NCBI GenBank assembly: GCA_003554865.1
Contig: PWHJ01000025.1
Coordinates: forward strand, 1 to 64,000
Direction: 5' to 3'
DNA: 64,000 nucleotides
From: Bacteroidota bacterium
GTDB taxonomy: Bacteria; Bacteroidota; Bacteroidia; Bacteroidales; PUMT01
Shown: positions 1 to 64,000 of the stretch, piece after piece
Layout: each line of letters opens with the position of its first letter
Position numbering within the stretch: position 1 is the stretch's first letter
The notes under the pieces: model-generated
What the model saw: only the letters and a program-made list of their open reading frames with translations
Databases searched by the model: none
What the model was told of the DNA's origin: nothing
Program-made: the position numbers and the translations under genes

Positions 1-470
1 ACAATGAACAGCTCAACATCTTCTGTAGGTGTCAGCTCCATATTTATTTCACCGAAGCTGCTGTTGGCCGGGATGGTGGCAACTCCGCCATCCTGAATGT
101 TGTAGTCAACACCCTCTTCAGCGGTGGTCTCCATAAGCTCCCACTCATCATGGTCAGGCTGTTCCACAGTCAACTCATTCGCATCTGTGTCACGATAGAG
201 CTGATCAGCCACATAGTAGCCGATTTCATTGTCCTCTGCCTGATGCGGACCAACCAGTGCAACCTGAATGCCCGCATCCGGATCGTCGCCTTCAATAACG
301 GCAGACCAGTGGGCGCCGACTGATGTCCAGCTGGCATTGTCATGGGAAAGGTCTGAGAATTCAACTACCGGGGGACCGTCATAGGTGAAGTCGTTGAGTC
401 CCTCGAAGCACGACTGGGTCACAAACCCCATTGCCGAAACAACAAGCAGTGATATTATAAATCTTCTCAT
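1..470 (-). CDS. Putative secreted lipoprotein of a SusC/D locus, truncated by the window edge
   Basis: Reverse-strand reading from ATG at 470 gives MRRFIISLLVVSAMGFVTQSCFEGLNDFTYDGPPVVEF... with a lipobox-like Cys, open to base 1; directly downstream of a SusD gene. Not in the ORF track because it is incomplete. Confidence 0.65.
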   Translation of the reverse strand, partial: MRRFIISLLVVSAMGFVTQSCFEGLNDFTYDGPPVVEFSDLSHDNASWTSVGAHWSAVIEGDDPDAGIQVALVGPHQAEDNEIGYYVADQLYRDTDANELTVEQPDHDEWELMETTAEEGVDYNIQDGGVATIPANSSFGEINMELTPTEDVELFI

Positions 471-546
471 ATTTTATTCATTTTTTTGTTTAAAATTGGA
501 ATGGAACACCCATATGGAATTATTATGAGTGTTCCTTTGATTATAA

Positions 547-2019
547 TTAATATCCGGGGTTCTGGATACAATTCTCATTTGCCTCTATCTCGGCATTGGG
601 TATTCTGCCCACTACCCTGTAGTCGTCAAATGAAACCGGGTGACCGGGGTCGTTATCCGGGCACCCTTTAGGTATATCCATTCCACGGCGCCTGAGGTCA
701 AACCAGCGGTGAGACATCTCAGAGAAAAACTCAACTCTTCTTTCTGTCATAATGAAATCTATGAAATCATCCAGGTTATCTTCAACCTGAATATCATCAA
801 CATCTTCAATTACACGGTGATCGCGTAACTCAACCAGATAATCCCTGGCCTGATCAAATTGGCCAAGCTCGGCATGAGCCTCTGCGGCAATAAGAAACAT
901 CTCGGCTGTACGGATAATTCTTATGTCATCCCAATAGCGCTCACCGCGATAGCCACGGAATTTGGTCTGATAAACAACATCCTGGCCTTCCTTGTTGTAG
1001 TCTTTTGTCATTTCTGGTCGAACATCACCGTGACCCCGGAATTCATCAAGCAGTTCCTGAAGGTCATGTCTTAAAATTATATCCCCGTAACCAACTGCAC
1101 CTTCCTGGTAAGCAAGTCCCTGAACACTTGTGTTCATACCAGGCCGGTCTGCCGAAGTATAGCCAAGCTCAAATATTGATTCTGCTCCGGGGGCATCGGC
1201 AAAAGCATCGAGGTAATTCTCCGCCTCAACCAAACTGGCATCGGGGTAAGCTATAACCTCTTCTGCATAATTGACTGCCTCCTGCCAGTTGCCAAGGAAA
1301 AGATGAAGCCTTGCCAGGAGCGCTCTTACAGAAATATCAGTAAAATAATAGGGAAAATCCGGATTGTCATCAGGGAGATAAGCCAAAGAACTCTCAAAGT
1401 CATCCTGAATCAGCTCATAGCATTCATCAATGGTTGAACGGGGTGCAAAAGTATCCTCATCAATTCCCAAAAACGGGTCGGTTTTAATTATAACACCAAG
1501 AGGCTCACCTTCTACCAGTGGTGACTGGTACATCGGCGGGCGGGCAAATATCTTCATAAGGTCAAAATAAAGATATCCGCGCATGGCTTTCGCCTGTCCC
1601 TTGACTCTGTTGACTCTATCCTCAGTAGCTTCGACATCATCAATGTAGTAAAGCATCATATTAATACGGTTGATGTCATTATATATACCCGCCCAGTTAT
1701 TCCTGTCGAAAGAAAATGAAGATGTTGCCTCCCGGTTCGTGGGATAAGCAATAAAACGACCCGAATTTGCATCGGCAACCTTAAGCTGGTCAGCCAGCAA
1801 CCCCCCGGCAAGATTCATCTCGGCATGATTATAGCTGCCTGTTTGCAGGCGGTTGTACAATCCGGCCAAAGTGGCCTCAATACCCTCAATATCTGCCATA
1901 GCTTCTTCGTCAGCCATAGAAGCACGGGGATATTTTTCAAGTGCTTCCTCACATGAGGTTGCTCCCAAAATAAGCAAACTCATAAGAAAAAGCGATATTA
2001 GTGATTTGATTATATGCAT
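547..2019 (-). CDS. RagB/SusD family nutrient-uptake outer membrane lipoprotein
   Basis: 490 aa; lipoprotein signal (LILGATSCEEALEKYP), SusD-like helical/TPR layout and C-terminal RRVEFFSEMSHRWFDLRR motif; follows a SusC gene. Confidence 0.93.
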   Translation of the reverse strand: MHIIKSLISLFLMSLLILGATSCEEALEKYPRASMADEEAMADIEGIEATLAGLYNRLQTGSYNHAEMNLAGGLLADQLKVADANSGRFIAYPTNREATSSFSFDRNNWAGIYNDINRINMMLYYIDDVEATEDRVNRVKGQAKAMRGYLYFDLMKIFARPPMYQSPLVEGEPLGVIIKTDPFLGIDEDTFAPRSTIDECYELIQDDFESSLAYLPDDNPDFPYYFTDISVRALLARLHLFLGNWQEAVNYAEEVIAYPDASLVEAENYLDAFADAPGAESIFELGYTSADRPGMNTSVQGLAYQEGAVGYGDIILRHDLQELLDEFRGHGDVRPEMTKDYNKEGQDVVYQTKFRGYRGERYWDDIRIIRTAEMFLIAAEAHAELGQFDQARDYLVELRDHRVIEDVDDIQVEDNLDDFIDFIMTERRVEFFSEMSHRWFDLRRRGMDIPKGCPDNDPGHPVSFDDYRVVGRIPNAEIEANENCIQNPGY

Positions 2020-2050
2020 GATTTTTTAAATTTAAAAGTTTTTCAGTTTT

Positions 2051-5000
2051 TTAAAAACTGGTGTTAATTCCTATTGTAACTGTCCGTCCCTGGGGATAGG
2101 TAAAAAAGTCAGAGCCGGTAAATTCAGGATCCCACCCGGAATAATCATCCCATGTAAGAAGGTTTGCACCACGTACAAAAATTCTCATATTGTCAATATT
2201 GTAGCGCTGCGTAAGACTCCTTGGTATAGTGTACTGCAAATTGATCTCTTTAAGGCGCACATAGTCAACCCTCTCAATAATCCTGGAGGTACTGCTTGTC
2301 GGAGGAGCCACCTCACCTGGATAATTATTTCCATAAACAGGCTGAGCAACTTCAGTGACATCACCTGGCTCCTGCCACCTGTCATGCCATGTAGAGGCAA
2401 GCTGGTTCAGGTTTGCAGTATTGTGCATCTGTACATACCTGTTATGATTGGCAAACCTGTAGCTGCCGCCAGAGTACTGAAAAAAGACTGAAGCTGCAAA
2501 ATTGCCGATTTGGAGCTCATTTGTAATACCGCCGTATCTGGTAGGCTGTATCGGGCCCATCCAGTGCCTGTCAGCATAACCCGGATTATAAGTTATATTC
2601 CAGTCCTTGTCGTAATACATCGGCCTGCCGTCAGCCGGGTTCACTCCGGCCCACTGCTCTATGAACCAGTCATTAATGGCACGTCCCACTTTTCTGCGGG
2701 TACTGAAAAAATCCTGTCCGGGCAGAAGCTCAAGTATCTCGTTTTGAACAAAGGAAATGTTAAAATCCGTGCTCCACTGGAAATTATCCCTTTGAATATT
2801 GACCGTATGAAGGGAAATTTCCACACCTTCATTAAGCGTTCTTCCGACATTCTCTGTTATGCTTGTCCAGCCGGTACTTGCAGGAAGAGGCCTGTCAAGA
2901 AGCAGCTCCTCAGACCAGCGGTTGTAAAGATCAACATCAAGATTCATCCGTCCGTCAAAAGCCGCCAAATTTATGGCAAGGTTCAAAGTGGTACTTTCTT
3001 CCCATGTAAGATACCTGTTGGGAAGCTGAGTGGGATATATTCCAACATCGCCCAGATACTGGGTGCCACCGCTCCAGAGCCCTAAAGCAGCATAAGTGCC
3101 GGCAGCGTCGGTTCCGGAAGTTCCGTAGCTGAGTCGCAACATCAGGTTGTCAAGATTATCGATTCCGGCCATAAAAGGCTCGTCGGACAACCTCCAGCCA
3201 AGTGCTGCAGCCGGGAAAAATCCCCAGCGGTTTTCGGCACCAAACCTGGAGCTTCCGTCATACCGTCCGGTAAGGGTCAGCATATACCTGTCATCATAAG
3301 TATAATTTAACCGGCTAAAAGCACCGCGGCGAGAACGCTCGGTCTCATCACCACCCCAGCCTACCACTTCGGCAGCCGCATTCATTACATTCATATGGGG
3401 ATTGGGAAAATTCTCCCCTATTACCTGAGTGTTTCTGAAAATCCGGTCTCTTGTTTCAAAACCGACAACACCGTCTACATTGTGAGCATCACCAGCCAGA
3501 TAGTTAAAATTGAGGGTTTGTGTGGTCTGGTATGAATAAATGGTATACTCATAATCATAAAGTATTCCGTTTGCAGCAATCCCGTCACTTGCCCTGGGAT
3601 CGTACCACTGCTCATCATCATTGTGATTATAATCTATACCAAAAGTAGCACGGTAAGTGATATGATCGGTAAACTCGTAATTTGCACTCATATTAAGCAC
3701 AGTCTTAAGGGTAGTGGCAATATTGTGATCCTTTTCCACACTGTAAATGGAGTGAGAAGGGACCATACCGTAAAGATCACGCGGATGGTTTACAAAATTA
3801 CCTTCCTCATCATACATCCTGTTTACCGGGGGCACAAAATATGCTGATAAAATTGGGTTTGTAAAAGCTCCGCCGGTTCTCGTAGTATTTTGATCGGTTA
3901 TATTAGCACTTGCCTGCATATCAAAACTCAATCTTTCTGTGGCCTGATGATCAAGGTTAACCCTGAAATTACTTCTTGCAAAATCATAACCGATTATATG
4001 CCCTTGCGTGGCATTATGTGAAAGAGAGGTAAAAAAGGTCGTTTTTTCGGAACCCCCGCGGGCTGTAAGTCGGGCATCCCAAACCTCACCCGAACGGTTA
4101 ACAGCATCCACCCAGTCGTGATGAGGAGTATTTGAAAAATCCGGTTCTGCAGTAAAGTCAGGCTCCCCGTCGACTATGGGAAAATCTGCCCAGCCTCTGT
4201 CATACAAAAATTCACGTTGAGGCTCATAATATCCAACATAATTTTCAAAAGTGGCAAGGTTCAATCTTGCAAAATCGGGTCCATCAAGCATATCAAGATC
4301 CGATATTCCTTCACTGTAGCCTCTTGAAATCTCAAAGTTAAATTCGGTTTCTTCAGCCTCTTCTCCTCTTTTTGTAGTTATAATAACAACACCGGCCGCA
4401 CCCCTCGCCCCGTATATGGCTGAAGCTGCGGCATCCTTGAGAATGTCAATCGATTCGATATCGTTAAAATCCAGCCCGGCCAGGGCATTGTGTGAAGCAG
4501 AGCGTCCGCTCATACTGCCTGTCTCAATCTCAACTCCGTCGACAATATACAACGGATCGTTGCTCGTAAAAGAGCCTATCCCGCGCACTATAACAGAAAC
4601 ATGGCCTCCCGGAACACCGCTGCCTGAAGTCACCTGCACACCCGCGGCTCTTCCCTGTATAGCCCTGTCAATACCGGTAACAGGCATACCTTCAATTTCT
4701 TGCGAACGCACAGAGGAAACCGAACCAGTAATGTCTCTTCTGCGCTGAACACCGTATCCGGTTACAACAACCTCGTCAAGCCCCACAACATCAGGTTCAA
4801 GCTCAACATCAATGGTTCTCTGATCGTCAACCATGATTTCCTGGCTTTGCATGCCGACAAAGGAGTATTCAAGAATAACATCTTCATCGGGAACTTCAAT
4901 CGAGTAATGACCGTCAACATCGGTTGTTGTTCCGACTGTTGTGCCTCTTACAGACACAGATACACCAGGTATCGGCTCTTCATCCTCTGCCGAGGTAACC

Positions 5001-5086
5001 GTTCCGGTAACCGTAATCTGTGCCACTGCTGTCGTAAAGCTAATCATAAATAGCAACAGCAAACTGAAAAATAGTTTTTCTCTCAT
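2051..5086 (-). CDS. SusC/RagA family TonB-linked outer membrane protein
   Basis: 1011 aa; signal peptide, carboxypeptidase-like domain, plug with DIESIDILKDAAASAIYGARGAAGVVIITTKRG, beta-barrel C-terminus ending in F. Confidence 0.96.
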   Translation of the reverse strand: MREKLFFSLLLLFMISFTTAVAQITVTGTVTSAEDEEPIPGVSVSVRGTTVGTTTDVDGHYSIEVPDEDVILEYSFVGMQSQEIMVDDQRTIDVELEPDVVGLDEVVVTGYGVQRRRDITGSVSSVRSQEIEGMPVTGIDRAIQGRAAGVQVTSGSGVPGGHVSVIVRGIGSFTSNDPLYIVDGVEIETGSMSGRSASHNALAGLDFNDIESIDILKDAAASAIYGARGAAGVVIITTKRGEEAEETEFNFEISRGYSEGISDLDMLDGPDFARLNLATFENYVGYYEPQREFLYDRGWADFPIVDGEPDFTAEPDFSNTPHHDWVDAVNRSGEVWDARLTARGGSEKTTFFTSLSHNATQGHIIGYDFARSNFRVNLDHQATERLSFDMQASANITDQNTTRTGGAFTNPILSAYFVPPVNRMYDEEGNFVNHPRDLYGMVPSHSIYSVEKDHNIATTLKTVLNMSANYEFTDHITYRATFGIDYNHNDDEQWYDPRASDGIAANGILYDYEYTIYSYQTTQTLNFNYLAGDAHNVDGVVGFETRDRIFRNTQVIGENFPNPHMNVMNAAAEVVGWGGDETERSRRGAFSRLNYTYDDRYMLTLTGRYDGSSRFGAENRWGFFPAAALGWRLSDEPFMAGIDNLDNLMLRLSYGTSGTDAAGTYAALGLWSGGTQYLGDVGIYPTQLPNRYLTWEESTTLNLAINLAAFDGRMNLDVDLYNRWSEELLLDRPLPASTGWTSITENVGRTLNEGVEISLHTVNIQRDNFQWSTDFNISFVQNEILELLPGQDFFSTRRKVGRAINDWFIEQWAGVNPADGRPMYYDKDWNITYNPGYADRHWMGPIQPTRYGGITNELQIGNFAASVFFQYSGGSYRFANHNRYVQMHNTANLNQLASTWHDRWQEPGDVTEVAQPVYGNNYPGEVAPPTSSTSRIIERVDYVRLKEINLQYTIPRSLTQRYNIDNMRIFVRGANLLTWDDYSGWDPEFTGSDFFTYPQGRTVTIGINTSF

Positions 5087-5666
5087 GTGTTGAAATTTTA
5101 AAAAAAAGGTTAATTAATAATTAATTAATATGTACCGGGAGCAGCCCGGAACATTAAAAAAATTTTTTGATTATTGATTATGGATATTATAACAAGGAAG
5201 AAAACTTTAACGGCTTCGGTTTCAGCAAGGCATAATAGCCGATTATACGATTATATTGTATTCTATTTAATGAATTTTGAATTTTATTCCTGTCTGAAGA
5301 GAAGTAAGGCAGCCTGCAACTGCCATTATAAAAGGATTTTTAAGAACTGGTTCTGTAAATAGTAGTAAAGAGGCCTGAAATTAATTGTTTTGAAAAAAAA
5401 TAAACTTAAAACAAAAAAATAATAAACCATAATTAACTTTTTGAGGTTTGCTTTTCCATGAAGATGCATTGAGTTTAAAAAAGGTTGCAGCAAAAATTGG
5501 AGAGAAAAAAGTATTTTTTAACATATCACCTTATTAACACCTGTTAACATCTTGCAGATCAAAAAAAAACATGCTATTTAAAATTTGCAAAAATTATTAA
5601 AAAAAGTATATTTGTATTTAGTCTGCTTTTAAATAAAAGTTTTTTATTTATTCATAGCTTAAAGTT

Positions 5667-5696
5667 AAAGAGCCGCCCCAAACAGGGCGGCTCTTT
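5667..5696 (-). terminator. Hairpin downstream of the SusD gene at 5726-7180
   Basis: Perfect 12-bp stem aaagagccgccc / gggcggctcttt with a 6-nt loop; imperfect T tract on the minus strand. Confidence 0.7.
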
Positions 5697-5725
5697 AAAA
5701 ATTCACTTTATAATAAAAAAATCAG

Positions 5726-7180
5726 CTACATATAGCCATCATTTTGTACCAGATTGTCATTTACATCTATTTCCCTTTGAGGTACCGGCATCACGAGACG
5801 TGGAGAATCATAGGGCAGCTCGGTCCCTGTGGGATCTGCAGTAAACCCTTCCCAGCGTTTAAGATCATGAAGCTTGTGACCTTCAAAACAAAGCTCCAGC
5901 ATACGCTCATTCTTAATATCTTCAAGATCAAGCTCAGAAAGAGGATCTAAGCCCGCTCTTGAGCGAATTACATTTATGTCATCTAAAGGAGCGTCGCCGA
6001 TAACTGTTCCGCCTGCATTTATATGCATATAGTTGGCTTCTGCCCTTGTGAGGAACATTTCGGCAAGACGGATCACGGGAATATTGGCATCCCATTTGCC
6101 CCATTTGGCCGTCATAGTATTGCCGGCATCAGTACCTACACCTCTGTAATACATTGCGGGCACATCACCGATTGAACGGATTTCGGGATCATCAACATAG
6201 GTGTTGCGAAGATCGCCCTCCTCAAATCTTGCCCTGTGTGCAGAAGTAACAAATGCATCGCCGCGCCCGTAGCCCGGAAGGCTGGAAAAGAAAGTGCCTA
6301 TGCCTGTATTGGCGCTGCCGGCGTGACTTGTTGCATCCTGGCGTATCATAAACACATCCTCCGTTGTGTAAACATCGTTGTTGAAAGCACTGCGGGGAAG
6401 GTCGTTCAGAGCAGCAGCACCGCCGAACTGATCTATAACAATATCAGCCTCGTTTGCAGCCGACTGCCAATTTTTCATTGAAAGATACACCCTTGCAAGA
6501 AACGCACTTGCATTGGTGCTGGTAGCCCGTCCGCCGTTTGCACCCGCACCGCCGGGAGCCAGCAGGGACTTGGCACGGTTCAGGTCACTTAGTATTTGTG
6601 TATAAACCGCTTCAACAGTTGCCCTTTCCGGATAACTATCTTCTGTTATACCCACAGTTGGTGTAAGTACCAAAGGTACCCCGGGATGTGAATTATTTGG
6701 TGTTGCACCGTAATGCCGGGCATAAAACCTAACCAGCTCAAAGTATGCAACACCCCTGAGGAATTTGGCTTCACCCTCAACCCTTTCCTGATGCCCGGAA
6801 TGAACAACCTCTATATTCGCCAACACATTGTTGGTGATATTTATAAGATTGTACGCTGTGTTCCATTTTCCCGATATAGTACCGTCGGTTACACTCAGGT
6901 TTTTGTCAAACATTTGCTGATAGCCGATAAAGGTACCTATCCACTCAAGCTCATCATTGTTTGCAAGCAGATCCGACTGGAAAACACTTGTTCCTGCAAA
7001 TAGATTGGAGCTGCCCAAACTGGCCCATGCACCGTTTATTGCATTTATAACTCCTTCGTGATCATTGTAAACCGTTTCAGCACTAACCGACTGCTGTGGC
7101 TCAACGTCGAGCAACTTGTCACATGATAACATCAGCAGGAACATTGAAACAGCCAATGTGATGAATTTTATATTTTTCAT
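5726..7180 (-). CDS. RagB/SusD family nutrient-uptake outer membrane lipoprotein
   Basis: 484 aa; lipoprotein signal MLSCDKLLDVEPQ, SusD C-terminal LCFEGHKLHDLKRW motif; follows a SusC gene. Confidence 0.94.
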   Translation of the reverse strand: MKNIKFITLAVSMFLLMLSCDKLLDVEPQQSVSAETVYNDHEGVINAINGAWASLGSSNLFAGTSVFQSDLLANNDELEWIGTFIGYQQMFDKNLSVTDGTISGKWNTAYNLINITNNVLANIEVVHSGHQERVEGEAKFLRGVAYFELVRFYARHYGATPNNSHPGVPLVLTPTVGITEDSYPERATVEAVYTQILSDLNRAKSLLAPGGAGANGGRATSTNASAFLARVYLSMKNWQSAANEADIVIDQFGGAAALNDLPRSAFNNDVYTTEDVFMIRQDATSHAGSANTGIGTFFSSLPGYGRGDAFVTSAHRARFEEGDLRNTYVDDPEIRSIGDVPAMYYRGVGTDAGNTMTAKWGKWDANIPVIRLAEMFLTRAEANYMHINAGGTVIGDAPLDDINVIRSRAGLDPLSELDLEDIKNERMLELCFEGHKLHDLKRWEGFTADPTGTELPYDSPRLVMPVPQREIDVNDNLVQNDGYM

Positions 7181-7210
7181 AATTATTTATTGTTTTATAT
7201 TTAATTCCGA

Positions 7211-10200
7211 TTAAAATTCCAGGTTTACACCAAATGTTATTGTCCTTGGCTGTGGGGCAGTGTAAAAATCATACCCCTGGGTCAGGTTCATTGTCTGGGC
7301 ACCCGGACCTGTTCCTGTAAAGTTGGCTTCAGGGTCCCATCCAGGATAATCGGTAATAGTGTAAAGATTAAGCGCTTTTACAAATATCCTGGCACTGGAA
7401 ATATTGGCCCTTTGAACCAGCTCCCCGGGTAACGTGTAGCCAAGTGTAACATCTTTGAATCTCAGGTAGGAACCGTCAAACACCTGCATTGAGGATATCC
7501 CGTAACCGTTGCTTAAACCGAGCCTTATCTGGGGTACATCGGTTATGTCACCCGGATTCTGCCACCTGTTTTCATAGACATATTTTACTTTGTTGTCAAG
7601 TGTGGCAAAACTCTCAGCCTGCCATTGGTGACCGCCGTTACGGAGATCGTTGCCATAAACAAACTGTGCCAGCACACTTAAATCAAATCCCCTGAACCTG
7701 AAAGTATTGGTGATGCCACCGATAAAATCCGGATTGGGATCTCCAACTATCTGATCAGCAGCAGCGGCAATATTGTTGGTTGTTTCAGTTCGGGTATCAT
7801 CTACATAAAACAACGCATCGCCGTTATCTGGATCAACACCGGCAAATTTGGGCATCCAGAAAACACCCAGTGGCTGCCCTTCCATTGCCCTCCAGCGAAC
7901 ACCGATTATCTGCCCGTCAAGATCAGTCACCTTGTTTCTGTTAAAAGCGATATTGAAATCGGTATTCCACGAGAAATCACCTGTAAGGTTTGCGGTATTG
8001 AGCACAAACTCCCATCCTTTGTTCTCCATTCTGCCTACATTGCTGGTTACTGTTGTAAACCCGGTAGTTGCAGGAACCTGGACATCCAGCAGCATATCTT
8101 CGGTATTTTTTAAATAATAATCTATCTCGCCTGTTATGCGGTTGTCAAGAAACCCGAAATCAAGTCCAATATCAAACTGCGAGGTAGTTTCCCATTTCAG
8201 GTCAGGACTCGGGATACTTGTCGGCACCATGCCGGGCAATCCTGCATAATTGCTTCCCGAGTACAAGCCGCGCGAACTGAAATCGCCAATTTCCGCATTT
8301 CCTGTAAGTCCCCAGCTTGCACGCAGTTTTAAAAAGCTTATAGCATCCATACCGGCCATGAAATCTTCCCTTGAAATTATCCATGCCCCAGAAGCAGCAG
8401 GGAATAACCCGTACCTGTTGTCCGCTCCAAAACGTGACGAACCGTCAATCCTGCCGCTCAGAGAAGCAATATACCTTTCCCTGTATATAAGGTTTGACCT
8501 TAAGAAATAGGACAAAAAGCTGAATTCCGTACCCGAACTGGACGCTGAAGTTATATCGGATGCACTGGCCAGACGCCTGAAGTTGTCATTCGGAAATCCT
8601 CTTCCTGTAATGGAGGCAAAATCGGTATCGGCATACTGAAAGCTTGTACCCCCCACTAAGCTCACATCAAAATCGCCAAGCAAATTTTCATAAGTAAGAT
8701 AAGTGTTGGAGGTAATATTTTTTCTTGTAACAGTCCGGTCATACCCCAGTCCATCGGGCCCGCCGTCAGCCGTCAACCGTCCATAGTACATCTTATCCCT
8801 GTGGTTGAGAATGTCAATTCCAAGGTCAGATCTAAGGGTAAGCTCAGGCAAAATGTAATAGTTTGCAAAAAGGTTGCCGATATTGCGGAAAATTTCTGTA
8901 TCCTCGTTGCTGTACTCCAATGGAAACAGGCCGCTGTCATAAAGTGTCGAGGGATTCAGTTCCGGCGGGTCTGTATCGGGAATATGTGTAGGGTCAAGAG
9001 GTGAAAGAGCCACCATTTGCAATGGTGTTGCAAATGCATTATCATTTGCCACCCTGAAATGGCGCGTTCTTGTAAGGCCCAGATTCACACCCAGGTTCAC
9101 CCTGTCGGAAGCCCTGTGATCTACATTGATGCGACCACTTGCCCTGTCAAACGAGTTCCCGACCAGAATCGATTCCTGGTCATTCCACGACAAAGAGGAA
9201 TAGATCCTTGTCGCTTCAGTACCTCCCGAAACGGAAAGGTCATACTGCTGCTGACCAGCCCTGCGTAATGCCTGGTCTTCCCAGTTTGTGTTGGGCTGAG
9301 ATTCATGGTCCCAATAAGGATATATCCACCCAAGAAGCTGCTCATAACTTGTGGAACCCCACGGACCGGTAGGATAACCCAGAGCAAGCCGGTTTTCAAA
9401 ACCTTCGGCTACAAGATCAATATACTGATCCCTGTCAAGAAACCCAACCTTCCGGGCGGGATCACTGAAACCACTCTGAACATTAAAATTAAACCTTGTT
9501 ACATCATCGCGCCCCCTTTTGGTTGTAACAAGTACAACGCCGTTGGCTGCCCTTGCACCGAAAATTGCAGATGCGGAAGCATCTTTGAGAACCTCGATGG
9601 ACTCTATGTCGGCCGGGTTCAGATCGGCCAGCGGATTAAGAGCCTCATTGCCAGGTCGTCCTAGGTTCTCGTGTGTAACAGGGAACCCGTCAATAACATA
9701 AAGCGGCTGACCTGAAGCAGAAAGTGAAGAAACACCGCGAACCCTCATCTTAACTGACTGGCCAACTTTGCCGCTTCCGCCCGTTATAAGCACACCTGCC
9801 GCCCTGCCCTGAATTGCCGATTCAAAACTGGGCTGTGTTGAACCTGCAATATCCGAGGCACGAACCGATGCTATTGAGCCGGTCAGCTCCGAACGCAGCC
9901 GCGTACCGTATCCGACCACCACAATCTCGTCCAGTCCGACAAGCCCGGGTTCAAGAGTTACATCTATCACCCTTTGGTCTCCCACAACAATGTCCTGCCT
10001 TGTCATTCCCACAAAGGAAAACCTTAAAACATCTTCTCCGGAGCGGACATTAATAGAATAGTTGCCGTCGACATCGGTAACTGTTCCGATAGTAGTCCCC
10101 ACAACAGAAACGGAAACGCCCGGTATAGGCATCTCATCGTCGGCAGATAGAACCTGACCTGTGACGGTAATCTGCTGTGCCCAGGCTGCTGTAAAACCAA

Positions 10201-10243
10201 GCATTAACAGCAGCATGAAACTTACATACAACTTCTTTCTCAT
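7211..10243 (-). CDS. SusC/RagA family TonB-linked outer membrane protein
   Basis: 1010 aa; same architecture as the 2051-5086 protein; plug motif DIESIEVLKDASASAIFGARAANGVVLVTTKRG. Confidence 0.96.
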   Translation of the reverse strand: MRKKLYVSFMLLLMLGFTAAWAQQITVTGQVLSADDEMPIPGVSVSVVGTTIGTVTDVDGNYSINVRSGEDVLRFSFVGMTRQDIVVGDQRVIDVTLEPGLVGLDEIVVVGYGTRLRSELTGSIASVRASDIAGSTQPSFESAIQGRAAGVLITGGSGKVGQSVKMRVRGVSSLSASGQPLYVIDGFPVTHENLGRPGNEALNPLADLNPADIESIEVLKDASASAIFGARAANGVVLVTTKRGRDDVTRFNFNVQSGFSDPARKVGFLDRDQYIDLVAEGFENRLALGYPTGPWGSTSYEQLLGWIYPYWDHESQPNTNWEDQALRRAGQQQYDLSVSGGTEATRIYSSLSWNDQESILVGNSFDRASGRINVDHRASDRVNLGVNLGLTRTRHFRVANDNAFATPLQMVALSPLDPTHIPDTDPPELNPSTLYDSGLFPLEYSNEDTEIFRNIGNLFANYYILPELTLRSDLGIDILNHRDKMYYGRLTADGGPDGLGYDRTVTRKNITSNTYLTYENLLGDFDVSLVGGTSFQYADTDFASITGRGFPNDNFRRLASASDITSASSSGTEFSFLSYFLRSNLIYRERYIASLSGRIDGSSRFGADNRYGLFPAASGAWIISREDFMAGMDAISFLKLRASWGLTGNAEIGDFSSRGLYSGSNYAGLPGMVPTSIPSPDLKWETTSQFDIGLDFGFLDNRITGEIDYYLKNTEDMLLDVQVPATTGFTTVTSNVGRMENKGWEFVLNTANLTGDFSWNTDFNIAFNRNKVTDLDGQIIGVRWRAMEGQPLGVFWMPKFAGVDPDNGDALFYVDDTRTETTNNIAAAADQIVGDPNPDFIGGITNTFRFRGFDLSVLAQFVYGNDLRNGGHQWQAESFATLDNKVKYVYENRWQNPGDITDVPQIRLGLSNGYGISSMQVFDGSYLRFKDVTLGYTLPGELVQRANISSARIFVKALNLYTITDYPGWDPEANFTGTGPGAQTMNLTQGYDFYTAPQPRTITFGVNLEF

Positions 10244-10332
10244 AATAAAATTTTTTGGATTAATAATGGTTGGTTATTTGTTTAATATTTCAGTAAAGAG
10301 CGACAGGTTTTAATTATTAATTAGATTTAAAC

Positions 10333-10340
10333 CAAATATA
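10333..10340 (-). promoter_or_regulatory. Bacteroidetes -7 box (TATATTTG) upstream of susC
   Basis: TAnnTTTG match on the minus strand about 90 nt upstream of the SusC start at 10243; no good -33 box. Confidence 0.35.
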
Positions 10341-10587
10341 AGAATAAAATTTAGATTAATTGTATTGTTTTAACAATATACAGCATTTTTTTTAATTAAA
10401 TATTAATTAGAAATATTATGATTTTTGTCCTTAAAATAAAATATTTTCACATTTTGAGATATACCAGCATTTTTAACCATTATGACAAACTATTTGAAAA
10501 TTTATACATAATAAATATATTATAATATTTGCATTTACGCAACATGCAAATTATTTTTTTCAACCCGCTGCATCCTGCCTGCAGATA

Positions 10588-10618
10588 TTTCGAGAATCGT
10601 TATAATATTGTATTTTTG
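10588..10618 (+). promoter_or_regulatory. Bacteroidetes-type promoter (TTTC-N19-TATTTTTG) upstream of mutS
   Basis: TTTC at 10588-10591, 19-nt spacer, TATTTTTG at 10611-10618. Confidence 0.55.
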
Positions 10619-10633
10619 CCTTAAACTAAAGAT

Positions 10634-13252
10634 GTGGAAAACAATACGGCAAAAAATACGGAAACGCCTTTGATGAAGCAGTACAACAGCATCAAGGCAA
10701 AAAACCCTGACGCTTTGCTATTATTCAGGGTGGGTGATTTCTACGAGACATTTGGTGAGGATGCCGTTAAAACATCCCGCCTTCTTGGAATCACACTGAC
10801 ACGCCGGGCAAATGGCGCCGCATCTTATGTTGAGCTGGCAGGATTTCCCCATCACGCCCTTGATTCATACCTGCCCAGGCTGGTGCGTGCAGGAGAACGG
10901 GTTGCAATCTGTGAGCAACTGGAAGACCCAAAGACGGCAAAAAAAATTGTAAAACGCGGGATAACCGAGCTGGTAACTCCCGGGGTAACTTACAATGACA
11001 ATGTTCTTGACAGAAGCAAAAACAACTTTCTTGCATGTGTTCACCTCGGGAATAATGTTGGAGGGGTTGCCTTTCTGGATATATCCACGGGTGAGTTTAT
11101 GGTTGCCCAGGGCGGGATAGATTACATTGACAAGCTGCTGAACAGTTTTGAACCGAAAGAGGTTCTGTTGCAAAAAGATTATAAAGAGAGATTTTCACAA
11201 TTGTTTGGGCAGGGGTACAATGTTTATTCTCTTGACGGATGGGCATTTAACGAAGAAACAGCCAGAGAAAAGCTAACCGGCCATTTTGAAACCTCCTCGC
11301 TTAAGGGTTTCGGTATTGAGGGGCTTTCATATGCAATAACAGCGGCAGGGGCAGTTATTCATTACCTTGAATACACCGAGCATCATAAAAGGTCCCACAT
11401 ATCATCTGTTTCCCGTATAGACGAGGAGGAGTATGTTTGGCTCGACAAGTTTACCATAAGAAACCTGGAGCTGTTCAGTTCAATTAACGAGGGAGCCAAA
11501 ACATTGATTGAGGTAATGGACTGCACTCTCTCCCCCATGGGCAGCCGCATGCTCAGGCGCTGGATGTCCCTGCCTTTGAAAGACCCGGAACAAATAGAGG
11601 AGCGTCTGAATGTAGTTGAGTTTATAATCCGAAACAAAGAGTTCAGCCAGACTGCAAAAAGCTCAATAAAACAAGTGGGCGATCTTGAAAGGCTTGCTTC
11701 CAAAATATCCACAGGCCGCATAACCCCCCGTGAGCTGGTTCACCTACAAAAGGCCCTGGATGCTTTAACCCCGCTGAAGGAGGCATGCATCTCAAGCGGG
11801 GAGGAAACTATAGTTAAAACGGGCGAGCAACTGGATGTCTGCAAAAATCTTAGAAACCGAATTGCAAAGGAGATAAACCCAGACCCGCCGGTTTCTGTAC
11901 AAAAAGGGAATGTCATTGCAGACGGAGTCTCAGAAGAGCTGGACGAGCTGCGGAGCATACTATACAGCGGGAAGGATTACCTTATAGAGATGCAGCAAAG
12001 GGAAACCACCCGAACCGGCATATCTTCGCTTAAAATAGGTTACAACAATGTATTCGGCTATTATATAGAGGTTCGCAATACACATAAAGATAAAGTGCCC
12101 GAAGACTGGATCCGCAAGCAAACCCTTGTAAGCGCGGAACGTTACATTACAAAGGAGCTGAAAGAATATGAGGAAAAAATTCTCGGAGCCGAAGAAAGAA
12201 CTGCCGTTTTAGAGGAAAAGCTTTTCAACGAGTTGGTTGTTGCAGCCGGCAGGTTTATCGGTGTAATTCAGCAAAACGCATCACTTACAGGACGCCTGGA
12301 CTGCCTTATGTCCTTTGCGGAGCTTGCATGCAGGCAAAAGTATAGCAGACCTTCGGTCAATGAACAGGAGAGTATAAACATCAAGCAGGGGCGCCATCCT
12401 GTGATCGAATTGCAGCTGCCTGCAGGAGAAGATTATGTAGCGAACGATGTTTACCTGGACTGCACAGAGCAGCAGATAATGGTGGTTACAGGGCCCAATA
12501 TGTCGGGCAAGTCCGCGCTTCTCAGACAAACGGCACTGATCGTGCTGATGGCACAAATGGGCTCTTTTGTTCCCGCAAAATCGGCTCAGATAGGTTATGT
12601 TGACAAGATTTTCACAAGAGTAGGAGCCTCCGACAATATCTCACTTGGCGAGTCTACTTTCATGGTAGAAATGAATGAGGCGGCCAGCATACTGAACAAT
12701 CTCTCGGCCAGAAGCCTTATACTGCTTGATGAAATTGGGCGGGGCACAAGTACCTATGATGGCATTTCCATTGCCTGGGCAATGGCGGAATATATACATG
12801 AACATCCCTGTGGCAAAGCAAAAACCCTTTTTGCAACACACTATCATGAGCTGAATGAAATGGAAAACTCCTACTCGAGGATAAAAAATTACAATATCTC
12901 GGTCAGGGAGACAGACAACAAGGTTATTTTCATCAGAAAGCTTAAACGCGGGGGAAGCGAGCACAGCTTTGGAATACATGTTGCCCGTATGGCAGGAATG
13001 CCCAAAAGCGTTGTAACAAGGGCGGGAAAGATACTTAAAGAGCTGGAACAACCCCACCGGAAAAATTCGCTTACAAAACCGGTTGCCGGCATTGCTGAAC
13101 ACCGTGAAGGCCTTCAGTTAAGCTTCTTTCAGCTTGACGACCCTGTATTAAAACAAATACGCGATCAGATCAGGGACCTCGATATTGATAATCTCACGCC
13201 TGTTGAAGCGCTCAATAAGCTGTACGAAATAAAAAAACTGTCAGGACAATAA
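10634..13252 (+). CDS. mutS: DNA mismatch repair protein MutS
   Basis: 872 aa; mismatch-recognition FYE motif ([10 protein letters not shown]), Walker [31 protein letters not shown] start as given (an ATG lies at 10673). Confidence 0.97.
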
Positions 13253-13277
13253 AATCCTGCAAAAAAACATTAATATT

Positions 13278-13308
13278 TTTGAATAAAAAAAATATTTGAA
13301 TAAATTTG
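13278..13308 (+). promoter_or_regulatory. Promoter of the tRNA-Gly/tRNA-Leu unit (TTTG-N19-TAAATTTG)
   Basis: TTTG 13278-13281, 19-nt spacer, TAAATTTG 13301-13308, 12 nt before the tRNA. Confidence 0.7.
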
Positions 13309-13319
13309 CAGCACCGTTT

Positions 13320-13392
<73 letters not shown>

Positions 13393-13475
13393 CAATTTGT
13401 TCCCGATGTAGCTCCGGTTTAATCGGAATAATCGGGATTTTTTTTGGCCGTTTTAAAAAAAGAAAAGCCGAATTT

Positions 13476-13560
13476 GCCCGGGTGGTGGAATTGGTAGACA
13501 CGCAGGACTTAAAATCCTGTGGCCATTGCGGCCGTGCGGGTTCAAGTCCCGCCCCGGGTA
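13476..13560 (+). tRNA. tRNA-Leu (anticodon TAA)
   Basis: Class II tRNA: gcccggg/cccgggt acceptor, cagga-cttaaaa-tcctg anticodon arm, long variable arm, T-arm gggttcaagtccc. Confidence 0.95.
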
Positions 13561-13835
13561 CATTCACAATCAAACACCCTCCATTCTCTGCATCCTAAAG
13601 TTAAAAGTTACTTTAAACCCGGGATTTAATAAGCCGGGGTTCCTGCTGCAACCAGTCTGATCCTGCTCCATACAGCTTCACAATCCAGCAAGAACAATCC
13701 ATAAAACAAAATGCTAAGTTAAAAACAGTTAAATTTAATTTTTCATTATTAAACCATAACGGAATATTTTTATCTAATACGTAAATCCTGACCACAAAAG
13801 GGTTGTTGTTATTAATTTTGTCAAATTATGCAAAA

Positions 13836-16730
13836 ATGAAAATTAAATTTTTTTTAATACTGCTTTTATTATATTCAGCAGGGGTCTTTTCTCAGCATTC
13901 CGTTGAGCAGCGGGGCCGGGAGCTAAGCGATGAACAGGTAAAGGTTTTTGGGATAGTTGTCGACGAAGAGGACAAAACTCCTATGGCAGGAGCACATGTG
14001 TCACTTACCCGCTTAAGCGACACCTCGATTGTTTACCATGCAGTTGCAAACAATAAAGGAGAGTTTTCTTTCACTTTGCCTCGTGGAAGATATATACTTA
14101 AAGCTTCATTTATTGGTTACCGGCCCGCAGTTCTTGATGAGCACATCCAGGCAGCTGAAGCTGAAAACAATGTGGGGGTGATACCAATGCGCGAAGGTGC
14201 GATGCTGGATGAAGTGCAGGTGACCGCATTACGACCGCGGGCTGTTCTAAGGGGCGACACCCTTGATTACGACGCAGGTGCCTACAGGGTTGCCCCCGAT
14301 GCAAGCACTGAAGATCTGATAAGGAGAATGGCGGGAATAACCGTTGAAGACGGCAGGGTAACCGCCCAGGGGGAGGATGTGAGAAGGGTCCTTGTTGACG
14401 GCCGCGAATTTTTCGGCGACGACCCTTCAATAGCTTTGCGCAACCTGCCGGCTGAAATCGTGGAAAGAATTGAGGTATACGACCGGATGAGCGATCAGGC
14501 TGAGCTTACAGGGTTTGACGACGGACAAAGAAGCAAAACCATAAATATAGTTACCCGCCTGGACACACGCAGCAGTCAATTTGGCCGGGTTTACTCGGGA
14601 TACGGCGGAGACGAACGCTATCAGGCGGGGCTTACAACGAATATCTTCAGGGAGTCGAGCCGCATCTCAATAATCGGGATGACAAACAATATAAATGAGC
14701 AGAACTTCTCAAGGGAGGATATTATAACCCTGACAGCAGGGGCAATCAGGGGAGGAAGGAGCACAGGCGGAGGTATGGGGGGAGGCCGGGGGACAAGCGG
14801 CGGAAGCCGTATGCCGGATATGGGAGGCATGATGCATTTTAGCGATTTCCGTCTCGGCACGCAATACGGAGACAATACCACCCACGCACTGGGCTTGAAT
14901 TACAGTAATGTGTGGGTGGATAACAAGTTGAACCTTACGGGAAGCTATTTTTTCAACATGTCAGACAATCACACCGATCAGCTGACAGACAGGAAATACA
15001 TGCTGGATGAGACAGATAACCAGTTTTATTTGGAAGAGAGTGAAACATCGGGCCAAAACATTAATCACCGGTTCAATGCCAGATTAAGGTATGATATAGA
15101 CAATAACAACTCTGTAATATTCACGCCAAGGCTGACACTTCAGGGAGGCAGCTCAGAGAATCATCTCTATGCACAAAACCTGCTGGATGTGAACAGTCCG
15201 TTAAGCTTTTCCGAAACCCTCTACGATTCGGATCTGAGCGGCTACAATTACAGCAGTTCTCTAATTTACAGACACCGCTTCAATAAAACCGGCAGATCCT
15301 TATCAGCCAACCTTGGCGCGAATTTTAACAACAATGAAAGTCTTTATCATATGGATGCGGTCAATGAATATTTTTCCGGCAGCGATGATCAACTGACAGA
15401 CGAAACTGTGATAAGCGATTATCTGAACCAGAGATCGGATTCGGAAACAATCAGCAACACTCTTTCTTCCAACATCACTTATACAGAGCCGGTAGGGGAA
15501 AACGGACTGCTGCAGGCCGGCTATAACATTTCACGTGCGGCAAGGGAGTCGGACAGGATTACAAACGCCTGGGAAGAAGCTACCCAATCCTATGGAATTT
15601 TTGAGCCCGGACTTTCAAGCAGCCTGAAAAGCTATTATCTGACAAACAGAGGAACGCTTGGTTATCGCCTCAGGGGCGACAATTTCAACATGACACTTGA
15701 GATGGGTTATCAGCACGCCCGCCTTGAGGCAGATCAACAATTCCCATACGAGCATACTCTGGAGAGAAATTTTCAGGATTTCCTGCCGGGGGCAATGCTA
15801 ACCTATAACATTGAACAGGGCAAAAGCCTGAGATTTTCCTACAGGACAAGCACAAGCGCCCCTTCGGTAACCCAGCTTCAGGATGTGGTCGACAACTCCA
15901 ACCCCGTGCTTCTCTCCTCGGGTAACCCGGATCTTGACCACAGTTACAGCCATTTTTTGATGACCCGCTACAACTCTGTAAATACAACCAGGGCAACAAA
16001 TTTCATTGCCGTGCTCTTCGGAAATTTTACAACAGATTACATAGGCAACTCCACACTGATTGCACGCAGGGACACAACCCTGGCAAACGGGTACGAGCTA
16101 TACAGGGGGTCACAGTTTTCGATGCCGGTGAACCTTGACGGCTTTGCAAATATACGTTCGCATCTAAATTACGGTTTCCCGGCCGGTTTTTTAAAAAGCA
16201 ATCTTAACCTGAATGCAGGGGCAGGATACATTCGTACGCCGAGTCTAATAAGCGGGCAAAAGAATATTGCAAATTCCTGGTCACTTTCAGGTGGAGTTAT
16301 GTTGTCGAGCAATATCAGTGAAAATGTGGACTTTACACTTTCATACAACACTAACTACAACATGGTTGGAAACTCCCTGCAGCCCCAGCTGGACAATAAT
16401 TACCACCTGCATACGGCACGTTCAACTTTCAGCCTGATATTCCTGAACAACTGGGTGTTACGCAATGATTTAAGCTACCGGTATTTTGGCGGATTAACAG
16501 ATGATTTTAACCAGGACTATACGCTCTGGAACATGAACATCGGAAGAAAGCTTTTCCAAAACAACCTGGGTGAGATAACCCTGAGTGTTTTTGACCTTCT
16601 CGGTCAAAATGACAACATTGTACGCAATGTCTCGGATTCCTACATTGAAGATCTCCGCACAAATGAGCTGAGCCGCTTCTTTATGCTCACCTTTACCTAT
16701 AACCTGAGGAATTTTAATTTAAGGGAGTAA
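13836..16730 (+). CDS. TonB-dependent receptor-like outer membrane beta-barrel protein with N-terminal carboxypeptidase-like domain
   Basis: Signal peptide MKIKFFLILLLLYSAGVFS, CarboxypepD_reg-like domain, plug-like region, barrel; start moved to 13836 from the ORF start 13803. Confidence 0.85.
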   Translation: MKIKFFLILLLLYSAGVFSQHSVEQRGRELSDEQVKVFGIVVDEEDKTPMAGAHVSLTRLSDTSIVYHAVANNKGEFSFTLPRGRYILKASFIGYRPAVLDEHIQAAEAENNVGVIPMREGAMLDEVQVTALRPRAVLRGDTLDYDAGAYRVAPDASTEDLIRRMAGITVEDGRVTAQGEDVRRVLVDGREFFGDDPSIALRNLPAEIVERIEVYDRMSDQAELTGFDDGQRSKTINIVTRLDTRSSQFGRVYSGYGGDERYQAGLTTNIFRESSRISIIGMTNNINEQNFSREDIITLTAGAIRGGRSTGGGMGGGRGTSGGSRMPDMGGMMHFSDFRLGTQYGDNTTHALGLNYSNVWVDNKLNLTGSYFFNMSDNHTDQLTDRKYMLDETDNQFYLEESETSGQNINHRFNARLRYDIDNNNSVIFTPRLTLQGGSSENHLYAQNLLDVNSPLSFSETLYDSDLSGYNYSSSLIYRHRFNKTGRSLSANLGANFNNNESLYHMDAVNEYFSGSDDQLTDETVISDYLNQRSDSETISNTLSSNITYTEPVGENGLLQAGYNISRAARESDRITNAWEEATQSYGIFEPGLSSSLKSYYLTNRGTLGYRLRGDNFNMTLEMGYQHARLEADQQFPYEHTLERNFQDFLPGAMLTYNIEQGKSLRFSYRTSTSAPSVTQLQDVVDNSNPVLLSSGNPDLDHSYSHFLMTRYNSVNTTRATNFIAVLFGNFTTDYIGNSTLIARRDTTLANGYELYRGSQFSMPVNLDGFANIRSHLNYGFPAGFLKSNLNLNAGAGYIRTPSLISGQKNIANSWSLSGGVMLSSNISENVDFTLSYNTNYNMVGNSLQPQLDNNYHLHTARSTFSLIFLNNWVLRNDLSYRYFGGLTDDFNQDYTLWNMNIGRKLFQNNLGEITLSVFDLLGQNDNIVRNVSDSYIEDLRTNELSRFFMLTFTYNLRNFNLRE

Positions 16731-16778
16731 AATTTTCTTACAATTGCAGTTTTCACTCTGATGCCCCGGCCCCCATTT

Positions 16779-16820
16779 TATCAAAAATACCCCGCAACAA
16801 TGAGCGGGGCATTTTTGATA
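16779..16820. terminator. Bidirectional terminator between convergent OMP and glutamine synthetase genes
   Basis: tatcaaaaatAccccgc-aacaatga-gcggggCatttttgata, 17-bp stem with one mismatch. Confidence 0.8.
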
Positions 16821-16851
16821 AGGGGTCATTTTAAGTTTAGCTGCCATTACT

Positions 16852-18357
16852 TTACATGCAATGCAGGTATTTTTCAACCATTTCGCGAATAATCTCCTCT
16901 TTCCCGTAAACCCTTTCACTTAAGTCCCTGTCTTCGTATGACTTGAGCTTTTTTATGACGCTGTCTATCATCCCCCGGGGAAAAACTCCATCCCTCTCAA
17001 ATAAATCACGCTTTGCCGAAAGAGCTTCCGCCGCTTCCCAGCAGGAAGCAGGGAGCCTCTCGAGCCGCTCCATTTCCTCCCTGTGCTCTTCCCTGAAAAT
17101 ATTAACATCCACATAAAGCTCACCGGCTCTTTCCAGGGCATCTTCCATCTGCAATCCATGTTGCGCGGCAACCACCAGTCCAGCCATAAGACTGTAAAGA
17201 TCGGCAGAACCGTCCGGCGAACGAAACTCGACTGTTTGCTTCTCTTCCTGGCTGGGCAACCGGTCAACCACACCCGGATTGGCATCCTTTATCATATCCT
17301 CAGCCCCATGCCAGCCCAGTGGAACGCGCACCAAAACCGAACGGTTGCGGTCACCCCAGCATATACTCGTGGGAGCTTCCTGATGCGGCACCAGGCGAAG
17401 GTAAGATATGGGAATGGTATTGCCAAATGCACACAAAGCCTTTGCACAATCGAGCCATCCTGCAACGAGCCTTTTCGCTGCATCGCTTAACTTGCCGTCT
17501 TCAACCATCATATTCCTCCCCTCCTTTTCCAGATAGGTGTGAACATGCATTCCACTCCCGGCCTTTCCGACGGATATTTTGGGAGCAAAACTTATCTCAA
17601 CGCCATATTCATATGCAAGCATGCGCATTATCCACTTGGCAACCACCAGCTGGTCAACAGCATCTTCGGGATCACAGGGTAAAAACTCTATTTCATGTTG
17701 TTCGTACATGCGGTTTGCCGAGGTAAAATTGCCCACCTCGGCATGGCCGTATTTTGTTTTTCCCCCCGCAGCGGCAATAAGGCGCAAAGCCTCTGACCTC
17801 AGATTACCCCACTTGGCAAAGGGGGCGGAAGAATGGTACCCTTTCTGATCGGGTATGGGAAAAGTCTCTTCCGCGGGACTTGTAACATAATATTCAAGCT
17901 CCCCGAAAGCTTTGAAAGTATAACCGGTAGTTTCCTTAAAACGTGCGGCTGCTTTGCGCAAAATGTTCCGCGGGCAGTTCCCGAGGGGGTTGCCTTCGTT
18001 GTCGTAAAAGGAGCATAGTATGTCAAGTGTTGGAATATCCTCAAAAGGATTTACAAAAGCGGTTTTGTAACGGGGTACTACGTAAAGGTCACTCGATCCG
18101 GCTTCGATCGAAGAAAAAAGGCTTGACCCGTCAATCCTCTCACCTGCCGAGAGTACACTTTCAAGATATTCTTTCCCGGATACTGCAAAATTGAGAGTCT
18201 TTAGCTTACCGTCTTCAGCTACGTACCTGAAATTTATCATCTCTATGCCATTACCTTCCACAAACCTGACTATATCGTTCATTGTGAATTCAGATTCGGA
18301 CTTATTAAGGAATCTGACAAGCTCATTGGGGTTGAGAGAATATTGTGTTTTTTCCAT
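16852..18357 (-). CDS. glnA: Glutamine synthetase family protein
   Basis: 501 aa; KFGELEYYV-like, GSGMHVHTYLEKEG, GDRNRSVLVRVP, VEFRSPDGSADLYSLMAGL motifs. Confidence 0.88.
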   Translation of the reverse strand: MEKTQYSLNPNELVRFLNKSESEFTMNDIVRFVEGNGIEMINFRYVAEDGKLKTLNFAVSGKEYLESVLSAGERIDGSSLFSSIEAGSSDLYVVPRYKTAFVNPFEDIPTLDILCSFYDNEGNPLGNCPRNILRKAAARFKETTGYTFKAFGELEYYVTSPAEETFPIPDQKGYHSSAPFAKWGNLRSEALRLIAAAGGKTKYGHAEVGNFTSANRMYEQHEIEFLPCDPEDAVDQLVVAKWIMRMLAYEYGVEISFAPKISVGKAGSGMHVHTYLEKEGRNMMVEDGKLSDAAKRLVAGWLDCAKALCAFGNTIPISYLRLVPHQEAPTSICWGDRNRSVLVRVPLGWHGAEDMIKDANPGVVDRLPSQEEKQTVEFRSPDGSADLYSLMAGLVVAAQHGLQMEDALERAGELYVDVNIFREEHREEMERLERLPASCWEAAEALSAKRDLFERDGVFPRGMIDSVIKKLKSYEDRDLSERVYGKEEIIREMVEKYLHCM

Positions 18358-18378
18358 AAAATATTTAATTTGAGATTA

Positions 18379-21021
18379 TTACTGTTTCATTTTTTTCAGT
18401 GAATTTAGCTTTTCCTCCATCAGTTTCAGCTTGTTTTCGGCATCTTCCTTCTTTTTCTTTTCCTGGCTGACCACCTTTTCAGGTGCATTTTCAATAAAAC
18501 GCTTATTTTCCAGCTTTTTCATCACCGACTCCAGGAAACCTCTTGTATAGGTGATCTCTTTTTCTACTTTTTCTATTTCTTTACCTACATCAATCTCCTC
18601 AGCAAGGGGGACAAAAAATTCGGTAGTCCTGACCATAAATGAAAGGGCTCCCTCAGGCTTCTCTCCGGCGGGGGTGAACCCTGACAAGTTGCACATTTTG
18701 GAAATCACCTCCCGGGGCATTTTTAAAAACTCCTCTTCATCCATCCCGGCAAGAAGAGTAACAGGCTTTGCCTGAGGTATGTTATTTTCAACCCTGAGTG
18801 AACGAACCGATGTTATGATCTCCCTTGCAAAGTCAAACTGCCCTGTCAGTTCACTATCGACCTTCCCGGCCTCAGGCATCTGTGCAACCATTATACTCTC
18901 CCCGCTCTCCCTTCTATCCATCAGTTGCCATATCTCCTCGGTTATAAAAGGTATAAAAGGATGAAGCAGCCTTAAGAGCTTGTCAAAGTACATCATTGTG
19001 GCATCATGTGTTTTTTTGTCGAGTGACTGACCGCGGGGAGGTTTTATTATTTCAAGATACCAGGAGGAAAAATCTTCCCAGAAAAGCCGGTACAGGGTCA
19101 TTAGAACTTCGGAAAGACGGTAGGCGTCGGAGTTTTTGTTAACTTCCCCGATTGACCTGTTCAGGATGCTTGAGAACCACTCAACTGCTGCTTTGCGGTG
19201 TGCAGGCTGCGGTATGTATTCATCGGCTTCCCAGCTTTTAACAAGCCGGAATGCATTCCATATCTTGTTTGAAAAATTTCGGCCCTGCTCGGTCAGGTTT
19301 TCATCAAAAAGTAAATCACCGCCGGCCGGAGAACAAAGCATCATGCCCACCCTTACACCATCGGCCCCGTATTTATTAATCAGCTCAAGAGGCTCAGGGG
19401 AATTCCCAAGGGATTTTGACATTTTCTGACCAAATTTGTCCCTGACAATCCCGGTGAGATAAACGTTCTTAAAAGGCCTCTGACCGGCATACTCATATCC
19501 TGCCATTATCATGCGTGCAACCCAGAAGAAAAGTATTTCGGGGGCCGTAACAAGATCATCTGTGGGATAATAGTATTTGTAATCGTTGTTTGAGGGGTTC
19601 CTTATACCGTCAAACACGGCTATCGGCCATAACCAAGAAGAAAACCATGTATCTAGAACATCTTCATCCTGACGCAAATCAGAGGCTTTCAGGTTATTGT
19701 TGCCGGATATTTCAACCGCTTCAGAAAGGGCCTCCTCAGCCGTTCCGGCCACAACAAACTCATTGCTGCCGGGCAGGTACCAGGCGGGTATACGGTGGCC
19801 CCACCACAACTGACGGGAAATGCACCAATCCTTTACATTTTCCATCCAGTGCCTGTATATATTTTTAAATTTTCCGGGGTGCAGCTTTATTGAATCATTC
19901 ATTACATTTTCAAGAGCCGGCGCCGCCATCTCCTTCATACGGCAAAACCACTGCATAGAAAGCTTCGGCTCTATGGGTGCATCGGTACGCTCGGAAAAGC
20001 CGATCTTGTGAGTGTAATCTTCAACCTTAACAAGCCTGCCTTCATCCCTCAGGCGGGCAACAACTGCCTCACGTGCCTGAAAGCGGTCCATTCCCACGAA
20101 AACTTCCGCCTTTTCACTCAATGTCCCATCTTCATTTAAAATGTCAATAACAGGCAGGTCATGGCGAATTCCTATCTCATAGTCATTAATATCATGGGCA
20201 GGGGTTATTTTCAAAGCCCCGGTTCCAAATTCCATATCTACATAATCATCTTCAATCAAGGGAACCTCACGTTCTACAACCGGTATGACAACCTTTACCC
20301 CCTTCATGCTCCTGTAGCGGGCGTCCCCGGGGTTTACGCAAACGGCCGTATCACCAAGGATTGTCTCCGGACGCGTAGTGGCAATAACAATACCCTCTTC
20401 CCTGCCTTTTACATCATAGTATACATGGTATAATTTTGAGCTGACCTCCCTGTGGTTCACCTCCTCGTCAGAAAGGGCTGTCTTGGCCTGCGGATCCCAG
20501 TTAACCATTCTCACACCACGGTAAACGTAGCCTTTACGGTAAAGGTCAATGAACACATTAATAACACTCTCGGAATAACCCTCATCCATAGTAAAAACAG
20601 TACGCTCCCAGTCACACGAAGCACCCAGCTTTTTAAGCTGCTCCAGAATAATATCCCCGTGCTTGCGTCTCCACTCCCATGCATGCTCCAAAAACTCTTC
20701 CCGGGTGAGATCGTATTTGTTTATCCCCTCCTCTTTTAGTTTTGCAACAACACGGGCTTCAGTTGCAATGGAAGCATGATCCGTTCCCGGCACCCACAAG
20801 GCATTCCTGCCCATCATCCTGGCCCTGCGCACAAGTATATCCTGTATTGTATTATTGAGCATGTGCCCCATATGTAATACACCCGTAACATTGGGAGGAG
20901 GAATAACCACGGTATAAGGTTCCCTTTCATCTGGCTCCGACCTGAAAAGACCGTGCTCAAGCCAGTAATTGTACCATTTTTTTTCCGTTTTACCGGGATC
21001 GTACTTTGAGGAAATCTCCAT
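18379..21021 (-). CDS. valS: Valyl-tRNA synthetase
   Basis: [13 protein letters not shown] (HIGH-type) and [10 protein letters not shown] (KMSKS) motifs, C-terminal coiled coil; start moved to [10 protein letters not shown]. Confidence 0.97.
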
Positions 21022-21254
21022 TTTATCTCTTAATCTTTTTTGCATTTATAATAATACAGCTGCTGAAAGTCATTTCAGGTCAGCCGTATTCAAAATTTTG
21101 TAAAAATAAGCATTTTGACTTAATCCTCCATTGCAGATCAATTTTATAAATAAACCCGGATTTTAAATTAATACTAAAATGGCATTAAAAAATTTTATGA
21201 CAATACCCTTCTTCAAATATGCCTTTCATCATTCTTTTATTTAACAATTAAAAT

Positions 21255-21262
21255 TAAATTTG
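21255..21262 (+). promoter_or_regulatory. Bacteroidetes -7 box TAAATTTG upstream of aminotransferase
   Basis: TAnnTTTG match; favours the ATG at 21325 over 21274 as start. Confidence 0.4.
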
Positions 21263-21324
21263 TATAATATTGTATGGAGATTCTCTCCCTGCAAAGGAAT
21301 AATAACACAAAAAAACAAAATATT

Positions 21325-22524
21325 ATGCCACAGATCTCAGAAAAAGGAAAGTCAATGCCCCAGTCGCCAATAAGAAAGCTGGTGCCCTATGCAGAAGAAG
21401 CAAAACGAAAAGGACGTAAGATCTATCACCTGAACATCGGTCAACCCGACATCCCTACTCCGGAAAATGCAATGAACGCCCTGCGCAACACACCGGTAAA
21501 AGTTGTGGAGTACAGCCATTCGGCGGGTAACGAATCCTACCGCCGCAAACTTGCCGAATATTACCGGAATATCGATATAAATGTTGATCACACGGAGATT
21601 ATAATTACAGCCGGTGGTTCGGAAGCTATACTGTTCGGTTTAATGTCCTGCCTGAACCCGGGTGACGAGGTGATAGTGCCGGAGCCTTTTTATGCAAATT
21701 ACAACGGATTTACAGTTACAGCGGGTGTAAAAATCGTGCCCGTCACATCCTGCATTGAAAACGGGTTTGCCCTTCCTCCTGTAGCGGAACTGGAAAAACT
21801 GATAAATCCCAAAACAAAAGGTATAATTATTTGCAATCCAAACAACCCTACCGGTTATCTCTACTCCCGGGAAGAAGTCGAACAACTTGGGGAGATCGTA
21901 AAAAAACACGACCTCTATTTGTTCTCCGATGAGGTTTACCGCGAATTTTGCTATGACGGCAACACCCATTTTTCGGTAATGCACATTAAGGGAGCGGAAG
22001 AAAATGTTGTGCTTGTGGATTCCATATCCAAACGTTACAGTGCTTGCGGGGTGCGGATAGGAGCCCTTGTAAGCAAAAACAGCGAGGTAATGGCAACAGC
22101 AATGAAATTTGCCCAGGCCAGGCTCAGTCCCCCTTCCCTTGGCCAGATAGTGGGTGAAGCCGCTCTTGATGTTCCGCAGGATTATTTCAACGAAATGGAG
22201 GATGAATATACAGGGCGCCGCAATCTTATGGTCGAGGCCCTCAACAACATGGAGGGGGTTGTCTGTCCCGTTCCCAGGGGTGCTTTTTACGCCACGGTTA
22301 AGCTGCCGGTTGATGACACCGACAAATTTTCCCAATGGTTACTTTCAGATTTTGAGCACAACAATGAAACAGTAATGCTTGCCCCCGCTTCCGGGTTTTA
22401 TTCAACACCGGGTTACGGGAAACAGGAAGTGCGCATAGCCTACGTCCTTAACAAGGACGACCTTAAAAAGGCGATGGAATGCCTGGAGCTGGCATTGAAA
22501 AAATATCCGGGACGAACGGTTTGA
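21325..22524 (+). CDS. PLP-dependent class I/II aminotransferase
   Basis: NPNNPTGYLYSREE, DEVYREFCYDG, SISKRYSACGVRIGAL (PLP Lys region). Confidence 0.92.
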   Translation: MPQISEKGKSMPQSPIRKLVPYAEEAKRKGRKIYHLNIGQPDIPTPENAMNALRNTPVKVVEYSHSAGNESYRRKLAEYYRNIDINVDHTEIIITAGGSEAILFGLMSCLNPGDEVIVPEPFYANYNGFTVTAGVKIVPVTSCIENGFALPPVAELEKLINPKTKGIIICNPNNPTGYLYSREEVEQLGEIVKKHDLYLFSDEVYREFCYDGNTHFSVMHIKGAEENVVLVDSISKRYSACGVRIGALVSKNSEVMATAMKFAQARLSPPSLGQIVGEAALDVPQDYFNEMEDEYTGRRNLMVEALNNMEGVVCPVPRGAFYATVKLPVDDTDKFSQWLLSDFEHNNETVMLAPASGFYSTPGYGKQEVRIAYVLNKDDLKKAMECLELALKKYPGRTV

Positions 22525-22577
22525 ACCCCGAAAGTCAAGATCAAAAAACTGATCCCTGGATGCTGAATGATACAACA

Positions 22578-22608
22578 AAGGCCACCGTACCAGCCATGCG
22601 GTGGCCTT
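22578..22608 (-). terminator. Hairpin terminator overlapping the otsAB stop codon
   Basis: aaggccaccg / cggtggcctt 10-bp stem with 11-nt loop. Confidence 0.6.
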
Positions 22609-24796
22609 ATACTTTCAGCTTCCCGAGAAGCTCAACTGCTTCCTCTTGTTTATCAAGGACATAGTTGGCAGCAGTATGAACTTTGCCTACCCTGAAAGTA
22701 AAAGCATCCCGGGGGAGTGTGTGAAAAAGCAGCTCATCTGCCCATCCTGCGCCAATGGCCATAATGAAGTCATAATTTTTCATTGACAACCAGTGAAGAG
22801 CAATCTCACCCTTGTTTATTCCGGAATTGCTTATCTCTATCACTTTGTTCCCGTGAAGTACCTGTACATCAAGGTTGGAAGTAAGGTTCAAAAGGTGTTC
22901 GTTCACTTCACGGGCAAGAAATTTAGATTGCTCAATGTCGGCCTTGTAATAATGCCAGGCCACAGAAAACTCCTTTTCCTCGACAAAGGAGCCCGGCAAT
23001 CTGTCGGTATACATCTCCAGTATATCAAGAACTTCTTCTTTCCATTCGACAGAAAGGGGCTTTAGCTGATACCACTCCTGCTGTGAGGCTTTTTTTATCC
23101 ACGAGCCGTGCTCGGCTGTCAGGTTAACATTTATCCCTTTCAGCAAATATTCGAGATTATCCTTGCTCCTGCCGCTAAGGATCACAATATCGGTGTCGGG
23201 TTTGTCATTTATTTGCTGCAGGAGCTTCAACAATTCCGGGCGTGGTTTTGCTTTTGAAGGGTCACGGGAGAAGGGGACAAGTGTTCCGTCATAATTTACA
23301 AAGATTATCCTGTTGGCAGCCCCTTCATATTTTTCCATCAGGTTACCGGCCACTTCAGCTGTAAATCTCTTTTTTTTGAACGTGTGTTCAGAATCCCTCC
23401 TTATTTCGATCAGAGTATCCACAAAATCCCCGGCCCATTTGGTAACATTATACCTTTTAAGGCGTTGCTGCATAATGGTATTTCGCCTTTTCTGCTCATC
23501 AAGGGGCACTTTGAGAGCCTCCAGGATAGCATCTGCTATTTCATCAATATTGTTGGAATTGATTATAATGGTTTCGCTCAGCTCTCTTGCCGCCCCGGCA
23601 AATTCGCTTATGATCAGAACACCTTTTTTGTCGGACAGTGAAGCAACATACTCCTTGGCAATAAGGTTCATCCCATCCCTCAGCGGGGTAAGAAGAGCAA
23701 CGTCACTCGAGCGGTACTGAGCAATAAGCTCTTCGTGGGGCAGTGAAGTAAACTGATATATAATAGGAATCCAGTCGACACTTCCGTAAGTGCCGTTAAT
23801 ATAACCCACAAGCTCATCCAGGTTCCTTTTTATTTTCTGGTACATATAAACCCCTGTGCGGGAGGGTACAACGATCATGTTCATACAAACCTTACCCTGC
23901 CACCCGGGATTTTCCTTTAAAAACATCTCAAAACCGAGCAGCCGGTTGATAATGCCCTTTGAATAATCAAGCCTGTCAACAGACAAAATGGTTTTCATAT
24001 TATTCGAAGGAAGCTGTGACTTTTTCACCCTGCTTGTGTCCATGCCGTTGAATTTCTCAAAGTCAACTCCCATGGGAAATGTATCAACCCTCACCATCCT
24101 TCCCGGTAAAACAATCTTTCCCATATGATTGTCAATTCCCAGTATCCTGCGGACACAACCCAGGTAATACTGCGAATAATCATGTGTGTGAAACCCAACC
24201 AGGTCCGCCCCTGCCAGTCCTTCCAGTATCTCACTGCGGCTTTCCTTCGGCAGCAGCCTGTACATTTCAAAAGACGGAAAAGGAATATGGAGGAAAAAAC
24301 CCACGGGGTTGTCAATTTTCTCCCTCAGCATACGGGGGAGCAGCATAAGATGGTAATCATGAACCCAAACAATATCATCCGGCTCTATTATTCTCAGCAG
24401 CTCATCGCGGAACAGGGCATTAACCTCCTTGTACTGATGCCAGTATTCGGTATCGAATTTAACATACGTGGGGAAATAATGAAATAAAGGCCATATGGTC
24501 CTGTTGCAAAAGCCAAGGTATACATTGTCCATCAACTGCTTTGACATAAAAACCGGAGATGCATTATGGTAATCTTTTACTTTGCCCCTTACAGTTTCCT
24601 CATCTTTTTTGGGTACGCTAATGCCCGGCCATCCGACCCACTTATACTCCTTAATTGCCGAACCGGATTTCCCCAGTGAATCGAGAAAATCACTCAACCC
24701 GGAAACGAGTCCGCCGGCCCCTCTCTTTAGCGTGTATCCCTCCTTCTCCTTTGAAACTACTACCGGCAGACGGTTAGATACTATTATCAATCTCAT
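22607..24796 (-). CDS. Fused trehalose-6-phosphate synthase (OtsA) with C-terminal trehalose-phosphatase (OtsB)-like HAD domain, probably degenerate
   Basis: 729 aa; GT20 motifs NRLPVV, GGLVSGL, WVGWPG, VHDYHLMLLP, SVDRLDYSKGI; C-terminal HAD-like domain from about residue 497 with NYDGTL and GAGWADE motifs. Confidence 0.93.
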   Translation of the reverse strand: MRLIIVSNRLPVVVSKEKEGYTLKRGAGGLVSGLSDFLDSLGKSGSAIKEYKWVGWPGISVPKKDEETVRGKVKDYHNASPVFMSKQLMDNVYLGFCNRTIWPLFHYFPTYVKFDTEYWHQYKEVNALFRDELLRIIEPDDIVWVHDYHLMLLPRMLREKIDNPVGFFLHIPFPSFEMYRLLPKESRSEILEGLAGADLVGFHTHDYSQYYLGCVRRILGIDNHMGKIVLPGRMVRVDTFPMGVDFEKFNGMDTSRVKKSQLPSNNMKTILSVDRLDYSKGIINRLLGFEMFLKENPGWQGKVCMNMIVVPSRTGVYMYQKIKRNLDELVGYINGTYGSVDWIPIIYQFTSLPHEELIAQYRSSDVALLTPLRDGMNLIAKEYVASLSDKKGVLIISEFAGAARELSETIIINSNNIDEIADAILEALKVPLDEQKRRNTIMQQRLKRYNVTKWAGDFVDTLIEIRRDSEHTFKKKRFTAEVAGNLMEKYEGAANRIIFVNYDGTLVPFSRDPSKAKPRPELLKLLQQINDKPDTDIVILSGRSKDNLEYLLKGINVNLTAEHGSWIKKASQQEWYQLKPLSVEWKEEVLDILEMYTDRLPGSFVEEKEFSVAWHYYKADIEQSKFLAREVNEHLLNLTSNLDVQVLHGNKVIEISNSGINKGEIALHWLSMKNYDFIMAIGAGWADELLFHTLPRDAFTFRVGKVHTAANYVLDKQEEAVELLGKLKV

Positions 24797-24807
24797 GGTT
24801 TTTGCTT

Positions 24808-27204
24808 TTATAATTTGAACTGCTTTTTATTGCCGGTTTCGAACCTGAACTTTTCTCCCTTTACTCCTACACAGACCGGTTCGGCATAACCTTTGTCAAA
24901 TTCGATCTCCAGTATCCTGTGATCAATATAAAGCTTTATCCAGTGTCCGCGATAACGGACATAAAAAGAGACCGAATTAATGTCATCCGGAAGACAGGGG
25001 TTGAGCCATAATACATCATCCCTTATCTCCAGTCCCGAATAGCATCTTTGTATTATATCGGTTGTTCCTGCCATGGCCCCAAGATGGATACCCTCATGGG
25101 TAGTGCCTCCCTGTATATCTTTAAAATCGCTCATAAGGGCTCTTCTGAAATTTTTCCATGAGCGGTAGCGGTCGGAACGCGCAAAAACCCATGCATGAAT
25201 AACCTGGCTCAATGTAGAGCCGTGAGATGTTATCTCCTGATAATAAGATATATTATCAGGAATAATATCCGGGTTGAACCTGTATCCCAGTTTATTGAAT
25301 ATAGCCTCAAGCTCTTCAGTTGAAAAAATATAAAAGAGCATAAGCACATCAGCCTGCTTGGTTGCCTTGTACCTGTTGGGAGTATCGTTTTCCTTCTCCA
25401 GTATCCTGTCCAGCCTCATTATATTACCGTATTTTTTACGGTATTTTTCCCAGTCCAGATCCTCCAGGCTGCAAAAGCCTTCAAACTGCTCGATAATATT
25501 GCCCCCATTATAAAAGGGGATAAACATCTTGCCTGTAATATCTTCCCATTTGTCAATATCTTCTTTTGTAAACCCGACTTTTTCAGCAACCTCCTCTACA
25601 CATGAATCATCCAGCAACCTGCAAATCTCAAGTGCTTTTTGCATTACCCATACAGCCATAATATTTGTATAGGCATTATTGTTAAGACCCTGTGAATTGG
25701 AATCCGGATACTTTTCATGGTACTCGTCGGGGCCCATAACGCCCATTATCTCATACCGGTCGCGCCTGGGGTTATAAGTGGCGATAGTGGACCAGAAAAG
25801 TGCAGTGGCACATATTATTTCGGCCCCGTAAGTTGTGAGAAAATCAATATCTCCCGTACTCTGGTAATAATGCCATACATTGTAGGGGATCGCTGCATTG
25901 ATATGGCGCTGAAGTCTTGAATTGTCTGGTATCCAGCGCCCAGATTTAGGGTTGAGATGTATCTCCTGTGTTTCTTCCCTTCCGTTGCTTCCGCTTTGCC
26001 AGGGATACATTGCTCCCCTGTATCCGGCTTCCCTTGCAGCATGGTACGCCTCCGGCAATCTTCGGTAACGGTATAGCAGCAGTGAACGGGAAAGCTGGGG
26101 ATTGTGAAGGTTTATAAACGGGAGTATATAAAGTTCATCCCAGAATATATGCCCCCTGTATGCCTCCCCGTGCCAGCCGCGTGCCGGAACCCCAATGTCG
26201 TAATCTATGCTGTTCTTTGATACAGTCTGATAAAGATGAAAAATATGCAGTCTCAGTATCAGCTGATCGCTGTTTGCAGAATTGAGCTTCATATCATTAT
26301 AGCTCCATATCTGCGACCAGGCAGTACTTTGTTTTTCGGCTATATCAGAAAATGTTGCAAGCCGTTCTGTTTTTGTCAAAGCCTCAGTAAGTGGGTCGCT
26401 TATTGCAAAATCTCTTGAAGTATAAATTGAAACAAGCTTTTCTATTCTGACCGGTTGAAGCCTGGAGCACTCGATTTTTATATCCTTTGCAATAAATCCC
26501 TCCCGCTGAAAAGTTTTCTGCGGAACATCGGCCTTTCTCTGGTTTATGTAAACATCTGTTTTGGCCGCCTGGGTCATCTGTATTTTGGACTGCTTGGAGC
26601 GGCTTATAAGGTAAACCGAGTTATCGTTAAAACTCCCCTTTTCTGTAACCTCTATATGATCCTGATTAAGGTCCCTGTAGCGCGCAACATTATTGTTAAT
26701 TATGTTTCCGTCAATGCCGGAGCGGAGAGTAATTTCACCCGACCAGTTTTCGGGAATCAAAGTCCATTCCAGTCCACCAACATGATAATCATACATACTG
26801 ACTATCCTGCGGCTGATAATGGATGTTACATTGCCTTCATCATCCCTTACCCTCATTTTACGCTCCAGTATCCCCTCCAGCATGTTAAGGGAAGTTATAT
26901 GCCCGATCACATCCATTTTGCTGATATCCAGCCACTTTCTTTTTCCTATCTTAAAAGTAAGGTAAAGCCAATTAGGCCAGTTTACAAGATCCTCATTTTC
27001 CACCGTCCTGCCCTCTATTTCCGATTTCATACGATTGTAGCCTCCTGCAAGGTAAGTACCGGGGTAATTATACTCATTGTCGGGCACTTCCTCAAAAGCC
27101 CCCCTGGTTGCAAATACCCCGTTTCCAAGAGTGCACAACGCCTCCCTTAAAGAATGATTTTCCGAACTCCAGTCATCGTATCGCAATATCCAGTTGTTAT
27201 CCAT
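24808..27204 (-). CDS. Glycoside hydrolase family 65 protein (disaccharide phosphorylase or alpha-glucosidase)
   Basis: 798 aa; GH65 motifs WHGEAYRGHIFWDELYILPF, MGPDEYHEKYPDSNSQGLNNNAYTN, GTTHEGIHLGAMAGT. Confidence 0.9.
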   Translation of the reverse strand: MDNNWILRYDDWSSENHSLREALCTLGNGVFATRGAFEEVPDNEYNYPGTYLAGGYNRMKSEIEGRTVENEDLVNWPNWLYLTFKIGKRKWLDISKMDVIGHITSLNMLEGILERKMRVRDDEGNVTSIISRRIVSMYDYHVGGLEWTLIPENWSGEITLRSGIDGNIINNNVARYRDLNQDHIEVTEKGSFNDNSVYLISRSKQSKIQMTQAAKTDVYINQRKADVPQKTFQREGFIAKDIKIECSRLQPVRIEKLVSIYTSRDFAISDPLTEALTKTERLATFSDIAEKQSTAWSQIWSYNDMKLNSANSDQLILRLHIFHLYQTVSKNSIDYDIGVPARGWHGEAYRGHIFWDELYILPFINLHNPQLSRSLLLYRYRRLPEAYHAAREAGYRGAMYPWQSGSNGREETQEIHLNPKSGRWIPDNSRLQRHINAAIPYNVWHYYQSTGDIDFLTTYGAEIICATALFWSTIATYNPRRDRYEIMGVMGPDEYHEKYPDSNSQGLNNNAYTNIMAVWVMQKALEICRLLDDSCVEEVAEKVGFTKEDIDKWEDITGKMFIPFYNGGNIIEQFEGFCSLEDLDWEKYRKKYGNIMRLDRILEKENDTPNRYKATKQADVLMLFYIFSTEELEAIFNKLGYRFNPDIIPDNISYYQEITSHGSTLSQVIHAWVFARSDRYRSWKNFRRALMSDFKDIQGGTTHEGIHLGAMAGTTDIIQRCYSGLEIRDDVLWLNPCLPDDINSVSFYVRYRGHWIKLYIDHRILEIEFDKGYAEPVCVGVKGEKFRFETGNKKQFKL

Positions 27205-27361
27205 ATAATCACATTTTTATTATTTATTTTAAAAAACCTCATCCCTCTTAAAATAATGTAACTTTAAGGGGCAGATCCATAAAATTAATATTTTATTAGC
27301 AAAAGTGTATCCCGGGCACATACAACTGACGGTTTAAGCAATAAAATATTTTATCGCTTAA

Positions 27362-28279
27362 TCATTTGTTTTCGTTCACCTCAAGCTTAAGAGGGTCGAT
27401 TTCTTCTCCCCAGTAAACGGTTGTATGGGGAAAGGGGATTTCTATATTCTCGCGGTCAAAAGCTTTTTTAAGTCTTCTGCGGTACTCCCTGCCGGTAAAC
27501 CACTGCTCTATTGGCCTGGTCTTTATCCGGGCCCTTATTACCAGGGCGCTGTCGGCAAATTCGTTCAGACCGAAAATTTCAATCGGCTCAATGATCTTTT
27601 CAGCAAATTCAGGATCGGCTTTCAGCTCATCACCAACCTCTTTCATGATTTTCATTACCTTGTCAACATCCTCCTTGTATGCCACGCCTATATCAAGCAC
27701 AATAGCCGACCACTGTTTTGTCATATTAGAGATTGAGTTAACTTTTCCATTCTGAAAAATGTGTACCACACCCGAGAGGTCGCGAAGGGTTATGGTCCGC
27801 AGCTCAATTTTTTCGACAAGTCCGCCGGTCCCGTTTATTATAGCCACATCCCCCACTCTTACCTGATCTTCCAGCAGCATAAAAAAACCGGAAATATAAT
27901 CCCGCACCAGCTCCTGGGCGCCAAAACCCACGGCCAGTCCAACGATACCGGCACTTGCAAGAATCGGCCCGATCTCCACACCCACCTTAACCAGAACTAT
28001 CATAATAAATACGGTCAAAATTATAACCCTTGCCGTTCCGTTAACAATACCCATCAAAGTATTTATTCTTTTGCCGGCCTCTTCCTTATCGACACCCTCT
28101 TTTTCCGTGGCACGCCTTATCAGGGTTTTTTTTAGTTTCCCTATTGAAAAGCGGATTATGCGAAGCAGCACAAAAGTTGCAGCCACGGCTATTAAAAGTC
28201 CGGGCATCTGGTTAATTACCCAGCTTTTGAGATTTTCTGTTAAATCATTAAAAAAAGTAGTGTTAATTACCTCTTCCAT
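27362..28279 (-). CDS. MscS-family small-conductance mechanosensitive channel
   Basis: 305 aa; N-terminal TM helices, GLAVGFGAQELVRDYISGFFMLLEDQVRVGD motif. Confidence 0.92.
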   Translation of the reverse strand: MEEVINTTFFNDLTENLKSWVINQMPGLLIAVAATFVLLRIIRFSIGKLKKTLIRRATEKEGVDKEEAGKRINTLMGIVNGTARVIILTVFIMIVLVKVGVEIGPILASAGIVGLAVGFGAQELVRDYISGFFMLLEDQVRVGDVAIINGTGGLVEKIELRTITLRDLSGVVHIFQNGKVNSISNMTKQWSAIVLDIGVAYKEDVDKVMKIMKEVGDELKADPEFAEKIIEPIEIFGLNEFADSALVIRARIKTRPIEQWFTGREYRRRLKKAFDRENIEIPFPHTTVYWGEEIDPLKLEVNENK

Positions 28280-28491
28280 AATTCAATTGATTTAAGTTTA
28301 TTAATATACTCTTCCGGTAAAAGGATAAACCTTCCTTTCTCACTCTTTTCACTCTCAGGTTTTTCAATCATTTTATAATACTTGCAGGATTGAATTGATC
28401 AGATATTCCAATTTACCCCGATGATTGTAAAATTAAATTTTTATAAATTTACAACTCATATTTGTTTTATCAACCAAAAACCAAAAGAGTC

Positions 28492-29520
28492 ATGAGAAGA
28501 AAATGGAATCATTTATCAGCAATTATCTGCTGGCAGCTTATTAAAAGAGTGCCTGCAACCGCCGTTTTAATTACAGGTTTACTGATCTTTTCAGTCGCCT
28601 CAACAGATGCAGCAGCCCAGGGCGACAGGCTGCAGCCTCTTGAATACAACAAGGATCAGCTCGTTAAAATGGCTGTTCAGGGTGTAATCGGCGAGGCAAG
28701 AATGTCGTATCCTCCATACAGGATCGGTGCCGACGGTGAACTTCCGGTTGTACCCGGGACAGGAAGCATAACATATAATTTCCGCACAGGTGATTCGGCC
28801 GTTGATATGGCCGGTGACCATATAGAACCGGCCGTAACCCTTTATCACCCTAACGGGCGGGCCAGCTCAGAAAGCCGCGGACTTAACGTGCTCTCATGCA
28901 TAGGCAACAAAGTAAAAGTTATTTCCGGCGATGCAAAGGGTGAAACAGGTTATGTGATTGGAAAGCACGGAGGCTCCGAACATGTTATGGTTGACTTTGA
29001 AGATCCGGCAGTTTTTGACAAGCTGCTGCTGGGTGACAGAATGCATATATACGGCCTCGGTGTAGGAATGGAACTGACGAATGTTGAAGGGGTGAAAGCC
29101 ATGAACATCAGTCCGAAGCTTATTGAAGCCCTGACTGATGCCGGTATGGGGGTTACCCCTGAAGGGAAGCTTAAAATAGACGTTGCCGTTGAAATACCCG
29201 CCAAGATAATGGGATCCGGACTGGGCAGCAATCATGCACACAGCGGCGATTACGACATACAGATGTTCGATGAGGAAGTAAATGAAAAATACGGACTGGA
29301 TGAGCTGAGATTCGGTGACATAGTGGCAATAATAAATGCTGACACAAGCTACGGGAGAATATATAAAACCGGAGCCGTTACCATAGGTGTTATAACTCAC
29401 GGAAATAGTGCAGTTGCCGGTCACGGCCCGGGTGTAACAACCCTGTTTACTTCAACCGAAGGCAATATTGAAATTGAAAAAAACCCCCGCGCCAATCTGA
29501 AGCATCTGCTTTTAGAATAA
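28492..29520 (+). CDS. Exported DUF4438-like protein
   Basis: Hydrophobic leader ending SVASTDAAAQ, then a soluble body with GDHIEPAVTL, GSGLGSNHAHSGDYDIQ, FGDIVAIINADTSYGR; family recalled, not searched. Confidence 0.65.
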   Translation: MRRKWNHLSAIICWQLIKRVPATAVLITGLLIFSVASTDAAAQGDRLQPLEYNKDQLVKMAVQGVIGEARMSYPPYRIGADGELPVVPGTGSITYNFRTGDSAVDMAGDHIEPAVTLYHPNGRASSESRGLNVLSCIGNKVKVISGDAKGETGYVIGKHGGSEHVMVDFEDPAVFDKLLLGDRMHIYGLGVGMELTNVEGVKAMNISPKLIEALTDAGMGVTPEGKLKIDVAVEIPAKIMGSGLGSNHAHSGDYDIQMFDEEVNEKYGLDELRFGDIVAIINADTSYGRIYKTGAVTIGVITHGNSAVAGHGPGVTTLFTSTEGNIEIEKNPRANLKHLLLE

Positions 29521-29535
29521 CTTTAGCCCCAAATA

Positions 29536-29589
29536 AAAACAACAGCGCAATTATATCACTACATCTGTAAATATTTGCGCTGTTGTTTT
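29536..29589. terminator. Long-loop inverted repeat between convergent genes
   Basis: aaaacaacagcgcaa (29536-29550) / ttgcgctgttgtttt (29575-29589), perfect 15-bp stem, 24-nt loop. Confidence 0.6.
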
Positions 29590-29594
29590 ATTGT

Positions 29595-30074
29595 TTACCT
29601 GAATGTGTATCTGCCCGAAATCGCTACTCCGTCGCCCCACCAGTGAAAATCGCCGAAAACATTAAAGGCCGGCTTCCAGTCAATCCCAATGGAAACGGGA
29701 AATTCCTCAAATACATATTCTGCGCCAATTACCAGGTCGAATCCCACAATTGTCTGGGCATCACTGTTCTTGTGGTGATAGTCCCCCCTGCCCCAAAAAC
29801 CGATATGCGCACCTGCTCCGTAATACCACTCAAGGAATTCAACGTCGGGAATATCATTATGAATTTCATACAAACCTGTAATTATAAAGCCATTCCAGCG
29901 GGTAGATAAAATACCTTCAACCGCCCTGTTCTCCTGAAAAAAATGCTTGGCAGTTAAACCGTTAAAGAATCCTGCCCTTGCCCCAAGGCCGGTATCATAA
30001 AGCTGAGCCGAGGCAGTAAGTGATACTCCCGCAAAAACAACAGAAATAAGCAAAAATTTAAATGTCCTTCTCAT
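29595..30074 (-). CDS. Hypothetical exported beta-barrel-like protein
   Basis: Signal peptide MRRTFKFLLISVVFAGVSLTASAQ, alternating beta pattern, C-terminal RYTFR; start moved from 30107. Confidence 0.6.
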   Translation of the reverse strand: MRRTFKFLLISVVFAGVSLTASAQLYDTGLGARAGFFNGLTAKHFFQENRAVEGILSTRWNGFIITGLYEIHNDIPDVEFLEWYYGAGAHIGFWGRGDYHHKNSDAQTIVGFDLVIGAEYVFEEFPVSIGIDWKPAFNVFGDFHWWGDGVAISGRYTFR

Positions 30075-30288
30075 AACCTTTTTTATTTTTATCGAATCGT
30101 TTAACAAATATACATGATTTTTTTCCCCTGCCTAAGGATTACCTGATAATATCCCTAACTATAATACAAAAATAATATTACTTTTACAGAAAAAATGCAA
30201 AGTTAATATTTTTTTCAGCATGGGTCTGAACCCCCATCAGACTTAGGCAAACAAAACAAGATGAACAAACATCTACGAACATCTACGA

Positions 30289-31032
30289 ATGAACTTATGC
30301 ATTGATATAGGAAACACATCAGTAAAAGCCGCATTGTTCAGAGGGGAAAAGCTGCGGGAAATGTACAGGTTTGATACTTCCCTGATAAATGAGATAGCCG
30401 GCATAAAAGAAAAGTATCCTGTCACGGACAGGTTAATAGTAAGCTCTGTCAGGCCCCTGAGCAAAGCAATTTATGAGGCTCTTGAAAACAGCTTCTCGAA
30501 ATTTGTTTTTTTGGATCACAAAACTCCTCTCCCGCTAACTAATCTATACAAAACGGGCGAATCACTCGGATCTGACCGTCTTGCCGCAGTTGTGGGAGCA
30601 AACAATATTTATCCCGAAAGCAACGTTTTGGTTGTTGATGCAGGTACCGCCCTGACTTTTGACGTAGTTACAAAAAACAGGCAATATCTCGGGGGTACAA
30701 TATCGCCGGGGATAAATACCAGGTTGAAGGCCTTAACTGAATTTACCGCCAGATTACCGTATATTTCAGACAATGAAGAGGTGCGGAACAATTACGGCGA
30801 AATTCTGACGGCCGACAATACTAAGGATGCAATACGGGCAGGAGTATACAATTCGATTGTTTATGAAGTTGAAGGCTATATAAGCCGGCTGATGGAGCAG
30901 TATAAACCCCTGAAGATTATTTTCACCGGCGGGGATGCCAATTTCTTTGATAAAAGATTAAAATACCCCATATTTGTGGATTTAAATTTGATTTTCACCG
31001 GATTGAACAGAATATTGGAATACAATGATTAA
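30289..31032 (+). CDS. coaX: Type III pantothenate kinase
   Basis: 247 aa; DIGNTSVKAALF, VVDAGTALTFDVV, LGGTISPGINTR motifs. Confidence 0.95.
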   Translation: MNLCIDIGNTSVKAALFRGEKLREMYRFDTSLINEIAGIKEKYPVTDRLIVSSVRPLSKAIYEALENSFSKFVFLDHKTPLPLTNLYKTGESLGSDRLAAVVGANNIYPESNVLVVDAGTALTFDVVTKNRQYLGGTISPGINTRLKALTEFTARLPYISDNEEVRNNYGEILTADNTKDAIRAGVYNSIVYEVEGYISRLMEQYKPLKIIFTGGDANFFDKRLKYPIFVDLNLIFTGLNRILEYND

Positions 31033-32293
31033 GAGACTATTATTTTTAACATCTGTGGCATTGCTTACGGTTGTGGCCTCTTTTGGCCAGCAAAACACCT
31101 TTTCTCCCTACTCCCGTTTCGGAATAGGGGATATTTCAAACAAGGGTTTTGGCAGGTCACAGGCGCTTGGAGGCATAGGGATCGGATTGCGCGATGGAAA
31201 ACATATAAACTACCAGAATCCTGCTTCATATACATCCCAGGATACGCTCTCCTTCATTTTCGATATCGGCATTTCAAGCAACGCCACTTTATTTGAAACT
31301 GAAACCAGAGAACACACCATGGTAAGCGCGTTTCCGAGTCACCTGGCACTTGGTTTCCCGGTAACCGACTGGTGGAAGGCCAGCGCAGGCCTTGTTCCCT
31401 TCAGTAAAGTAGGCTACAAGATTGAAGACTCAAGGAGTGTTGACCGTATCGGACTGGTAGACTATCTCTATGAAGGCTCGGGAGGTATAAACCGTGCTTA
31501 CATTGGTAATGCATTCCGGTTGCATGATAATGTCTCAGTTGGAATTGACATTTCCTATCTTTTTGGATCCCTTACAAGAAGCAGCAGTATTGACTTTCCT
31601 TTTGACGAGCATGCATACAAAACAAAGAGTGAGAACAGGGTTGTGGTAAGGGATTTTCATTTCAAATACGGTGTGCAATATTCAAACAGAATTAACGAGG
31701 ATTATTCATTTACAGCAGGAGTGGTTTTTGAAAACAGCACCCCCCTGGATGCCAGGGAGGACAGATTTGTCATAAATGAAGTTACAGTACCCGAAGGGGT
31801 TTCACGGGACACTATTCTAAACCACTCGGGCGAGAAAAACCACATTGACCTTCCCCTGGGATGGGGTGCCGGGTTTTCAGTCACAAGAGGAGAAAATCTT
31901 GTTGTGGGTGCCGACTACAAAGCACGTAACTGGTCAGATGCCGAATTCATGGGACATCAGGACTCACTGGCAAATTCCGGCATGTTAAATGTTGGAGTTC
32001 AGTATACTCATGATCCGGATGATTATGAAAGTCTCCTTAAACGTACATCCTACCGGCTGGGATTTCATTACGAAAATACTTACCTGCGTCTAAATGAGCA
32101 TCAGCTGACCGACTACGGAATAACTCTGGGCTTCGGAATACCTTACAGAGACAGGGATACTTCATTTAATTTTGCAATTAATTTAGGTCAAAGGGGAACC
32201 ATTGAAGACAATCTTGTAAAGGAAAATTACGTTGTCTTCAGCTTCAGTACATCTCTTTACGATTTTTGGTTCCATCAGCGCAGATATGAATAG
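31025..32293 (+). CDS. Hypothetical outer membrane protein (beta-barrel, FadL/PorV-like appearance)
   Basis: 422 aa; signal peptide, SPYSRFGIGDISNKGFGRSQALGG start typical of Bacteroidetes OMPs; overlaps coaX by 8 nt. Confidence 0.7.
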   Translation: MIKRLLFLTSVALLTVVASFGQQNTFSPYSRFGIGDISNKGFGRSQALGGIGIGLRDGKHINYQNPASYTSQDTLSFIFDIGISSNATLFETETREHTMVSAFPSHLALGFPVTDWWKASAGLVPFSKVGYKIEDSRSVDRIGLVDYLYEGSGGINRAYIGNAFRLHDNVSVGIDISYLFGSLTRSSSIDFPFDEHAYKTKSENRVVVRDFHFKYGVQYSNRINEDYSFTAGVVFENSTPLDAREDRFVINEVTVPEGVSRDTILNHSGEKNHIDLPLGWGAGFSVTRGENLVVGADYKARNWSDAEFMGHQDSLANSGMLNVGVQYTHDPDDYESLLKRTSYRLGFHYENTYLRLNEHQLTDYGITLGFGIPYRDRDTSFNFAINLGQRGTIEDNLVKENYVVFSFSTSLYDFWFHQRRYE

Positions 32294-32858
32294 GATCAGA
32301 AAAAATACTTACTTTGGTTTTTTTGCAATTCCGGTCATTTTTATATCATTTGCATTTTTATCCTGTGAAAGCGATATAGAAACTGTCAAGTCTTTTTCCG
32401 GGGAAGAAGATATGCCTCTTCAAACGATGAAAAATGCCGAAATCGTTTATTCCGATTCCGGAAGGGTTCAGATCAGGATCATGGCGCCGCTTATCCAAAA
32501 TTACCCCCAGTTAGAAGAGCCTTATCTTGAGATGACCGAGGGAATTCATGTGCTTTTCCTTGACAGGGAAGGAAATGTTGAATCGGAGCTCAGTTCAGGT
32601 TATGCTAAAAATTACACCGAGGAGAAACTCTGGGAGGTGCGGGACAGTGTTGTGGTTGTCAACAAACTGGGTGAAGTGCTAAACACGGAACAGCTCTTCT
32701 GGGATGAAGACCGCCGGATTATATATTCCGAAAAATTTGTGAGAATAACCCGCCAGAATGAAATTATAATGGGCGAAGGACTTGAGGCCAACCAGGATCT
32801 CACTCAATGGAAAATTGACTCTATTCAGGGAACCATATATTTAGATGACGATGAATAA
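32286..32858 (+). CDS. lptC: LPS export periplasmic protein LptC
   Basis: Lipoprotein-like leader, MKNAEIVYSDSGRVQIRIMAPLI...YAKNYTEEKLWEVRDSVVVVNKLGEVLNTEQLFWDEDRRIIYSEKFVRI, OstA/LptC-like repeat pattern. Confidence 0.82.
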   Translation: MNRIRKNTYFGFFAIPVIFISFAFLSCESDIETVKSFSGEEDMPLQTMKNAEIVYSDSGRVQIRIMAPLIQNYPQLEEPYLEMTEGIHVLFLDREGNVESELSSGYAKNYTEEKLWEVRDSVVVVNKLGEVLNTEQLFWDEDRRIIYSEKFVRITRQNEIIMGEGLEANQDLTQWKIDSIQGTIYLDDDE

Positions 32859-33042
32859 AAAATTAGTTTATATTCTGGAAATTGTATGGCTGGCTCTGGC
32901 CGTTTTAAGTTTCCTTGCCGGATTGTTCATCTGGTATGTTGAAGAATTTAACGAAAGTCTGATGCTGTTTGCTATAACGGTTATTTCTTTGTTTATGTAC
33001 TTTTACAGGCGCAGGCTCCGTAAATCAGGAAGAGGTTATTGA
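32845..33042 (+). CDS. Small two-TM membrane protein
   Basis: 65 aa with two hydrophobic segments and a basic C-terminus; overlaps lptC by 14 nt. Confidence 0.6.
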   Translation: MTMNKKLVYILEIVWLALAVLSFLAGLFIWYVEEFNESLMLFAITVISLFMYFYRRRLRKSGRGY

Positions 33043-33054
33043 TCTGCCTGCTTT

Positions 33055-34326
33055 ATGAGTCACATTGTAACCATAATCATAACATTATTTTTTTCAGCCT
33101 TTTTCTCAGGCATGGAAATAGCATTTGTGTCCTCCAACAAGCTGAAAATTGAACTTGACAAAAAGCGCGACACTTTCTCATCAAAGATAATTGATATTTT
33201 TACCCGAAATCCCGGTCAGTATATTGTAACAATGCTTGTGGGGAACAATATTGCACTGGTTGTCTACGGCATGACAATGGCAATTGTACTTGAACCTGTA
33301 TTTTTTGCCCTCACCGATTCGGAAATAACTGTATTTGTACTTCAAACCATTCTGGCAACTTTACTTATATTGCTTGTTGCGGAATTTCTTCCCAAAGCAC
33401 TCTTTCTGCTGAAATCAAACCTTGCTTTGAATGTTTTTGCCGTTCCCCTTTTGTTTTTTTATATCTTGTTTTATCCTGTAAGCAAGGCAACAATAGGTAT
33501 TTCAAATTTTCTGCTCAAATATGTTTTAAAGGTTAAAACCACGGCAGGCAAAGAGAAATCAACATTCGGAAAAACTGACCTGGATCATCTTGTCAGGGAA
33601 AGTAATGAAGATCTCCATGAGGATGATGATATAAAAAATGATATCAGGATATTCCAGAATGCGCTTGACTTTTCCAGTATAAAGCTGAGGGAATGCAAGG
33701 TGCCGCGCCCTGAAATCCTGGCTTTCGAACTGAACACCTCTGTTGATGAAATAAAACAGGCGTTTGTTGAGACAGGATATTCAAGGATCCTTATATACAA
33801 GGATACAATAGACAATGTGATAGGTTATGTAAATTCCAAGGATTTTTTCAAAAACCCAACCAACGCCAGGGATGTCATTAACCGCATAATAATAGTGCCC
33901 GAGACGATGCCTGCAAATAAACTTTTAAGTCTTTTCATAAAGGAGAAAAAGAGCATAGCCGTTGTAGTTGATGAGTTCGGGGGAACAGCAGGGATGGTAA
34001 CTATAGAGGATATTATGGAGGAAATTTTCGGTGAAATTGAAGATGAGCATGATACAACAGAGCTTGAGGAGAGGCAAATAAGTGAAAATGAGTTTATCTT
34101 TTCCGGCCGTCTTGAAATCGACTACCTTAATGAAAAATATAAGCTTGACATTCCCAAATCGGATGACTATGAAACTCTAGCCGGTTTCATTCTGTATCAC
34201 CACGAAAGCATACCGAAAACAAACCAGAAGATCACAGTCAATCCGTTTTCATTTAAAATACTTAAAATGACCAAAACCAAAGTGGATCTGGTAAAGATGG
34301 AAATAACGGGGATAATAAAACGATAG
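33055..34326 (+). CDS. CNNM/CBS-domain hemolysin-C family transporter (CorC/GldE-like)
   Basis: 423 aa; N-terminal DUF21 (FFSGMEIAFVSSNKLKIE), CBS pair, GGTAGMVTIEDIMEEIFGEIEDEHD, C-terminal CorC domain. Confidence 0.9.
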   Translation: MSHIVTIIITLFFSAFFSGMEIAFVSSNKLKIELDKKRDTFSSKIIDIFTRNPGQYIVTMLVGNNIALVVYGMTMAIVLEPVFFALTDSEITVFVLQTILATLLILLVAEFLPKALFLLKSNLALNVFAVPLLFFYILFYPVSKATIGISNFLLKYVLKVKTTAGKEKSTFGKTDLDHLVRESNEDLHEDDDIKNDIRIFQNALDFSSIKLRECKVPRPEILAFELNTSVDEIKQAFVETGYSRILIYKDTIDNVIGYVNSKDFFKNPTNARDVINRIIIVPETMPANKLLSLFIKEKKSIAVVVDEFGGTAGMVTIEDIMEEIFGEIEDEHDTTELEERQISENEFIFSGRLEIDYLNEKYKLDIPKSDDYETLAGFILYHHESIPKTNQKITVNPFSFKILKMTKTKVDLVKMEITGIIKR

Positions 34327-34505
34327 GTAAGGATATATTTAATCTTTGGCACAGCGTTTGCTCTTATCGTTATAAAACCAAAAGGTGATCACAAAGTTTT
34401 TTTTTTTAAAAAAAAACATTTTTTGCATAATTAAATCAAGGTATTTAAAGTTTATATTATATTTGGCGCGTTAAAATGGAACAAAAAAGTAAATATAAAA
34501 GCAAA

Positions 34506-35819
34506 ATGAAAAAATTAATCCTAAAAGGAAGCATATTGGTTTTCCTTGCTTGCATGGGGGCTTCCGATATGTTTGCCCAGCAATTTGAAAGTGAAGAAGA
34601 CAGCCTTGACTGCCTTAGAAATTATTCACTCTATTATGAATATTACAGGCAGGGAGATTATGAAAGGGCATTTCCCTACTGGGAAACAGTATATGAAGAA
34701 TACCCCTTTTTCCGAAGGAGTGTATTTATACACGGTGAAAGAATGCTGGATGCCAAACTCGAGGAACTTGAAGAAGATAAGGAAGAACATGAAAAACTTC
34801 TTGAAGAAGCCATGAGACTGTTCGATCGAAGAATTGAATATCATGGTGACGAAGCAAATGTTTTGGGGCGAAAGGGCCGGTTTTATTTCAGGCACAACAA
34901 CGTTATAGAGGAGGCCGGACCCGGATACCAAGCCCTTGAAGAGGCACTTGAGGCCGGGAACAGGAGTGCACCGGTAATGGTTTTATACATGAATGTGACA
35001 GTGGGCAAATTCCATGCTGATTTGCTGGATAATGAAGACGTGATAAACACATATGTCCACCTCTCTGATCTTATCAACGAGGCCATTGAAGAAACCGACA
35101 ATGATGATCTTTTCGAGGCAAAGGATGTTGTCGAAGATTTGTTTGCCGATAGTAATGCAGCCGACTGTGATGCACTGATAGATATTTTTGGTGAAAGAGT
35201 GGAAGAGTCACCCGAAGATAAGGAACTGATCTCCAGGGTGCATGATTTGCTTGATGAAGCGGGTTGTACCGAGGAAGACCTTTATTATTACACAACCGAA
35301 AGGCTGTATGAGATGGATCCCTCAGCCTCCTCAGCAATGAATCTGGCAAGGATGCACAGGGCAATTGATGAGCTGGAGACAACAAGGGAATACCTTAAGG
35401 AAGCTATAGAGCTGGAAGAGGACAGTTCAAACAGGTCCAGGTACTACCTGGAACTTGCAGAGCTTGTAAACAATCTGGAAGACGATCCCGAGCTTGTGCG
35501 AGAATATGCAAGGAATGCCATTGAGGACGACGAAAGTAACGGTCAGGCCTATATGCTGATAGGTCACCTTTATACCGAGGCAACCGATTGTTTTGAAGAC
35601 GAGTTTGAACAGGAGACTGTTTACTGGGCTGCAGTTGATAAATTCATCGAGGCGAAGGAAGCGGATCCTGAACTGGAGGAACGAGCTAATGAATTTATTG
35701 AAGCATATGAGGCACGTTTCCCTGATCAAGAAACTCTCTTTTTCCATGATTTTGAAATAGGTGAATCCTACACAGTGGGTTGCTGGATAAATGAAACAAC
35801 CACAGTGCGTGCCAGATAA
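34506..35819 (+). CDS. Exported TPR-repeat protein
   Basis: Signal peptide MKKLILKGSILVFLACMGASDMFAQ, multiple TPR-like helices, very acidic; start moved from 34476. Confidence 0.7.
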   Translation: MKKLILKGSILVFLACMGASDMFAQQFESEEDSLDCLRNYSLYYEYYRQGDYERAFPYWETVYEEYPFFRRSVFIHGERMLDAKLEELEEDKEEHEKLLEEAMRLFDRRIEYHGDEANVLGRKGRFYFRHNNVIEEAGPGYQALEEALEAGNRSAPVMVLYMNVTVGKFHADLLDNEDVINTYVHLSDLINEAIEETDNDDLFEAKDVVEDLFADSNAADCDALIDIFGERVEESPEDKELISRVHDLLDEAGCTEEDLYYYTTERLYEMDPSASSAMNLARMHRAIDELETTREYLKEAIELEEDSSNRSRYYLELAELVNNLEDDPELVREYARNAIEDDESNGQAYMLIGHLYTEATDCFEDEFEQETVYWAAVDKFIEAKEADPELEERANEFIEAYEARFPDQETLFFHDFEIGESYTVGCWINETTTVRAR

Positions 35820-35830
35820 GATTTAATATC

Positions 35831-35870
35831 CCATAAAAAAAACCTTCCCCGGGGAAGGTTTTTTTTATGG
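35831..35870. terminator. Perfect 40-bp palindromic bidirectional terminator
   Basis: ccataaaaaaaaccttcccc|ggggaaggttttttttatgg, 20-bp arms with no spacer. Confidence 0.85.
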
Positions 35871-35963
35871 CCTGGCAAAGAGCAACAATGTCTGTAATTT
35901 TTTTTATCTTCGTGCGATAAATTTTAAAATCTTTTTATATTTCCAAAAACACCAGAAACATAA

Positions 35964-38081
35964 ATGGGAACATTAGAGAACATAAGAAACAGGGCAGGGG
36001 TTTTGGTAACAGTTGTTATAGGATTGGCTCTGGTCGCTTTTATACTGGGTGATATACTTGGCACAGGAGGACAGTCCCTTTTCACAAGAACTCAGTTTGA
36101 AATAGCGGAGATCGCCGGAAAGTCAATATCTTACCAAAATTTCCAGGAGAGGTTTGACAATTTGGCCGAAATATACAGGCTAAACACAGGAGAAGAAAGC
36201 CTGGATGAGGGTACACGCAGCGAACTGCTGGACGATACCTGGGAGATGCTTTTACGTGAAATTATACTTGAGGAGGAATATCAGGAGATCGGCCTTGCTG
36301 TCACTTCAGAAGAGATGTACGACATGATACGTGGCGAGCATATCCACCCAATAGTACGCCAGCTTTTTACTGATCCTTCCACGGGGATGTTCGACGAGGA
36401 GCATGTTACGCAGTTCCTCAGGTCGATGGACCAGGACCCGTCGGGCCAGCAAAGGGCTTACTGGTTATATATTGAGAACGAAATTATGCGTGAGAGAAAG
36501 AAAACAAAATATAACAACCTTCTCAACAAAGGTCTTTATATTACCTCCCTTGAAGCTGAAAATGCTGCTCAAAACAGAAACAGGAGGGTTGACTTCGAGT
36601 TTATCTCAAAGCCTTACACAACTATAAGCGATGATGAGGTTGAGGTCAGCAACTCAGAGATCAGAAGATATTACCGCAGAAATAGTGATAAGTTTCACCA
36701 GGAGGCATCAAGGGATATAGAATATGTTTCATTTGATGTAGAGCCTTCCGAGGAAGACGATATTGAAGCCAGAGAGTGGATAGAGAATATAAAGGATGAT
36801 TTCAGGGAAGTGGAAACTGACAGGCTTAGTCAATTTGTCAGGGCAAACTCTGATGAGCCTTTTGACCGTACTAATTACAGCTACGGCGAGTTACCCGATG
36901 AAATTAATGATTTTATGTTCAATGCCGATCCGGGCGACATTTACGGGCCTTATTTCGATGAAGGAGATAATACTTATAAGCTTGCCAGATTGGCAGAGAT
37001 CAATTATATGCCCGATTCGGTAAGGGCAAGGCATATTCTCATTCAGCCCGACCGCGAGCTTTCACATGAGGAAGCCGATGAGCTGGCCGGGGAGCTGCTT
37101 GATAAGATCAACCGCGGCGAAAGTTTTGAGGAGCTTGCAATAGAGCACTCTCAAGACGGCGGATCTCGTTTTGAAGGCGGAGACCTCGGCTGGTTCAGTC
37201 AAGGTGAAATGATTGAAGAATTCAGCAGGGCAAGCTTTGAGGCTGACATTGGAGAAACTTTTATTGTGGAGACTGATTTCGGTTTCCATGTTGTAGAAAT
37301 TTTAAACCGTTCAAGTGAGGTAAAAAAGGTACAGGTTGCCAAACTGGTACGTGAAGTTGTTCCGGGATCGGATACTTATCAGGAAGTATACCGCAAAGCG
37401 GTGGAATTTGCGGGCAACGCCAACACATATGAAGATTTTGTTAATATCATAGAAAAAGAGGGCCTTACCAAAAGAACTGCAAACAATGTGCGTGCATCTG
37501 ACCGGAGCATTCCCGGGTTCGAATCACCACGGGAGCTTATAAGATGGGCATTTGAAGCTGAAGAACACGATGTTTCTTCCATACTGGAGCTTCAGGACAG
37601 GTTTGTAATTGCAGCTATTCCTGAAGTAAGAGAGGAAGGAACCCGGCCTTTGGAGGAAGTAAGGGATGAAATAGTTCGCTCCATAAGAAAGGAGAAAAAA
37701 GGTGAAAAAATTGCCGGCGAACTGAGAAGGCAAATTAATGAAGCAGGCTCCTTTGAAGAGCTTGCTCAAAGTTTAAACAAGCAAATTGAAGAGGCTTCCG
37801 GTATAAGTTTTACTTCATTCTCAGTTCCGGGAGCCGGAACTGAGCCGAAGCTCATAGGTGCAGCAGTTTCGCTTGAAAGCGGCGAAATGTCGCCTCCCGT
37901 TACTGGAGAAAACGGGGTTTATGTTGTAAGGTTAAATGACACTTACCTGACTCAAGAGCCCGATTATGAGAGGGAAAAAGAGCGGCTTCGGGATGCGGCA
38001 CGGTCAAGGGTGAACAACGAAGCTTTTGAAGCTCTGAAAAAACTTGCAGATATAAAAGATAAGCGCTATAAATTCTTTTAA
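35964..38081 (+). CDS. SurA/PpiD-type peptidyl-prolyl isomerase
   Basis: 705 aa; N-terminal TM, SurA_N-like region, parvulin domain VRARHILIQPDRELSHEEADELAGELLDKINRGESFEELAIEHSQDGGSRFEGGDLGWFSQGEM. Confidence 0.92.
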   Translation: MGTLENIRNRAGVLVTVVIGLALVAFILGDILGTGGQSLFTRTQFEIAEIAGKSISYQNFQERFDNLAEIYRLNTGEESLDEGTRSELLDDTWEMLLREIILEEEYQEIGLAVTSEEMYDMIRGEHIHPIVRQLFTDPSTGMFDEEHVTQFLRSMDQDPSGQQRAYWLYIENEIMRERKKTKYNNLLNKGLYITSLEAENAAQNRNRRVDFEFISKPYTTISDDEVEVSNSEIRRYYRRNSDKFHQEASRDIEYVSFDVEPSEEDDIEAREWIENIKDDFREVETDRLSQFVRANSDEPFDRTNYSYGELPDEINDFMFNADPGDIYGPYFDEGDNTYKLARLAEINYMPDSVRARHILIQPDRELSHEEADELAGELLDKINRGESFEELAIEHSQDGGSRFEGGDLGWFSQGEMIEEFSRASFEADIGETFIVETDFGFHVVEILNRSSEVKKVQVAKLVREVVPGSDTYQEVYRKAVEFAGNANTYEDFVNIIEKEGLTKRTANNVRASDRSIPGFESPRELIRWAFEAEEHDVSSILELQDRFVIAAIPEVREEGTRPLEEVRDEIVRSIRKEKKGEKIAGELRRQINEAGSFEELAQSLNKQIEEASGISFTSFSVPGAGTEPKLIGAAVSLESGEMSPPVTGENGVYVVRLNDTYLTQEPDYEREKERLRDAARSRVNNEAFEALKKLADIKDKRYKFF

Positions 38082-38108
38082 GCAGCACACAAACACAAAC
38101 GACAAACT

Positions 38109-38144
38109 GGGGCGTCTCAAACAGCGGGACGCCCCCTGTTTTTA
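38109..38144 (+). terminator. Intrinsic terminator between ppiD-like gene and ftsZ
   Basis: ggggcgtc...gacgcccc stem followed by ctgttttta. Confidence 0.75.
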
Positions 38145-38160
38145 TTGAGAATGACCCTTT

Positions 38161-39642
38161 TTAGTCGACATTGTCATGGAGATAGGAATTGTCCGGCCTT
38201 ATCTTTGGTCCCTCCTCATCACTATCTGAAAGCGTATACCTGGAGACTTTGCAATCATTTGAAAATCCGCTAACGCTGATATCAATCTTTTTTCGCTTAT
38301 AGGCAGGCTGATCCTCCAGCTCATCAATTTCCTCTTTTTCATTAATATTAAGGTATTTTTTATCCCTGAGCTTGCTTTGCGCCTCCTTTAGCTTCTGCAA
38401 ACGGTTACCTGCGGTGGTTTCATCAACAGGCTTATAACTGCCGGTCTCCTCTTTTTCAGATTCTTCGGTTTGTCTGTTGTAATTGTCTTCAATATCAAAC
38501 TCGATCTCCTTTTGCTTAACTTTAAATTCAAGCTCCGGGGAAGTATCCCCTATGCTTTCATCTGCAGGTGAAACAGGCTGATCTGCATCTCTGTCTTTTT
38601 CATTAAGAGGGGTATCCTCTAGCGGGATCTTTTCAGATTTGTTTTTCTCCTTGTACAACTCGGGAATTGTACCGGACTCAAAACCGGTAGCAATAATTGT
38701 TACCGATAAAGCTTTATTCAATGACACGTCACTGCAGGTTCCCCATATAATATTTGTGTTGGCTGCTGTCTCATTTGTAACATAGTCAGTAATATCTCCT
38801 ATTTCGTCCATGCTGACCTCTTCGCTGCCGGAGGCAATATTCAGAAGTATATTCTTTGCTCCCCTTATATCATTATTGTTCAACAAAGGAGATGATATTG
38901 CTTCCTGTATGGCTTTAACAGCCCTGTTCTCACCTTCAGCGGCTCCCGAGCCAAGCAAGGCAACACCGCTGTTGGTCATAACGGTTTGAACGTCTGCAAA
39001 ATCAACGTTAACATGACCGTGCACCGTTATGATTTCGGCTATTCCCTTGGCAGCGGAAGTAAGAACATTGTCCGCTTTTGAGAAGGCATCGCTCAGTCTG
39101 AGATTACCAAACACCTCCCTTAATTTTTCATTGTTTATAACAAGCAAAGAATCAACATGCTGCCTTATTTCCCTGATGCCGTTTATTGCCTGGTTTATTC
39201 TCAGCTGACCCTCGAACCGGAATGGTATTGTAACAATAGCAACAGTAAGAATACCCATTTCTTTGGTCGCTTTTGCTATAACCGGCGCTGCACCGGTTCC
39301 TGTACCACCACCAAGCCCGGCAGTAATGAAAACCATTTTGGTGTTGGCCTTAAGGCACTCGGTCACATCATCCAGACTTTCAATGGCAGCCTGTTTGCCT
39401 ATCTCGGGTTTGTTACCGGCTCCCCTTCCTTCAGTTAAGGTTTCCCCAAGCTGAACCTTAACGGGTACCGGACTGTTGACCAGGGCTTGTGAATCTGTAT
39501 TGCAAACTATGAAATTCACATCTTTTATTCCCATTTCAAACATGTGATTCACGGCATTACCCCCACCTCCGCCAACACCAAGTACTTTTATCATTGATGA
39601 ACGATCGGCGGGCAGATCAAAGTTTATTAGTTCTTCGGCCAT
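38161..39642 (-). CDS. ftsZ: Cell division protein FtsZ
   Basis: 493 aa; GGGGGNAVNHM, GLGGGTGTGAAPVIA, long linker, C-terminal tail RPDNSYLHDNVD. Confidence 0.98.
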   Translation of the reverse strand: MAEELINFDLPADRSSMIKVLGVGGGGGNAVNHMFEMGIKDVNFIVCNTDSQALVNSPVPVKVQLGETLTEGRGAGNKPEIGKQAAIESLDDVTECLKANTKMVFITAGLGGGTGTGAAPVIAKATKEMGILTVAIVTIPFRFEGQLRINQAINGIREIRQHVDSLLVINNEKLREVFGNLRLSDAFSKADNVLTSAAKGIAEIITVHGHVNVDFADVQTVMTNSGVALLGSGAAEGENRAVKAIQEAISSPLLNNNDIRGAKNILLNIASGSEEVSMDEIGDITDYVTNETAANTNIIWGTCSDVSLNKALSVTIIATGFESGTIPELYKEKNKSEKIPLEDTPLNEKDRDADQPVSPADESIGDTSPELEFKVKQKEIEFDIEDNYNRQTEESEKEETGSYKPVDETTAGNRLQKLKEAQSKLRDKKYLNINEKEEIDELEDQPAYKRKKIDISVSGFSNDCKVSRYTLSDSDEEGPKIRPDNSYLHDNVD

Positions 39643-39680
39643 ATAAAGAGAGTTTAGATTTTTTCACATTTATTTATTTG

Positions 39681-41012
39681 CTACATTTCCACATCTTCAT
39701 CATCAAACAGATCGGTTATAGTTTTCTTAAGGTTATCAAAGAGGCTTTTTGAAGCTTTGCTTTTTTCACTGTCAGAGTCAGGCTGTTTTTCTTCCTCCTG
39801 ATCTGTTTTAACCTCTTTTATTGCCGACTCGGCTTTCTGTTCCCTTTCGTAGAACTGATAACCCTTCAGGATCAGTCCCACAGCAGTTGAATAAGTCGGA
39901 TGATTTACTTCCTGTTGTGCATCACCGGCCAGATGCTCATTGGGTAACCCAACCCTAACATCAAGACCCGTTTTGAACTTTACAAGCTGAGGCAAATGTC
40001 TTAACAAAGCACCGCCTCCGGTTATAACTATTCCGGCACTTAACCTCTCATAAAACCCGGAACCTTCTATCTCAAAAAGAGCAGCATCGATAATCTCTTC
40101 CATGCGGCTTTGTATTATATACGCCAAATTCTTAAAGGAGATCTCCTTCGGCTCTCTTCCGCTTATTCCGGGGATGGTTACCACTTTGTCTTCCGGGGCG
40201 ATCTCTCCCAAAGCCGAACCGAACTGTTTTTTCAAAAGTTCCGCCTGACGGTGCAATATGGAGCAACCCTTTTTTATATCCTCGGTCACCACATTGCCGC
40301 CAAAGGGAATTACGGCTGTATGCCTTATAATACCGTCATAATACACAACAAGATCACTTGTTCCTCCCCCAATGTCAATAAGTGTAACACCGGCTTCCTT
40401 CTCATCTTCAGTCAGAGTTGCTTCAGCCGAGGCAAGGGGTTCAAGTATAAGGTCAATAATTCTCAAACCTGCCCTGCCGACACATTTTTCTATATTTTTT
40501 GCCGATGCCTGTTGTCCGATTACAATATTAAAATTCGCCTCAAGCCTTTTGCCGTTCATTCCAACAGGATTTTTAATCCCGTGCTCATTGTCGACAATGT
40601 AGCTTTGAGGCAGTACATGAATAATCTCTTCCCCGGTATCAATGGGAATTTTATGCATATCATTAATAAGGGCGTATATATCTTCCCTTGTTATTTCAGT
40701 ATCATAGGAATCGCGGTTTATGTAACCCCTGTTGCGAATGCTTTTTATGTACTGGCCGGCAATACCGACAAAAACTTCATTGATATTACTAATACCCGCC
40801 TGACGCCAGGCTTCATCAACCGTTTTTTGGATTGCATTTACCGTTTCCTCAATATTTAAAATAGTACCTCTTTTTACTCCGGTTGATTCTGCCCGGCTAA
40901 GACCCAGAACATCTATCCTTCCCTTCTGGTTCTTCTGACCTATGATGGAAACGATCTTTGTCGTTCCAATATCGATTGCGGCCAGCATTTGAGTTTTCTT
41001 TGACGTCTGCAT
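39681..41012 (-). CDS. ftsA: Cell division protein FtsA
   Basis: 443 aa; actin-like motifs AAIDIGTTKIVSIIG, VTLIDIGGGTSDLVVY, VITGGGALL. Confidence 0.97.
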   Translation of the reverse strand: MQTSKKTQMLAAIDIGTTKIVSIIGQKNQKGRIDVLGLSRAESTGVKRGTILNIEETVNAIQKTVDEAWRQAGISNINEVFVGIAGQYIKSIRNRGYINRDSYDTEITREDIYALINDMHKIPIDTGEEIIHVLPQSYIVDNEHGIKNPVGMNGKRLEANFNIVIGQQASAKNIEKCVGRAGLRIIDLILEPLASAEATLTEDEKEAGVTLIDIGGGTSDLVVYYDGIIRHTAVIPFGGNVVTEDIKKGCSILHRQAELLKKQFGSALGEIAPEDKVVTIPGISGREPKEISFKNLAYIIQSRMEEIIDAALFEIEGSGFYERLSAGIVITGGGALLRHLPQLVKFKTGLDVRVGLPNEHLAGDAQQEVNHPTYSTAVGLILKGYQFYEREQKAESAIKEVKTDQEEEKQPDSDSEKSKASKSLFDNLKKTITDLFDDEDVEM

Positions 41013-41027
41013 AAATATTTAGTTTTT

Positions 41028-41813
41028 TTACCTTCTGGTACAAACAACCTGATTATCAAATCTTAAATCTATTATTTCATAACTATTCCATCCTTTCTCT
41101 CCAAAATCATGATCATAAAGCGCCCTGAGCTTTTTAAACTTAACCTTATAATCTTTTATGTCTCCCAATTTTATAATGTGCGCACCAACCCTGGGCACAA
41201 GCTCAAAACCGCCATCTTCACGAACATAAACCTGAGTTATCTGCGAGCGCCAAAAATCATCGCTGTCAATAAACCTGGCAAGGGTATAAAGCTCCTCTGC
41301 AATACCTTCATAAGTTCCCGATCCGTCACTTTCGGAAAAGACTTTTTCGCCGGGATTGAGTTTATCCGGGATATGGCCGTTAGCTATAAGTACACGACTG
41401 GTGTATCTTGAAGAAACAGGAAGAACAACTCCTTCTTTATCAATATAATAACCATCTCCTTCACTGTCAATGATACGCAAAACCGGATCCCTTTGATAAA
41501 CATCAACTACAAGCCTGCCGCCTGATGTTTTATATATATCCGTTTTTTTTACAAAGGGCTGACGGTCAACTGCTCTTTCAAGCTCTTTTGCATTTATTGA
41601 AGAAAGGGGATATCCCAGCAGATTTTCATTTTTTTCATTGAGTATTCCATTTATTTCTTCATTTGTTACAAAGGAATTTCCTGAACTTTCGGGAATCCTT
41701 ACTTCAATATTTTCGCAAACCGCCTCTTCGTGCCTTGAGATCAAAAAGCCGGGCACTACAAAAAGATATGCAATAAAGATAACCCACCACGATATGATTT
41801 TAAATCTCTTCAT
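41028..41813 (-). CDS. ftsQ: Cell division protein FtsQ
   Basis: 261 aa; single N-terminal TM and FtsQ-like domain between murC and ftsA. Confidence 0.88.
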   Translation of the reverse strand: MKRFKIISWWVIFIAYLFVVPGFLISRHEEAVCENIEVRIPESSGNSFVTNEEINGILNEKNENLLGYPLSSINAKELERAVDRQPFVKKTDIYKTSGGRLVVDVYQRDPVLRIIDSEGDGYYIDKEGVVLPVSSRYTSRVLIANGHIPDKLNPGEKVFSESDGSGTYEGIAEELYTLARFIDSDDFWRSQITQVYVREDGGFELVPRVGAHIIKLGDIKDYKVKFKKLRALYDHDFGEKGWNSYEIIDLRFDNQVVCTRR

Positions 41814-43213
41814 TTCATATTTAATTTTTCAGTTTTCAGCCGTTTTTCCAAAGGTCCGACAAGTTTGTCAATGTCTCCCGCCCCTATTGTTACAAGCAGA
41901 TCAAATTTGAAATTACCGATAATATTGAGCAATTCATTGTAATTACACATATACTTCTGTTTCAAATTAACTTCTTTAAAAATTATGCCCGAATTTACCC
42001 CTTCAATGGGAGCCTCCCTTGCCGGGTAAATATCGAGCAATATCAAACAATCCAGCATCTCCAGGCTCCGTGCAAATTCTTCGGCAAAATCCCTTGTACG
42101 GGAATAGAGATGAGGCTGAAATATGCCGGTAATTTTCCTGCCTGGATATATCTCCCTGAGTGAACTGATAAATGCATTAATTTCCTTAGGATGGTGTGCA
42201 TAATCATCGATAAACACTATTTCGGGAGTGTTTATCCGAACATCCATACGGCGGGACACACCCTGAAAACTTTTTACAGCTTTTTTTACCTCCTCCCGTT
42301 TTACCCCGTTTATCAAGGCAACAGCCGATGCTGCAATAATATTTTCCACGTTTATTAATCCGGGCACACCTGTTTCAAGGCCTGTTATATTCCCTGAAGG
42401 GGTAACAAGATCAAACCTGTATAAACCGTTGCCGGTAATTCGTAAATTGACAGCATAATAATCGGCTTCTTCTTTGAGAGAATAAGAAAATACATTAGGG
42501 CCGGTGGAGAGATTTAAAATACGGGTCACATCTTTGTGCAGGAGCAGATCACCTTTTTCTTTTGCAACTCCTGCAAATTTGGTGAACGTTTCCTTAAGCT
42601 CACCGAAGCTTTTGTATATGTCAAGATGATCGGTATCAACAGATGTGATTACTGCCGATTTCGGTGAAAGTCTCAAAAGGGAACGGTCAAACTCATCAGC
42701 TTCGGCAACTATTATATCCGAATTTTCAGCCATCAGGAAATTGGTATTGTAATTCCTGGAAATACCTCCCAAAAACGCGGTGCAGTCGACTTGCGACTGT
42801 TTAAAAATATGGGCGGCCATTGTTGAAACAGTTGTTTTACCATGTGTACCTGCAACCGCAACCCCGCAGGCATTGTTGAATATCTTTCCGAGCAATTCAG
42901 CCCTTTTGAGGAGGTTGTAGCCATTTTCGCTGAAATATTTCAAAAGAGGGTTGCCGGCCGGTACTGCAGGAGTATATACAACCATAGTGGTGCCCCGGTT
43001 TTCCGGGAGTTTAAACTCCACCGGCAACCGGTCGGGTTCAGAACCGTATGTCATAACAACACCCTCGCTTTTAAGCTGGTCTGTCAGTGCAGTTTGCATA
43101 CGGTCATACCCGGCCACATGTTTGCCGGTTTTTTTAAAATACCTGGCCAGGGCACTCATTCCAATACCACCTGCACCAATGAGATAAACATATTTGACCT
43201 TTTTAAGCTCCAC
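41810..43213 (-). CDS. murC: UDP-N-acetylmuramate--L-alanine ligase
   Basis: 467 aa; GAGGIGMSALARYF, GTHGKTTVSTM, DDYAHHPKEINAF. Confidence 0.97.
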   Translation of the reverse strand: MELKKVKYVYLIGAGGIGMSALARYFKKTGKHVAGYDRMQTALTDQLKSEGVVMTYGSEPDRLPVEFKLPENRGTTMVVYTPAVPAGNPLLKYFSENGYNLLKRAELLGKIFNNACGVAVAGTHGKTTVSTMAAHIFKQSQVDCTAFLGGISRNYNTNFLMAENSDIIVAEADEFDRSLLRLSPKSAVITSVDTDHLDIYKSFGELKETFTKFAGVAKEKGDLLLHKDVTRILNLSTGPNVFSYSLKEEADYYAVNLRITGNGLYRFDLVTPSGNITGLETGVPGLINVENIIAASAVALINGVKREEVKKAVKSFQGVSRRMDVRINTPEIVFIDDYAHHPKEINAFISSLREIYPGRKITGIFQPHLYSRTRDFAEEFARSLEMLDCLILLDIYPAREAPIEGVNSGIIFKEVNLKQKYMCNYNELLNIIGNFKFDLLVTIGAGDIDKLVGPLEKRLKTEKLNMK

Positions 43214-43220
43214 CTCTGCT

Positions 43221-44366
43221 TTACCTTTTTATATACGACAATATTATCTCTGTGATCTTTTCAGCCGAATCACTCACAGACATTGCTTTTGCATTATTTT
43301 TCAACATCTCCAGCTTATCATCGTCTTTTATAAGTGACAATAGCTGAGGGACCATTTTTTGCTCCGCTTCACTGTCAGAGACCATCAATGCGGCATTTTG
43401 CCTTACCATGGACATGGCGTTTTTTTTCTGATGATCGGCGGCAACATTTGAAGAAGGGACGAGAATGGAAGGTTTTCCGGCATTTTGCAGCTCGGAGACT
43501 GTCAATGCCCCTGCACGTGATACCACAAGATCGGCAGCCGCATAAGCCAGGTCCATCCGCTCTATAAAATCAAAAAGATAAATATTTGATGCACCTGAGT
43601 CTTGCAGATCAGAAAAAGCATCTTCATAATAATTCATGCCGCATTGCCACAGTATATCTATCCCGGCACAGCCAAGCCGGCCGAGATTTTGACGCATTAT
43701 TTTATTGATTATTCCGGCACCGCCGCTGCCGCCGAGAACAAGGAGAACTTTTTTATTCCCATTAAGACCGAAATAACTGTATGCATCACCTTTTTTCTTA
43801 TCTGCATTTTGCAAATCTTTTCTTACCGGGTTGCCGGTGAGAACAATCTTATCGGAAGGAAAATATTTTTCCATGCCGCCATAGGCAACACAAACCTTTC
43901 TGGCTTTTCTTGCAAGAAACCGGTTTGTTATGCCCGCATGGGAATTCTGCTCCTGCAATACAAGCGGCACATTACTGCGTAAAGCGGCCAATCCGACCGG
44001 TCCGCTTGCATATCCGCCCACCCCCACCACAACATCGGGCCTGAAAGATCTAACTATTTTACCGGCCTTTACCATACTTTTAAAAAGCTTCGTAAAAAAC
44101 TGTAAATTGCGAATCGAAAATGATCTGTGAAAACCCATAACCGGGATCCCCTCAATGCTGAAACCGGCCTCGGGCACTTTTTCCATCTCCATCCTCCCGT
44201 TTGCTCCCACAAACAATATTTCCAAAGCGGGATAAGCTTTCTTAAGCTCCCTGGCAATGGCTATTGCAGGGTAGACATGACCGCCGGTCCCGCCCCCGCT
44301 TATTATAACCCTGGCGCTTATGTTATCACCTTTTTTCATTGTATTTACAAAACTTTTTAAAGCCAA
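43221..44366 (-). CDS. murG: UDP-GlcNAc:lipid I N-acetylglucosaminyltransferase
   Basis: 381 aa; GGGTGGHVYPAIAIA, LVLGGSGGA, SRAGALTVSELQNAGKPSILVPS. Confidence 0.97.
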   Translation of the reverse strand: MALKSFVNTMKKGDNISARVIISGGGTGGHVYPAIAIARELKKAYPALEILFVGANGRMEMEKVPEAGFSIEGIPVMGFHRSFSIRNLQFFTKLFKSMVKAGKIVRSFRPDVVVGVGGYASGPVGLAALRSNVPLVLQEQNSHAGITNRFLARKARKVCVAYGGMEKYFPSDKIVLTGNPVRKDLQNADKKKGDAYSYFGLNGNKKVLLVLGGSGGAGIINKIMRQNLGRLGCAGIDILWQCGMNYYEDAFSDLQDSGASNIYLFDFIERMDLAYAAADLVVSRAGALTVSELQNAGKPSILVPSSNVAADHQKKNAMSMVRQNAALMVSDSEAEQKMVPQLLSLIKDDDKLEMLKNNAKAMSVSDSAEKITEIILSYIKR

Positions 44367-44369
44367 AAT

Positions 44370-45587
44370 TCATACATTAGGGTTTATGCTGGCAGAAATA
44401 TCTTCCGGCTCAATTCTCTGTTTAAGTATTGTTTCGGTATTTTCAACAAAATCTTCTCTTTTGTTGACACCATGACTAACACTCAGTATTATTCCAAATG
44501 CTATACTTGTGAACAGAAGAGAAGACCCTCCCATGCTGACAAGGGGAAGGGGCTGGCCTGTAACAGGCAGAAGGTTGACCGAGACAGCCATATTTATAAT
44601 AGCCTGGAAAACAATTATCAAAGTCAGGCCAATAGCAAGAAACGCCGGAAATGTGCGTTCACTTTTTCGCACAATCACACCGGCACGGTAAAGAAGCCAA
44701 AGGTAAAAAAACAATATTGTCACACCACCCACAAGACCATACTCTTCAACAATTATTGCATAAATAAAATCGGAATAGGGATAAGGCAAAAAGTTGCGCT
44801 GGGTGCTTTTGCCGGGACCCTTTCCAATGACCCCGCCGGTGGCAATTGCAATCTTCGACTGCTCAACCTGATAACTGTCGGTTTCCTCTGTCCCCACATA
44901 ATTGACAACCCTGCTTTTCCATGTACCTATCCGGCCTTCACTGTGGGTGTAAACGGCTACGGATATAAAAATGCCAACCAGCAGTATGCTGACACCCGCG
45001 AGCGATAGCAGATAGCGTGAGCGGATGCGTCCTATAAACATCAAAACCACACAAGTGGAAAAAAGAATAATTGCCGTTGAAAGATTTGCAGGCATGATCA
45101 AACCACAAACAATCAACACAGGCAGCAAAATGGCAAAAAATGAATGTTTCAGGTCTTTTATGTTGTTTTGTTTCATTGACAGCAACCTTGCAAGGTACAT
45201 CACAAGGGATATTTTTGCCAGGTCACTTGTCTGCAATGTTATCCCAAGTCCGGGAAGCGTAAGCCAGCGTGTAGCCTCGTTAATGCTTGTCCCCATGAAA
45301 AGGGTTACCACCAGCATGACGGTTGAAATAAGCAAAAATAACTGGGAAAGCTTTGAATAGAGCCTGTAGGGAATAAGATGAACCACATAAATGATAAACA
45401 GACCGAGCATCAGTATTGAAAAATGCTTTATTATATAGTATGCCGTGTTACCGCCCTGAAACCGGTAAGCAAGAGTGCCGGTTGAACTGTATACTGCAAG
45501 CAGTGAAACGATCGAAAGGAATATAATTACCGACCATATAACCTTGTCGCCTTTCAGGTATTTGTTGAATATTTCAGACATAACCAA
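44370..45587 (-). CDS. ftsW: SEDS-family glycosyltransferase FtsW
   Basis: 405 aa polytopic; GTSINEATRWLTLPGLGITLQTSDLAKISLVMYLA, PYPYSDFIYAIIVEEYGLVGG. Confidence 0.95.
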   Translation of the reverse strand: MVMSEIFNKYLKGDKVIWSVIIFLSIVSLLAVYSSTGTLAYRFQGGNTAYYIIKHFSILMLGLFIIYVVHLIPYRLYSKLSQLFLLISTVMLVVTLFMGTSINEATRWLTLPGLGITLQTSDLAKISLVMYLARLLSMKQNNIKDLKHSFFAILLPVLIVCGLIMPANLSTAIILFSTCVVLMFIGRIRSRYLLSLAGVSILLVGIFISVAVYTHSEGRIGTWKSRVVNYVGTEETDSYQVEQSKIAIATGGVIGKGPGKSTQRNFLPYPYSDFIYAIIVEEYGLVGGVTILFFYLWLLYRAGVIVRKSERTFPAFLAIGLTLIIVFQAIINMAVSVNLLPVTGQPLPLVSMGGSSLLFTSIAFGIILSVSHGVNKREDFVENTETILKQRIEPEDISASINPNV

Positions 45588-45591
45588 TTAT

Positions 45592-46932
45592 TTATAAATT
45601 TCTCACACACTTTTTAAATTGATTACCACGGTCTTCAAAGTTTTCAAACAGATCAAAACTTGCACATGCCGGCGACAGCAACACGGAGTCGCCCTCTTTT
45701 GCCAGGTAATAGGCACTCCTGACAGCCTCCTCCATAGAAGTTGCCTCCACTATTGTGGGAACAACATCAACAAAAGCAGAACGTATTTTGGAGTTATCCT
45801 TTCCAAGGCAAACAACAGCCCTGACCTTATCCTTCACAAGGGGAGAGATCATAGAATAATCATTCCCTTTGTCAACACCTCCGGCTATCCATACTACTCC
45901 TTTATGCATACTTTCAAGGGCATACCAGGTGGAGTTGATATTGGTCGCTTTTGAATCATTTATGAAATCGATCCCCCGGATACGCAAAACATGCTCCAGC
46001 CTGTGCTCTACCCCTTCAAAACCGGAAAGGCTTTCACGAATTATTTCTTTGCGGATCCTCAGGATCTGTCCGGTTATCCCCGCCGCCATAGAGTTATAAG
46101 TATTATGCCTTCCTTTCAGTGCCAAATCGTCTTTTAACATAATTAATTTGTCGTTTATGGTTTTTATGACAATATTTTTACTTTCCAGCCATGCACCCTG
46201 ATTACCCGGCAGCTTTTCAATTGAAAACGGCAAAAGCTGCGCCTGTATATCTCTTTTTTGCACCTCTTCGTTCAACACAGGATCATCGATACAATAAACA
46301 AAAAAGTTTTCCCGGCTCAGATTTTTTGCAATGCGGAACTTTGAATCTGTATAAACACCCATATCGTTGCCGTAACGGTCAAGGTGATCAGGAGTTATGT
46401 TCATTAAAACTGCAATATGGGGATTGAAACTTACAATCCCGTCAAGCTGAAAACTGCTGAGCTCGATAACATAGAAATCATAATCGGCTTCAGCCACCTG
46501 CATTGAAAAACTTTTTCCCACATTTCCGGCAAGTGCCACATTCAGTCCGGCCTTTTTCAATATATCGTATATTAGCAATGCAGTAGTTGTCTTTCCGTTG
46601 CTGCCGGTAACACCGATTTTAATACCGGAAGCGAATCGTGAGGCAAACTCTATTTCTGAAATAACGGGCACTCCTTTTTCATAAAGACTGCGCACTATGG
46701 GGATATTGTCAGGTATACCGGGACTCTTAACCACCTCGCGGGCATTCATGACAGAGGCGGCTGAATGTTTCCCCTCCTCCCACTCAATACCGCTGGCAAC
46801 AAGAATATCCCGGTATAAAGGCTTTATAACCCCCGAATCCGAGAGGAATACATCATACCCCTTTTTCTTTGCCAGAACAGCGCAACCGGTTCCGCTTTCA
46901 CCTCCGCCCAGTATGACTACTTTTTTATCCAT
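45592..46932 (-). CDS. murD: UDP-N-acetylmuramoylalanine--D-glutamate ligase
   Basis: 446 aa; GSNGKTTTALL, NITPDHLDRYG, FINDSKATN, LLSPACASFDLFENFEDRGNQF. Confidence 0.97.
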   Translation of the reverse strand: MDKKVVILGGGESGTGCAVLAKKKGYDVFLSDSGVIKPLYRDILVASGIEWEEGKHSAASVMNAREVVKSPGIPDNIPIVRSLYEKGVPVISEIEFASRFASGIKIGVTGSNGKTTTALLIYDILKKAGLNVALAGNVGKSFSMQVAEADYDFYVIELSSFQLDGIVSFNPHIAVLMNITPDHLDRYGNDMGVYTDSKFRIAKNLSRENFFVYCIDDPVLNEEVQKRDIQAQLLPFSIEKLPGNQGAWLESKNIVIKTINDKLIMLKDDLALKGRHNTYNSMAAGITGQILRIRKEIIRESLSGFEGVEHRLEHVLRIRGIDFINDSKATNINSTWYALESMHKGVVWIAGGVDKGNDYSMISPLVKDKVRAVVCLGKDNSKIRSAFVDVVPTIVEATSMEEAVRSAYYLAKEGDSVLLSPACASFDLFENFEDRGNQFKKCVRNL

Positions 46933-46945
46933 TCAGCAATAATTA

Positions 46946-48196
46946 TTATCTTACCTTTAAAGTAAGTACCGCAAGAACAGCCAGAAAGATCCCTACAATC
47001 CAGAAACGTGTAACTATCTTCGCCTCCGGGTAACCCTTCAGCTGATAATGATGATGAAGAGGCGCCATTTTGAATATCCTCCTTCCTTCACCATATTTCC
47101 TTTTGGTGTATTTGAAATAACCCACCTGTATGAGTACCGAAAGACTTTCAACAAAAAAGACACCGCAGAGGATAGGTATCAGCAACTCTTTTCTTATTAG
47201 AATAGCATAAACAGCAATAATACCTCCGATTGACAGGCTGCCGGTGTCGCCCATAAATACCTGTGCCGGATATGAATTATACCATAAAAACCCGATAGCC
47301 GCACCGGTAAAAGCGCTCATGAATATAACAAGCTCTCCGGTATAGGGTATATACATAATATTGAGATAATCGGCATATATAATGTTACCTGACAGATATG
47401 CAAGTATTCCGAGGGTAATCCCGATGATTGTAGACAACCCCGTTGCCAGTCCATCGAGCCCGTCAGTCATATTGGCTCCGTTTGAAACGGCTGTTACCAC
47501 TATTATTATTACTATTACAAAAACAACCCACCCCCACTTGCCAGCCTTCTCCCCGAGAAACCATAAAAACTTTGAATAATCAAGCTCATTGTCTTTCAAA
47601 AAAGGTATTGTAGTTATGGTATCCTTTACGTCCCGGGTAACATATCCGGAAGAGCGGGTTACCTCCTCATAAGTCTGGGCTTCTTCAATCCCCTCCTGCT
47701 CCTCATCCATCATAACCCTTTCACGTACAACAATGTCGCTGCTCAAATACATTGTCAATCCGACAACCAGCCCGAGAGTAACCTGGCCCAGTATTTTAAG
47801 CTTCCCGCTCAGGCCCTCCTTATCCTTTTTGAATACCTTTATATAGTCATCGGCAAAACCGACCAGTCCGAGCCAGATAGTTGTGAAAATCATAAGCCGG
47901 ACATACACGTTTTCAAGATTTCCAAACAAAAGTGTGGGGATCAGAATTGAGATAAGTATAATTATCCCGCCCATTGTGGGTGTACCCTCTTTGCGCAGCT
48001 GCCCTTCCAGTCCGAGATCCCTGATACCCTCACCTATCTGCTGCCTCTGCAAATATTTTATCACGCCTTTGCCAAACAAAAGAGAAATGGCCAGCGAAGT
48101 TATAACAGCCATTGCAGAACGGAAGGTTATGAACTGAAATACTCCCGCTCCCGGAAAATCTATACTTTGTAACCAGTCAAACAAATAATGCAGCAT
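46946..48196 (-). CDS. mraY: Phospho-N-acetylmuramoyl-pentapeptide transferase
   Basis: 416 aa; [53 protein letters not shown]. Confidence 0.97.
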
Positions 48197-48200
48197 TATA

Positions 48201-49667
48201 CTATTTTTTTGCTGTAGTTTTGAATATTGATTCTATAACTTCCCTGTCATCAAAATGATAACGCTCACCTTTTACTTCCTGATATGTTTCATGGCCTTTA
48301 CCAGCAACCAGGACAATGTCACCGGGGGAAGCCATCATACATCCGGTCTTTATGGCTTCCGCCCTCCCTGTAATGCTAAGCACTTTTGACATCTGATCTT
48401 TTTCAACACCTTCCATCATATCCCTTATGATCACTTCGGGATCTTCATTGCGTGGATTGTCGGAGGTGAGTATCACAATATCGCTGAAACTAATTGCTAT
48501 GCCAGCCATAACAGGCCGCTTGGCTTTATCCCTGTCACCTCCTGATCCTACGACGGTTATAACACGCTGTTGTTTGTTTTTAAGCTTGTCTACAGTTTTT
48601 AATACATTTTCCAGTGCATCGGGTGTGTGTGCATAATCCACTATTGCGGTCACATTATTATCCGAACGGATATATTCGAATCTCCCGGGCACCATGTTAA
48701 ACGAGCTGGCAATCTGAAGCACCCTCTCCCTGTCAGCTCCAAGCAAATCAGAAACAGCATATATCCCCAGCAAATTGTAAGCATTGAACTCACCTATAAG
48801 GTGGGTCCACAACTCGGTGCCTTCAATATTGATAAGGGTCCCGTCAAAGCGGCTCTCAACTATTCTGGCCTTATAATCGGCCATAGACCTGACTGCAAAA
48901 GTTTTTTGCTGCGCCACGGTATTTTGAACAATTACGGAAGCATTTTTGTCGTCGGCATTTACCAGGGCAAACGCATTTTGGGGAAGATTATCAAAAAACT
49001 CTTTTTTAGATCTCAAGTAGCTTGCAAAATCACTGTGATAATCAATATGGTCATGAGTTATATTGGTAAAAACAGCGCCAGTAAAAAAAAGTCCGGAAAT
49101 CCTTTTCTGGGCGATGGAATGAGAGCTGACCTCCATGAAACAATATTCACAACCCCGGGAGACCATTTCTCCGAGAAGCCGCTGAAGCATCAGTGAATCC
49201 GGCGTAGTATAAAAAGCGGGGATACTACTGTCATTAATAAAATAATTTACCGTTGAGATCAAACCCGCTTTATACCCAAGCTGCCTGAAAAGCCTGTGCA
49301 GGAGAACCACTGTGGTTGTCTTTCCGTTTGTGCCGGTTACACCAACCACCTTTAATTGCTTTGAGGGATATCCATAAAACGCGGAGGCTATTTTCCCCAT
49401 TTCCCGGGCCGTATCCCCAACCCTTATGTATGTAATGTTCCCCGGCCTCTGCTGAGGCAGTTTTTCACAAACAACTGCAACCGCCCCCTTCTCTGTAGCT
49501 TCGTTAATATAATCATGACCGTCATATGCCATACCTTTTACAGCAAAAAACAGACACCCTTTTTCAGCCTTTCTTGAATCGGATACCAAAGAGCTAACCT
49601 CTTTGTCCTCATCTCCGGTAATTTCCACAACTTCGGCCGGAATTATTATTTCATTCAATTTTGGCAT
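48201..49667 (-). CDS. murE: UDP-MurNAc-tripeptide synthetase
   Basis: 488 aa; [36 protein letters not shown]. Confidence 0.97.
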
Positions 49668-49689
49668 TAGCAGCTCATTTTAAATTAAC

Positions 49690-51840
49690 TCATTCATTTC
49701 GGCTCATCCTGATAACAATCCTGTCTCCCTCGCTTATATGTTTGCCCGGCGCCAGAGACTGGTCAGCCACCCTGCCCCTGCCCCTTGCCTCCACCTTTAA
49801 TCCTTCATTTTCAAGAAGATAAACTGCATCCTTGAGAGACATATCAACCACATTAGGTACTGTTCCCGGTATATGCATTATCTGTCTCAGCTCAACTAAC
49901 GAATCGCGCCTGAAGGTTGAAACCCACGGGGAAATTTCACCGCTGTCGTTATCGTCATCATTATTATTGCCTGCCATCATATATTTAATGTTCAAAGTGG
50001 CTAAAACATTGCTCAGATCTGAAAAATTTCCGGATTTGGAAAAAGGAGGCTCTGAAAGACCGTCGGCCTTTTGGAGGGGATCGTGCATATCCAGTCTGGT
50101 GGCATATACCTTATCGGCAATTTCCCTGAATACAGGGCCGGCAACCAGATTGCCGTAATAAACATTTTTGGTGGGTGAATTGACAACCACTATACATGAA
50201 TACATCGGATCATCTGCAGGAAAATAGCCAACAAATGAGGCCTGATAGCTGACCATTTCATCGCGACGATATCCGTACTTTTCATTGGCTATCTGGGCTG
50301 TTCCGGTTTTTCCGGCTATACTGTACTGGGTATTTCTCAAATTGCTTGCAGTACCGCTATCGACCACACCCTCAAGCATACTCTGGACACTCTTTATTGT
50401 GGAGGGTGAAGCAACTGAAGAATTTATAATTTCAGTGGGTATTTTCCTGAGCGTCTCACCGTGTGATTTGATGGCTGAGGCAAACCTGGGGCGAACCATT
50501 TTCCCGTCATTGGCAATTGCATTGTAAAATGCAAGAATCTGCAGCGGGGTTAGCCTTACTTCATACCCGATTGACATCATTGGCAATGAAACACCCGACC
50601 ACAAATTATCACCCGGATACTTAATTTCCGGTGCTCCCTCCCCCCTTATCTCCACCCCGAGCTTTTCATTCAGATTCATCTCATAGAGGTGATTAATGAA
50701 ATCTCTTTCATTTCGACCATAATACTGATCTATCAATTTGGCAACTCCCACATTGGAGGAAACTTCAAAAGCCTCCCTTACGGAAATTTTGCCCAGGCCT
50801 CCTTCCTCTCCGTCTGATATCGTCTGGTCGTAAAAGCTTACTCTGCCGTCACCGGTATCAACTGAATCTGACGGACTTACAAAACCGTCTTCCATTGCCG
50901 CCATCAGTGACATAAGCTTGAAGGTTGAACCCGGCTCCGTACTTTCACCAACGGCAAAATTATAAGCTTCAGAATAACTTCCGTCACTGTTTCTTTTAAG
51001 GTTGGCTATAGCCTTAACCTTACCAGTTTGCACCTCCATTAAAACAGCTGTGCCGTGATTTGCCCTGTGACGCCTCAATTGTCTCAAAAGAGCGTTGGTA
51101 GCCACATCCTGCACCTCTACATCTATTGTTGATACTACATCATAGCCGTCCCTGGGCTCAACCTCATTGCGGTCATTAAGGGGCATCCAAACATTCCCCG
51201 ATATCCTCTGCATCAGTTTCAGACCGACTACCCCGCTTAAATGCTCATCATATGCCCCTTCAATACCAACTACATTCCCTCCCTCGTCTTTGGTTGTATA
51301 ACCTATTGTCCTTGAGGCAAGATTGCCGTGTGGCAATATGCGCCTGTCATTCTGAACCACTATCAGTCCACCGGTATTTCTGCCCAGACGAAACATAGGC
51401 AAGTTTTTAACCTCGCTGAGCTTATTGAATGAGACACCTCTTTTGATCAGGTAATAACGCCTGTTTTCCCGCCTTGCCTGTAAAAGTTCACTCTTATAGG
51501 CAGATGCCGGTTTGTCGCCAAATAACCGTTGCAATCCCAGGGCAAGTGAATCAATATTTGAATAGAAAATCTCATCAGTGAGTCCTCTTGCCCTGAGATC
51601 CACCCTTATATCGTAATAGGGAAGCGACGTGGAAAGCAGGCGGTTATTGGCATCATAAATATCCCCCCTGTTAGGCTCAATAATAATATCCCTTAAAATA
51701 AGATTTTCAGCCTTTTCTTCCCATTTAGCACCCTCTGCAAACTGAATCCAGAAAATCTTACCGATTATAACAAGTGCAAAAGCCAGCACAAAGATATAAA
51801 CAATTCCTACACGCCATATTATGTCTTTTTTCAGTGACAT
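49690..51840 (-). CDS. ftsI: Penicillin-binding protein FtsI/PBP3 with C-terminal PASTA domain
   Basis: 716 aa; EPGSTFKLM (SxxK), SSN, KTGTAQ motifs, PASTA-like tail GTVPNVVDMSLKDAVYLLENEGLKVEARGRGRV. Confidence 0.95.
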   Translation of the reverse strand: MSLKKDIIWRVGIVYIFVLAFALVIIGKIFWIQFAEGAKWEEKAENLILRDIIIEPNRGDIYDANNRLLSTSLPYYDIRVDLRARGLTDEIFYSNIDSLALGLQRLFGDKPASAYKSELLQARRENRRYYLIKRGVSFNKLSEVKNLPMFRLGRNTGGLIVVQNDRRILPHGNLASRTIGYTTKDEGGNVVGIEGAYDEHLSGVVGLKLMQRISGNVWMPLNDRNEVEPRDGYDVVSTIDVEVQDVATNALLRQLRRHRANHGTAVLMEVQTGKVKAIANLKRNSDGSYSEAYNFAVGESTEPGSTFKLMSLMAAMEDGFVSPSDSVDTGDGRVSFYDQTISDGEEGGLGKISVREAFEVSSNVGVAKLIDQYYGRNERDFINHLYEMNLNEKLGVEIRGEGAPEIKYPGDNLWSGVSLPMMSIGYEVRLTPLQILAFYNAIANDGKMVRPRFASAIKSHGETLRKIPTEIINSSVASPSTIKSVQSMLEGVVDSGTASNLRNTQYSIAGKTGTAQIANEKYGYRRDEMVSYQASFVGYFPADDPMYSCIVVVNSPTKNVYYGNLVAGPVFREIADKVYATRLDMHDPLQKADGLSEPPFSKSGNFSDLSNVLATLNIKYMMAGNNNDDDNDSGEISPWVSTFRRDSLVELRQIMHIPGTVPNVVDMSLKDAVYLLENEGLKVEARGRGRVADQSLAPGKHISEGDRIVIRMSRNE

Positions 51841-51847
51841 AGCACAA

Positions 51848-52237
51848 TTATTCTTTTACAACAATTTTTACAGGTGGCTCCAAAGATTCCTCAATATCGA
51901 GATCCTCCTTTTCAAGCAACCTTAGCACTTCCGACTGCCTGCTGATATCCATCAATTCGGCAGAAACGGTTATGGCCTTGGCACGCAAGTGCTGCAGCTC
52001 AGACTGAAGCTCACTTTCCTGTCTGACAAGCTTTTCGGCATGATAGCGATTTCCAATGTAGATAAATGCAAGCAGGGTCAAAAAAACGATATAAGGAAGC
52101 TGCCTTATCACAGAACTGCGGGTTATAAGGCTCCCGTCTATGAGTTCCTTTAAAAACCCTTTTCCAGAAGGTTTATGATCGTGTTGTTCCTGTTTTCTCT
52201 CTTCTTCAAATTCTATTTGTTCACCGTAAAGAGACAT
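51848..52237 (-). CDS. ftsL: FtsL-like division protein
   Basis: 129 aa; single TM followed by coiled coil, between rsmH and ftsI. Confidence 0.8.
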   Translation of the reverse strand: MSLYGEQIEFEEERKQEQHDHKPSGKGFLKELIDGSLITRSSVIRQLPYIVFLTLLAFIYIGNRYHAEKLVRQESELQSELQHLRAKAITVSAELMDISRQSEVLRLLEKEDLDIEESLEPPVKIVVKE

Positions 52238-52305
52238 AACCGTATTTTTTTATTTATCCAACCAATAAACAATTATTTCTGGTGAGTTTGCCTCAACAAT
52301 TTCAA

Positions 52306-53223
52306 CTAAAAAACGCGCTCTGCAATTCTCAGCCTGGCACTGCGCGCCCTGTTGTTTTCTTTAATCTGTGATTCATCCGGAACTATCACCTTTCTGTTAA
52401 CCGGCCGGAAAGGTGATTTCGGTTCACCGTAAAAATCTCTTTCCAGCTTTCCCTCTACATTTCCGGCCCTCATAAAATTCTTGACTAACCTGTCTTCGAG
52501 AGAATGATAAGAAATAACTACCAACCTGCCGCCCTTTTTCAGAGTTGAGAGAGTTTCGCCGAGCATCTCCCTGAGCGAATCAACTTCTTTGTTTATCTCT
52601 ATACGGAGCGCCTGAAACACCTTTGCATAATATTTATTCCGTTGTCTGGGCGAAATTCTTTCCGGAATACAACTGTCAACTATCCTCACCAGACCCTGAA
52701 TTTCTTTAATGGGCTGCTTTTCCCTTGTCTCTGCAATTGCCCGTGAAAGCTTCCTGCTATTTTTCAGCTCTCCGTACCGGAAAAAAACCTCTGCCAATTG
52801 CTCCGGCTTATAACCGTTTACAACATCGGCGGCCGTTGTTGAGCTGCTCTTGTTCATTCTCATATCCAGAGGCCCTTCCATACTGAAGGAAAAACCTCTT
52901 TCCGGTTCATCGAAATGATGGGAAGATACTCCCAGGTCAGCGAGTATACCATCAACTTCATAAATTTCATAATAACGCAAATAGTTTCGAAAAAACCGGA
53001 AATTGCCGCTTATGAACAAAAACCTTTTGTCATTAATTTTTTCTGCCTCGGTCATACTGTCCTGATCCTGATCAAAAGCAACAAGGCGCCCCCCTTTCAG
53101 CTTTTTCAGGATTTCCGCAGAATGGCCTCCCCCGCCGAATGTGAGATCAACATAAACTCCCCCCTGACGAAGCGCCAATCCGTCAATGCTTTCCCTTAAA
53201 AGAACAGGTTTGTGATAAGCCAT
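52306..53223 (-). CDS. rsmH: 16S rRNA (cytosine1402-N4)-methyltransferase RsmH (MraW)
   Basis: 305 aa; HKPVLLRESIDGL, DLTFGGGGHS, ADLGVSSHHFDEPERGFSF, ISYHSLEDRLVKNF. Confidence 0.97.
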   Translation of the reverse strand: MAYHKPVLLRESIDGLALRQGGVYVDLTFGGGGHSAEILKKLKGGRLVAFDQDQDSMTEAEKINDKRFLFISGNFRFFRNYLRYYEIYEVDGILADLGVSSHHFDEPERGFSFSMEGPLDMRMNKSSSTTAADVVNGYKPEQLAEVFFRYGELKNSRKLSRAIAETREKQPIKEIQGLVRIVDSCIPERISPRQRNKYYAKVFQALRIEINKEVDSLREMLGETLSTLKKGGRLVVISYHSLEDRLVKNFMRAGNVEGKLERDFYGEPKSPFRPVNRKVIVPDESQIKENNRARSARLRIAERVF

Positions 53224-53226
53224 TGC

Positions 53227-53688
53227 CTATTGTTTTTGATCCTGGTCTCCCAAAATTTTTTCAGCCAGACTGGCAAAATCATCGGCATCATCCACGACCT
53301 TTTCATAAAACTCCCTGTTCCATATCTCAATTTTACCATCCTGTCCCGCCAGAATGGCCTCTGCTCCAATTTCCGCCTGATCCAAAAGTCTTTTGGGGAT
53401 CAGCAATCTGTTATTGCCATCAAGCATTATTTCAGCCGTTCCTTTATAAAATCCCCTTATAAATCTGCTGTGCTCCTTATTATAAGGATTGATTCTCTCC
53501 CTGATCAGTTCGTTCTGACGCTGCCATTCATCCATCGGATATAATACAAGACACTTCTCAAATATGTCTTTTTTCACAACGAACCTGTCGAGGGCAGCAG
53601 CCGGCATCTGCCTTTTGAAAGCCGAGGGCAGGACTATCCGACCCTTGGCATCAACTTTGCACAAAAAATCACCGATAAAGCCAGCCAT
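53227..53688 (-). CDS. mraZ: Transcriptional regulator MraZ
   Basis: 153 aa; duplicated SpoVT/AbrB-like DAKGRIVLPSAFKRQ and DGNNRLLIPKRLLDQA motifs; first gene of dcw cluster. Confidence 0.95.
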   Translation of the reverse strand: MAGFIGDFLCKVDAKGRIVLPSAFKRQMPAAALDRFVVKKDIFEKCLVLYPMDEWQRQNELIRERINPYNKEHSRFIRGFYKGTAEIMLDGNNRLLIPKRLLDQAEIGAEAILAGQDGKIEIWNREFYEKVVDDADDFASLAEKILGDQDQKQ

Positions 53689-53725
53689 AACACAACAATT
53701 TTACAAAGTAAAAATATATAAAAAT

Positions 53726-53768
53726 TTTCCACTTTCAACCACTTTATCCCATTTTTTTCCACTTTGTT
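53726..53768 (-). promoter_or_regulatory. Four 10-bp-phased MraZ-box-like repeats (AAAGTGG/AAAATGG) upstream of mraZ
   Basis: Minus strand AAAGTGG-AAA-AAAATGG-GAT-AAAGTGG-TTG-AAAGTGG; plus-strand units start at 53729, 53739, 53749, 53759. Confidence 0.85.
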
Positions 53769-53901
53769 AATAACTTTTTTGAAAAATCATTTTTATCTTT
53801 TACTATCTTCCCTGTCTGTCAAAATATTTAACAATTTTAAGCGGATTGATTTTTACCCCATTGTTTGAACCCAGGTCCAGTTTTTGGGATATAAAGGCAA
53901 T

Positions 53902-53909
53902 TATTTTTG
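53902..53909 (+). promoter_or_regulatory. Bacteroidetes -7 box TATTTTTG upstream of acyltransferase
   Basis: TAnnTTTG match about 41 nt before the ATG at 53950. Confidence 0.4.
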
Positions 53910-53949
53910 TAATTTTAAAGTTTTATTTTTTAAAAATGTTTTGTGTTAA

Positions 53950-54804
53950 ATGGAAGAGCAAACAGTGAAACAAAAAGTTGAGCTGGTGGATGTCGACCGT
54001 ATATTCAGGGAGAAGAACCCCCGGCTTTATAAATTGCTCCCAGGGTTCATAACCGGTTTTATTAAACGGATCATTCACCAGGATGAAGTAAACGAAGCAC
54101 TGACAAGGTACCATGACCGGTACGGGGTCAGCTTTGTTAACAGCATTCTTGACTATATGGATATTCAATATTCGGTAACCGGGGAGGAAAACATTCCCGG
54201 AGAGGGGAGGTTTATCTTTGTTTCAAATCATCCTCTCGGGGCACTGGACGGGATGATATTCATTGAAATTATAGGGAAGCATTTCAAAGAAGTCAGGTTT
54301 ATTGTTAACGACATTCTTTTGAACCTTAAGAATCTCGAATCGATCTTTGTGCCTGTAAACAAACATGGCAAGCAATCGTCAGAATATGCAAAAAGGATCG
54401 AGGATGTTTACAGATCGGATGCTCAGGTGCTGTACTTTCCCGCAGGAATGTGTTCAAGAAAAGTAGGAGGCAAAATAGTTGATCTTGAGTGGAAAAAAAG
54501 TTTTATTAAAAAAGCTGTTGATCATAAACGTGATATTATTCCCATGCATTTCAGCGGCCAAAATTCTAAATTTTTCTACCGTCTGGCAAATTTAAGAAAA
54601 ACGCTGGGTATTAGCGCAAACATTGAATTATTCTTTTTTCCCGATGAAATGTTTAAGCAAAAACGAAAAAAGATTGATGTAAAAATAGGGAAGCCTATAC
54701 CCCATACATTACTGGACAACTCAAGGAGTCGCTCCGAATGGGCCAAATGGGCCAGTTATGTTAAAAAAGTTGTTTATGATATGGGGGGCGTTGATCTTGC
54801 ATAA
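53950..54804 (+). CDS. PlsC-like lysophospholipid acyltransferase (candidate GlsA/OlsA O-acyltransferase)
   Basis: 284 aa; NHPLGALDG (HX4D) and VPVNKHGKQSSEY, FPAGMCSRK motifs; adjacent to a GlsB/OlsB-like gene. Confidence 0.82.
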   Translation: MEEQTVKQKVELVDVDRIFREKNPRLYKLLPGFITGFIKRIIHQDEVNEALTRYHDRYGVSFVNSILDYMDIQYSVTGEENIPGEGRFIFVSNHPLGALDGMIFIEIIGKHFKEVRFIVNDILLNLKNLESIFVPVNKHGKQSSEYAKRIEDVYRSDAQVLYFPAGMCSRKVGGKIVDLEWKKSFIKKAVDHKRDIIPMHFSGQNSKFFYRLANLRKTLGISANIELFFFPDEMFKQKRKKIDVKIGKPIPHTLLDNSRSRSEWAKWASYVKKVVYDMGGVDLA

Positions 54805-54822
54805 AGTTTTTATTATTTTGGT

Positions 54823-54830
54823 TAAATTTG
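54823..54830 (+). promoter_or_regulatory. Bacteroidetes -7 box TAAATTTG upstream of glsB-like gene
   Basis: TAnnTTTG match 130 nt before the ATG at 54953; no clear -33 at optimal spacing. Confidence 0.4.
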
Positions 54831-54844
54831 AGAGGATTTAATTA

Positions 54845-54897
54845 TGCCGGTCCGGCAACAAAAAGACCGGCTTTTACCGCCGGTCCCGGATCCGGCA
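54845..54897 (+). promoter_or_regulatory. Candidate structured leader RNA element of glsB-like gene
   Basis: Outer helix TGCCGG-TCCGG (54845-54855) / CCGGA-t-CCGGCA (54886-54897), internal loop CAACAAAAA, inner helix GACCGGC (54865-54871) / GCCGGTC (54879-54885), 7-nt loop. Confidence 0.5.
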
Positions 54898-54952
54898 AAA
54901 CGAAACAGGCTTTATTGTGTTTTAAATGCCGGCTAAATAAACCTAATTAAAG

Positions 54953-55900
54953 ATGCAAAGTATCATACCACCAGTTGACAGGAACAATATAAAAGCCGAA
55001 TTAAGTGCGGCTAAATTCATCAGAAAAACAAACAATGCAAATAATGAGCTCTACATTGTAACCTCAGGCGATTCGCCCAATATAATGAAGGAAATAGGTC
55101 GCCTTAGAGAGCTCAGTTTCAGGCATGCCGGCGGAGGAACAGGTAAAGATATTGACATTGACAGTTACGATACACGGGAGGATCCCTATAAGCAACTTAT
55201 TGTATGGGACCCCAAGCACAATGAAATTCTCGGAGGATATCGCTTTTATATTCCGCCTGCCGATAAGCAGATTGATCCTTCAAAACTGGCAACTTCAAAA
55301 CTGTTCGATTTTTCAGAGACATTTAAAAAGGATTATCTCCCTTACATGATTGAACTGGGACGCTCATTTGTACAGCCGGCCTATCAGAGTACTTCAAGGG
55401 CAAGAAAAGGGCTTTTTGCCCTTGACAACCTGTGGGACGGTCTGGGTGCCATCGTTGTAGACAATCCTGAAATGAGGTACTTTTTCGGCAAAGTGACCAT
55501 GTATCAAAAATTTAACAACCAGGCTCGAAACCTGATACTATATTTTCTCAACAAATATTTTGCAGACAACGAAAAGCTGGTTACCCCGAAAAACCCGCTG
55601 GATCTTGACATTGATGACGAATCAATGAAATCGGTCTTTACGGGCAAGAATTACAGGGAAGACTATAAAATTCTTTCTCACAAAGTAAGAAGTTACGGGG
55701 AGGTTATTCCGCCACTTATAAATGCCTATATGAACCTTTCGCCTTCAATGAAGGTGTTCGGGACCGTTATTAACAAAGATTTCGGGAATGTTGAAGAAAC
55801 AGGCATTATGATCACAATTAGTGATCTTTACAAAAAGAAGGTGGAAAGACATGTTTCAACATACCAGAGGGTAAAATACTATATCCACACCAACCTTTAA
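54953..55900 (+). CDS. GNAT-type N-acyltransferase (candidate GlsB/OlsB-like)
   Basis: 315 aa; RLRELSFRHAGGGTGKDIDIDSYD, YKQLIVWDPKHNEILGGYRFY, ELGRSFVQPAYQ; hemolysin/ornithine-acyl transferase-like. Confidence 0.82.
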   Translation: MQSIIPPVDRNNIKAELSAAKFIRKTNNANNELYIVTSGDSPNIMKEIGRLRELSFRHAGGGTGKDIDIDSYDTREDPYKQLIVWDPKHNEILGGYRFYIPPADKQIDPSKLATSKLFDFSETFKKDYLPYMIELGRSFVQPAYQSTSRARKGLFALDNLWDGLGAIVVDNPEMRYFFGKVTMYQKFNNQARNLILYFLNKYFADNEKLVTPKNPLDLDIDDESMKSVFTGKNYREDYKILSHKVRSYGEVIPPLINAYMNLSPSMKVFGTVINKDFGNVEETGIMITISDLYKKKVERHVSTYQRVKYYIHTNL

Positions 55901-55905
55901 ACGGC

Positions 55906-57807
55906 TCAATAAGCCCGGGTTTCTTTTGATTCAATGAAATTTATAAAAGATGAGTTAACTACCTTGTTGCCTCCAGGTGTGGGATAATCGCCGGTAAAAT
56001 ACCAGTCGCCACGGTCATTGGGACATGCTGTATGAAGATTTTCGATCGACTGGAAAACCACATCCACTCTAATTTTTAAGTCGACAGGCTTCAGCAATTC
56101 TGCTATTTTAAGGGAAATCTGACCGGTAGTGAAAGGTCTGTAGATCTCCTTTACATAGTTTACAATTTTATCTGCAGGCAAACCTTCCTGCTGCTTTGAC
56201 TTTTTATATATTTCATTTATAGTATTCTCCCTTCCCGTTTCCTTCAGCAATTCAATAGCCGCTCTGAATGCGACAAAATCACTCAGTTTTGTCATATCAA
56301 TGCCATAACAATCGGGGTACCTGATCTGAGGTGAAGATGATACCACAATGATCCGTTTCGGACCAAGGCGGCCCAGTATCTTCAATACACTTTTTTTGAG
56401 TGTGGTGCCTCTCACTATTGAATCGTCAATTATTACAAGGTTATCTTTTCCTGGTTTTATGGTGCCGTATGTTATATCGTACACATGTTCGACAAGATCC
56501 TCACGCCCCTTCTGCTGTGTTATGAATGTGCGAAGCTTTACATCCTTGACAGCTATATTCTCAACCCTCGGCCGGCGACCAATTATTTTTTTTATTTCCT
56601 TCTCTGAAAGATCGCGGCCCCCTTCAATTATATCCCTGGCCTTCTGTCTCATCATATGTTCTTCAACACCTTTAACAAGTCCCAGAAAAGCAGATTCGGC
56701 CGTATTGGGAACATATGAAAAAACGGTATTGTCCAGCTCTTTTCCAACAATATCCATAACTGCAGGGGTAAGAAGTTCGCCCAGTTTTTTTCTTTCACTG
56801 TAAATATCCCTGTCACTTCCCCTTGAAAAATAAATTCTCTCAAATGAACATGACTTACGGGGAGCAGGTGACCTGACAAGCTCCTCTCCCACATTCCCGT
56901 CTTTTGATATAATAAGTGCATGACCGGGTTTAAGCTCATTAACCTTATCAGATGCAACATTCATAACTGTCTGTATAACGGGTCTTTCAGAAGCGGCAAC
57001 TACCATCTCCTCGTCATAATAATAAAATGCCGGCCTTATTCCCCAGGGATCCCTGTTTACAAACATATCTCCGTGACCCAGTATGCCGGTTATAACATAC
57101 CCCCCGTCCCAGTCACCGCTGGAATCCATAAGGATCTTCTTCAAATCCAGGCTTTTTTCAATCAACCCTGAGATCTCTCTTGTTGGCACACCCTCTTTTT
57201 TATACCTACGATAAAGAATCTGGTTTTCCTCATCAATAAAATAACCCATTTTTTCAAGCACCGTAACCGTATCGGTATATTCTTTGGGATGCTGTCCCAG
57301 TTCAATAAGACGGGAAAAAAGCTCTTCCACATTGGTGAGATTAAAGTTCCCCGCCAAAACAAGATTCCTTGACTTCCAGTTATTTTCGCGCATTACAGGG
57401 TGCACATACTCTATACTGTTTTTACCGAAAGTCTCATATCTGAGGTGCCCCATGTAAATATTGCCGGCAAAGGGGATATTGCTCAGGGCATAGGAAGCGT
57501 CATCTATTAATCCCGGATGTTTCTCCTTTACTTTTTGAAAATGGGAATGGATATTTTGAAAAACATCATTTATAGAAGTTGAGGTATTTGAACGCTGGCG
57601 AAATATATAAGGCTTGCCGGGCTCGCGGTTTAATTTCAGGCTAACTACCCCGGCTCCGTCCTGGCCCCGGTTTCGCTGTTTTTCCATCAAAAGATACAGC
57701 TTGTTTAGTCCATACATCCAGGTACCGTATTTCAGCTGATAATATTCCAGAGGCTTTAAAAGACGTATTACTGCTATTCCGCAGTCATGGGTTAAAAGAT
57801 CAGACAT
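55906..57807 (-). CDS. Amidophosphoribosyltransferase-like protein (PurF family, long form)
   Basis: 633 aa; Ntn Cys at position 9 (MSDLLTHD|CGIAVIR), RGQDGAGVV, PRPP-binding NLVIIDDSIVRGTT. Confidence 0.85.
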   Translation of the reverse strand: MSDLLTHDCGIAVIRLLKPLEYYQLKYGTWMYGLNKLYLLMEKQRNRGQDGAGVVSLKLNREPGKPYIFRQRSNTSTSINDVFQNIHSHFQKVKEKHPGLIDDASYALSNIPFAGNIYMGHLRYETFGKNSIEYVHPVMRENNWKSRNLVLAGNFNLTNVEELFSRLIELGQHPKEYTDTVTVLEKMGYFIDEENQILYRRYKKEGVPTREISGLIEKSLDLKKILMDSSGDWDGGYVITGILGHGDMFVNRDPWGIRPAFYYYDEEMVVAASERPVIQTVMNVASDKVNELKPGHALIISKDGNVGEELVRSPAPRKSCSFERIYFSRGSDRDIYSERKKLGELLTPAVMDIVGKELDNTVFSYVPNTAESAFLGLVKGVEEHMMRQKARDIIEGGRDLSEKEIKKIIGRRPRVENIAVKDVKLRTFITQQKGREDLVEHVYDITYGTIKPGKDNLVIIDDSIVRGTTLKKSVLKILGRLGPKRIIVVSSSPQIRYPDCYGIDMTKLSDFVAFRAAIELLKETGRENTINEIYKKSKQQEGLPADKIVNYVKEIYRPFTTGQISLKIAELLKPVDLKIRVDVVFQSIENLHTACPNDRGDWYFTGDYPTPGGNKVVNSSFINFIESKETRAY

Positions 57808-57886
57808 TGGTAATATTGGTAAAAGTTATATGGCTTTTGCATACACATGATATGGTGAATTCCTGAAGCTACCGGTAGCCGGTTTT

Positions 57887-58336
57887 TTAATCATTGTTCT
57901 CCTCAAGAGGGGGAGGATCAATATATGTACTTACTATAAAAGCACGCGGATAATCTTTATCAATTTCCGAGAGTACCTTAAGAGCCTGGCTTTTTGTTCT
58001 GAAATCACCCACATAAACCTTAAAGTTGGGCTCGTCATAAACCAGATGAGCTTCAATGTCGGGATACTTCTCATAAAATTCCGCTCTTGCATTAGTGGCA
58101 TTATTACGTGCTTCATGTCCCGACTCTGAAAAAATCCTGATCCTGTAGCCGGGTATACCCTCCTTCTCGCTGTTAATGAAAGCATGTCTTTTGAGCAGCT
58201 CTTCCAGACGTGAGTCCTGCATCACATTAACCTCCCCCTTGCCGCTCCTTTCCTGTGCAAAAACCTCCCCGTCGGATAGGCAGTAAATTCCAGCGAAACA
58301 CAAAATTGATAACAAAACAATATTAATTCTTGTCAT
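57887..58336 (-). CDS. Exported SPOR-domain protein
   Basis: 149 aa; signal peptide, GYRIRIFSESGHEARNNATNARAEFYEKYPDIEAHLVYDEPNFKVYVGDFRTKSQALKVLSEI. Confidence 0.85.
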   Translation of the reverse strand: MTRINIVLLSILCFAGIYCLSDGEVFAQERSGKGEVNVMQDSRLEELLKRHAFINSEKEGIPGYRIRIFSESGHEARNNATNARAEFYEKYPDIEAHLVYDEPNFKVYVGDFRTKSQALKVLSEIDKDYPRAFIVSTYIDPPPLEENND

Positions 58337-58552
58337 AAGCTTTCAAATGCCGTTAAAAAAAAGCGCTCCTGCAAACTTCATTCCCTCCCCGTTTAAAAAT
58401 ACGGGGTAAAATTATAAAAAATTACTTTAACCTGAAATCTCACTCTAAAAACGCAAACATTTGCAAATTAGTTTGATTAATTTCATTAAACACTCTCTAC
58501 TGCCAACCCCGGGCAAACAGCTTTATTTTGCAAACGAATTGACAATGGGGGG

Positions 58553-59014
58553 TTAAAAGTCAAGAGGAACAGTTTCTTTGACCTCAAGGGTGCGGGGTAC
58601 AAGAAAAGCCCTGAATTTTATTTTTCCCTCAACGGTAACAGTAGCACTCCTCTCAAACAAAAACCTCATTATTGCAACTCTCCCGCCTGAAAAATCTTCA
58701 ATATCAATATTAACGTTTAAAGGATAAACGGCGGATGAACGTCCCTGAATTACAACATCTCCCATTTCGGTTATTTTGCCGAGCTGCCTGTTGTTGAGAA
58801 AAACATCAATATCCGCATCAACAAGACGCACCCGGAAAGCATTGGGATTATCGACAGGAACATGCAGCTCCAGTTCAATGCCTTTTTCACCGAATCCTAT
58901 GAACTCAAAATGCTCAATCTCGCCGACTTCGATCTCTTCAATTTTTGTGCAACCGGCCGATAAAAGGATCAGGAACCCCAAAAAAGCAAAAAAGTAAATC
59001 CGGTAAAGGGTCAT
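58553..59014 (-). CDS. LEA14-like lipoprotein
   Basis: 153 aa; lipobox LLSAGC, IELELHVPVDNPNAFRVRLVDADIDVFLNNRQLGK typical of LEA type 2 domains. Confidence 0.75.
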   Translation of the reverse strand: MTLYRIYFFAFLGFLILLSAGCTKIEEIEVGEIEHFEFIGFGEKGIELELHVPVDNPNAFRVRLVDADIDVFLNNRQLGKITEMGDVVIQGRSSAVYPLNVNIDIEDFSGGRVAIMRFLFERSATVTVEGKIKFRAFLVPRTLEVKETVPLDF

Positions 59015-59231
59015 TGATAAAATTTTAATTTGAAAGGGGAAAAATAATAAAAAAAATTGAATTGCATCCGGTCAAGGGAACAGCTGAAGAAAAATTCGGA
59101 ATCTGCACAATTATCTCAACAATACTTCCCTGCACAATTTTACCGGGAATTGCATGAATAGCAATATTGATGATCTGGATGTGGCCGGGATTCGAGTTGG
59201 GACCTGGCGCACCCTTTACCTGAATTAATGA

Positions 59232-59978
59232 TCAGCTTTCCAGGGCCTCAATTACCTCGTCGGTAATTTCAAGGTTGTGGTATACATTCTGTACATCGTC
59301 GTCTTCCTCAAGCTCTTCAATTACCTTGAGCACCTTGAGGGCATCGTCGCGCTCCAGCTGTTTGTATTCAAACGGTATTCTCCTGAGTTCGGAGTTTTCC
59401 GGCTCGATACCCATTTCTTCAAGTTTTTTTCTCACCTTTCCGAATGATTCAAGTGAAGTGGTTATAGAAAGGGAGTTGTCAAAATATTCGATATCTTCGG
59501 CACCTGCGTCAATAACTTCAAGCTCAAGCATTTCCCTGTCACCAACAGCTTCTTTATCAATGGTAATAGAGCCTTTTCTCTCAAAAAGGAAGCTGACAGA
59601 ACCGCTGGTAGCCAGGTTGCCTCCCTTTTTATTGAAAATGGCTCGTATATTACCTACAGTTCTTTGATTATTATCTGTTAATGACTCGATAAAAACGGCT
59701 ATTCCATGGGGAGCATAACCTTCGTAAGTTATCTCCTGGAGATTTGATGAATCTTTGTCGGCTTTACTGATGGCCCGTTCAATATTGTCTTTGGGCATAT
59801 TGGCCCCTTTTGCATTGGCAATGGCCATGCGAAGACGCGAATTTTTCGCCGGATCGGCTCCTCCTTCCTTTATGGCTATTTCTATCTCTTTGACAAGCCT
59901 TGAGAAGAGCTTTGAACGCCTTGCATCCTGCGCCCATTTTTTCCTTTTAATTGAAGACCATTTATTGTGTCCAGCCAT
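59232..59978 (-). CDS. YebC/PmpR family protein
   Basis: 248 aa; MAGHNKWSSIKRKKWAQDARRSKLFSRLVKEI, NARLRMAIANAKGANMPKDNIERAI-like N-terminus. Confidence 0.96.
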   Translation of the reverse strand: MAGHNKWSSIKRKKWAQDARRSKLFSRLVKEIEIAIKEGGADPAKNSRLRMAIANAKGANMPKDNIERAISKADKDSSNLQEITYEGYAPHGIAVFIESLTDNNQRTVGNIRAIFNKKGGNLATSGSVSFLFERKGSITIDKEAVGDREMLELEVIDAGAEDIEYFDNSLSITTSLESFGKVRKKLEEMGIEPENSELRRIPFEYKQLERDDALKVLKVIEELEEDDDVQNVYHNLEITDEVIEALES

Positions 59979-60138
59979 ATTCTATTGCCTGAAAGTTTAA
60001 CATTAATTTTTGCCAAAAATACAAGTCTGTAAAATTGCACTTTTTTTACAAACTATTATACCCCCGTCTTTATTTTAAAGACTTATTCTGCAATCTTAAA
60101 GAAAAGCTGCCGTTATTTAATATCCGGAATGCAATATG

Positions 60139-60146
60139 TATCTTTG
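60139..60146 (+). promoter_or_regulatory. Bacteroidetes -7 box TATCTTTG upstream of miaB
   Basis: TAnnTTTG match with TTTA 19 nt upstream (60116-60119). Confidence 0.5.
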
Positions 60147-60166
60147 CATAAATCTCTCAATAAAAG

Positions 60167-61573
60167 ATGCTAAAAGAAAAACCCGTAAATAAAACAAACC
60201 CGGCCGCTCATGTAACTCCTGCCGAATATGGGAGGGTGTATATAGAAACTTTCGGTTGTCAGATGAATGTAAGTGACAGCCAGGTGGCAGTTTCGGTATT
60301 GAAGAAGAAGGGGCTGGAGGTTACAGACAACATTGGCGAAGCTGATGTTATCCTTGTAAACACCTGCTCAATAAGAGAAAATGCTGAAAAGAGGGTTTGG
60401 GGGCGTCTGCAGGTTTTTGCAGGGGAAAAAAAGAGGCGGCCCGGGGTAATAGTGGGGGTAATAGGATGCATGGCTGAACGACTTAAGAGTCAACTCCTTG
60501 ATAATAGCGCAACTGTTGATATAGTGGCAGGTCCGGATGCATACCGCAAGCTGCCCGAACTGATCGAAGAGGCCTCTTCCGGCCAGCAGGCAATAAATGT
60601 ATTGCTCAGCCGTGAAGAAACATATGCTGATATAGAGCCTGTCCGTTCAGGGAAAAACAATGTTACCGCATTTGTCTCTATTATGCGGGGATGCAACAAT
60701 TTCTGCTCGTACTGTGTTGTCCCCTTCACAAGGGGCAGGGAAAGAAGCCGTGCCCCCTCCACAATTCTCGGGGAAGTGAGGACTCTGATAGAAAATGGAT
60801 ACAAAGAGGTGACCCTTTTGGGGCAAAATGTCAACTCGTACAGGTGGACTGACTCTCAGGGAGATGAAGTTATGGATTTTCCCGAACTGATCGAAAAAGT
60901 GGCCCTCCTGTCTCCCGATCTCAGAGTACGTTTTTCCACATCACATCCGAAAGATATAAGCGACAAGCTGCTTTACACCATAGCAGCACACAAAAATATA
61001 TGCAAACACATTCACCTGCCGGTGCAATCGGGCAGCAGTCGTATACTGAAACTGATGAACAGGGCTTACACCCGTGAAAGTTATATGGAAAGGATCAATG
61101 CTGTAAAAACTATAATTCCCGGTTGTACAGTTACAACTGATATTATAGCAGGCTTTTGCTCGGAAACTGAGAAGGATCATCAGCAAACCATTTCACTTAT
61201 TAAAGAGGCAGGTTTTGATTTTGCATTTATGTTTAAATACTCGGAACGCCCCGGAACACCTGCCGGAGATAAACTGACCGACGATGTGGCGGAAGAGGTA
61301 AAAACAAGAAGGCTCAACGAGATTATAGAACTGCAAAACAGCTTGTCAGCAGAAAGTAAAAAAAATGATCTGGGAAAAGTTTATAAAGTGCTGGCCGAAA
61401 GTTTTTCCAAAAAATCAGAAAATGAGCTTTTCGGACGCACCTCACATAACAAGTCAGCAGTATTTCCCAAACAGAATTACCAACCGGGTGATTATGTAAA
61501 TGTGAAAATTACAGGTCACACCTCGGCAACACTGATAGGCTGTCCGGAAAAAACCTTGTCACCGGTGCTCTAG
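60167..61573 (+). CDS. miaB: tRNA-2-methylthio-N6-dimethylallyladenosine synthase MiaB
   Basis: 468 aa; ETFGCQMNVSDSQ, radical-SAM GCNNFCSYCVVPFTRGRERSR, HIHLPVQSGS, TRAM C-terminus. Confidence 0.97.
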   Translation: MLKEKPVNKTNPAAHVTPAEYGRVYIETFGCQMNVSDSQVAVSVLKKKGLEVTDNIGEADVILVNTCSIRENAEKRVWGRLQVFAGEKKRRPGVIVGVIGCMAERLKSQLLDNSATVDIVAGPDAYRKLPELIEEASSGQQAINVLLSREETYADIEPVRSGKNNVTAFVSIMRGCNNFCSYCVVPFTRGRERSRAPSTILGEVRTLIENGYKEVTLLGQNVNSYRWTDSQGDEVMDFPELIEKVALLSPDLRVRFSTSHPKDISDKLLYTIAAHKNICKHIHLPVQSGSSRILKLMNRAYTRESYMERINAVKTIIPGCTVTTDIIAGFCSETEKDHQQTISLIKEAGFDFAFMFKYSERPGTPAGDKLTDDVAEEVKTRRLNEIIELQNSLSAESKKNDLGKVYKVLAESFSKKSENELFGRTSHNKSAVFPKQNYQPGDYVNVKITGHTSATLIGCPEKTLSPVL

Positions 61574-61643
61574 ACAGCAGAGCTTTAGGATAATTAATTG
61601 CTCAGCTGGCGGCCGGCAGGTAATCATTGGCAGGTCTGCACGG

Positions 61644-63392
61644 CTACTTCTCAACCTTTATTTTCAATTCCTTTAGCTGCTCCTGTGATATAGGAGAAGG
61701 AGTGTTTATCATCACATCACGGCCGGCATTGTTTTTGGGAAATGCAATATAATCGCGAATTGATTCAGACCCGCCAAACAAAGCCACCCAGCGATCGAAA
61801 CCAAAAGCGATCCCTCCGTGAGGGGGAGTGCCATAGCGCAAAGCATCCATAAAAAAGCCGAACTGCTCGCGGGCCTGCCTGGGAGTAAAGCCCAGAATTT
61901 CAAACATTTTTTGCTGCAATTGAGAATTATGTATCCGAACAGACCCCCCCCCGATTTCCACACCGTTTATTACCAGATCGTATGCATTTGCACGAACATT
62001 TCCAGGATCGGTATCAAGGAGTGGAATATCCTCATCTTTAGGAGAAGTAAAAGGGTGATGCATTGAATAGTATCTTTGCGTTTCATCGTCCCACTCCAAA
62101 AGGGGAAAATCAACAACCCACAGCGGGGCAAACTCTCCATCCTTTCTCAGTCCGAGCCGCCCGGCCACTTCAAGCCGCAGCTCACCCAAAGCTTTAAGTG
62201 TCTTCCTCCGTTCGCCGGCCAATATTAAAAGCATATCTCCTGTCCCTGCATTAAATTGATCCATGAGGCTTTTAAGCTTCTCTTCACCGAAAAACTTATC
62301 GACAGAGGAGCTCACAGACCCGTCCTCTTTGAATTTTACATAAACCAACCCTTTTGCACCTATCTGGGGTTTTTTCACAAAGGAGGTAAGCTGATCCGTC
62401 TCTTTCCTGGTAAAGGAAGCTCCCTGCCTTACACATATCCCCCCGATGTATTCGGCATTGTCAAATATTGCAAACCCCTCTCCCTTTACAGCAGGTGTTA
62501 TCTCCCTTATTTTCATACCGAACCTGATATCTGGCTTGTCGGTACCGTAGCTGTCTATAGCCTGCCGGTAAGGAGTGCAGGGAAAAGGACCGCTGAACTC
62601 ATGCCCTTTCAGCTTCATAAAAAGGTGCTTGGTCAGGCCTTCAAATGTTTTAAGCAGATCTTCCTGCTCAACGAAAGACATTTCACAATCCACCTGTGTA
62701 AACTCAGGTTGCCTGTCCGCCCTCAAATCCTCATCCCTGAAACACTTCACTATCTGGTAATATTTGTCATAACCGGAAATCATCAAAAGCTGCTTAAACA
62801 TCTGGGGCGACTGGGGCAGGGCATAAAACTCACCGGGATTCAGCCTTGAGGGAACAACATAATCCCTTGCTCCTTCAGGAGTAGACTTAATTAAAAAAGG
62901 GGTTTCAACCTCCATAAAATCCATCGAGTTAAGATAAAACCTTACCTCGGAAGCCATTCGGTGTCTCAGATACAGATTTTTTTGAAGGGCCCCCCGTCGC
63001 AGATCAAGATAGCGGTACTTCATTCGCAGCTCATCCCCACCGTCGGTTTCATCCTCGATTGTGAAAGGAGGCAGTTCGGAAGTATTGAGCAGGTCCAGGC
63101 GTTCAACCTCAATTTCAATCTCACCGGTTGGCATCTTCGGGTTTTTATTGCTTCTCTCGCAAACTTTTCCCCTGACAGAGACCACGTATTCTCTTCCCAG
63201 CTCGCGTGCCCGCAAACACAAATCTGCATTTGCATCCATGTTGAACACCAGCTGAGTGATACCGTAGCGGTCACGCAAATCGACAAATGTCATACCCCCA
63301 AGATTGCGTATTCGCTGAACCCATCCGCTTAATGTCACTTCCGAGCCAATATTGCTTATATTCAGCTCTCCACAGGTGTGTGATCTGTACAT
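61644..63392 (-). CDS. aspS: Aspartyl-tRNA synthetase
   Basis: Class II motifs [45 protein letters not shown]; start moved to [11 protein letters not shown]. Confidence 0.97.
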
Positions 63393-63492
63393 TGTCTCAA
63401 ATTTTGTTATTTTGCGAAAATAAGAAGAATTTTGCACTTACTTTATGACCGTTATAAAAAATTGTATTTGCTGACTTTTATCCCGATAGGCA

Positions 63493-63942
63493 ATGGACCC
63501 TATGCCGTTAAATGATGACCATTTCATGAAGGAAGCCCTCAAGGAGGCACACAAAGCCCTTGCAAAAGATGAAGTTCCCGTCGGAGCGGTCATTGTATGC
63601 GATAAAACCATAATTGCACGGGCCTTCAATATGACTGAAACACTTAACGACCCGACAGCACATGCTGAAATGCAAGCTTTTACAGCCGCATCTAATTATC
63701 TGGGAGGAAAATACCTTACAGATTGCATACTTTACGTAACACTCGAGCCATGTCTAATGTGTGCCGGAGCATCTTACTGGACCCGGATAAAAAAAATAGT
63801 CTACGGGGCAGGTGATCCCAAGCGGGGCTACACAGTAACGGGAGGTGATCCGCTTCATCCCCGGACCACCGTAGTTTCAGGTGTTCAGGAAAAAGAGTGC
63901 TCGGGGTTACTTGAAGATTTCTTTAAAAGCAAAAGAAAATAA
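63493..63942 (+). CDS. tadA: tRNA-specific adenosine deaminase / nucleoside deaminase
   Basis: 149 aa; HAEMQAFTAAS and TLEPCLMCAGA zinc-deaminase motifs. Confidence 0.93.
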   Translation: MDPMPLNDDHFMKEALKEAHKALAKDEVPVGAVIVCDKTIIARAFNMTETLNDPTAHAEMQAFTAASNYLGGKYLTDCILYVTLEPCLMCAGASYWTRIKKIVYGAGDPKRGYTVTGGDPLHPRTTVVSGVQEKECSGLLEDFFKSKRK

Positions 63943-64000
63943 AATTAACATTATAAGACTCTTTTTTATTGCTTTTATAATTGACATACTCTGCTCCACC

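Follow-up and report, generated by a model that had tools for sequence, protein, structure and literature searches.

The window examined in the present study, a 64,000-nucleotide stretch of one contig from a Bacteroidales genome (96% complete, 4.3% contamination), carries on its minus strand a gene fusing a trehalose-6-phosphate (Tre6P) synthase (TPS) domain to a trehalose-phosphatase-like (TPP) domain. The relevant features are the following:

22607..24796, minus strand: TPS-TPP fusion gene with predicted inactive TPP, 729 aa, open reading frame without internal stop
23402..24796, minus strand: GT20 trehalose-6-phosphate synthase domain, residues 1-465, substrate residues intact
22616..23317, minus strand: HAD trehalose-phosphatase-like domain, residues 494-727, predicted fold kept, catalytic residues lost
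23294..23296, minus strand: Asn501 codon AAT at the nucleophile position (Candida albicans Tps2 D25), from minus-strand DNA and alignment
22733..22753, minus strand: motif IV, GAGWADE, in which C. albicans D230 (Mg ligand) has become Ala683 and the next Asp Gly684, with Asp687 kept
22946..22948, minus strand: Tyr617 in the cap, at the position of the Tre6P-binding residue R142 of C. albicans; 99% of intact homologues have Arg here, and most of the dead clade has His
24808..27204, minus strand: GH65 phosphorylase, 798 aa, predicted trehalose-6-phosphate phosphorylase, on the same strand as the TPS gene and 11 nt upstream of it
27362..28279, minus strand: MscS-type mechanosensitive channel, upstream of the GH65 gene on the same strand, a possible osmotic-stress partner

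Pfam assigns both domains to the fusion protein, GT20 at residues 2-462 (464.6 bits) and Trehalose_PPase at residues 499-716 (148 bits), in agreement with the original prediction of an OtsA-OtsB fusion at this position. The minus-strand DNA around codon 501 reads GTA AAT TAT GAC GGA ACA CT and that of motif IV GGC GCA GGA TGG GCA GAT GAG, the same codons from which an Asn at the nucleophile position and an aberrant motif IV had been reported. The NCBIfam bifunctional model NF011071 scores the protein at 905 bits against a cut-off of 634, so that the TPP loss is invisible to family models; a bifunctional TPS-TPP protein (TPSP) has both active sites intact, and here the TPP site is lost. Comparisons were made with a clade of relatives sharing 57-74% identity and the same loss (the dead clade), which come from the window's genus and family, other families of the order, soda-lake Bacteroidales MAGs and one Cloacimonadota MAG. 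The dead-clade genomes examined all appear to be MAGs or drafts, from which genes may be missing.

The synthase half shows no comparable loss. No clade member has lost any of the 17 OtsA/Tps1 substrate-site positions that it covers, and those present in the window protein include R9, G22, W40, Y76, W85, D130, H154, R262, K267, R300, D361 and E369, the last five being OtsA numbers that we take as labels for the substrate-site positions compared here. The C. albicans Tps1 residues that contact the phosphate of G6P, Y89 and R318 (PMC5527307), correspond in the alignment to Y93 and R313 of the window protein. An AF2 model of the GT20 half (pLDDT 87) has the GT-B fold, its top matches being TPS structures (TM 0.92 by target).

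In the phosphatase half, the motif I nucleophile Asp (DxDGT) is replaced by Asn501 and the Mg-binding Asp pair of motif IV is half lost (D230 = Ala683, D234 = Asp687), with motif II S541 and motif III K662 present and invariant in the dead clade. The motif I string of the Cryptococcus neoformans Tps2 structure 5dx9, NYDGTL, is identical to that of the window protein; we take this structure to be an engineered D-to-N substrate-trap mutant of fungal Tps2. With the C. albicans Tps2 residue list as reference for TPP sites (PMC9079074), three positions have changed in the window protein (D25 to Asn501, D230 to Ala683 and R142 to Tyr617), and D27, S65, R67, E131, K133, H140, E180, K188 and D234 are retained. 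A nucleophile mutant of the Brugia T6PP, D213A, had no detectable activity (PMC4081830). Modelled with AF2 (pLDDT 91.7), the domain matches the C. albicans Tps2 phosphatase 5dxi at TM 0.90, indicating an intact TPP fold. Alignment to solved TPPs places Asn501 on the nucleophile with no alternative Asp available there, which, with the match to the TPP fold, rules out another Asp as nucleophile. Alignment with active TPPs and modelling of the domain had both been proposed as checks on the original prediction of a catalytically dead phosphatase half, and both agree with it. As predicted from alignment and model, the window TPP domain is folded but without its phosphatase chemistry. The retention of D503, S541, K662 and D687 counts against a fully dead domain, which may have residual or promiscuous phosphatase activity.

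The substitutions are conserved in close relatives, as the original prediction would lead one to expect. Asn501 occurs in 32/32 distinct clade sequences and Asp in 77/77 other TPSP homologues of the alignment, a distribution that argues against a chance change or read error; all 77 also have GDD in motif IV, where the clade has Ala at position 683 in 30 of 32 sequences (Ser or Asn in two) and Gly at position 684 in 31 of 32. Sequencing error and recent pseudogene formation are excluded by the fixation of the change in 32 distinct sequences under purifying selection. The dead clade was recovered in the full-protein tree (31 rows, SH-aLRT 100; four rows tagged active within it are N-terminally truncated sequences with NYDGT) and in the TPP-domain-only tree (32 rows, SH-aLRT 99), and on these trees the TPP loss has a single origin, inside the prokaryotic TPSPs. 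A strong TPSP match was obtained for 49 of 294 genomes drawn from the order, with an identity gap between the dead clade (at least 60%) and all others (at most 48%). Going by these residues and their conservation, the window protein is quite probably a working trehalose-6-phosphate synthase with a dead but conserved phosphatase domain, releasing Tre6P and not trehalose. The production of Tre6P, likewise part of the original prediction, is supported by TPS substrate residues that are 100% intact in the clade.

Two further loci were observed. The Cloacimonadota MAG, from the same soda-lake sample, carries a complete operon of a beta-phosphoglucomutase (beta-PGM)-OtsB fusion, GH65 and TPS-dead TPP (L070:1666-7967), with 66% identity for GH65 and 57% for TPS, suggestive of inter-phylum transfer or a binning error; its TPP has decayed further (NYDRVL, GNNWSDE). 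An independent second pseudo-phosphatase is predicted in the single-contig genome G242 (L218:7915-10173, L193), whose single TPP domain belongs to a TPSP with NYDGTL and GNDWTDE (D25N, D230N) and intact cap residues. G242 also encodes a 1056-aa beta-PGM-GH65 near the Tre6P-phosphorylase fingerprint (DQAQ).

The GH65 gene immediately upstream bears on the fate of the Tre6P. Among solved structures it matches 9lb6 best (457 bits vs 371 for kojibiose phosphorylase), an entry labelled as a trehalose-6-phosphate hydrolase. De Beul et al. give the specificity positions as TRIGPP in trehalose phosphorylase, EEAPxx in kojibiose phosphorylase and DQGQDE in trehalose-6-phosphate phosphorylase, the last verified with the Caldithrix enzyme (PMC8537180). 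At these positions (64, 392, 394, 402, 416 and 585 in CsKP numbering) the window GH65 reads DQGQ at the four that are unambiguous and is identical to 9lb6 at 416 and 585, which lie in gapped loops. DQGQ was found wherever covered in the GH65 orthologues, the beta-PGM-GH65 fusions and 9lb6, except in the distant G242 fusion (DQAQ) and a single orthologue (DQSQ). The general-acid and phosphate-site motifs (GPDEYHE, HGSTLS, GGTTHEGIH) are those of a phosphorylase, not a hydrolase. The window GH65 thus looks like a predicted Tre6P phosphorylase, and assignments as kojibiose, maltose or trehalose phosphorylase, or as hydrolase, are contradicted by the fingerprint and phosphate-site motifs. GH65 phosphorylases adjoining beta-PGM are usual in disaccharide phosphorolysis, a general association that would suit an ordinary trehalose phosphorylase in a plain trehalose storage cassette, but with D-Q-G-Q, equal to 9lb6, in place of T-R-I-G we regard this as rather unlikely. 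No GH37 trehalase was found in the window's genome.

Dephosphorylation elsewhere, the other possibility raised in the original prediction, is supported by the gene content of the genome, which has two PF02358 domains, one being that of the window protein and the other, which is intact, belonging to a second TPSP encoded on contig C85. A search for a stand-alone OtsB had been proposed; the intact TPP found lies within this second TPS-TPP fusion. In the window's genus (g1, three genomes) the second fusion retains DYDGTL and GDDWTDE, and in 3/3 genomes its TPS half is without the OtsA G22 equivalent (now T/S/I) and without the two residues binding the G6P phosphate, Y76 (now N) and R300 (now H/N/Y). 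Two of these three sites differ between species, as relaxed constraint predicts. On these three residues the TPS of the C85 partner is judged dead; its GT20 outscores that of the window protein in Pfam (496 vs 466 bits). Contamination of the bin by contig C85 is unlikely, as the pair, with losses of the same types, recurs in two sister species. In a second genus (g2) the second fusion shows mild changes at the same TPS positions (R9K in all, Y76H in most). Evolutionary rates were compared as inter-domain dN ratios within one gene and not as dN/dS, because synonymous sites were saturated in most pairs. The second-fusion TPP/TPS ratio of 0.95 in g1 (one pair) and 0.55 in g2 indicates a relaxed TPS half, which in g2 is the faster of the two.

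The loss extends to the neighbouring genes. The C85 fusion is divergent from a beta-PGM-GH65 fusion gene that is complete in g2 (1047-1066 aa) and measures 807-812 aa in g1 where complete (it is cut by the contig end in G002), the GH65 catalytic centre being gone in g1 and beta-PGM intact. Apart from the gene 11 nt upstream of the window TPSP, the window's genome has no complete GH65, so that the two loci are complementary, C85 contributing TPP and beta-PGM and the window TPS and GH65. From these sequences, two once bifunctional fusions appear to have divided the work by mirror-image loss. Genomes of two other families (L179:5300-10767, L180:531-6024) have as their only TPSP one with intact TPP and a broken TPS site (R9, G22 and Y76 changed in both, R300 also in L179). 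A beta-PGM-GH65 gene bearing the Tre6P-phosphorylase fingerprint lies divergently beside it, and the phosphorylase, working in reverse, might be the source of Tre6P there.

Outside the window's GTDB family, most genomes are without a second TPSP. The operon there consists of a beta-PGM-OtsB fusion (~520 aa, both sites intact), GH65 and TPS-dead TPP, and the last is the sole GT20 in many genomes with this operon. In the TPP-domain tree the OtsB of this fusion groups near stand-alone OtsB proteins, a distant lineage, which excludes its descent from the TPP half of the TPS-TPP fusion. In every well-sampled genome another protein, whether second fusion or beta-PGM-OtsB, carries an intact TPP, so a separate protein supplies the phosphatase in each arrangement. 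Three genomes are without a whole intact TPP (the one TPP of G004 is dead, as are all copies in G072, and G066 has a dead one and a fragment). GH65 adjoins the TPS gene in g1 and not in g2, where the dead-TPP TPSP (L037-L047) is without a GH65 neighbour and is followed by a universal-stress protein gene; TrkA/TrkH potassium transport genes precede it in some g2 genomes, a different osmotic-stress neighbourhood. Two other neighbourhood features were noted. A Schlafen-like AlbA_2 gene (L033:7483-8166) lies directly downstream of an intact TPSP in seven loci (L022, L024, L033, L048, L049, L050 and L051), and MscS-like genes occur near TPSP in several other phyla (L071, L073, L091, L102, L106, L109, L117 and L131), recalling the TPSP-GT-MSC operon of Thermoproteus tenax.

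The best reading of these sequences is a divided Tre6P pathway, with the synthase and a predicted Tre6P phosphorylase at the window locus and the phosphatase and beta-phosphoglucomutase elsewhere. The window protein would make Tre6P without dephosphorylation in cis, and the Tre6P would enter a shared pool. From this pool the TPP of the C85 partner would convert it to trehalose; alternatively the co-located GH65 would split it with phosphate to G6P and beta-G1P, and the beta-PGM of the partner locus would return the beta-G1P to G6P. We tentatively suggest, as a reading slightly less likely than not, that reciprocal loss in two TPS-TPP fusions produced a two-part trehalose synthase like yeast Tps1/Tps2, that the linked beta-PGM and GH65 split likewise, and that the Tre6P pool is a regulated branch point from which the phosphatase leads to trehalose and the Tre6P phosphorylase to glycolysis. 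The mirror-image catalytic loss with the scaffold kept in both proteins, and the existence of trehalose synthase complexes in yeast and T. tenax, could also mean that the window and C85 fusions form one hetero-oligomer, each dead domain docking the other's live one. We consider this doubtful, since the dead clade also occurs in genomes without the C85-type locus, paired with an unrelated beta-PGM-OtsB.

The divided pathway leaves the retention of the dead domain to be explained. The median TPP/TPS dN ratio is 1.33 in the dead clade, compared with 1.34 and 1.45 in two intact groups, indicating that the dead TPP domain is constrained and not rotting. D503, S541, R543, K662, D687 and E688 are invariant across the clade, and no frameshifts, stops or deletions were found in its 32 sequences. 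The Tre6P-binding cap residues have drifted: E606 (E131) is E/Q/K/D, K608 (K133) is K/R/M and R617 (R142) is mostly His, so judging from the alignment the constraint is not obviously for Tre6P binding. A regulatory or structural role for the domain, as originally predicted, is supported by a TPP/TPS rate no faster than in active fusions. On its own, the TPS domain of T. tenax is inactive, its activation depending on the TPS-TPP fusion (PMC3634074). By analogy, dependence of the synthase half on the dead domain is the most likely reason for the retention of this domain, and folding, oligomerisation or activation of the TPS half would be candidate roles.

A sensor of Tre6P, in which catalysis was traded for stable Tre6P binding that regulates the fused synthase, would accord with the D-to-N change, which gives the motif I string also seen in the C. 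neoformans Tps2 crystal structure (5dx9), with Asn501 in 32/32 sequences beside the kept D503, S541, R543, K662 and D687, and with the independent G242 fusion, which has N at D25 and D230 and all cap residues intact. A sensor should retain E606, K608 and R617, however, and their drift across the clade makes this role less likely, so we regard it as distinctly improbable, although the window protein itself still has E606, K608 and H615. Simple decay of a domain whose job had been taken over, persisting by chance without function, is very unlikely: catalytic and several cap residues are lost and the L070 protein is further gone (NYDRVL, GNNWSDE), but the unbroken reading frames, the invariant residues and a dN ratio the same as in intact fusions all argue against it. 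Retention for the sake of the synthase half thus remains the preferred explanation.

Among known systems, the prokaryotic TPSPs (T. tenax, Cytophaga hutchinsonii; NF011071) share the domain architecture, the family model and, in T. tenax, the MSC neighbour. The T. tenax TPSP has an active TPP with all TPP motifs, whereas the window protein has lost motifs I and IV; automatic annotation by NF011071, well above cut-off, labels such proteins bifunctional though half the chemistry is predicted to be gone. Plant class I TPS (AtTPS1, sugarcane) resemble the window protein at the residue level compared here, combining an active TPS with a TPP-like domain that has the same two key losses (D25 to G and D230 to H in sugarcane; PMC9079074) and with phosphatase on separate proteins. 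Unlike these, the window case is bacterial and GH65-linked, its substitutions are N and A, and its partner is a reciprocally degenerated fusion or beta-PGM-OtsB. In trees without plant sequences the dead clade arises from intact prokaryotic TPSPs, which suggests an origin independent of the plant and yeast cases. The yeast Tps1/Tps2/Tps3/Tsl1 complex likewise has synthase and phosphatase on separate paralogues with inactive domains retained (PMC3634074); the window and C85 partners differ from Tps1/Tps2 in both being full-length fusions, known here from sequence.

We found no bacterial fused synthase with a dead phosphatase domain in the searchable open-access literature, and nothing specific on trehalose in soda-lake Bacteroidales. 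Such fused synthases are known in plants and fungi, where the role of the dead domain is still debated. In the clade described here the same design occurs in small bacterial proteins encoded in single operons; their genome also holds a mirror-image partner, and close homologues that have stayed intact are available at ~50% identity. This makes the reason for dead-domain retention directly testable. The GH65 trehalose-6-phosphate phosphorylases (EC 2.4.1.216; Lactococcus lactis, Caldithrix abyssi) share D-Q-G-Q, at the four unambiguous positions, and the phosphate-site motifs with the window GH65. The L. lactis enzyme degrades imported Tre6P, whereas the window GH65 adjoins a predicted Tre6P synthase, a pairing that suggests a Tre6P recycling branch in bacteria of saline/alkaline sediments.
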